From positions 1-28,997 of IMG/VR virus record IMGVR_UViG_3300025131_000294: a DNA stretch of 28,997 bases; one strand, given 5' to 3'. This document shows positions 1 to 28,997 of this stretch, one piece after another; position 1 is the first letter of the stretch; each line of letters starts with the position of its first letter. The position numbers and the translations under genes are program-made. The stretch is from a virus. Below the pieces are notes generated by a model that did no database searches, was not told the DNA's origin, and saw only the letters and a list, made by a program, of their open reading frames with translations.

Positions 1-105
1 AGGGCATTAGAACCAATAGAGTTAGATTATACTAATTTGAATGATAAGTTAGATATTGTAAAAGATGATTATCAACCAGAAATGACGGAATATGGTTGGC
101 AATAA
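1..105 (+). CDS. C-terminal end of an unknown protein (partial)
   Basis: An open frame runs in from the left edge and stops with TAA at 103-105, giving the last 34 residues, which end in EYGWQ. The fragment is acidic and contains no motif I recognise. It is the only evidence for the upstream gene. Its coding frame is clean and it is followed directly by an AT-rich intergenic stretch, so I take it as the real end of a gene and not as noise. No function can be assigned. Confidence 0.55.
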   Translation, partial: RALEPIELDYTNLNDKLDIVKDDYQPEMTEYGWQ

Positions 106-140
106 ATTAAAAAAAACCATTGTTTTGAGATTTTTATATA

Positions 141-155
141 TATTTATATATGAAT
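141..155 (+). promoter_or_regulatory. Candidate phage late promoter (TATTTATATATGAAT)
   Basis: The motif TATTTATATATGAAT lies just before the structured non-coding stretch and the DUF2283 gene. The same or nearly the same motif is found at 8463 and 27902, each shortly upstream of a gene start, and a looser version lies at 13244. It differs from the TTGACT/TATATT promoters elsewhere in the window. A gp55-like late sigma factor is encoded at 27127-27819, so a late promoter role is a reasonable inference, not shown. Confidence 0.35.
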
Positions 156-177
156 GATTTTTGAAATAAAGAAATGG

Positions 178-480
178 TAGTCGGTTAGGATGTTAAGACA
201 TCACTGCTCGTTTTTAACAAAATGTCTGGAGCCGACTAACAGTTACATTAACCCAAATTCAGCACCCAAACTTAAACTGAATAAAAGACAACAGGGATAG
301 TGGAGTGATAATCAAACCATTACGATTTCGGTGGGTTTAGAAATAATTAGATGAAATCATACGATGGGATTATCATGAAACTATCAACAGAATTTAAATT
401 GGTCAATCAGCACTTAAACTATTAAAAGACAGATCGGCTTTCGTATTCGACCACAGAAATGACTTTGTACGGAGGCCATA
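178..480 (+). ncRNA. Structured non-coding stretch, possible RNA with a pseudoknot
   Basis: About 390 bases separate the first gene from the next, and the middle is rich in complementary segments. TAGTCGG (178-184) pairs with CCGACTA (232-238). Inside it, TGTTA(A) at 191-196 can pair with TTAACA at 214-219, and GACAT at 197-201 with ATGTC at 222-226. That order gives an H-type pseudoknot; a competing hairpin GATGT/ACATC (189-202) is also possible. Further on, TGATAATC (306-313) pairs with GATTATCA (368-375). A loosely repeated segment (TCAGCAC...AAACT...AAAAGAC) occurs near 259 and 400. It matches no riboswitch or RNA family that I recognise. It could be a leader of the DUF2283 gene or a free RNA. 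Confidence 0.4.
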
Positions 481-498
481 AAATTAAATAGGTATCAA

Positions 499-726
499 AT
501 GATAACATATGATAAGATAAACGGATTACTTTATATATCATTCCAACATCAAGAGTTAGAAGAAGAACAAAAAATTAAATCAATAGAAATTGATGAAGGA
601 CTTTTTGTGGATTATGATGAAGTAAATAAACAAGTGGTAGGTATCGAATTGGTAGATACAGAAAGAGCAAAATATCTACATGAAGCTATTGTTAATTTTC
701 AAGAACATGAATATATCCATGAATGA
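499..726 (+). CDS. DUF2283-like small protein
   Basis: This 75-residue protein resembles the DUF2283 family, whose members are short and contain a YD-x-LYI start and a VDYDE..K.VGIEI..A core. Here residues 4-14 read YDKINGLLYIS and residues 37-52 read VDYDEVNKQVVGIELV. The biochemical role of the family is not known; it is common in small accessory operons and sometimes near toxin-antitoxin genes. The ATG at 499 is preceded by only a weak AGG at 490. The gene follows the structured stretch at 178-480, which may be its leader. Confidence 0.7.
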   Translation: MITYDKINGLLYISFQHQELEEEQKIKSIEIDEGLFVDYDEVNKQVVGIELVDTERAKYLHEAIVNFQEHEYIHE

Positions 727-759
727 GATAAAATTAATAAAAATAAAGAGGAATTATAA

Positions 760-990
760 ATGGCATATCAATTAAATTTATTTGGTGGTGAGGATTATAT
801 TGGGGAAGTTGATGCAAGAGAAACTTGGGTATGTTCCATATGTGGAAAAAATACATATGATGTTGATTGTGATTATATAGGTTCAGGCACAAATCATCTT
901 GGATGTGAGTTAGAACAAGAAATGAATGATACACCTAATGACATGGAATTCGGTGGCAAAGTTAGAAATTTAACAATAAATTTGAACTAG
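760..990 (+). CDS. Small cysteine-rich (probable zinc-binding) protein
   Basis: A 76-residue protein with a CSICGKNTYDVDC segment followed by HLGCE (residues 25-51), a pattern of four cysteines and one histidine that suggests a single zinc site. The N-terminus (MAYQLNLFGGEDY) and the rest give no family match that I know. A good ribosome site, AGAGGA, lies at the right distance from the ATG. It sits 33 bases after the DUF2283 gene and probably belongs to the same transcript. Confidence 0.6.
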   Translation: MAYQLNLFGGEDYIGEVDARETWVCSICGKNTYDVDCDYIGSGTNHLGCELEQEMNDTPNDMEFGGKVRNLTINLN

Positions 991-1061
991 ATACATTTTT
1001 TAGTGACTTCATATACATAATAAAAAAGTAGTAAGGAAAAATTTTGAAGAAAGGAATATAT

Positions 1062-1343
1062 ATGAATCAAGATACCAAAGATGTTGATAATCCCAAATAC
1101 AAATCAAAAAAATCACCAAAACCTAAAATATGTAAAAAATGTGGACTAAATCTTAACTCTAAACATACTAAAAAATATAAACTTAATAAAAATAATAAAA
1201 AACACATAGTATGGACCAAAGAATATTGCGATGACCACGAAATTAAATATCCAAACCATAAAGTAAAACCAATATGGTGTGACGAATGTGGATACTTTGT
1301 TAAATATCTTGCCAATATCATAGATAAAAAACAAATCAAATGA
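1062..1343 (+). CDS. Small lysine-rich protein with two zinc knuckles
   Basis: A 93-residue basic protein carrying CKKCG near residue 25 and CDECG near residue 77, with a lone Cys and a CDDH segment in between. The paired CxxC motifs suggest a zinc ribbon. I place the start at the ATG at 1062, which follows AAAGGA; an in-frame TTG at 1044 would add six residues and also has an AAGG before it. Its stop overlaps the start of the HNH nuclease gene (ATGA at 1340-1343), so the two are translationally coupled. Function unknown. Confidence 0.55.
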   Translation: MNQDTKDVDNPKYKSKKSPKPKICKKCGLNLNSKHTKKYKLNKNNKKHIVWTKEYCDDHEIKYPNHKVKPIWCDECGYFVKYLANIIDKKQIK

Positions 1344-1666
1344 AATATAAAACTAAACCAAGATATACAACATCAAAATCCGAACTCAAATATAAGACTT
1401 GGCGTAAAAATGTGTTCGAACTTAATAAAGGTAAACATGGTTTAAACAAACACTACACATGTATGAAATGTAAACTTAAAAGAAAAACAACACGAATACT
1501 ACACGCCCATCATATCAAATCGTGGGATAAATTTCCACAAGATAGATATGATAGAGATAACGGAGTCGTAATGTGTAAAAAATGCCACTATAAGTTTCAT
1601 AAAAAATATCAATTTGAAGCACTTGAAAAACCAGAACTCTTAAATGAATATTTAAAGGATAAATGA
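1340..1666 (+). CDS. HNH endonuclease
   Basis: A 108-residue protein with a clear HNH nuclease motif: CMKCKL, then HAHHIKSWDKFP, then RYDRDNGVVMCKKCHYKFH (residues 41-89). The two CxxC pairs bind the structural zinc, and the His-His, Asn and final His form the beta-beta-alpha metal active site. Small HNH proteins like this in phages are either free-standing homing nucleases or packaging-associated nicking enzymes; there is no terminase nearby, so homing or general DNA cleavage is more likely. It overlaps both neighbours by four bases. Confidence 0.85.
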   Translation: MKYKTKPRYTTSKSELKYKTWRKNVFELNKGKHGLNKHYTCMKCKLKRKTTRILHAHHIKSWDKFPQDRYDRDNGVVMCKKCHYKFHKKYQFEALEKPELLNEYLKDK

Positions 1667-1809
1667 TGATAACAATTTATATAACAATAGCCTTCTTGTT
1701 AGGTATAACAATAGGAATACTAATCAAAACATACAATAATAATAAATTAAATATAGATGATGATGAAGACCTAACCCATGAATCGGTGGAAGACACTTGG
1801 ACGGAATGA
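1663..1809 (+). CDS. Tiny single-span membrane protein
   Basis: A 48-residue frame (MMITIYITIAFLLGITIGIL...) starts inside the stop of the HNH gene (ATGATG at 1663) and ends with TGA at 1807. Residues 2-20 form a hydrophobic membrane segment; the rest is acidic (DDDEDLTHESVEDTWTE). The end overlaps the next tiny gene by ATGA. No family is recognised. The tight overlaps on both sides are the main reason to believe it is a gene. Confidence 0.5.
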   Translation: MMITIYITIAFLLGITIGILIKTYNNNKLNIDDDEDLTHESVEDTWTE

Positions 1810-1916
1810 TGCCATATATAGAACCAGATTTGGTGATGAATGCACTAATATTTATAATATCAGTGATATTTATTGCATCAGTTATGCACGGTGTAATAAC
1901 AAATAAATGGGATTAA
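1806..1916 (+). CDS. Tiny single-span membrane protein
   Basis: A 36-residue frame starts at ATGATG (1806) overlapping the previous stop and ends with TAA at 1914. Residues 10-31 (VMNALIFIISVIFIASVMHGV) are a hydrophobic membrane span. It follows another tiny membrane protein, a layout reminiscent of phage lysis or host-takeover micro-genes, but there is no motif to support either idea. Confidence 0.45.
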   Translation: MMPYIEPDLVMNALIFIISVIFIASVMHGVITNKWD

Positions 1917-1932
1917 AAATAAGGAATATAAT

Positions 1933-2319
1933 ATGATGATAAAAAAACTAATGCTAACTTTAACTCTTCTAATATTTTTAACATCAATGTCATTCGGTGG
2001 AATTCGGTGGAATGTACATGTCAATGTAAATGATGCGTTGTGTAACTTGAATAGAGTTCACTTGAACCATCACATCTCTTACATGAGAGGTATTGGCTAT
2101 TGTTGTTCAAAACGATATTGTTCTCACAACACATATGGCAATCAAATATTATTAAGACAAATATACCTCAATTCACTACATAACAAAAAGTTTAATAAGA
2201 AATCCAATGAACAGATTATGGAAGATATTGAACAATTGTATGTACTATATCAAGAAGGTATAATCACCAAAAAAGAATATGATGATGCTAAAAAAGCATT
2301 GTTGAATGAATTAAAATAA
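1933..2319 (+). CDS. Secreted protein with C-terminal SHOCT-like domain
   Basis: The 128-residue product begins with a signal peptide (MMIKKLMLTLTLLIFLTSMSFGG; cleavage probably after residue 22). The mature part has a cysteine- and histidine-rich middle (CCSKRYCSHN near residues 56-65). The last 30 residues, with IEQLYVLYQEGIITKKEYD and a KKALL tail, match the SHOCT pattern (short C-terminal helical hairpin, often oligomerising). AAGGAAT precedes the ATGATG start. SHOCT domains occur on many membrane or exported proteins of unknown role, so the function is open. Confidence 0.65.
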   Translation: MMIKKLMLTLTLLIFLTSMSFGGIRWNVHVNVNDALCNLNRVHLNHHISYMRGIGYCCSKRYCSHNTYGNQILLRQIYLNSLHNKKFNKKSNEQIMEDIEQLYVLYQEGIITKKEYDDAKKALLNELK

Positions 2320-2342
2320 ATCTGCTACAATAAAGGTAAATA

Positions 2343-2642
2343 ATGTCAAAAACAATACAAAATGTAGGTGAATGGTTTACAGAACCATTTAATATGAAAA
2401 TGATAATAGGTGTGTGTTATACAACATTATTTATTATCTTATGTCAGAATTTGACACATAACCAATTAATGACATCTCTAACACTAATTATCATAACAAG
2501 TATATTTATTAATTTACTTGGTATAGGTAAAGGATTCTATCTCAGTTTTGCTATGTTATCAACAAAAAATAAACATAAAATACTAAATATGATGAATAAT
2601 CTAGAACAACTTCACAATTGTGAAGAAGATGATGATGAATAA
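2343..2642 (+). CDS. Two-span membrane protein
   Basis: A 99-residue protein with two hydrophobic segments, about residues 19-37 (MIIGVCYTTLFIILCQNLT) and 42-70, followed by a polar tail ending in CEEDDDE. No family is recognised. It lies 23 bases after the SHOCT protein gene, with AAAGG before the ATG, and its end overlaps the next small gene, so it belongs to the same operon. Confidence 0.55.
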   Translation: MSKTIQNVGEWFTEPFNMKMIIGVCYTTLFIILCQNLTHNQLMTSLTLIIITSIFINLLGIGKGFYLSFAMLSTKNKHKILNMMNNLEQLHNCEEDDDE

Positions 2643-2784
2643 ACATATTATATTTGGATTATGGTTGACATTGATTATCAGTTGGAATTACATATATGAC
2701 ACAGCAACACCACTTGAAGATTGTACAGTTGCTATATGTCTATCTCTACTTGTAAAATCATTGGAAAAAAGATTTGATGAATAA
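2635..2784 (+). CDS. Tiny membrane protein
   Basis: A 49-residue frame from ATG 2635 (or the adjacent in-frame ATG 2632) to TAA at 2782. Residues 4-18 (HIIFGLWLTLIISWN) form one membrane span and a second weaker apolar stretch is seen at VAICLSLLV. It overlaps the preceding stop and the following HAD gene start, which supports a coupled operon. Function unknown. Confidence 0.45.
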   Translation: MNKHIIFGLWLTLIISWNYIYDTATPLEDCTVAICLSLLVKSLEKRFDE

Positions 2785-3406
2785 ACCAAAAACAATATTT
2801 TGTGATATCGATGGTACATTATGTAAGTATCCTTATACAGAAGAAATGAGCGGTTATGATTTTGATAATAAAATTATGAAACCACTACCAGGCACATTAA
2901 AACAATTATGGAATTGGGATAAAGCTGGTCATATGATTATTCTAACTACTGGCAGAAAAGAAAGTATGAGAAAATCTACAGAAAGACAGTTAAGAGAAGC
3001 AGGCATCATTTATGATAAACTTATAATGGGCATTGGTGGTGGCACACGAGTTTTGATAAATGACCTAAAACCACATAGAAAATGTGACACAGCAATAGCA
3101 ATAAATTTAAAAAGAGATACAGGAATTAGCGGTATCTCAAATATTGACAGTATGAGCTCATACTGGATGCATCGAAGAAAAAATTTGATGAATAAACATG
3201 ATAAAGCACTATTCAGATATGACAATGTCATAAACGAAACTTATAAGATAAAGTATGGGGCATTACTCTGTAGTGAGTGTAAAGCCGTCTTAAAGGAAGG
3301 ATTTAGATTTTCTGATGAAGAGATATCAGCTATAAAAGATGAAAGTAATATGGAAGCACAATATTGTGATAAGTGTGTCGATGATGAAAATAGCAAAAAA
3401 AAGTAA
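2777..3406 (+). CDS. HAD-superfamily phosphatase with C-terminal zinc ribbon
   Basis: A 209-residue protein. Residues 7-15 (IFCDIDGTL) are HAD motif I, with Asp10 as nucleophile and Asp12 as acid/base. ILTTGR near residue 55 is motif II, and the LINDLKP stretch near 95 provides the acidic motif IV region. It lacks a large cap, which fits small HAD phosphatases or PNKP-like 3'-phosphatases. An added C-terminal part (from about residue 120) carries CSEC and CDKC, a likely zinc ribbon, which could bind nucleic acid. I chose ATG 2777; a TTG three bases upstream adds one residue. Substrate unknown. Confidence 0.7.
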   Translation: MNKPKTIFCDIDGTLCKYPYTEEMSGYDFDNKIMKPLPGTLKQLWNWDKAGHMIILTTGRKESMRKSTERQLREAGIIYDKLIMGIGGGTRVLINDLKPHRKCDTAIAINLKRDTGISGISNIDSMSSYWMHRRKNLMNKHDKALFRYDNVINETYKIKYGALLCSECKAVLKEGFRFSDEEISAIKDESNMEAQYCDKCVDDENSKKK

Positions 3407-3494
3407 AGAAAAACCCTGTAATATACATACTAAAAGATGGGGATGGCTTTATAGATTAATAAGAAAATTGAAAAGTTATTATGCCAAAATGTGA
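3381..3494 (+). CDS. Possible tiny basic peptide
   Basis: A 37-residue frame starts at ATGATG (3381) within the end of the HAD gene and stops at 3492-3494, just after the start of the HNH gene. It is very basic and aromatic (KRWGWLYRLIRKLKSYY). No ribosome site is evident. It fills the 74-base gap between two genes and overlaps both, which is suggestive but not decisive. Confidence 0.25.
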   Translation: MMKIAKKSKEKPCNIHTKRWGWLYRLIRKLKSYYAKM

Positions 3495-3786
3495 ATTCCC
3501 ATATTGTAACTATGAAACTCATCACAGAAGCCAAATACATAAACATCATATTATACCTGTAGAAAATGGTGGATCTGATAGAAAATCTAATACAATACTT
3601 TTATGTCCTACTCATCATACTAAAATTTATATACCTAATGCCACTAAAGGTATTCACACTATTAAAGGTGATGATTCTATTATAATATTAGGATGGTTAA
3701 GTTCAACTAAAGGCATGTTATTAGAATATATGGACAATGATGAAAACATACATTATTATGACAAAGTTAATAAAACTGTGATTTGA
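3481..3786 (+). CDS. HNH endonuclease
   Basis: A 101-residue protein with an N-terminal CEFPYC zinc pair, then HKHHIIPVENGGSDRKSNTILLCPTHHTKIY (residues 21-51), a textbook HNH motif with conserved His-His, Asn and His-His. The remaining 50 residues may form a small DNA-binding or accessory part. Residues 28-37 (ENGGSDRKSN) match the loop seen in compact HNH nucleases. Probably a free-standing phage nuclease. The ribosome site is weak. A 386-base non-coding stretch follows. Confidence 0.8.
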   Translation: MPKCEFPYCNYETHHRSQIHKHHIIPVENGGSDRKSNTILLCPTHHTKIYIPNATKGIHTIKGDDSIIILGWLSSTKGMLLEYMDNDENIHYYDKVNKTVI

Positions 3787-3824
3787 TATATGTCAGTTGA
3801 TATTAATGTAATGAAACAATGAAT

Positions 3825-3842
3825 GTGGGTTAGTGTGGGTTA
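3825..3842 (+). repeat. Two direct copies of GTGGGTTA
   Basis: GTGGGTTA occurs at 3825-3832 and 3835-3842, one helical turn apart. The stretch lies in the non-coding region that also holds two DnaA boxes, and such phased repeats could bind an initiator or repressor. That role is inference. Confidence 0.4.
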
Positions 3843-3974
3843 AAATGGTGAAAATAACTTAAAATGAATATGTAAAGAATATGAAATGTACTGAAGATAT
3901 AATATGAGGGAGTGAGAGCAATATAATGTGAACACACACAAAAAATTTATTTTTTTAAGCTGGGAGTAAATAAG

Positions 3975-3995
3975 TTATCCACATGGTTATCCACA
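3975..3995 (+). promoter_or_regulatory. Two perfect DnaA boxes; possible replication origin
   Basis: TTATCCACA, the consensus DnaA box, occurs twice as direct copies at 3975-3983 and 3987-3995, 12 bases apart, in a 386-base non-coding region (3787-4172). An AT-rich run (near 3940-3955) lies just upstream and GTGGGTTA repeats lie at 3825-3842. The arrangement looks like an origin or a DnaA-responsive control region. Most T4-like phages do not need DnaA, so this could also serve to bind up host DnaA or to time the promoter at 4098. Confidence 0.6.
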
Positions 3996-4097
3996 TATAA
4001 TACCATAAAAAGTTTGATATTTAACATAATTTGTGTTGATAACTATGTTAATAAGCTCATACTGACAAAAAAACTTACAATTATTAAAGAAAAAGCT

Positions 4098-4127
4098 TGA
4101 CTTATGTTATAAAATAGTTGTATATTA
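4098..4127 (+). promoter_or_regulatory. Promoter, TTGACT-18-TATATT type
   Basis: TTGACT (4098-4103) and TATATT (4122-4127) are 18 bases apart, and the spacer also matches the other promoters of this family in the window, including TTG directly before the -10 box. It would drive the gene at 4173 and the small genes behind it. Confidence 0.75.
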
Positions 4128-4164
4128 TGGCAGTTAATAAAGAGAATAAGAAAGAAATAGGAGT
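4122..4164 (+). repeat. 43-bp direct repeat, copy 1 (contains a mini-ORF)
   Basis: Positions 4122-4164 are identical to 4383-4425. The unit begins with the -10 TATATT of the promoter and ends with the AGGAG ribosome site of the gene at 4173. It encodes a possible short peptide from ATG 4128 (MAVNKENKKEIGVK, stop just before the gene at 4173). It may be a leader or a recombination scar. Confidence 0.7.
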
Positions 4165-4172
4165 TAAATAAA

Positions 4173-4370
4173 ATGACATTGATACAAATGTTAGAACAAG
4201 TATTAGATAGTACTGAGATGGCGTATTCTGAGGCGACTTCTGCTAGGGAGAATATGCCTGATTATAATACCAACGAATCGTCTAGGGATTCGATTAACAA
4301 TACTGAATCTTATCTGGATGATGCTATCGGTGATCTACAGAGCGTAATTAATAAATTGACAGATATTTAG
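4173..4370 (+). CDS. Small acidic helical protein
   Basis: A 65-residue acidic protein rich in Ser, Glu and Asn, with predicted helical heptads at both ends (MTLIQMLEQVLDSTEMAY and YLDDAIGDLQSVINKL). No family recognised. The ribosome site AGGAG (4160-4164) is part of the 43-bp repeat, whose second copy starts shortly after this gene; so the gene is exactly framed by the repeat. Its codon use is richer in GCG/TCG/CGG-type codons than most neighbours (for example ATGGCG, GAGGCG, AATCGTC). Confidence 0.55.
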   Translation: MTLIQMLEQVLDSTEMAYSEATSARENMPDYNTNESSRDSINNTESYLDDAIGDLQSVINKLTDI

Positions 4371-4382
4371 AAGAGGGGGTTA

Positions 4383-4425
4383 TATATTATGGCAGTTAAT
4401 AAAGAGAATAAGAAAGAAATAGGAG
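4383..4425 (+). repeat. 43-bp direct repeat, copy 2
   Basis: Identical to 4122-4164. Here it is preceded by a strong AGGGGG ribosome site, so the embedded ATG at 4389 could express a 13-residue peptide (MAVNKENKKEIGE). The -35 box is missing, so this copy is not a complete promoter. Downstream, TCAC-TTCG-GTGA (4446-4457) is a tight UUCG-loop hairpin. Confidence 0.7.
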
Positions 4426-4512
4426 AATAACTAAAATTATTAGTATCACTTCGGTGAGTGACATTAAATTATTAGGTTAAAGTGTTAAATAAGTTAAAAA
4501 AATAAGGAAGAT

Positions 4513-4752
4513 ATGATTAAGAATATAAATTACATATTAGAAAACAACGATATATCTGTCAGAATAGGTAGTAATTGGTACGTACTTGATGAAATAGGTC
4601 CTATAGAAGAGGATACATTTCCTATACTTGTATCAGATGAGGATGGTGGTGAGCATGAATTTGAGATGGCTGATATAGATGATTTTGATCCGATGTTTAA
4701 AATATTTAAAGATATGCAACTGGATGATAATATGTTAGTGGGTTTTGCATAG
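4513..4752 (+). CDS. Acidic small protein of unknown function
   Basis: A 79-residue, strongly acidic protein (about one third Asp and Glu) with a beta-rich look (ISVRIGSNWYVLDEIG, FPILVSDEDGGEHEFEM). It could be a DNA-mimic-type inhibitor because of its charge, but there is no specific motif. AAGGA precedes the ATG at 4513. It is followed at two bases by a tiny membrane protein gene. Confidence 0.55.
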   Translation: MIKNINYILENNDISVRIGSNWYVLDEIGPIEEDTFPILVSDEDGGEHEFEMADIDDFDPMFKIFKDMQLDDNMLVGFA

Positions 4753-4754
4753 AT

Positions 4755-4886
4755 ATGTGGGATGTAGTAATGATATTAATTAATATATGGTTAATAATAT
4801 TCTTTATATGTGCTATACCAGTGACGATATACATATTGATCAAGTGGTTTATCACTAATTTTAAGAATAATATTCACGATTTTTAA
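4755..4886 (+). CDS. Tiny membrane protein
   Basis: A 43-residue frame from ATG 4755 to TAA 4884. Residues 5-31 (VMILINIWLIIFFICAIPVTIYILIKW) form one long or two short membrane spans, followed by a short basic tail. It is the last gene before the stable-RNA promoter at 4896. No family recognised. Confidence 0.45.
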   Translation: MWDVVMILINIWLIIFFICAIPVTIYILIKWFITNFKNNIHDF

Positions 4887-4895
4887 AGAAAGTAC

Positions 4896-4925
4896 TTGAC
4901 TCATGTTATAAAATAGTTGTATATT
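4896..4925 (+). promoter_or_regulatory. Promoter of the tRNA-Gly/tRNA-Glu operon
   Basis: TTGACT (4896-4901), 18-base spacer, TATATT (4920-4925), nearly identical to the promoter at 4098. The first downstream feature is the tRNA-Gly at 4942, and the next terminator is at 5396, so the transcript would be entirely non-coding. Confidence 0.8.
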
Positions 4926-4941
4926 GCATAAGTTAAGATTT

Positions 4942-5013
4942 GCGGTGTAGGTATCAAGAGAGATACGGCGGATTTCCAATTCGCAGAGTGTGGGGCAGTT
5001 CCATAACACCGCT
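4942..5013 (+). tRNA. tRNA-Gly (TCC) with non-canonical D and T loops
   Basis: A 72-base cloverleaf folds perfectly. The acceptor GCGGTGT/ACACCGC (7 pairs) carries T73. The D stem is GTATC/GATAC with loop AAGAGA. The anticodon stem GCGGA/TTCGC has loop TTTCCAA, giving anticodon TCC (4975-4977). The variable region is AGAG, and the T stem TGTGG/CCATA has loop GGCAGTT. Glycyl-tRNA synthetase identity features (G1-C72, C2-G71, C35, C36, T73) are all present. However, the D loop lacks the GG pair and the T loop lacks the TTC element needed for the normal elbow. No CCA is encoded. This resembles, by feature, the elbow-less tRNA-Gly species known from staphylococci that escape EF-Tu. Confidence 0.75.
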
Positions 5014-5277
5014 CACAGATCAGAGGTGAAACTGATATAAGGCCTTTCCAGATCGATAACCGGTATGAAATCTATTAAAGGTTAATATGTCATTACAAGT
5101 GGGAAGCTAACGGCGATAATATCATATGGCGGCGGAAACGATTGGATGACAAAGGTTATTTATAAGGGTTATAGAGGCATTCAGTTTCCCTCTCCACTAT
5201 TATAGGTTTCTATACGATAGTTGTAATGATAAGGTGAGCATTAGATTGCTTATAAAGAAAACCTTACCCCTATAGTA
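5014..5277 (+). ncRNA. Structured RNA between tRNA-Gly and tRNA-Glu
   Basis: These 264 bases contain no gene but can fold extensively. TCATTACAA (5090-5098) pairs with TTGTAATGA (5221-5229), closing a domain of about 140 bases. Inside, GTGG (5099-5102) pairs with CCAC (5194-5197), AGAGG (5173-5177) with CCTCT (5189-5193), and ACTAT-TATAG with CTATA-ATAGT (5196-5221). ATCAG/CTGAT near 5021-5038 and TAAGGT/ACCTTA near 5231-5268 form smaller flanking stems. G+C is higher than in neighbouring genes. It is flanked by two tRNAs on the same transcript and so is likely released by RNase P. I see no match to RNase P RNA, 6S, SRP RNA or a group I intron core. Confidence 0.5.
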
Positions 5278-5349
5278 AGCCTGTTCGTCTAGTGGTTAGG
5301 ACTCAGGGTTTTCATCTCTGCAACAGGAGTTCGATTCTCCTACGGGCTA
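5278..5349 (+). tRNA. tRNA-Glu (TTC)
   Basis: The acceptor AGCCTGT/ACGGGCT gives seven pairs, with A73 at 5349. The D arm GTCT...GGAC contains GG. The anticodon stem CAGGG/CTCTG encloses loop TTTTCAT with anticodon TTC. The T arm AGGAG-TTCGATT-CTCCT is standard. CCA is not encoded. Unlike the tRNA-Gly upstream, it has ordinary loops. Confidence 0.93.
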
Positions 5350-5360
5350 CTATTAACAGT

Positions 5361-5434
5361 TGAAGGTTTTTATTCCTTTCTACCTTCATCTGGTGGGCCG
5401 GTAGTTTAACTCCTTTTCTGCCGGCCACTTTATT
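5361..5434 (+). terminator. Double hairpin terminator of the tRNA operon
   Basis: A first hairpin pairs TGAAGGT (5361-5367) with ACCTTCA (5382-5388). A second, stronger one pairs GGCCGGTAG (5396-5404) with CTGCCGGCC (5418-5426), 9 pairs with one G-T, followed by ACTTTATTTTTATT. It ends the tRNA-Gly/tRNA-Glu transcript just before the next promoter. Confidence 0.8.
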
Positions 5435-5460
5435 TTTATTTAAAAAAGTGAAAAAAAGAC

Positions 5461-5490
5461 TTGACTCGTATTATAAAAATGTTGTATATT
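5461..5490 (+). promoter_or_regulatory. Promoter, TTGACT-18-TATATT type
   Basis: TTGACT (5461-5466) and TATATT (5485-5490), 18 bases apart; the spacer is identical to that at 10306. It drives the AAA+ ATPase gene at 5531. Confidence 0.8.
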
Positions 5491-5530
5491 ACAGTGTAAG
5501 TTAAATGATAAAAAAAGGAAATTCAGAAAT

Positions 5531-6706
5531 ATGTCAAAAACAATAAATAAACCAGATGTTATATGTGAAGTGGTTAAATCAGGTAATAGATTTAATGCTT
5601 GGGATAGTGATGGGAAGAAATGGACTTCTTATATATCTACAGGCACTCGTAAGAATGCATATAATAAGGGTTGTTATTTAGGAAGATTTACTACAAAAAC
5701 AGGCAAGTATCAATGGAGATCTGTTCCTAAAGAATCTGTTGAAGTTTTATCTGCTACTGTAGATGAACTAACACCGATGGTAGATGTACCAACTGATCAT
5801 AATGAAGTGTTAGATTTTATACATAGTAGTTATAAATTAAAACCACGTGGTCTAATGATGAAAGAATTAAAATGGAAATATCTCATTAGGAGTGCTGTCA
5901 GAGGTAAGAATATAATGATGACTGGTCCTGCTGGATGTGGAAAAACAATGGCGGCTAAAGCGTTAGTTAACTGTTTAGATAGGCCTGACTTTTATTTCAA
6001 TTTGGGAGCTACACAAGATCCTCGTGGAACACTAATTGGTAATACTCATTTTGAAGAAGGTAAAGGTACTTATTTTTCAGAGTCATTATTTGTTAAAGCA
6101 GTATCAACACCAAATGCAGTTATACTATTAGATGAATTAAGTAGAGCTCATCCAGATGCATGGAATATTTTAATGACAGTATTAGATTATGGTCAAAGGT
6201 ATTTAAGGTTGGATGAAAAAGATGGTCAGAATACTATTAAAGTTGCAGAAAATGTTACGTTCATTGCAACTGCTAATATAGGTAATGAGTATACATCAAC
6301 AAGACAGTTGGATAAGGCTCTTATGGACAGGTTCACTATTGTAGAAATGGATATGTTAGATGATATAGAAGAAAAAGAATTACTTACATATATGTTCCCT
6401 AATGTAAATACTACAACTCTTGAAAATGTAGCAAAACTTGCTCATCTAACAAGAGTAGATGCAAAAAGAGAAACTGCTAAACTACCTTTCGGTATTAGTA
6501 CTAGAACTACAGTAGAACTATCAGGATTACTATATGATGGCTTCTCATTAGAAGAAGCATCCGAAGTAAGTATCTATCCACAGTATGATGACGCAGGTGG
6601 TGCTGACTCTGAAAGAACATTCGTGAAACAGTTGGTCCAAAAGTTTTGTGATGATGGATCAGATGATGAATTATTCAATGAAAATGAAATAGATAACGCA
6701 GCATGA
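5531..6706 (+). CDS. AAA+ ATPase of the MoxR/CobS type
   Basis: A 391-residue protein. Residues 1-75 form a small N-terminal domain without a match. The AAA+ module follows with Walker A GPAGCGKT (132-139), Walker B VILLDELSRAH (197-207), sensor 1 near FIATANIGNEY, and an arginine-finger segment ALMDRFTIVEMD. The overall pattern matches the MoxR/CobS branch; relatives in marine T4-like phages are usually annotated cobS. Such ATPases act as chaperone-like remodelers with a VWA-domain partner. The protein at 10379-12529, which carries VWA and has an almost identical promoter and ribosome site, is the probable partner. True cobalt chelation is not supported by anything here. Confidence 0.85.
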   Translation: MSKTINKPDVICEVVKSGNRFNAWDSDGKKWTSYISTGTRKNAYNKGCYLGRFTTKTGKYQWRSVPKESVEVLSATVDELTPMVDVPTDHNEVLDFIHSSYKLKPRGLMMKELKWKYLIRSAVRGKNIMMTGPAGCGKTMAAKALVNCLDRPDFYFNLGATQDPRGTLIGNTHFEEGKGTYFSESLFVKAVSTPNAVILLDELSRAHPDAWNILMTVLDYGQRYLRLDEKDGQNTIKVAENVTFIATANIGNEYTSTRQLDKALMDRFTIVEMDMLDDIEEKELLTYMFPNVNTTTLENVAKLAHLTRVDAKRETAKLPFGISTRTTVELSGLLYDGFSLEEASEVSIYPQYDDAGGADSERTFVKQLVQKFCDDGSDDELFNENEIDNAA

Positions 6707-6744
6707 TATCCCTTAACTAAAATATACATTTAACGAATATAATA

Positions 6745-6820
6745 GGGGCTTCCTGATAGTTTCTTTTGGAAGCCCCACCACCAACACTTTCAAGCTTTTA
6801 ACAACTTGAAATGGTTTTTC
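6745..6820 (+). terminator. Two hairpins after the AAA+ gene
   Basis: GGGGCTTCC (6745-6753) pairs with GGAAGCCCC (6768-6776), nine perfect pairs but no T-run directly after. A second stem, TTTCAAG (6788-6794) with CTTGAAA (6805-6811), is followed by TGGTTTTTC and behaves like an intrinsic terminator. The rest of the 228-base gap up to 6934 holds only a weak hairpin near 6904-6922 and no gene. Confidence 0.65.
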
Positions 6821-6934
6821 AATATTTTAATTTTATGCATGAGGGAGCTCTGACTAGCGTATATTTCGGACTAATTTTTTATGATGCAAGTAATTTAAAT
6901 GGCTATTCAACAGATAGTCATACAACAGGATAAT

Positions 6935-7007
6935 GTACTGGTGCCAGAGTGGTTAATGGGGTGGATTGCAAATCCATTATTCGTGAGTTCGAATCTCACC
7001 CAGTACT
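6935..7007 (+). tRNA. tRNA-Cys (GCA)
   Basis: The acceptor GTACTGG/CCAGTAC is seven perfect pairs with T73, which is the usual cysteine discriminator. The anticodon stem GTGGA/TCCAT encloses loop TTGCAAA with anticodon GCA. The T arm is GTGAG-TTCGAAT-CTCAC. CCA is not encoded. It is first of three tandem tRNAs. Confidence 0.92.
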
Positions 7008-7011
7008 CTAT

Positions 7012-7090
7012 GGGGCTCGGGAATGCTTGGGGTGTTCGCCTCCCTTGCACGGAGGATATCAGCGGGGTTCAAATCCCCGGAGCTCCACCA
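7012..7090 (+). tRNA. tRNA-Ala (TGC)
   Basis: The acceptor GGGGCTC/GAGCTCC (one G-T) is followed by an encoded ACCA. The anticodon stem CCTCC/GGAGG encloses loop CTTGCAC with anticodon TGC. The T arm is CGGGG-TTCAAAT-CCCCG. The D stem is short (GAA/TTC). The wobble pair at position 3-70 of the acceptor fits the alanine identity rule. Confidence 0.9.
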
Positions 7091-7164
7091 CGAGATGTAG
7101 TTCAGTCCGGTAGAACACTTGCTTTGGGAGTAAGGGGCCGTAGGTTCGAATCCTGCCATCTCGA
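7091..7164 (+). tRNA. tRNA-Pro (TGG)
   Basis: The acceptor CGAGATG/CATCTCG is seven pairs with A73, and the unusual C1 start is typical of bacterial tRNA-Pro. The anticodon stem CTTGC/GTAAG encloses loop TTTGGGA with anticodon TGG. T loop TTCGAAT is standard. It starts on the base directly after the CCA of tRNA-Ala, and the mom-like gene begins nine bases after its end. Confidence 0.92.
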
Positions 7165-7172
7165 CAGATATT

Positions 7173-7814
7173 ATGTTATTACAAAAAGTAACTGATTACA
7201 AAGTAGAATTAAGTGAATATTATAAGGTTGTTAAACCATTTATAGAGAAATGGCATTATTCACATAGTGTAAGGGGATTACATGCTTGCTTGTCTTATTG
7301 TTTTGGTTTATTTGATGAGGATATATTTGGATTACCTAAACTAATAGGTGGTATGATATATGGAGTTCCAAGTAGTAGGATGGAGCAGAAGTCTGTAAGG
7401 TATGGAAACAAACCTGGTAAAGTATTAGAGTTAAATAGGTTGTGTTGTATAGACGATACACCTACAAATACGGAAAGTTATTTTATCGGACAAACATTAA
7501 AGTGGTTATCCAAGAATACAGATTACCAAGTTGTTGTATCTTATGCAGACCCTGATTATGGACATGGTGGAACTATTTACAAGGCTACCAACTTTATTCA
7601 TTATGATATGACTGGAACTGATAAGGTATTAATAGTTGATGGTAAAAAATATCATAGAAGAACATTAAGGAAAGTATCACCGTATGCTGAAACTATACGA
7701 CAAAGATTAGAAGATAAGGATCCAGATGTATATTGGAAAAAGACTTGTGAGAAACATATTTATATTTATTATTTAGATAAAAAGTTAAAGAGGAAAAGAA
7801 ATAAAAGTAACTGA
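7173..7814 (+). CDS. Mom-like DNA-modification acyltransferase, copy 1
   Basis: A 213-residue protein similar to the Mom family of phage Mu, GNAT-fold enzymes that convert adenine in DNA to a carbamoylmethyl derivative and so block restriction. Visible conserved parts are FIEKWHYSH (23-31), FGLF...IGGMIYG (44-64), VLELNRLCC (84-92) and SYADPDYGHGGTIYKATNF (123-141), then a VDGKKYHRRTL segment. The ATG at 7173 is nine bases after tRNA-Pro, so it is probably on the tRNA transcript; the ribosome site is poor. A second copy follows directly as a tandem duplication. The activity is inferred from family resemblance. Confidence 0.8.
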   Translation: MLLQKVTDYKVELSEYYKVVKPFIEKWHYSHSVRGLHACLSYCFGLFDEDIFGLPKLIGGMIYGVPSSRMEQKSVRYGNKPGKVLELNRLCCIDDTPTNTESYFIGQTLKWLSKNTDYQVVVSYADPDYGHGGTIYKATNFIHYDMTGTDKVLIVDGKKYHRRTLRKVSPYAETIRQRLEDKDPDVYWKKTCEKHIYIYYLDKKLKRKRNKSN

Positions 7815-8421
7815 TTACAAAGTAGAATTAAGTGAATATAAGGTTGTTAAACCATTTATAAAAAAATGGCATTATTCACATAAAACACATGGATTGAAAG
7901 TTAAATATTGCTTTGGGTTATTTAGAGAAGGTAAATTTGGATTAGATAATATAATAGGTAGTATGATATATGCATTACCAGCTATGCCAAAACCATCACA
8001 AAAATATTATCCTGAAAGTCCTGATAAAGTATTGGAGCTTGTAAGATTGTGTTGTATAGATGATACACTTACTAATACTGAAAGTTATTTTATTGGCAAA
8101 ACATTAAAATGGTTAAGAAAAAATACAGACTATAAAGTTATTATATCTTATGCAGATCCACATTTTGGTCATGAAGGTATAATATATAAAGCTTCTAATT
8201 TTATTCATTATGGTATGACTGGTACTAAAAGATCAGTTTTGGTAGATGGTGAAAGATTTCATGAAAGAATATTAACTGATACACATTCTTTTGCTGTTGA
8301 GGTACAGGGTAGATTAAAAGAGAAGGATTCCGATATAAAGATTTTTACTACAGAACCTAAACATATTTATGTTTATTATTTAGATAAAAAGTTAAAGAGG
8401 AAAAGAAATAAAAGTAATTGA
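7801..8421 (+). CDS. Mom-like protein, copy 2 (no normal start codon at full length)
   Basis: This frame repeats copy 1 from its sixth residue (VTDYKVELSEY...FIKKWHYSH) to its end (LDKKLKRKRNKSN). The frame is open from 7789, but the aligned N-terminus offers no ATG, GTG or TTG; an ATA at 7801 lies six bases after a GAGGAAA ribosome site. The first usual start in frame is TTG 7894, which would remove the KWHYSH segment. The frame is +1 relative to copy 1, so full-length expression would need ATA initiation or a +1 shift. SYADPHFGHEGIIYKASNF and the other family motifs are intact, so decay is not obvious. It may be functional, a domain-truncated variant, or a pseudogene in the making. Confidence 0.65.
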   Translation: MKVTDYKVELSEYKVVKPFIKKWHYSHKTHGLKVKYCFGLFREGKFGLDNIIGSMIYALPAMPKPSQKYYPESPDKVLELVRLCCIDDTLTNTESYFIGKTLKWLRKNTDYKVIISYADPHFGHEGIIYKASNFIHYGMTGTKRSVLVDGERFHERILTDTHSFAVEVQGRLKEKDSDIKIFTTEPKHIYVYYLDKKLKRKRNKSN

Positions 8422-8435
8422 TTACAAAGTAGAAT
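8414..8435 (+). repeat. Third remnant of the mom tandem repeat
   Basis: The 22 bases GTAA(C/T)TGATTACAAAGTAGAAT occur at 7188, 7807 and 8414, with periods of 619 and 607 bases. The first two mark the N-terminal codons of copies 1 and 2. The third follows copy 2 with no gene behind it. It is the scar expected from unequal exchange of a tandem array. Confidence 0.7.
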
Positions 8436-8462
8436 AAATATACATATTACGATCACATAAGA

Positions 8463-8478
8463 TATTTATATATGATAA
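8463..8478 (+). promoter_or_regulatory. Candidate late promoter
   Basis: TATTTATATATGATAA lies 42 bases before the gene at 8520 and shares its first 12 bases with motifs at 141 and 27902. Late promoter use by the gp55-like factor is inferred. Confidence 0.35.
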
Positions 8479-8519
8479 TATTATAACACACGTATTAATT
8501 TAATAGAGGGATATAAGAA

Positions 8520-8711
8520 ATGTATCGTCGTGATAATAACAAGGGAAAACAAGTTGATTACAATTCAAGTTTACGTCGGGCTTATCGTAGTCGGCATAGT
8601 ATAAAGGATGTTAAGTTTGTATACACAGAGCTTGGTATAATAGAGAAGTTAATTTTAATATTTGGTCCTATGTTTATATTATATATCATATATAAACTAT
8701 TTAACATTTAA
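8520..8711 (+). CDS. Small tail-anchored membrane protein
   Basis: A 63-residue protein with a strongly basic N-terminal half (YRRDNNKGK, LRRAYRSRHSIK) and a C-terminal membrane span (residues 43-60, KLILIFGPMFILYIIYKL). A good ribosome site, AGAGGGA, precedes the ATG. The topology would hold the basic part on the inner face. No family recognised. Confidence 0.55.
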   Translation: MYRRDNNKGKQVDYNSSLRRAYRSRHSIKDVKFVYTELGIIEKLILIFGPMFILYIIYKLFNI

Positions 8712-8732
8712 AAAATTTTCAACTTGTAAGAT

Positions 8733-9011
8733 ATGAAAGATAAATCACAAAGTATACAAGACAGTTATAGGAAGAAGTTTCCGAAGGGTAAGGATTGGAG
8801 AGAGCCAACACCGAATCCATTTACTGAAGGTGGTAGTGGTATATCATCTGGTTCATATCATAATATGAAAGTTATAGCCATATCTATGGATAAGCACAAT
8901 AAGATAGTTAATGAATTGGAGCGAGAGATAGAGGAGCTTACGACGGAGTTATATTATTGTAGGCGTAACAGAAAGATTGAAGATGTAATTAAAAAATTAA
9001 ATGAAATTTGA
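8733..9011 (+). CDS. Small protein with coiled-coil tail
   Basis: A 92-residue protein. The first half is polar and probably disordered with Gly/Ser/Pro (NPFTEGGSGISSGSYHN). The second half (residues 52-92) is a charged heptad helix (NKIVNELEREIEELTTELYYCR). The stop overlaps the SufE-like start by 11 bases, so the two are co-expressed. No family known; only a weak ribosome site is visible. Confidence 0.5.
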   Translation: MKDKSQSIQDSYRKKFPKGKDWREPTPNPFTEGGSGISSGSYHNMKVIAISMDKHNKIVNELEREIEELTTELYYCRRNRKIEDVIKKLNEI

Positions 9012-9444
9012 AACATTAAAAACTAATTTATCTTTGTTTGAAGGTTTAGATAGAATAAGTTATATAGTTGATTTAGCTAAAAAGAATGATGGTATACCAG
9101 ATAATTTAAAAACAGATGATAATAGAATATTGGGGTGTGTATCAACATCATATGTAATCCTCGATAGTGTAGACCCAGTTAAAATAAAAACAGATTCGGA
9201 GTCTATGTTAGTTAAAGGATTATTGTATGTTTTAAATATTTATGTAAACGGTAAAACAAAAAATGAAATACTTATTATTGACGAAGTAAAATTAATGAAT
9301 GATATTGGTATGACAAATACAGTTACAGCTCAACGAATGAATGGATTTTATTCAGCTATAGTTACACTAAAAAAACTAGTGAAGTATATTGGAAATAAAA
9401 GAATAGAAAATATTAACAAAGCTCATGTCTGGAAGGTAGAATAA
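9001..9444 (+). CDS. SufE-like Fe-S sulfur-transfer protein
   Basis: A 147-residue protein, close to the usual SufE length (about 140). SufE accepts persulfide sulfur from SufS and passes it to the SufBCD scaffold. Matching features are RISYIVDLAKK (18-28), NRILGCVSTSY (41-51) with Cys46 at the position of the acceptor cysteine, DSESMLVKGLLYVLN (about 64-79) and QRMNGFYSAIVTLKK near 113-127. No SufS or SufBCD is in the window, so it would act with the host machinery. SufE-like genes are known in marine T4-like phages. Confidence 0.75.
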   Translation: MKFETLKTNLSLFEGLDRISYIVDLAKKNDGIPDNLKTDDNRILGCVSTSYVILDSVDPVKIKTDSESMLVKGLLYVLNIYVNGKTKNEILIIDEVKLMNDIGMTNTVTAQRMNGFYSAIVTLKKLVKYIGNKRIENINKAHVWKVE

Positions 9445-9467
9445 ATTTGAAATTATGAAAAAAAGAC

Positions 9468-9497
9468 TTGACTCGTATTACTTAATTGTTGTATATT
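9468..9497 (+). promoter_or_regulatory. Promoter, TTGACT-18-TATATT type
   Basis: TTGACT (9468-9473), 18 bases, TATATT (9492-9497). It drives the genes at 9543 and 9827. The spacer differs slightly from the other members (CTTAATTG in place of ATAAAAATG). Confidence 0.75.
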
Positions 9498-9542
9498 ACT
9501 ATAGATGATGAGAGAAGAAATAATTAAAAAGGAGAAAATATA

Positions 9543-9794
9543 ATGAATATTAGTGAACTATATTTTGAAGCTGTAACTGAAAGTTCTTCCAATTTAGAAT
9601 TGATAGATGAATTCTTTGAAGTAATAGAAGAACCATTACCAACTGGTAGGATATATAAGGGAGCGAAGTATTATACTGAATTCGGTATAAGTGAAAGAAA
9701 AGATAAAACTATGACAGAAATAGTTTCTAAAGATGACAATCATTTAGTTGGATTTGAATCTGATCATAAAGGTTATTATTCCGTTCGAAATTAA
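9543..9794 (+). CDS. Small acidic protein of unknown function
   Basis: An 83-residue acidic protein with no recognised motif. The first half is rich in Glu and likely helical (SELYFEAVTE, NLELIDEFFEVIEE); the second half looks beta-rich (GRIYKGAKYYTEFGIS, HLVGFESDHKGYYSV). GGAG precedes the ATG at 9543. It is the first gene after the promoter at 9468, so probably expressed early. Confidence 0.5.
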   Translation: MNISELYFEAVTESSSNLELIDEFFEVIEEPLPTGRIYKGAKYYTEFGISERKDKTMTEIVSKDDNHLVGFESDHKGYYSVRN

Positions 9795-9826
9795 TAAAAG
9801 GTTAAAGTTATTTACGACAAGAAGAA

Positions 9827-10309
9827 ATGAATAAACATATAGAATATAATAAGAAGAAATTTAGTCGTAGGATTGAGCAATTAAGTGTTATAACTAAAGA
9901 TAGTTCATATATTCCAAAATTTGGTTCACTCAATGGTTATCATGAATTTATATTTAGTATGTATGAAGCTTTAATAAGTGGTAGGAAGATTACACCGAAG
10001 ATGGAATTGGCTATTACTAATATAGTTAAGTCATATGCTAAACATTTAAAAGATAGTACTGATCCTAAGTTATATAAAGAGAAAGCAGATTTCATTGATA
10101 GTACTTTAAATAAGTTAAATATAATTAAGAAGAAATTAAATGAATGTAATTATACAGTAAGTTATACAACTGATAAATTATATTTTTTAAACTCTATTGA
10201 AAAACAAGTTCATAATAGAGGTAGTTTAACGGTGAAACAGATGAAGGCGTTAAACAATATGTACAAACAATTTGATAAAAAAGTTAAAAATAGTGAAAAA
10301 AACACTTGA
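9827..10309 (+). CDS. Basic helical protein with an internal duplication
   Basis: A 160-residue Lys-rich protein. Two halves align: residues 41-75 (FIFSMYEALISG-RKITPKM...) and residues 121-153 (FLNSIEKQVHNRGSLTVKQM...), each ending in a NN/TNMYKQF- or TNIVKSYAK-like basic helix. The repeated unit resembles a small helical nucleic-acid-binding module, but I cannot name a family. AAGAAG precedes the ATG. The TGA stop (10307-10309) lies inside the -35 box of the next promoter. Confidence 0.55.
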   Translation: MNKHIEYNKKKFSRRIEQLSVITKDSSYIPKFGSLNGYHEFIFSMYEALISGRKITPKMELAITNIVKSYAKHLKDSTDPKLYKEKADFIDSTLNKLNIIKKKLNECNYTVSYTTDKLYFLNSIEKQVHNRGSLTVKQMKALNNMYKQFDKKVKNSEKNT

Positions 10310-10335
10310 CTCGTATTATAAAAATGTTGTATATT
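10306..10335 (+). promoter_or_regulatory. Promoter, TTGACT-18-TATATT type
   Basis: TTGACT (10306-10311) and TATATT (10330-10335) with a spacer identical to that at 5461. Its -35 box contains the stop codon of the preceding gene. It drives the metallopeptidase/VWA gene. Confidence 0.8.
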
Positions 10336-10378
10336 ACTATAGATGATAAGAGAGAAAATAAAAGAAAAGGGAAATTCA

Positions 10379-12529
10379 ATGATATTAAAAAAGGATGACA
10401 GTGGTTTTATATTTAGGAGTGGTTTTTCTAAATCAAGACCGATGTCAAAGTCATATTCATCATTTTGGGATACAACAGTTGATGATAATGTTCTTGATGA
10501 TTTTTTAGGATTATCTATTGATAAGCCTAAAGGTAAAGATGTAATTGCTTTGGCTGGATATAAGAGAGCCATTAGTAATTTTGTTAGTATTGTTACTGAA
10601 AAGAATATTCCTGTTGTTTTCAACAATAAGGATGAATCATTTACTGATGGTAAAAAAGTTGTTATCGGTGCTGATTTAAATGATAAGAAATTTGATGTTG
10701 CAGTTGGTTTGGCTCTACATGAGGCATCTCACATTAAACTTTCTAATTTTAGTTTATTGAAAAATTTAGAATTTGAGATTCCTGCTGAAACTTATTTATT
10801 AGGATTAGATAAAGGAATTACAAAAAGTGAAACTTTAAAGTTGGTAAAGAATATTTTAAACTATATTGAAGATAGAAGAATTGATAATTTCATTTTTTCT
10901 ACTTCACCTGGTTATAAAGGTTATTATCATTCTATGTATGAGAAGTATTTTTATTCAAAGAATGTAGATAATGGTTTATTGAGTTCTGAATTTAGAGTTG
11001 AAGATATTGAAAGTTATATGTTCAGAATTATCAATCTACATAATAAGAATTGTCAGTTGGGTGCGTTATCTGGTTTGAAAGAAATTTATTCATTTATTGA
11101 TTTAAAAAATATTTCTCGATTAACTACAACAGCTGATGTTTTGAAAGTGGCACTTGATGTTGTAGGTGTTATTTTCAAATCAATTGATAAAAGTGAAATA
11201 TTAAATGATGAGGATGGTAATTCTTCTGATGAAAGTACTGAAGGTATGGAAGGTACTGACAACAATGCTTCAGGTGGTAGTTCTTCAGAAGGTGTTAATG
11301 AGAATGATGATTCTTCTGATAATGGTGGTAGTAATACTATTTCAGATGAAGATTTAAAAGAAGCTTTAGATAATGATTCTATTGGTAATGGAACTTCCAA
11401 TGATGATGGTTCAGAACCTATTGAACTTTCAGATAGACAAAAAGAATTATTGAAAAAACATTTTAAAAAACAAGAAAAGTTTTTAGATGGTGATGTTAAG
11501 AAAACCAAACTTTCTAAAAAAGATAATGATTCGATTTCTGCCATTGATGAGTCTGGTGCGACATATGAGAAAGTTGGAAAAGGTTGTCCAACATCAAATT
11601 ATTATTATAATCATAACAACATTAGTAATGGTATTAATTGTTTAGTTGTTAAGAAACTTACCAAAAGTTTAATTGATTCGAATATATTTTCTTGTGCTAC
11701 TACATATAATCACGATAGATATTTTGGGTATAACAGTTATAATTTTATTGAAGAGGGTTTAAGACTTGGTTCTATTCTTGGTAAGAAATTAAAGATTCGT
11801 GGAGAAGAAAATTCGTTAAAATATTCAAGAAAAGATTCTGGTAGAATTGATAAAAGATTGTTGGCTGAATGTGGATTTAATAATTCTAATGTATTTAGTC
11901 AGACTTTTGTTGAGAAATTTAACAAAGCTTATCTTCATATTTCAATTGATGCTAGTGGATCAATGAGTGGTAAGAAATGGAATAGAGCAATGACATCAGC
12001 AGTTGCAATGATTAAGGCTTGTGATATGGCTGGTAATATTGATGTTATTGTTTCAATTAGAACCACACATATTCCCTACAGAGGTACTGTTAATGTTCCT
12101 TTGATTATGGTTATATATGATTCAAGTGTTGATAAACTTGCCAAAGTGAAGAGTATGTTTCCATCTATTAACACCACAGGTACTACACCTGAAGGACTTT
12201 GTTTTGAATCGATAATGAAAGATTTGATTCCAGGAAATTCAAATCAGGATAGTTATTTTATTAATTATTCAGATGGACAGCCAATTTATTCTAATAAAGA
12301 TATCTATTATGCTGGTGAGTGTGCTGAAACACACACTCGTAAAATGGTTAAAGAGATGAAGAATCGTGGTTTGAAAGTTATGAGTTATTTTATTACTGAT
12401 GATGATTATAGTTCTTCTAATCTTGAAAAATCATTTAAAACTATGTATGGTAAAGATGCTTCTCTTATTAATCCTACCAATATGATGGAAGTAGCAAAGA
12501 CTATGAATAAAAAATTCTTGGAAAAATAA
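10379..12529 (+). CDS. Metallopeptidase-like/VWA-domain protein, probable partner of the AAA+ ATPase
   Basis: A 716-residue protein. The N-terminal domain has ALHEASHIKLS with an HExxH zinc motif (His114, Glu115, His118), as in the DUF2201-type putative metallopeptidase domains. A low-complexity acidic linker (about residues 278-355, rich in Ser, Asp, Gly and Asn) follows. The C-terminal VWA domain begins near 515 with the MIDAS motif DASGS (524-528) and a later TTGTTPEG segment that supplies the MIDAS threonine. This order is typical of VWA partners of MoxR/CobS ATPases, and phage versions are often labelled cobT. I start at ATG 10379, which has AAAGGGAAA before it; an upstream ATG at 10343 lacks one and sits next to the promoter. 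Confidence 0.8.
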   Translation: MILKKDDSGFIFRSGFSKSRPMSKSYSSFWDTTVDDNVLDDFLGLSIDKPKGKDVIALAGYKRAISNFVSIVTEKNIPVVFNNKDESFTDGKKVVIGADLNDKKFDVAVGLALHEASHIKLSNFSLLKNLEFEIPAETYLLGLDKGITKSETLKLVKNILNYIEDRRIDNFIFSTSPGYKGYYHSMYEKYFYSKNVDNGLLSSEFRVEDIESYMFRIINLHNKNCQLGALSGLKEIYSFIDLKNISRLTTTADVLKVALDVVGVIFKSIDKSEILNDEDGNSSDESTEGMEGTDNNASGGSSSEGVNENDDSSDNGGSNTISDEDLKEALDNDSIGNGTSNDDGSEPIELSDRQKELLKKHFKKQEKFLDGDVKKTKLSKKDNDSISAIDESGATYEKVGKGCPTSNYYYNHNNISNGINCLVVKKLTKSLIDSNIFSCATTYNHDRYFGYNSYNFIEEGLRLGSILGKKLKIRGEENSLKYSRKDSGRIDKRLLAECGFNNSNVFSQTFVEKFNKAYLHISIDASGSMSGKKWNRAMTSAVAMIKACDMAGNIDVIVSIRTTHIPYRGTVNVPLIMVIYDSSVDKLAKVKSMFPSINTTGTTPEGLCFESIMKDLIPGNSNQDSYFINYSDGQPIYSNKDIYYAGECAETHTRKMVKEMKNRGLKVMSYFITDDDYSSSNLEKSFKTMYGKDASLINPTNMMEVAKTMNKKFLEK

Positions 12530-12532
12530 ATT

Positions 12533-12624
12533 GAGAGTTGCCCGCATACTGACAGGCTTCTTCTGTATAACTTCGGCTTGGCCAAGACAGAACAAAAGTA
12601 AGTTCGGTCCCTCCGGGCACTCTC
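12533..12624 (+). ncRNA. Compact GC-rich structured RNA element
   Basis: The 118-base gap between two genes is unusually GC-rich. GAGAGT (12533-12538) and GCCCG (12540-12544) pair with ACTCTC (12619-12624) and CGGGC (12614-12618), an 11-pair stem with a single bulged T. Inside, TTCTGT (12561-12566) pairs with ACAGAA (12587-12592), enclosing the self-complementary CTTGGCCAAG (12577-12586). There is no T-run after the stem, so it is not a simple terminator. It ends 23 bases before the nucleotidase start and could be a riboswitch-like leader, a processing site or a small RNA. I do not recognise the family. Confidence 0.55.
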
Positions 12625-12647
12625 CTCACAATTAATAAAGGTTACAA

Positions 12648-13211
12648 ATGAGAATAGGAATAGATTGTGATGGGGTATTAAGGGATTTCATTCCCGACCT
12701 TATCAATAAAATAAAAGAAACTCATCCGGAACACGCTGATAAGATTGGTATCCCACATAGTTGGGATTGGGAAGATTGGCTACCATTTTGGAATAGTGAT
12801 GAAACTGAAGAATATATTTTTAAAAATCATTATAAAGAATTGTTTGGTCCTGAAACTTCTGTTATTGAATCTTCTTTTGAAGATTGGACTAAAATAAAAG
12901 AGTGGGCTAAAGAATATGACCATGAATTGATATTGGTATCAGCTCAGAGGAAGCAATGTATAGATCTGACATTAGAATGGTTACAAAGGTGGGGATTTAC
13001 ATTTGATGAAATACATTTCACACCACATAAGTGGTCTGTTGATGTAGATGTATTAATAGATGATTCACCAACTAAACTTGGTATGTTCAAAAAGAAATCT
13101 GTTGCTGATGGTGTTCCTATATGTTTCCGTCAGTCTTGGAATACAAAAAGTCAGAAATCTAAAATTAGTATTGACAGGTTGTCAGATATTATGACAATAT
13201 GTTTCGGATAA
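12648..13211 (+). CDS. HAD-family 5'(3')-nucleotidase-like protein
   Basis: A 187-residue protein. Residues 1-12 (MRIGIDCDGVLR) give HAD motif I with Asp6 and Asp8. ILVSAQ near residue 103 is motif II, and VLIDDSPTKL near 142 is motif IV. The pattern and size fit the deoxyribonucleotidase branch (NT5C-like), which removes phosphate from nucleoside monophosphates. Tryptophan-rich cap sequence (SWDWEDWLPFW) is also seen in that group. It may help recycle host nucleotides. It follows the structured RNA at 12533 with AAAGG before the ATG. Confidence 0.72.
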   Translation: MRIGIDCDGVLRDFIPDLINKIKETHPEHADKIGIPHSWDWEDWLPFWNSDETEEYIFKNHYKELFGPETSVIESSFEDWTKIKEWAKEYDHELILVSAQRKQCIDLTLEWLQRWGFTFDEIHFTPHKWSVDVDVLIDDSPTKLGMFKKKSVADGVPICFRQSWNTKSQKSKISIDRLSDIMTICFG

Positions 13212-13217
13212 ATCTTT

Positions 13218-13258
13218 TTTTATAGTTTTGTATGATTTTTGTATATTTATGTGTGAAG
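13218..13258 (+). promoter_or_regulatory. Candidate promoter of the hsp20 unit
   Basis: TATATT (13242-13247) is followed by the late-like motif TATTTATGTGTGAAG (13244-13258). A degenerate TTTTAT lies 18 bases upstream of TATATT. Either a weak early promoter or a late promoter would serve the gene at 13334. The remaining leader (13259-13333) has no other feature apart from GGAG before the start. Confidence 0.35.
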
Positions 13259-13333
13259 TTTGGATTATCGCTCAAAAGAGGATAGTTCAATTAGTTAGAC
13301 TAAATAGTTAATTAATAACACAGGAGAAATAAA

Positions 13334-13795
13334 ATGACAAGAATACTTGTAAAGCCAACACATCTCAACCGAGATGAATTTTTAACACCATTTGATAAAA
13401 TTTTTGATGAACTGATGAGTAAGACATTTCCTACTTTTAAAGAAGAAGTTGGAGTATCTTTTAATCAAGGTTCTTATCCTAAAGTGAATGTGTATGAATA
13501 TGATGACAAGATTGGTATCATAGCAGAGATTCCTGGATTGGATAAGAAGGATGTTACTGTTGATGTTGAGGATGATATCCTTACTATATCAGGTGATAAG
13601 CATGGATTTAAAGATGGTGGAGTTAAATGTATAACGCGTGAATTAAAGCAATCATCATTTAAGAGATCTTTTAATCTTGGTGATCATTTGGATGGAGATG
13701 ATATAAGTGCTTCATTCAAAGATGGGTTGTTATCTATATCAATTCCAAAGAAAGAACCGGAATCGCCCAAGAAGAAATTTGTTAAAATTTCCTAG
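13334..13795 (+). CDS. hsp20: Hsp20 small heat-shock protein
   Basis: A 153-residue protein with an alpha-crystallin domain of the class found in marine T4-like phages. Characteristic stretches are YPKVNVYEYDDKIGIIAEIPGL (48-69), KKDVTVDVEDDILTISG (71-87) and the later F-RSFNLGDHLDGDDISASFKDGLLSISIPK segment with the GLL core. The IxI-type tail is not obvious. The protein binds unfolded clients to prevent aggregation, presumably during virion protein production. GGAG lies before the ATG. The stop overlaps the GTG of the next gene. Confidence 0.92.
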   Translation: MTRILVKPTHLNRDEFLTPFDKIFDELMSKTFPTFKEEVGVSFNQGSYPKVNVYEYDDKIGIIAEIPGLDKKDVTVDVEDDILTISGDKHGFKDGGVKCITRELKQSSFKRSFNLGDHLDGDDISASFKDGLLSISIPKKEPESPKKKFVKIS

Positions 13796-13986
13796 TGGAG
13801 AAAATAGAATATAATGATACATTATATATTGTTTATGGCAAAGTGCCTATAACAACAGAATTATCTATTGAGGAATTAAGAAAAGGTTATAATACTGATA
13901 TTATTTTGCGTAAGGATAATTTATATTATATGTGTGATGAGATAATTGAAGCTGAGTTTGAAGAGATTCCAAAGGTAGATAAATAA
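13795..13986 (+). CDS. Small protein coupled to Hsp20
   Basis: A 63-residue protein beginning with GTG, whose G is the last base of the Hsp20 stop (TAGTG), so it is translated by coupling. It is acidic and mixed alpha/beta in appearance (DTLYIVYGKVPITTELSIEELRKGYN). No family is recognised. A terminator-like hairpin follows at 14008. Confidence 0.55.
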   Translation: MEKIEYNDTLYIVYGKVPITTELSIEELRKGYNTDIILRKDNLYYMCDEIIEAEFEEIPKVDK

Positions 13987-14007
13987 GGTTACATTATAAG
14001 TTATAGC

Positions 14008-14030
14008 GGGGTTTTATTTTATAAAACCCT
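14008..14030 (+). terminator. Hairpin terminator
   Basis: GGGTTTTAT (14009-14017) pairs with ATAAAACCC (14021-14029), extended by a G-T pair, with a TTT loop. TGTTGTAATTTC follows, a modest T-rich tail. It ends the hsp20 unit. Confidence 0.65.
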
Positions 14031-14070
14031 GTTGTAATTTCACATTGGGAAAAATAATTAAAAAAAGTTC

Positions 14071-14100
14071 TTGTTTTATATGTATATACCGTTGTATATT
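14071..14100 (+). promoter_or_regulatory. Variant promoter, TTGTTT-18-TATATT
   Basis: TTGTTT (14071-14076) and TATATT (14095-14100) preceded by GTTG, 18-base spacing as in the other family members but a weaker -35 and a diverged spacer. It would drive the unit from 14149 to the IMPDH locus. Confidence 0.6.
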
Positions 14101-14148
14101 ATAATATGAGAAAAATCAAAATAAATAATAAAAAAAAGAAGTCATTTA

Positions 14149-14568
14149 ATGAATAATAAAAAAGAAAGTTATTTAAGTTTTGTAGAAAAGGGTCAACGTT
14201 ATATGCAATGTAAGAGCTGTCATGATTATATTGAAGTTGATAATGATGTAACTGCTATAACTTGTTCAAGATGTACATCTATACTATGTTTAAAGGCTAT
14301 GCCACTAGACGAAATGTTACCATCATTAAATAAAAATAAAATAAGTGGTCGACCAGCCGGTTGGCATTTTATGAAAGAGTATGTTGACAAAGATGGTAAT
14401 GTGTTTCACAAAGGAAAAGAACAAACTGAATTAAAGGGAACACTTAAACCTACTAAAGTGAAACCACCGAAGAAGAGAAAGAAAAAGAAATTAACAGCAG
14501 ACCAAAAATTATTCAAAGAAGTTAAAGAATATAAAAAACGAAAAAAGCTAAGGAAAAAAACCAAATGA
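14149..14568 (+). CDS. Zinc-ribbon protein with lysine-rich tail
   Basis: A 139-residue protein. Residues 19-48 contain QCKSCHDYIEVDNDVTAITCSRC, a CxxC...CxxC zinc ribbon. A middle segment (SGRPAGWHFMKEYVDKDG, 66-83) looks conserved in style, and the last 45 residues are almost all Lys and Arg. The tail suggests nucleic-acid or ribosome binding. The stop overlaps the peptide deformylase start by ATGA. I cannot assign a function. Confidence 0.6.
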   Translation: MNNKKESYLSFVEKGQRYMQCKSCHDYIEVDNDVTAITCSRCTSILCLKAMPLDEMLPSLNKNKISGRPAGWHFMKEYVDKDGNVFHKGKEQTELKGTLKPTKVKPPKKRKKKKLTADQKLFKEVKEYKKRKKLRKKTK

Positions 14569-15173
14569 TAATTACAGAAATATCAAAGTTACAAACAATA
14601 TGTGAAGAAGTTTCTTCAATTGAAGAGGGTGAAGAAATTGGAGCACAATTACTTAAAGTGTTAGCTGAATCTAAAAATGGAATTGGATTAGCAGCAAATC
14701 AAATTGGTATTAACAAACAAGTCTGTGTTGTTAATGTTAAAAAACCGATTGTATTGATTAATCCGCGAATTGTAGAACAATCAGAAGATACATTTGTGTT
14801 TCCAGAAGGTTGTTTATCATTTCCAAATAAACATATTAGAACAACACGATTCGTTGAAGTTATAGTTGAAGCTGATAATCACAAAGGACAATTATCTTTC
14901 TCAGCTGATAGTAATAATATGAATGATGCTTTTGAATGTGCTTGTGTTCAGCATGAGATGGATCATTTATCTGGAGTCACAATGTTTGATAGAGAATGGA
15001 AACAAAAACCATATAGAGCACCAAAGAAATTTGGTCGTAATGAGAGAGTTATGATTACGAATGGTAAAGAATCAAAAGAGATTAAATACAAAAAAGCAGA
15101 ACCATTAATAGCTTCAGGTAAGTGGGAGATTTATACACCAGCTATGGTTGAACCTGGTTCTTATGGAAAATAA
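14565..15173 (+). CDS. def: Peptide deformylase
   Basis: A 202-residue protein with all three signature motifs: GIGLAANQIG (39-48), EGCLSFP (81-87) with the metal-binding Cys83, and QHEMDHLSG (129-137) with the HExxH His, Glu and His. It removes the formyl group from nascent N-termini. Compared with bacterial enzymes (about 170 residues) it has an extra C-terminal part from about residue 145 (KPYRAPKKFGRNERV...). Peptide deformylases are recurrent auxiliary genes in marine phages, where they may act on phage proteins or host photosystem or membrane proteins. Confidence 0.93.
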   Translation: MIITEISKLQTICEEVSSIEEGEEIGAQLLKVLAESKNGIGLAANQIGINKQVCVVNVKKPIVLINPRIVEQSEDTFVFPEGCLSFPNKHIRTTRFVEVIVEADNHKGQLSFSADSNNMNDAFECACVQHEMDHLSGVTMFDREWKQKPYRAPKKFGRNERVMITNGKESKEIKYKKAEPLIASGKWEIYTPAMVEPGSYGK

Positions 15174-15186
15174 ATAGTAAGATTAT

Positions 15187-15561
15187 ATGAAAATGGCATT
15201 AATTGTTACTTTAGGTAATACCATGCAGGGAGTTACAACTACCACTACTATTAATAAAGATGATGTTATATATCAATTTGTGGGAACATTTATTAAAAAT
15301 CCCACCCGCACTTCAATACAAGTTGGTAAAAAACAACATGTAGAGGATGCGTTAGGAAGATATATAAATCATAGTTGTACTCCTAATATTAAGATAGTTA
15401 AAGAAGATAAAATTATAAAGTTAATTGCTATTAAAGATATACAAGAAGGACAAGAAATAACATTTGATTATAATAGTACTGAATGGAAATTGTTTCATCC
15501 TTTTAAATGTAATTGTCATGGTATATTAATAACAGGTAAATATTACAAGGTAAAAGATTAA
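15187..15561 (+). CDS. SET-domain protein (probable lysine methyltransferase)
   Basis: A compact 124-residue SET protein. GRYINHSCTPN (57-67) is the NHS-C pseudoknot motif that binds S-adenosylmethionine, and EITFDYN (90-96) is the second half with the catalytic Tyr. FKCNCHG (107-112) resembles a post-SET cysteine segment. Minimal SET proteins occur in some viruses (for example chlorella virus vSET) and bacteria, and methylate lysine side chains. The target is unknown; neighbours suggest translation or nucleotide metabolism. It is followed by the IMPDH start at 15562 with no gap. Confidence 0.85.
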   Translation: MKMALIVTLGNTMQGVTTTTTINKDDVIYQFVGTFIKNPTRTSIQVGKKQHVEDALGRYINHSCTPNIKIVKEDKIIKLIAIKDIQEGQEITFDYNSTEWKLFHPFKCNCHGILITGKYYKVKD

Positions 15562-16389
15562 ATGAAAGAATGTTTAACTTATGATGATGTTGGTATTAAG
15601 CCATTATTAAGTGATATAAAACATCGTGAAGATTGTAATACAATAACAAGAGTTACAAAAAATGTTTATTTAGATATACCGATTGTTTCATCACCTATGG
15701 ATACTGTTACAGATTATAAAATGTGTTTGGAGATGGATAGACTTGGTGGTATGGGTTTTTTACATAGATTTAAATCATCACATAAAATTGCAAAAACAAT
15801 ACGATGGTTTAGAAATGAAAAACCTGACGGAACTATTGGTGCATCAATAGGTGTAACTGGTGATTATTTAAAACAAGCACAATTATATGTTTATAGTGGA
15901 GCACAAATTATACTTATAGATGTAGCACATGGTCATCATATATTAGTTAAAGAAGCTATGGAGAAAATAAAAAATGAAGTTAAAGGACAATTTGATTTAT
16001 TGGTGGGAAACATTGCAACGAAAGAAGCTGCAAAAGACCTTTGTGAATGGGGTGCGGATGGTTTACGAATTGGTATCGGCGGCGGTTGTTTTACTCCCGG
16101 TATGGAAGTTTTAACTGATAATGGATTAAAAAGAATAATTGATATTGAATTAAATGATATGGTTTATACACATACAGGTGAATTAAAACCTGTAATAAAT
16201 AAATTAGAATTTGATAGAGATGAAGAAATCATTGAAATAAATGATATAGAATGTACAAAAAATCACGAATTTTATGTTATACATAAAAAATATAAAGATG
16301 TTGTTGATGATGATAATTTGGATAAATATGCTGAATGGGTAGAAGCTGATAATTTAACTGATGATTATTTTCTTGTAGAAATTTCGTAG
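15562..16389 (+). CDS. guaB: IMP dehydrogenase N-terminal half fused to N-part of a split intein
   Basis: Residues 1-175 are the first half of IMP dehydrogenase (LTYDDVGIKPL; IVSSPMDTVT at 41-50; IILIDVAHGH; GADGLRIGIGGG). The usual CBS pair between the first segments is absent, so this is a short form. At Cys176 (16087-16089) a 100-residue intein N-part starts: CFTPGMEVLTDNGLKRI is block A, and ECTKNHEFYVI is block B with the TxxH-type segment. The frame stops at 16387 with no C-part. The rest of the enzyme resumes at 17410. The arrangement matches the IMPDH-1 split intein described from marine metagenomes. The two proteins would be joined by trans-splicing. Confidence 0.9.
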   Translation: MKECLTYDDVGIKPLLSDIKHREDCNTITRVTKNVYLDIPIVSSPMDTVTDYKMCLEMDRLGGMGFLHRFKSSHKIAKTIRWFRNEKPDGTIGASIGVTGDYLKQAQLYVYSGAQIILIDVAHGHHILVKEAMEKIKNEVKGQFDLLVGNIATKEAAKDLCEWGADGLRIGIGGGCFTPGMEVLTDNGLKRIIDIELNDMVYTHTGELKPVINKLEFDRDEEIIEINDIECTKNHEFYVIHKKYKDVVDDDNLDKYAEWVEADNLTDDYFLVEIS

Positions 16390-16457
16390 TTTTTTCTATT
16401 TTATTGATATTTATTATTGGAATTGAAGGTGGTATATTATGATTTTGGAGATAATAA

Positions 16458-17339
16458 ATGTCAAAGATAATTAAAAAATGTAAAGAATGTAAAGAATGTA
16501 ATAATGAATTTGAGAGTTATATTAAAGCTAATAAAAAGTTTTGTAATAAAAAATGTTATGGTAAATTTATGAATGGTGAAGGGAATCCTTTTTATGGTAA
16601 AACACATACGGATAAAACAAAACAAACAATTGGTAAAAAAAATTCAATAAATATGATGGGTAAGAATAATCATTTTTATGGTAAACATCATAGCGAAAAA
16701 TCTATTGAAAAAATAAAACAAAATATGCCAGATATGAATGGAGAAAATAATCATTTTTACGGTAAAACTCATACACCAGAAACTTCTAAATTTATTTCAG
16801 AAATAAATAAAGAATTATGGAAAGATGATGAATATAGAGAAAAACAAAGTAAAGCTTTTAGTGAAGGTCAAAAGAAATCAAGAGATAAAAATCCAGAATA
16901 CTATTCAGAAATAAAAAGAAAAGCTGGGTCGGTCAGTCATCATAATCAACATAGATATAAAAAGAATAACCCAGAAAAGAAATTTGAGAAGATATTAAAT
17001 GATAATAAAATTGAATATGATTATTCACCAGTAATGAGTGAATATCAATATGATTTTAAGATTAAAAATAAAAGGATATTGATTGAAATTGATGGTGATT
17101 ATTGGCATAGTAATCCTAAATTCTATAATGAAGATGGTAGTAATGGTAGAAGGAAATTAAATAATATCCAAATAAATAAAAAGAAAAAAGATAAAAAAAA
17201 GGAAGAATCTGCAGATAAACATGATTTTAAGTTGATTAGAATATGGGAATCTGATTTAGATAATGATAATTTAATACAAGAGGTTTTAGATGAAATTCAA
17301 ACTTACGAAAATAAAATCAATAAAGAAAAAACAATATAA
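16458..17339 (+). CDS. Homing endonuclease, EDxHD (Vsr-like) type with NUMOD3 repeats
   Basis: A 293-residue protein lying between the two intein halves. Residues 8-33 form a CxxC/CxxC zinc finger. Three NUMOD3-type DNA-binding repeats (NPFYGKTHT, NHFYGKHHS, NHFYGKTHT at about 43, 71 and 98) follow. The catalytic part (about 170-285) has the Vsr-like pattern with FEKIL, YQYDFKI and IEIDGDYWHSNP (209-220), the EDxHD arrangement. This is the nuclease family found in fractured split-intein genes. It would cut intein-free IMPDH alleles and spread the locus. Its last 50 bases overlap the start of the next gene in another frame. Confidence 0.88.
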   Translation: MSKIIKKCKECKECNNEFESYIKANKKFCNKKCYGKFMNGEGNPFYGKTHTDKTKQTIGKKNSINMMGKNNHFYGKHHSEKSIEKIKQNMPDMNGENNHFYGKTHTPETSKFISEINKELWKDDEYREKQSKAFSEGQKKSRDKNPEYYSEIKRKAGSVSHHNQHRYKKNNPEKKFEKILNDNKIEYDYSPVMSEYQYDFKIKNKRILIEIDGDYWHSNPKFYNEDGSNGRRKLNNIQINKKKKDKKKEESADKHDFKLIRIWESDLDNDNLIQEVLDEIQTYENKINKEKTI

Positions 17340-17910
17340 GGGAAAAGTTTATGACCTTACAATTGAAAAAGACCATTCATACAATATCAATGGTATCATC
17401 GTCCATAATTCACTTTGTAGCACAAGGATTCAAACTGGTGTGGGAATACCTATGGTTAGTTCCATTCTTGATTGCGTTTCTGTCGCTGACATTTACGATG
17501 TTCCTTGTATTGTTGATGGTGGGATTAGGAGTCCTGGCGATGTATGCAAAGGATTGGGTGCGGGAGCGGACGCAGTAATGTTAGGTTCTCTTTTATCTGG
17601 AACAAAAGAAAGTCCGGGTGAGATAACGAAATCGGGTAAATGGCCCAATGAGATTTTACAAAAGAAATATCGTGGTAGTGCTTCACTTGATAGTAAAAAA
17701 GATAGAGGCGAAACAAAGAATGTTGAAGGTTCTAGTCGTTATGTAAATTATAAAGGTAAGGTAAAACGAATTATTAATGATATAATGGATGGTGTTTGTT
17801 CTTCAATGAGTTATGTCGGAGCTGATAATATTAGTGAATTTCATAGTAATGTTAGTTTCATTAAAGTTACTAATGCTGGAATAGTTGAAGCTAAACCACA
17901 TCTTTTATAA
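17290..17910 (+). CDS. guaB: C-part of the split intein fused to the IMP dehydrogenase C-terminal half
   Basis: Residues 1-40 (starting MKFKLTKIKSI and ending INGIIVHN) are the intein C-part with the block G HN end; the first extein residue is Ser41. Then SLCSTRIQTGVGIPM restores the IMPDH active-site loop (GIGGG joined to SLCSTR), with the catalytic Cys two residues after the splice point. Later segments (GGIRSPGDVCKGLGAGADAVMLG, SGTKESPGE, YRGSASLDS, Y-KG-VK..I) are IMPDH C-terminal motifs. The assembled enzyme would be about 341 residues. It converts IMP to XMP, the committed step to GTP. The start lies in the tail of the nuclease gene, with AAGAGG before it. Confidence 0.9.
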   Translation: MKFKLTKIKSIKKKQYKGKVYDLTIEKDHSYNINGIIVHNSLCSTRIQTGVGIPMVSSILDCVSVADIYDVPCIVDGGIRSPGDVCKGLGAGADAVMLGSLLSGTKESPGEITKSGKWPNEILQKKYRGSASLDSKKDRGETKNVEGSSRYVNYKGKVKRIINDIMDGVCSSMSYVGADNISEFHSNVSFIKVTNAGIVEAKPHLL

Positions 17911-17947
17911 AAACTATTATATTTATTATATATAGGAGAATATTATA

Positions 17948-18334
17948 ATGTCAGATAAACAAGATATATTAATTAATATACTTAAACAAAACGAACTTAT
18001 GGTTGATTTACTTGTATCCATAAATAAACGAATGGATAAAATAGATGAAGATATAGATTATGCTGGAAATGTATTAATTGATATTGTTAACCAAGGAAAT
18101 CAAATTGTAGAAGTATTAAGTCAATTTGATGATGATATTCCGGAAGAATATGATGATATTCCAGAAGAATATGAATTTGGTTTAGAAAGTGATAGACGCC
18201 ACGATAGTCGATTTAGAAGTGTTGGAGATTTGTTAGAAGAATATGTTAATAAACATAAAGAGTTAAAAGAGTTTGAAAAAGAATTAAAAAAATATAAAAA
18301 AGATTTAGCACTTGGTCAAGTAGGTGAATCTTAA
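17948..18334 (+). CDS. Acidic coiled-coil protein upstream of the tmRNA
   Basis: A 128-residue protein. Residues 1-50 are a leucine/isoleucine heptad helix, then DDDIPEEYDDIPEEYEF is a tandem repeat of IPEEYD, and residues 93-120 are a second charged helix. No family is recognised. AGGAG precedes the ATG. The stop ends one base before the tmRNA, so this gene and the tmRNA appear to share a transcript. Confidence 0.6.
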   Translation: MSDKQDILINILKQNELMVDLLVSINKRMDKIDEDIDYAGNVLIDIVNQGNQIVEVLSQFDDDIPEEYDDIPEEYEFGLESDRRHDSRFRSVGDLLEEYVNKHKELKEFEKELKKYKKDLALGQVGES

Positions 18335-18335
18335 T

Positions 18336-18669
18336 GGGGATGAGTTTGGTTTCGATTGGTGTTTTTAGGTATAAAAATACAAGTAGTATGATTGACTTAA
18401 ACAATCAACAGCTAGTAATAACTGGCAATTATAACACATACAATGTAGCCTACGCGTAGGTTACCATCACCCTTTAACTCCGATAGAAGATAAGGTGGTG
18501 TCATAATCGGAAGAACCATCGTAAGTTAAGCAAATCTCAATCTCGATGTAAAATAACGAATTGTCTGGAAAGCGGACTTTGTTGGTGGGAAAGAAACCAA
18601 ATAAACTTGTGAATAATTTTTATATTAATGGATATCAAGACCTGAGTTCGAGTCTCAGCATCTCCACCA
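18336..18669 (+). ncRNA. ssrA: Phage tmRNA (transfer-messenger RNA)
   Basis: The tRNA-like end is complete. Acceptor GGGGATG (18336-18342) pairs with CATCTCC (18659-18665), followed by ACCA. The T arm is CTGAG-TTCGAGT-CTCAG. The conserved 5' segment TTTGGTTTCGATTGG is present. A long helix joins TATAAAAAT (about 18371) with ATTTTTATA (about 18616). A GATTG/CAATC stem fits pseudoknot 1. The tag frame starts near 18424 (GGC) and reads GNYNTYNVAYA before TAG at 18457; the stop lies within a hairpin GTAGCCTA-CGCG-TAGGTTAC, as in known tmRNAs. The RNA is one piece, 334 bases, and rescues stalled ribosomes with SmpB. Confidence 0.93.
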
Positions 18670-18820
18670 ATTATTAAATTTGTTTAAAAATATGTTAATT
18701 TATCAACAGACAGAAAAAAAATTAAATAAAAAAAAATTAATCGTTTTGGGATTTTTCCTTATACTTATATAATAAGTAGGTTATAAAGTTATGTACGCAC
18801 ATATCAAACACAATCAAAAG

Positions 18821-18842
18821 AGATATTTTTTCTTAAATATCT
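18821..18842 (+). other. AT hairpin in the tmRNA-porin gap
   Basis: AGATATTT (18821-18828) pairs with AAATATCT (18835-18842). It is AT-rich with T in the loop but has no T-tail, so it may be a weak stop or a processing signal. Otherwise the 282-base gap 18670-18951 holds only AT-rich sequence, including TATAAT at 18768-18773, and the promoter at 18883. Confidence 0.35.
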
Positions 18843-18882
18843 AAAGTTCATAAGTTAATATAATGTTATCAATGAAGGCAAT

Positions 18883-18912
18883 TTGCTGTTGTAAGAGGAT
18901 TGTGTGTATAAT
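18883..18912 (+). promoter_or_regulatory. Promoter of the beta-barrel gene
   Basis: TTGCTG (18883-18888), 18 bases, TATAAT (18907-18912), a sigma-70-like promoter with a consensus -10 box, distinct from the TTGACT/TATATT family. It lies 40 bases before the ATG. Confidence 0.6.
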
Positions 18913-18951
18913 ATAAAACAAGTAGTAAATCGTAACATAGGGAGAAACCAT

Positions 18952-19767
18952 ATGAAGAATAGTATGAAAAACGTAATCATCACATTGGCACTTATGATTG
19001 GCACATTAGGTATTGTCAGTTCACAAGTGGCTGGTGAACTTGATACTGATAACACTAATGTTGTTAGTACTCAAGTAACTGGTGAATTTAGTACTGATAT
19101 TGTTATTGGAGAAGATACATCTTTTTCTAATGCATATACAGGAATGATATTCAAAGGTGATGGTTGGGAATTAAGTACAAATCTATCAGATGGTAATGTA
19201 AACATTGAAGAAGCTAAATATAGCTGGTCGGTAACTGATATGATTACATTAACATTCGGTAGTCAAGCAGAACCATATGGGTTGGCTTGGGGTCTTCACA
19301 GACCATCAAACAACTACTATGTATCTACTCCAAGAGATCACTCTATAAGCAATGGTGTTGGGTTTTCGACATCAGCGTGGGGGGTAGGAGTAAATGCATT
19401 TTATGGTAATGATGCTTATTGGGCAACTCGTTTGTCTTATAATGTATCACTGTTTGGGGTAGATTCGGAAGTTGGACTATCCGTGAATAGTAACGACGCT
19501 CAACTTATTGATGTTTCAGAAAGTGGTGTATTTTTTGGTATGCCATTTGAATCATCTTTTGAATACGACTTAGCAAATGACAATGCCTATTGGCTTCGTT
19601 GTGCTGTAATACCAGATTTTGCTAAAGGCGCTTTTGTACTCATTGGATATAATTCTGATGAGGAAGTGCTATATGGAGTTGGGTATAATTGTTCTGATAA
19701 AGTACATTTGTCAACAGAGCTTTCTGCTGATGGTGATACATTAATCAGAGTCAGTTATTCATTCTAA
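18952..19767 (+). CDS. Outer-membrane beta-barrel (porin-like) protein
   Basis: A 271-residue protein. The signal peptide is about residues 1-24 (MKNSMKNVIITLALMIGTLGIVSS; a QVAG site follows). The mature part has alternating polar/apolar strands, many aromatic residues and short turns (GDGWELSTNLSDG, SWSVTDMITLTFGSQAEPYGLAWG, AYWATRLSYNVSL). It ends RVSYSF, a C-terminal Phe after alternating residues, the usual signal for outer-membrane insertion. I start at ATG 18952, which has GGGAGAAA before it; an upstream ATG at 18904 has none and lies within the promoter. Such a protein may alter the host surface, for example to block superinfection. Confidence 0.75.
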   Translation: MKNSMKNVIITLALMIGTLGIVSSQVAGELDTDNTNVVSTQVTGEFSTDIVIGEDTSFSNAYTGMIFKGDGWELSTNLSDGNVNIEEAKYSWSVTDMITLTFGSQAEPYGLAWGLHRPSNNYYVSTPRDHSISNGVGFSTSAWGVGVNAFYGNDAYWATRLSYNVSLFGVDSEVGLSVNSNDAQLIDVSESGVFFGMPFESSFEYDLANDNAYWLRCAVIPDFAKGAFVLIGYNSDEEVLYGVGYNCSDKVHLSTELSADGDTLIRVSYSF

Positions 19768-19795
19768 TAACACTAAATCATAGGAGAAAAATAAC

Positions 19796-20026
19796 ATGAA
19801 TATTAAAAGTGTATTTTCGACAATAAATGATGTGATTGTAGGATTCGTAGGTGTACTTACTGGATTAGTAACCTTGGGCGTTATGGCTCAGGTAATATTC
19901 GGTACAGGTACTCTTGGATTAGACATCGTAGGCAATATATCAGCTTTAGTTACTACCTTTATGGGTGGTGGCTTGGCCGGTTTGATTGCACTTATTGTTT
20001 TATTCGGTTTATGGACTGATAAATAA
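19796..20026 (+). CDS. Small two-span membrane protein (holin-like in shape)
   Basis: A 76-residue protein with two hydrophobic spans (about 13-37 and 44-73) separated by a Gly-rich turn, ending in WTDK. Size and topology resemble class II holins, but there is no family match and a lysis role is speculative. AGGAGAAA precedes the ATG. It shares the porin transcript and is followed by a strong terminator. Confidence 0.5.
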   Translation: MNIKSVFSTINDVIVGFVGVLTGLVTLGVMAQVIFGTGTLGLDIVGNISALVTTFMGGGLAGLIALIVLFGLWTDK

Positions 20027-20051
20027 GTGATGTAAATTACATATGATAATC

Positions 20052-20085
20052 TGGGTTCAGTTGAAATATACTGAACCCATTTTTG
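20052..20085 (+). terminator. Strong intrinsic terminator
   Basis: TGGGTTCAGT (20052-20061) pairs perfectly with ACTGAACCCA (20070-20079), loop TGAAATAT, followed by TTTTTG. It closes the porin/small membrane protein unit. Confidence 0.9.
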
Positions 20086-20165
20086 TTTGATATAATTGTA
20101 ATTATTCTTCAGTATATATGATATTTATTAATAAGAATATCACACATAACTGGAGGTATTAATTT

Positions 20166-21032
20166 ATGTCAAAAAACAAAAATGTTAACAGCTCTACAAA
20201 AAAAGTTATAACCAAACAATCAGATAATCATACAATTACAAATAAACGACAAGCATTAAAAGACTTAAAGAATATGGAGTGGAATATGGAATTTAGAAAT
20301 GCAGCTCAAAAGCGTTTTTATAAAACTATATCTTCAAAAGATATCACTTTCTGTATTGGTCCAGCTGGTTGTGGTAAGACTTATCTTTCTGTATATCATG
20401 CATTGAAAATGTTGATATCAAAAGATAATTCAATCAATGGTATTATTATTGTAAAACCTTTAGTGGAAGCTGATGGAGAAAAGATTGGTTTCTTACCAGG
20501 TGATGTTGATGAAAAGACAGCACCATTTATGATGTCATTCTATTATAATATGGAACAAATCATAGGTAAGAATCGTTTGGAAGTATTGAAACACGATGGT
20601 ATTATTCAAGTTATTCCATTAGCATTTATGAGAGGTTTAACATTATCTGATAAAATTGTTATACTTGATGAAGCTCAGAATGCTACACCTGAACAAATTA
20701 AAATGTTTGTTACTCGTATAGGTGATAGAAGTAAATATATTATCACAGGTGATTTAGAACAATCTGATTTAAAGAAAAGAACAAGTGGATTAGAAGATGC
20801 AATTAAAAGATTCGCTGGTGTTAAGGGTATTGGATTAGCTTCATTTAAAGAAAAAGATATTGTCAGGCATCCACTTGTTAAAAAATTATTAAAGAGATAT
20901 CGTGATAATTTTTCAATAATTGATGAGATATCAGCTGAGAAAACGATATCGATGTGGGTGAAGGATGAAGAGATATTACCAACTGATGGCTCGTTTGAAA
21001 TATCAAATAAAATAGATTATAAATTAAAATAA
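20166..21032 (+). CDS. phoH: PhoH-like ATPase
   Basis: A 288-residue protein with Walker A GPAGCGKT (65-72), IIIVKPLVEADGEKIGFLPGD (93-113), and Walker B VILDEAQNATPEQIKMFVTR (165-184), then TGDLEQSD. These are PhoH-family motifs; the family is a P-loop NTPase related to the helicase superfamily 1 core and is very common in marine phages, where its cell role is uncertain (proposed in phosphate stress or RNA metabolism). The N-terminal 45 residues are lysine-rich and unique. GGAGG precedes the ATG. Confidence 0.93.
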   Translation: MSKNKNVNSSTKKVITKQSDNHTITNKRQALKDLKNMEWNMEFRNAAQKRFYKTISSKDITFCIGPAGCGKTYLSVYHALKMLISKDNSINGIIIVKPLVEADGEKIGFLPGDVDEKTAPFMMSFYYNMEQIIGKNRLEVLKHDGIIQVIPLAFMRGLTLSDKIVILDEAQNATPEQIKMFVTRIGDRSKYIITGDLEQSDLKKRTSGLEDAIKRFAGVKGIGLASFKEKDIVRHPLVKKLLKRYRDNFSIIDEISAEKTISMWVKDEEILPTDGSFEISNKIDYKLK

Positions 21033-21039
21033 AAAAAGC

Positions 21040-21069
21040 TTGACTCATATTATATAAATGTTGTATATT
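21040..21069 (+). promoter_or_regulatory. Promoter, TTGACT-18-TATATT type
   Basis: TTGACT (21040-21045), 18 bases, TATATT (21064-21069), preceded by GTTG. It drives the 3D-domain gene at 21116 and probably the genes up to 23453. Confidence 0.8.
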
Positions 21070-21115
21070 ATATGGTATGATAAAAATTAATAATTACTTA
21101 GTAAAGGAATCATAA

Positions 21116-21625
21116 ATGATAAGATCAACTTATGCTATATTAGGATATATAGCATCACTTACAATAATGTTTTGGTATTCAGATAATATAATTGAAGATT
21201 TACATAATAGAGTTACTGTATTGGAATCTGAAAATAACGAATTAAAAAATAAGATTGAATTATTTGAATATAATGTAATAGTAACTATGTATAATCCAAC
21301 TCGTGCTCAAACAGATAGAACACCAAATGAACTTGCTGACGGAACAAAGATAAATCCAAGAAAAGCTAGTTCATATAGATTTGTTGCTTTATCTCGTGAT
21401 TTATTAAAGAGGTGGGGTGGTCCATTTGATTATGGAGATTATATTGTAATAGAGGGTATTGGTAATAACAGTGGTGTATATCAGGTTCGTGATACAATGA
21501 ATTCTAGATTTACAAAAAGAGTAGATATTCTTAAATCAAAAGGTTCTAACAAATTCAAATATACTAATGCGAGGATGTATAGTTATACTGCTGTAAATGA
21601 AAATAATTTATTAGCTGTAGATTAA
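21116..21625 (+). CDS. Membrane-anchored 3D-domain protein (peptidoglycan-active)
   Basis: A 169-residue protein. Residues 4-22 are an N-terminal membrane anchor, and 27-52 a short coiled coil. The rest (from about 55) is a 3D (Asp-Asp-Asp) domain: TMYNPTRAQTDRTPNELADG (57-76) with the first Asp, LSRDLLKR, FDYGDYIVIEG with the second, and YQVRDTMNSRFTKRVDIL with the third. The fold is a double-psi beta-barrel as in MltA lytic transglycosylases and resuscitation factors. It would act on periplasmic peptidoglycan, possibly in lysis. Confidence 0.78.
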   Translation: MIRSTYAILGYIASLTIMFWYSDNIIEDLHNRVTVLESENNELKNKIELFEYNVIVTMYNPTRAQTDRTPNELADGTKINPRKASSYRFVALSRDLLKRWGGPFDYGDYIVIEGIGNNSGVYQVRDTMNSRFTKRVDILKSKGSNKFKYTNARMYSYTAVNENNLLAVD

Positions 21626-21639
21626 TATAGAGGTAAAGT

Positions 21640-21861
21640 ATGAAAACAATGAAATCACCGACTGGTAAAGTAGTCAGAGTGGATGAACATAAGGCGTCAG
21701 TTTTATATGAAGAGGGTTTCAGATACATATCAAAAGAACAATGGAAAAATGAAGTTAGAGATATAAATAAAAATCCAAATGATGATGTTGAACCAGAACC
21801 TGAAAAGAAACATAATAAACCTTCCAAAGCACAAAAGAGACATGTAAGGAAAAAATTATAA
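21640..21861 (+). CDS. Small basic protein of unknown function
   Basis: A 73-residue protein. The first half (KSPTGKVVRVDEHKASVLYEEGFRYISKEQWK) resembles the short N-terminal tail seen in some phage structural or assembly proteins, with a VDEHKAxxLYEEGFRYISKEQW core. The second half is charged and disordered, ending in a KAQKRHVRKKL tail. AGAGG precedes the ATG. The next gene starts directly after the stop. Confidence 0.5.
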   Translation: MKTMKSPTGKVVRVDEHKASVLYEEGFRYISKEQWKNEVRDINKNPNDDVEPEPEKKHNKPSKAQKRHVRKKL

Positions 21862-22200
21862 GTGATAAATAAAGAGGTTATGATAACTATCTGTATATTA
21901 TTTTTTACACAGATAATCATATGGTATCAATTAAATGGACAATTAATTTGGAAATGGGCAAAAGATAATCCATTTTTATTGGCATGTCTTGGTCTTCCAA
22001 TTTCTTATATGCTTATACTTTCAACTAAATATGGTTATATTGGATTTGGTCAATTATGGCCTATTAGATTATTAGGATTTGCTACAGGTATGATTTCGTT
22101 TCCGATTATTACTTGGATGATGTTGGGGGAAGGTGTTTCGATAAAAACGGGGATATCTATGTTTTTAGGATTGTTGATAATGTTATTACAACTAATATGA
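21862..22200 (+). CDS. Multi-span membrane protein
   Basis: A 112-residue protein with a GTG start directly after the previous stop and AAGG upstream (an in-frame ATG at 21880 is the alternative). Three hydrophobic segments are visible, about 6-24, 36-53 and 66-110 (probably two spans). No family recognised. A run of TTGCTT repeats follows its stop. Confidence 0.55.
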   Translation: MINKEVMITICILFFTQIIIWYQLNGQLIWKWAKDNPFLLACLGLPISYMLILSTKYGYIGFGQLWPIRLLGFATGMISFPIITWMMLGEGVSIKTGISMFLGLLIMLLQLI

Positions 22201-22204
22201 TCAA

Positions 22205-22248
22205 TTGCTTTATTGCTTCGTTGCTTATTGCTTATTGCTTCATTGCTT
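22205..22248 (+). repeat. Six tandem TTGCTT units
   Basis: TTGCTT starts at 22205, 22213, 22221, 22228, 22235 and 22243, spaced 7 or 8 bases. The array lies in the 92-base gap between two genes and ends with GCAGCAAATAAG. It could arise by slippage or be a protein-binding array; no evidence decides. Confidence 0.7.
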
Positions 22249-22292
22249 GCAGCAAATAAGTAGTATAGTTTTGTATCAAAAGAGGAATATTT

Positions 22293-23453
22293 TTGAGTTT
22301 AATTAATAATTTTTTTGAAGTAACAGATGAATTTGATTTCGATAAAGAAAAGCAAAACTTTATTGATAATTTAGATATGTTAAAATTGATGTCTGTTCAG
22401 GAACAAACTTTATATAAGAAATGGCAAGAGTTTAATAAAGATGAATATAAGATGAGAACTAAAGCTCATAAGTTTAATACTATCAGATCGAAGTTGTGGA
22501 AACCAACTGACATTTATAATTATGATTTAACTGTTTCAGAAATAGAAGCTCTAGATCCAGTTGTTGAATTTACAGAAGATGCGAAGACTTGGACTTTGGT
22601 TAGGAAATTAATTCATACAATGGATTGGAATGCTAATCCAGGTCGTAATCAAAAGTATTATGTTAAAGATAAAATTACAGGTAAAATACTTGGATTGATT
22701 TCATTGGGTTCAGATGTTACATCAATTAAAGTTAGAGATGATTATATTAAGTGGACAAAAGATAATAAGTTTGTTGACCATAAATTAAATAATACAGCTA
22801 TAGCTTCTACTATTGTTTGTGTTCAGCCATTAGGTTTTAATATGTTAGGTGGAAAATTAATTGCAGCTCTTACTACTGTTTCAGATGTTAGAGAGCAATG
22901 GAAGAAAGATTATGACGATATTCTTGTTGGTTTAACTACAACATCTCTTTATGGTGCTCATTCTCAATACAATGGAATCCCACATTGGAAAACACTTGGT
23001 GAATCTGCTGGTAAGATTATGATTAAACCTGATGATTCAGTTTATTTAGTTTGGAATAAATGGTTAAAAGAAAATCACCCAGAAGAACATCACAAGGCTG
23101 TTACAACTACAGGCCCTAAACAAAATGTTATTAATAGAGTATTTAAACATCTTGAAATCAAGGGTAAGGATTATGAACATGGTTTTAAACGAGGTGTATT
23201 CTTCGCTAATATGTATGAGAACGGATTAAATTATTTAAGAAATGAAATCACAGATAAAGATTTAGTAATGAAACAAAAATATGTTTTAGATTATGATAGA
23301 ATTAATTCTTGGTGGAAACCTAAAGCTATCAGAAGATACACAACATTATTTAATGATAATAGAATTAAACCTGAGGTATTATTCTACGGAGATGTAGTTG
23401 GGATGACTTGGGATGAATGTAAAGAAAAATACTTAGGAGAAGTTGGAAGATAA
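22293..23453 (+). CDS. DruA/DUF4338-like protein
   Basis: A 386-residue protein with a TTG start preceded by AGAGGA. Residues 100-245 follow the DUF4338 pattern: KYYVKDKITGKILGLISLG (121-139), VRDDYIKW (147-154), LNNTAIASTIVCVQPLGFNMLGGKLIAALT (165-194), EQWKKDYDDILVGLTTTSLYG (201-221), and HWKTLGESAGK (231-241). The family includes DruA of the Druantia anti-phage system and has a GNAT-like or related fold; its reaction is unknown. Residues 1-95 and 260-386 are extra domains. In a phage it could modify DNA, counter host defence or exclude rivals. It has no Druantia helicase beside it. Confidence 0.65.
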   Translation: MSLINNFFEVTDEFDFDKEKQNFIDNLDMLKLMSVQEQTLYKKWQEFNKDEYKMRTKAHKFNTIRSKLWKPTDIYNYDLTVSEIEALDPVVEFTEDAKTWTLVRKLIHTMDWNANPGRNQKYYVKDKITGKILGLISLGSDVTSIKVRDDYIKWTKDNKFVDHKLNNTAIASTIVCVQPLGFNMLGGKLIAALTTVSDVREQWKKDYDDILVGLTTTSLYGAHSQYNGIPHWKTLGESAGKIMIKPDDSVYLVWNKWLKENHPEEHHKAVTTTGPKQNVINRVFKHLEIKGKDYEHGFKRGVFFANMYENGLNYLRNEITDKDLVMKQKYVLDYDRINSWWKPKAIRRYTTLFNDNRIKPEVLFYGDVVGMTWDECKEKYLGEVGR

Positions 23454-23469
23454 AAAAATAAAAAAAAGC

Positions 23470-23499
23470 TTGACTTATATAGTATAAAGGTTGTATATT
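23470..23499 (+). promoter_or_regulatory. Promoter, TTGACT-18-TATATT type
   Basis: TTGACT (23470-23475), 18 bases, TATATT (23494-23499) preceded by GTTG. It drives the ParB-nuclease gene and the tight operon through 26849. Confidence 0.78.
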
Positions 23500-23550
23500 A
23501 ATTAAATGATTAAAAATAAAATATAAAATATAAAATAAGGCAATAAACCA

Positions 23551-24768
23551 ATGAAAAAGATAAAAGTAATTAAAAAAACTATAAATGGTGAAGTAAAATT
23601 ATTTGCTAATCCATATGATTTGACTCCAAATAAAAATAATAAAGAAATCTATACCAATGAAGAAGAAGAAAGAAAAAAACAGGAAGAGATATCAGAAAGT
23701 TATAAGATAAGAGTCGCAGAAGGAAAACCCGCAAATAAACAACCAGTAGTAATTTGGAAAGATGGTTTGACAGAAGCTGGTCATACAAGGATAGACGCTG
23801 CTAAACTATCAGGTTGTGATGTTTGGGTTACCTTTTCTGATGAAGACTATCCTAATCCAGATACACCATACTCAAACTTTCAAACTACAACGAGTACTAA
23901 TATTTATCGTGATATGAAACCTTCAGTTAAACTTAATGAGTTTGATGTTGCGGAAAAGTCATATATGAAAGAACATGGAACAGCAAGGCCTCCCAAATTA
24001 AGAGATGAACATATTAAAAGATTGGGAACAAGTAAAGGAACACTTGATAAATTGAGAGATATAAAACAGAGTAGTGAAGGTAAATCTTTATTAAAAAAAG
24101 TTGACGCTGGTGATATGGCAGTAAAAACTGCTTGGGAAGAAGCTACTGGTAAAAATAAAGTAAAGGTTATCAGTTCCAATAACCTTGATAGAGATTGGGG
24201 AGAAATTTATACCGATGATGTTTTTAAACAATCATTTAATAGAATCAGTAATATAATAAATAAAACATTGAATCAATCAACTAAAATTGATGGAGAAGAA
24301 TATTTTCCTTATAAAGATTTTACTCATGGTTCAATTTCTGGAATTATTTCTCACAATTGTGAGATGATTATATCTAAAATTCTAATGTCAGAAGGACATG
24401 ATGTAGTAGCTGCTACTGGACACCCAACTGATCCAGATGTTTATCACCGTGATATTGATGATAAAGTAGAAATTAAAGTTACTAAGTTTGACGGTAGTAA
24501 CACTAATTGGAAGGGTGGAAAAGGTATTAGAGAAGGACAATACATTCTTGTAACTTATGATGAAACCGCTAAAAATTGGTGTGTTATATTTACAACACTA
24601 TTAGCAAAAGATTGGAAGAAATCAGGTAGTGGAATTATGTCTGGTCACATACTACCAATCAAAAATGTGTTTAAAAATCACAATGAAGATAAACAAAATT
24701 ACAAAGTTGTATATGGTGATGTAAAGCTTCTTAATGGTAAAATCAATGTAAATATGGATACTATCTAA
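23551..24768 (+). CDS. ParB-like domain fused to a PD-(D/E)XK nuclease
   Basis: A 405-residue protein. Residues 10-100 look like a ParB/Srx N-terminal domain: a PVVIWKDGLTEAGHTRIDAA segment (65-84) supplies the box with GHTR in place of GERR. A helical middle (about 120-200) fits the ParB DNA-binding HTH. The C-terminal half carries a restriction-nuclease fold: SHNCEMIISKILMSEGHDVV (267-286, with Glu271), HPTDPD (291-296, Asp296) and DKVEIKV (304-310, Glu307 and Lys309), then YILVTYDE. This fusion suggests a site-guided DNA cutter or a modification-dependent nuclease. It begins a tightly spaced operon with a glycosyltransferase. Confidence 0.68.
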   Translation: MKKIKVIKKTINGEVKLFANPYDLTPNKNNKEIYTNEEEERKKQEEISESYKIRVAEGKPANKQPVVIWKDGLTEAGHTRIDAAKLSGCDVWVTFSDEDYPNPDTPYSNFQTTTSTNIYRDMKPSVKLNEFDVAEKSYMKEHGTARPPKLRDEHIKRLGTSKGTLDKLRDIKQSSEGKSLLKKVDAGDMAVKTAWEEATGKNKVKVISSNNLDRDWGEIYTDDVFKQSFNRISNIINKTLNQSTKIDGEEYFPYKDFTHGSISGIISHNCEMIISKILMSEGHDVVAATGHPTDPDVYHRDIDDKVEIKVTKFDGSNTNWKGGKGIREGQYILVTYDETAKNWCVIFTTLLAKDWKKSGSGIMSGHILPIKNVFKNHNEDKQNYKVVYGDVKLLNGKINVNMDTI

Positions 24769-24770
24769 AA

Positions 24771-26108
24771 ATGAACTTAAATAACTTCATAGATGTTAAG
24801 GACAACGATAAAGAATATGGATACAACATTCTTGTTTATCCAAACATAACTTATCAAAAAGATTTAGAAAAAGATTCTTATGTTGTTGTCCTTGGTAACA
24901 TTATTAGAGAATTAAATAAAATAAGAAATGATTTGTATTGGACTATAATATCACCAAGACAAATTGATAGTTTAGATTTTGATAACACAGAACAAATCAT
25001 ATTACCTCTTCCATCTTATCCAAATGCTATGAGAACACATTTTGATTTTAAAACAATCATAAGAGAAATAGATTGGAAGAAAAAAGATTATGATATTGTT
25101 TATACACATTTACCAGAACATGCTTTACAATTGAAAAATCTTTTATACAATAATACAAATATAAATCCATTGTTTATTGGATATACACATTGGACTGAAT
25201 TTCCTGAAATAACAAATTATGAAATGACAATGATGGATGTTAATTTTCTTGGACTATTAGCTATGGAACGTTGTGGTATCAATACATATGGACAAAAGGA
25301 ACTTATATTAAAGAATGCAAAGAAAAGTTTTAATAAAAAGTCGCTTATACGATTGGATGAGATAATTGTTCCCAACTATTTGGGATGGGAAATACCTAAG
25401 TATGAAAAACAAACATCCAATAAAAAAATAATTGTCTTTAATCACAGACCACATAAATATAAAAACTATGATTGGTTCTTAAAACAAATGGATAGATTAT
25501 GGGAACATAGACAAGATTTTGAAGTGTGGGTGCCATTAACAGATTCAGTTACAAAACCATATATGACAAATGATAAGTATGATAGGTTTGGATATTTTTC
25601 TAAACTATCAAGTTGTTACATTGGTATTAGTTGTAAACAAAGATATGGTGGTTGGGCTGTATCTGCTACAGATGGTATGAGTGTTGGTGTTCCATATATG
25701 TTTTCCGATGATGGTTATTATCACGAGTTAGCTGATGATGCTGGGATATATTATAAAGATGAAGATGAGTTCTTCAATAAGTTAAATAATATTTTAGATG
25801 ATAAAGAATTAAGAGATGAGTGGAGTGGTAAATCATTAGAAAGATTTGAACAAGGTAAATGGGAAATAGCTATTCATCAATTTAATAATATGTTAAATAA
25901 AATGATAGATAAATTACCAATGATAAAAAATGAAACAGATTCTTATAAGAAAATATTAGATTTTATTCACAAGAAAAAATCTGTTTCTAAAGAAGATATT
26001 TTAGATTATCTTAATTGGGGTGTGAGAATATCCTTTACATCCTACAGAAATAGATTAAGAAATGAACCAACAATTAAATTTACAAAAGATAGATACGAGG
26101 TAAGATAA
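24771..26108 (+). CDS. GT-B glycosyltransferase with C-terminal winged-helix domain
   Basis: A 445-residue protein. Two Rossmann-like halves are seen: ILVYPNITYQ...VVVLGNIIREL (20-50) with DYDIVYTHLPEHALQLK (104-120), and a sugar-donor half from about 225 (KKIIVFNHRPHKYKNYDWFLK, then GGWAVSATDGMSVGVPYMFSDDGYYHELADDAGIYY) like GT4 enzymes. Residues about 385-445 (DILDYLNWGVRISFTSYRNRL...) form a winged-helix-like DNA-binding tail. That combination points to a DNA glycosyltransferase and not a surface-sugar enzyme. It starts two bases after the ParB-nuclease gene and ends directly at the HD gene. Confidence 0.72.
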   Translation: MNLNNFIDVKDNDKEYGYNILVYPNITYQKDLEKDSYVVVLGNIIRELNKIRNDLYWTIISPRQIDSLDFDNTEQIILPLPSYPNAMRTHFDFKTIIREIDWKKKDYDIVYTHLPEHALQLKNLLYNNTNINPLFIGYTHWTEFPEITNYEMTMMDVNFLGLLAMERCGINTYGQKELILKNAKKSFNKKSLIRLDEIIVPNYLGWEIPKYEKQTSNKKIIVFNHRPHKYKNYDWFLKQMDRLWEHRQDFEVWVPLTDSVTKPYMTNDKYDRFGYFSKLSSCYIGISCKQRYGGWAVSATDGMSVGVPYMFSDDGYYHELADDAGIYYKDEDEFFNKLNNILDDKELRDEWSGKSLERFEQGKWEIAIHQFNNMLNKMIDKLPMIKNETDSYKKILDFIHKKKSVSKEDILDYLNWGVRISFTSYRNRLRNEPTIKFTKDRYEVR

Positions 26109-26849
26109 ATGAAAAAGTTAACTGCAGAGCAAATGCAATTAAATTGGGAATCACTAATGGATATTATTGAAAAATACATTGGTGATGATAGAAAAGAAAA
26201 TCTTCTGAAGATGTATGAAGATTTTGAAGAAAGAATGATAATGTCTCCGGCGAGTGGTAAGGAGCATTTTCATAATGCTATGCCTGGTGGATATGTTGAA
26301 CATATTTTACATGTAATTAAATTTTCATTACAACTTTATAAGTTGTGGGAAAAGAATGGTGCAGAAATTAATTTTACAGATGAAGAGTTGGTGTTTGCAG
26401 CTATGCATCACGATTTGGGTAAGGTTGGTGATTTGGAACACACTTATTATGCTCCACAAGATTCAGATTGGCACAGAATGAATCGTGGCGAAATATATAA
26501 ACAGAATCCAGATATTCAATATATGAAAGTACCTGATAGGGCATTGTGGTTACTACAGCATTATAGTGTTAAGGTTACTGATAAAGAATATATTGGAATT
26601 AAATTAACAGATGGTTTATATGATGATGCAAATTCTGCTTATTTAAAATCATATAATCCAGCTTATAATCTTCGTTCTAATATAGCTTATATTTTACATC
26701 AAGCTGATATGATGGCGACACATATTGAGTTTGATGAGTGGAAGAGAAGTGATGAGGATGTTGTAGTAAAAGTTAAACCACCAGTAACAAAAAAAGAACA
26801 AGAAACAATTGACAATATGAAAATGAAGTTCAATGAACTTTTTGATTAG
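26109..26849 (+). CDS. HD-domain phosphohydrolase
   Basis: A 246-residue protein with an HD active site: GGYVEHILHVI (60-70, His65), AAMHHDLGKVGD (97-108, His101 and Asp102) and a final Asp in ILHQADMMATH. The GKEHFHNAMPGGYVEHILHV start is close in form to the YhaM/Cbf1-type exonuclease HD domains, and such proteins occur in marine T4-like phages. A nucleic acid or nucleotide phosphohydrolase is likely; the substrate is not visible. It begins on the base after the glycosyltransferase stop. Confidence 0.8.
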   Translation: MKKLTAEQMQLNWESLMDIIEKYIGDDRKENLLKMYEDFEERMIMSPASGKEHFHNAMPGGYVEHILHVIKFSLQLYKLWEKNGAEINFTDEELVFAAMHHDLGKVGDLEHTYYAPQDSDWHRMNRGEIYKQNPDIQYMKVPDRALWLLQHYSVKVTDKEYIGIKLTDGLYDDANSAYLKSYNPAYNLRSNIAYILHQADMMATHIEFDEWKRSDEDVVVKVKPPVTKKEQETIDNMKMKFNELFD

Positions 26850-26858
26850 GAGAAGATT

Positions 26859-27134
26859 ATGGTATTAATTTTATTAACAATATTATTTGCAATTATTTCA
26901 GTTGGTACATCAACTGTATTATATTTTGCATTAAAGAGAATAAATCAATATGAAGATTTGATTGTACAGTTTCAGAGTATAATTTCTATAGCGACTGAAA
27001 AAGTAAAACTTGTTGACGCGTCTGGTCATTATGAATCTGATGATGAAACAGGTTTCTTTTTTGAACAATTAAAAGAATTACAAAAATTATTAGATAACAT
27101 ATTTGAAAGTGATGAGGAGAATACAGATGGGTAG
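26859..27134 (+). CDS. Small membrane-anchored protein next to the late sigma factor
   Basis: A 91-residue protein with one N-terminal membrane span (2-25) and an acidic tail (GHYESDDETGFFFEQLKELQKLLDNIF). Short proteins with this N-terminal anchor and DDE.GFFF..LKE.Q segment are seen beside gp55 genes in marine T4-like phages, but their role is not known. AGGAGA precedes the ATG. It overlaps the sigma factor start by eight bases. Confidence 0.6.
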   Translation: MVLILLTILFAIISVGTSTVLYFALKRINQYEDLIVQFQSIISIATEKVKLVDASGHYESDDETGFFFEQLKELQKLLDNIFESDEENTDG

Positions 27135-27819
27135 AAAAAGAAAAGGTAGAATATATTTTGACCAAGATGTTGAAGATGCTATTATTAAATATAATCAATC
27201 TGAAAATGATTTTGAACGAAATAAAATATATCAAGAAGAAATACATTATGCGTTTGATAAGTTATCAGAAAACATTATTAACACTTTTAAGTTTAGTTAT
27301 TTTGATTATGGTTTTGAAGATGTGAAGGCTGAAGTTGTTTCGTTTTTAGTTATGAACATTCATAAGTATGACCATACTAAAGGTTCAAAGGCATTCAGTT
27401 ATTTTTCAGTTGTTGCTAAAAATTATTTAATACTACATAATAATAATAATTATAAGAAATATAAAATGACTGATAAACTTGATGTATTAGATATGAGAAA
27501 ATCTAATGGTGGTATAACTAAAGAGCATATGGAAGAATTACTTGAAGAACTTATAGAATATTTTGATAAGAATATTCCAATTATTTTTAAGAAAAAGCGA
27601 GATATTGATGTTGCATATGCGTTACTTGAATTGATGAAACGGAAAGACGAGATTGAAAGTTTTAATAAGAAATCACTTTATATTCTTATCAGAGAAATGA
27701 CGGATGTAAATACGGTACATATAACATCTGTTGTAAATGTATTTAAGAAACATTATATTGCAGCGTCAAACGAATTTTATGATAAAGGTATAATTGAAAC
27801 GAAGAAGTTCTTCTTCTAG
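27127..27819 (+). CDS. Late transcription sigma factor (T4 gp55-like)
   Basis: A 230-residue protein. It opens MGRKRKGRIYFDQDVEDAIIKYN, a start seen in gp55-type factors. Residues about 60-105 (FEDVKAEVVSFLVMNIHKYDHTKGSKAFSYFSVVAKNYLI) resemble sigma-70 region 2, and a helical C-terminal part follows. It directs RNA polymerase to late promoters, usually AT-rich -10-like boxes. I start at ATG 27127 (GGAG upstream); an in-frame ATG at 27103 lies inside the previous gene. A strong terminator follows. The protein is longer than T4 gp55 (185 residues). Confidence 0.82.
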   Translation: MGRKRKGRIYFDQDVEDAIIKYNQSENDFERNKIYQEEIHYAFDKLSENIINTFKFSYFDYGFEDVKAEVVSFLVMNIHKYDHTKGSKAFSYFSVVAKNYLILHNNNNYKKYKMTDKLDVLDMRKSNGGITKEHMEELLEELIEYFDKNIPIIFKKKRDIDVAYALLELMKRKDEIESFNKKSLYILIREMTDVNTVHITSVVNVFKKHYIAASNEFYDKGIIETKKFFF

Positions 27820-27844
27820 CTTAATTATTCATATAAAACAATTT

Positions 27845-27877
27845 AAAAACCTATCTTATTGATAGGTTTTTTTTTTA
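27845..27877 (+). terminator. Strong intrinsic terminator
   Basis: AACCTATC (27848-27855) pairs with GATAGGTT (27861-27868), loop TTATT, and a run of T continues to 27877. It ends the sigma factor unit. Confidence 0.9.
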
Positions 27878-27901
27878 TTTCATCAATTTTTACATTTTTA
27901 A

Positions 27902-27916
27902 TATTTATATATGAAT
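27902..27916 (+). promoter_or_regulatory. Candidate late promoter
   Basis: TATTTATATATGAAT is identical to the motif at 141 and lies 33 bases before the gene at 27949, in front of virion-type genes. This is the best-placed candidate for the gp55-like factor. Confidence 0.45.
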
Positions 27917-27948
27917 CGGTACATTTATTCGTAATAGAGGATTTTAAA

Positions 27949-28359
27949 ATGAAAAATAAAAAAGATATTGAGATATTTGATGGGAAATCATTTCAAGATT
28001 TGACTAAAGATATCTATGAAAACACACAGAATAAGAAAAAGCAGATTGACTTGTTAATTCAAGAAATTCATGGGTTTATACAAACAGTAGATGATGTAGT
28101 TATGATAGCACCTATAATAAAAGAATATATGGAAGTATCAATTAAGAATGATGAGCATCTTGTGAAACTAGCTGGAGTATTACAACGGATAGTGACAAAA
28201 TCAGTTGATGGTACTAGTGATGAGAGTATGTTATTATCAGATGAAGAAAAAGAAGAATTGATGTCTACACTTCAAGACACTGTAAATGATTTACAAGAAG
28301 AGAGTGATAGATTTAATAAGATAAAAGATGAAACAACAAAACATTTTATGGGGAATTAA
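27949..28359 (+). CDS. Acidic helical protein upstream of the baseplate gene
   Basis: A 136-residue, mostly helical and acidic protein with heptad runs (KKKQIDLLIQEIHGFIQTVDDVVMI and EELMSTLQDTVNDLQEESDRFNKI). I start at ATG 27949 (AGAGGA upstream); an upstream frame start at 27859 lies in the terminator. Its stop touches the baseplate gene start, and it is led by a late-like motif, so it is probably a virion or assembly protein. No family recognised. Confidence 0.55.
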   Translation: MKNKKDIEIFDGKSFQDLTKDIYENTQNKKKQIDLLIQEIHGFIQTVDDVVMIAPIIKEYMEVSIKNDEHLVKLAGVLQRIVTKSVDGTSDESMLLSDEEKEELMSTLQDTVNDLQEESDRFNKIKDETTKHFMGN

Positions 28360-28997
28360 ATGGGTTCAACTTTTACAACGTACAAAGATGTTAAAACAGA
28401 TTCTTCTTTATTTAATAAAGGAAAACCAATACCTGTTTATTTACAATTTGTTCCTGGTATAGTAATTGATACAATAACATCTTCTGAATCACAAGCGTTT
28501 GCTGCTAATTTAAGAAATATAAATAGTATATTAGCAATACCTCATGTGGGGAAGAAAACTTTTACACGGAGTGGAACTGTTGGTGAAAGTAATAGATATT
28601 ATCCATTATTTAGAGGGATGTCTGATGTACCAGCAAAGGGTGATCCAGTTTTGTTATGCACAATTGGAAATATTCAATATTATTTAGGACCATTAAATAC
28701 AACAAATAATCCTAATTGGAATATTGATCATCTTAATGTTCAAGAAAAATCTTATAAGGATGGAGAAAAGGTTAAAAATGTAGATAAAACATCACCTAAT
28801 TTTGGTAGAACAGGTCATAGTAGATTACAGAAGAAATATAATGATAAGTTAGATCATCCAAATGGAGAAGTAGAAGGTAGAGCTGTAAATGATATACATG
28901 GTGATACGATATTTGAAGGACGACATGGAAATAGTATTCGTATTGGTAGTAGAAATATAAATCCAAATATTATCATATCTAATGGTAGATTATTTTC
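28360..28997 (+). CDS. Baseplate/tail hub-like protein (partial, N-terminal part)
   Basis: An open frame of 212 residues from ATG 28360 runs off the window. The segment PLFRGMSDVPAKGDPVLLCTIG (about 88-109) resembles an OB-fold strand, and DTIFEGRHGNSIRIGSRN (about 185-202) with PNIIISNGR closely resembles the OB-type tail or baseplate modules of T4-like phages, related to gp5 and VgrG. It would sit at the central spike or hub of the baseplate. The C-terminal part is missing, so a lysozyme domain cannot be tested. Confidence 0.65.
   Translation, partial: MGSTFTTYKDVKTDSSLFNKGKPIPVYLQFVPGIVIDTITSSESQAFAANLRNINSILAIPHVGKKTFTRSGTVGESNRYYPLFRGMSDVPAKGDPVLLCTIGNIQYYLGPLNTTNNPNWNIDHLNVQEKSYKDGEKVKNVDKTSPNFGRTGHSRLQKKYNDKLDHPNGEVEGRAVNDIHGDTIFEGRHGNSIRIGSRNINPNIIISNGRLF

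Follow-up and report, generated by a model that had tools for sequence, protein, structure and literature searches.

A tRNA-Gly-like RNA with remodeled loops accompanies Mom-family genes in phages and may serve as a dedicated glycine donor

The window analyzed here, a virus record of 28,997 bases from a phage also represented in IMG/VR by a 61,778-base contig, encodes an RNA that has the form of a glycine tRNA and carries unusual sequences in both its D loop and its T loop, raising the question of what a phage would use such a molecule for. The features considered, all on the positive strand, are:

4896-4925, +: sigma-70-like promoter TTGACT-18-TATATT, directly 5′ of the tRNA-like RNA (consensus match only)
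4942-5013, +: tRNA-Gly-like RNA, recognized from its sequence, fold and relatives
4942-4948/5006-5012, +: acceptor stem of this RNA
4949, +: A8
4951-4955/4962-4966, +: D stem
4956-4961, +: D loop AAGAGA
4975-4977, +: anticodon UCC
4989-4993/5001-5005, +: T stem
4994-5000, +: T loop GGCAGTT
5013, +: U73 (CCA not encoded)
5278-5350, +: ordinary tRNA-Glu (TTC), found by ARAGORN and Rfam
7173-7814, +: Mom-like DNA-modification protein (PF25680, phrog_1384), about 2.2 kb downstream of the RNA and its putative partner
about 7789-8421, +: another Mom-like protein, in tandem with the first (open frame whose start codon is uncertain)

Read by segments, the RNA is GCGGTGT AG GTATC AAGAGA GATAC G GCGGA TTTCCAA TTCGC AGAG TGTGG GGCAGTT CCATA ACACCGC T, in which every stem pair forms (acceptor 7/7, D 5/5, anticodon 5/5, T 5/5) to give a complete cloverleaf, with one G-U pair in the anticodon stem and one in the T stem. 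Its fold energy on the positive strand is -26.8 kcal/mol (z -3.78), a value equalled by 0 of 200 shuffles. Sequence and fold thus confirm the intact stems and the two loop sequences described in the original prediction, as well as its claim of intact glycine identity bases, since G1-C72, C2-G71, U73, C35 and C36 are all present. Position 8 is an A, where tRNAs usually carry U8. The RNA is passed over by existing tools: ARAGORN (standard tRNA mode) reported the other tRNAs and the tmRNA of the window and missed 4942-5013, also at relaxed thresholds, and an Rfam cmscan search with 4227 families gave no tRNA match (RF00005) at this position even at E values up to 10. A group I intron or other known non-coding RNA was rejected here, as the Rfam matches up to E 10 were chance only. 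When the window was compared with phage records at the DNA level, the tRNA-Glu alone was matched. The covariance model R1 scores the window RNA at 88.6 bits (E 6e-23), as expected by construction from a model that includes it.

The promoter-like site has a near copy at 5461-5490, preceding the next gene, and similar stretches occur in the window at 4081, 9445 and 10284. The tRNA-Glu and the tRNA-like RNA probably belong to one transcription unit. On the 3′ side of the tRNA-Glu, hairpin loops with TATTCCTTTCT and AACTCCTTTTC at 5370-5384 and 5408-5418 resemble the 3′ end of 16S rRNA and have counterparts in L006, L007 and L010, and they are possible anti-Shine-Dalgarno or terminator elements. 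Another resemblance to rRNA is found at L007:5177-5191, non-coding and 5′ of tandem copies of the tRNA-like RNA, where TGTAACACCGCCCGT recalls the universal 16S rRNA 1392-1406 motif. A separate uncharacterized RNA, the conserved hairpin element GAGAG..ACC..CATACTT ... CAGTCCCTC..GGTTCTCTCCTCAC, lies 5′ of a MoxR-like ATPase gene (L007:5593-5663, L006:3837-3928, L010:5636-5721, L018:1210-1316, L031:1641-1704) both with and without the tRNA-like RNA, and a diverged form may be present near 5161-5205 of the window. The window also encodes a phage tmRNA at 18336-18669 with the tag peptide GNYNTYNVAYA.

The original prediction proposed a search of relatives for conservation of the loop change, and allowed that these might reveal the RNA to be a decayed copy. 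That search shows the loops recurring in dozens of phage contigs. L007, a phage whose AAA ATPase marks it as a relative, carries the RNA twice in tandem at the corresponding location; the loops are identical and the stems differ. A blind pattern search of IMG/VR with both loops and CCA returned 37 stretches, 36 of them consistent with the fold, a recurrence far beyond chance. Repeating the pattern without CCA added only L093 and L103, in which C35 and C36 are retained, and the Thr-like L099 and L100. Over 30 RNA sequences, 97.1% of cells are paired against 67.1% in shuffles, and 209 are compensatory against 56.6; the structure signal is lost once pairing partners are slid. With the same loops in scores of loci and covarying stems, decay is ruled out.

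The loops also vary together. Taking D-loop positions 4 and 5 as 18 and 19, the D loop AAGGGA is found exclusively with the T loop GTCAGTT (8/8) and AAGAGA with GGC[A/G]GTT in 44 of 45 cases; G19 and C56 never vary, and 18-55 switches from A.G to G.U. Because of this invariance and the 18/55 covariation, the elbow is likely remodeled rather than absent. The earlier statement that the normal elbow cannot form is right only in part: a normal elbow is absent, yet a modified one appears to have been kept. L281, a phage whose Mom is of the window type, carries a related RNA with the D loop ATAGGA and a canonical T loop, TTCGACT, an intermediate that fits derivation of the family from an ordinary tRNA-Gly. 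The AAGAGA and GGCAGTT loops occur as well in L099:6161-6234 (-) and L100:1145-1218 (+), two large virus records that lack a Mom-like gene, in RNAs with anticodon GGT (Thr), A73 and the acceptor stem GACCATC/GATGGTC; perhaps the same remodeled elbow serves another amino acid there. L060, a window-related phage whose record has neither the Gly-type RNA nor Mom, carries at L060:1501-1573 an odd tRNA-like RNA with anticodon CAT and T loop GGCAGTA, directly 3′ of its tmRNA.

Most relatives have the RNA overlapping or directly adjoining a gene of about 250 residues that belongs to phrog_1384/PF25680, the Mom family. Searching from the RNA, 34 of 35 virus records that hold it also hold phrog_1384, the exception being a 6 kb fragment, and the sole chance pattern match has no phrog_1384; among 27 pattern matches on genome contigs, a Mom-like frame lies at the RNA in 12/12 that are consistent with the fold and 0/15 that are not. 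Searching from the protein, the RNA is found at mom in 57/57 loci of one Mom clade (at least 51% identity), 36 of them on contigs absent from the RNA search, and is absent at the loci with 38-47% identity. More distant Mom lineages have it in 26 of 48 loci, each time within or beside mom and on either side of the gene. A survey of 248 genomes of Planctomycetota hosts found Mom in 10/10 RNA-positive genomes versus 9/238 others (p about 5e-13). The RNA-linked Mom proteins form several deep lineages with identity down to about 20%, so the pairing is either old or the result of repeated recruitment of the RNA. Some Planctomycetota MAGs hold up to four mom and RNA units per genome on different contigs (L062-L065, L067, L069, L071, L076, L082, L085 and L087), which suggests either a mobile unit or more than one prophage.

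The evidence tying the window's own RNA to Mom is co-occurrence within its phage family, in which five members have both the RNA and Mom and three have neither. Among 79 window-type Mom loci, the RNA lies within 4 kb solely in the window's phage, and 15 larger window-type Mom records yielded one more, with a canonical T loop. The RNA was not found in 16 cultured Mom phages checked, including Mu, ICP1, phiSHEF2, RaK2 and Melnitz. Weak matches to model R2 in Melnitz, S-SSM7 and L195 were read as tRNA-Trp, tRNA-Thr and ordinary tRNA-Gly, respectively. The RNA is on the 5′ side of mom in L035, L334, L335, L307, L316 and L324 and on the 3′ side in other loci, and in the window it is about 2.2 kb away with a promoter-like site of its own; because of this variable placement it probably acts in trans.

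The conserved positions indicate what is asked of the molecule. At the 57 protein-first loci, G1-C72, C2-G71, U73, C34, C35 and C36 are all invariant and A8 is present in 57/57, while position 33 is T25/A15/G12/C5. The 57/57 conservation of C35 and C36 in these samples is free of pattern bias, the first pattern having included CCA, which makes their conservation circular in that set. The widest alignment has 23 sequences, the distant ones having been found with a model biased toward glycine-set bases; conserved in at least 22 of them are G1, C2, A8, G10, C35, C36, G53, C56, C61, G71, C72 and U73, and these include the bacterial glycine identity set (U73, G1-C72, C2-G71, G3-C70, C35 and C36; PMC9976931) minus G3-C70. 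Even where the loops are altered or the D arm has collapsed, the acceptor end and U73 are kept. Features of decoding tRNAs, namely U33, U8, G18 and the T54-A58 elbow, are not maintained across the family, G18 occurring only in the AAGGGA variant and positions 54 and 58 being mostly G. U33 is required in decoding tRNAs. Because the identity set is kept while position 33 varies, we read this pattern as selection for glycylation without selection for decoding. Compared with canonical bacterial tRNA-Gly, the phage RNA thus shares the cloverleaf with 7-bp acceptor, D, anticodon and T arms and the identity set, but departs in the D loop, the T loop and positions 8 and 33, and, unlike ordinary tRNAs, is missed by ARAGORN and Rfam. 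The Mom-linked RNAs at L329:2971-3060, L302:2631-2702, L320:2635-2705 and L310:2623-2693 are very divergent, with the anticodon arm enlarged or the D arm collapsed, and still retain the glycine acceptor end.

The partner proteins belong to the same Pfam family as Mom of phage Mu (PDB 8bv8, PF25680): the window protein scores 134.9 bits against PF25680 and RNA-linked proteins 63-178 bits, with a curated cut-off of 27.1. For the predicted structure of one RNA-linked Mom (pLDDT 88.7) the best match is Mu Mom 8bv8, with GNATs next, and the serine mutated in the inactive Mu Mom S124A is conserved in RNA-linked Mom-like proteins, with T in one lineage. Mu itself has no such tRNA-like RNA. In Mu the Mom homolog modifies DNA adenine, the known Mom base being N6-carbamoylmethyl-adenine, and to our knowledge the donor for this modification is not settled. 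Some RNA-linked mom genes adjoin a ParB/adenine-methylase-like gene (L017, L033; motif judged by eye). An acylated CoA such as glycyl-CoA has been proposed in review as the Mom donor (PMC7824862). A second line of comparison is TacT, a GNAT toxin that acetylates glycyl-tRNA and recognizes U73 and G71 (PMC9976931); recognition of glycyl-tRNA by a GNAT parallels the proposed pairing of Mom and RNA, but TacT works as a toxin, by acetylating the amino acid, whereas the phage RNA is co-encoded with its enzyme and conserved as a partner.

The reading we favor, at a probability of roughly two in three, is that the RNA works outside the ribosome as a dedicated glycyl-tRNA and is the source of glycine for Mom-type enzymes, as suggested by the GNAT fold and S124 of Mom, the TacT precedent and the special tRNA-Gly of S. 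aureus. The RNA would be transcribed, trimmed and given CCA, and a host bacterial-type glycyl-tRNA synthetase would charge it with glycine through the retained identity set. The remodeled elbow, A8 and the free position 33 would keep it off EF-Tu and the ribosome and mark it for the Mom-family GNAT, which would then move glycine onto the adenine N6 of the phage's DNA. The N6-glycyl-adenine so formed, an isomer of N6-carbamoylmethyl-adenine, might speculatively become the known base by an intramolecular Smiles-type rearrangement. In S. aureus, non-proteinogenic tRNA-Gly isoacceptors with G18-G19 replaced bind EF-Tu weakly (PMC4052509) and supply glycine to FemXAB (PMC4052509, PMC4810233). The proposed likeness is a tRNA-Gly that would use EF-Tu weakly and serve a non-ribosomal transferase, so the original prediction's appeal to these tRNAs is apt for the RNA, though not for a cell-wall user; its suggestion of glycine supply outside translation is likewise strongly favored by the Mom linkage and glycine identity, with a Mom-type DNA-modification GNAT as the user. 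The phage RNA also differs in being phage-borne, in having A for G18 with the G19 equivalent retained, in the conserved new sequences of both loops, in A8 and the free position 33, and in a partner, unlike FemXAB, thought to act on DNA. Against a donor role stand the same loops in the GGT-anticodon RNA of two records without Mom, the many Mom phages without the RNA, whose enzymes would need host Gly-tRNA or another donor, the published alternative of glycyl-CoA (PMC7824862), and the fact that direct aminoacyl transfer yields an isomer of the known base. The broader proposition, that viral glycyl-tRNAs withdrawn from translation are donors in a tRNA-dependent DNA base modification, which would make glycyl-tRNA the general Mom donor with Mu using host tRNA, is put at slightly better than even odds.

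Other roles can be weighed against the same evidence. The RNA overlaps or abuts mom in fixed phase in most relatives, as might an RNA that regulates the mom transcript in cis, a tRNA-like fold sensing glycine charging or binding Mom with effects on expression or stability. This is unlikely given its 5′ position in the six loci listed above and, in the window, its own promoter-like site and a separation of about 2.2 kb and other genes from mom; nor would a sensor obviously need the invariant C35, C36, U73 and first two acceptor pairs. A somewhat smaller chance attaches to the Mom-like enzyme acting on the charged RNA, or modifying RNA, with no donation to DNA, a reading that sits poorly with the DNA adenine modified by the Mu homolog, the S124 residue conserved in RNA-linked Moms and the ParB/adenine-methylase-like gene beside some of them. 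In its favor, Mom is itself of the GNAT family, and the GNAT TacT acetylates glycyl-tRNA while reading U73/G71 (PMC9976931).

Translation offers a simpler role, as an ordinary or weak elongator tRNA-Gly, consistent with the intact stems, the glycine anticodon, the L281 intermediate with its canonical T loop in a Mom phage and the normal tRNAs that accompany the RNA in the window. It is nonetheless improbable, since U33 is unconserved, A replaces U8, G18 and T54/A58 are gone, D arms have collapsed in some relatives and the RNA is tied to one enzyme family. Slightly less probable again is a role that the original prediction also offered, as a decoy for anti-phage tRNA nucleases or a substitute that resists them, which has general precedent among phage tRNAs (PMC7824862, PMC12409363) but found no support here: it predicts neither the 57/57 linkage to a Mom clade, with its single enzyme partner, nor selection on acceptor identity, nor loss of U33 with the glycine set kept. 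Least probable of all is a decayed tRNA copy, or conservation due solely to overlapping mom coding sequence. The mom frame does run through the RNA in one large clade, yet compensatory changes far exceed those in shuffles, and this covariation refutes the idea; moreover, several copies are intergenic or have the mom stop codon within the acceptor stem, L035 has the RNA at the 5′ end, and the read-through tail of the mom frame is predicted to be disordered. Codon choice agrees, the D-loop codon TCA being fixed in 52/52 genes yet 5% of Ser codons there, and AGA being present in 46/52 yet 3% of Arg codons there.

The open papers searched yielded neither a tRNA-Mom link nor an account of an equivalent RNA; preprints and most subscription articles fell outside this scope, and a prior description there is possible. 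The RNA family is one that current annotation overlooks, and it forms a natural series of tRNAs pared to the needs of glycyl-tRNA synthetase, with loops, U8, U33 and sometimes the D arm gone, that is useful for synthetase and orthogonal-tRNA work. The constant presence of a glycine-specific RNA beside Mom genes makes glycyl-tRNA a concrete donor candidate competing with glycyl-CoA. If the dedicated glycyl-tRNA reading is true, DNA base modification would have a tRNA among its cofactors, a role for which we found no description in the open literature, and phages would have a new means to disguise their DNA.
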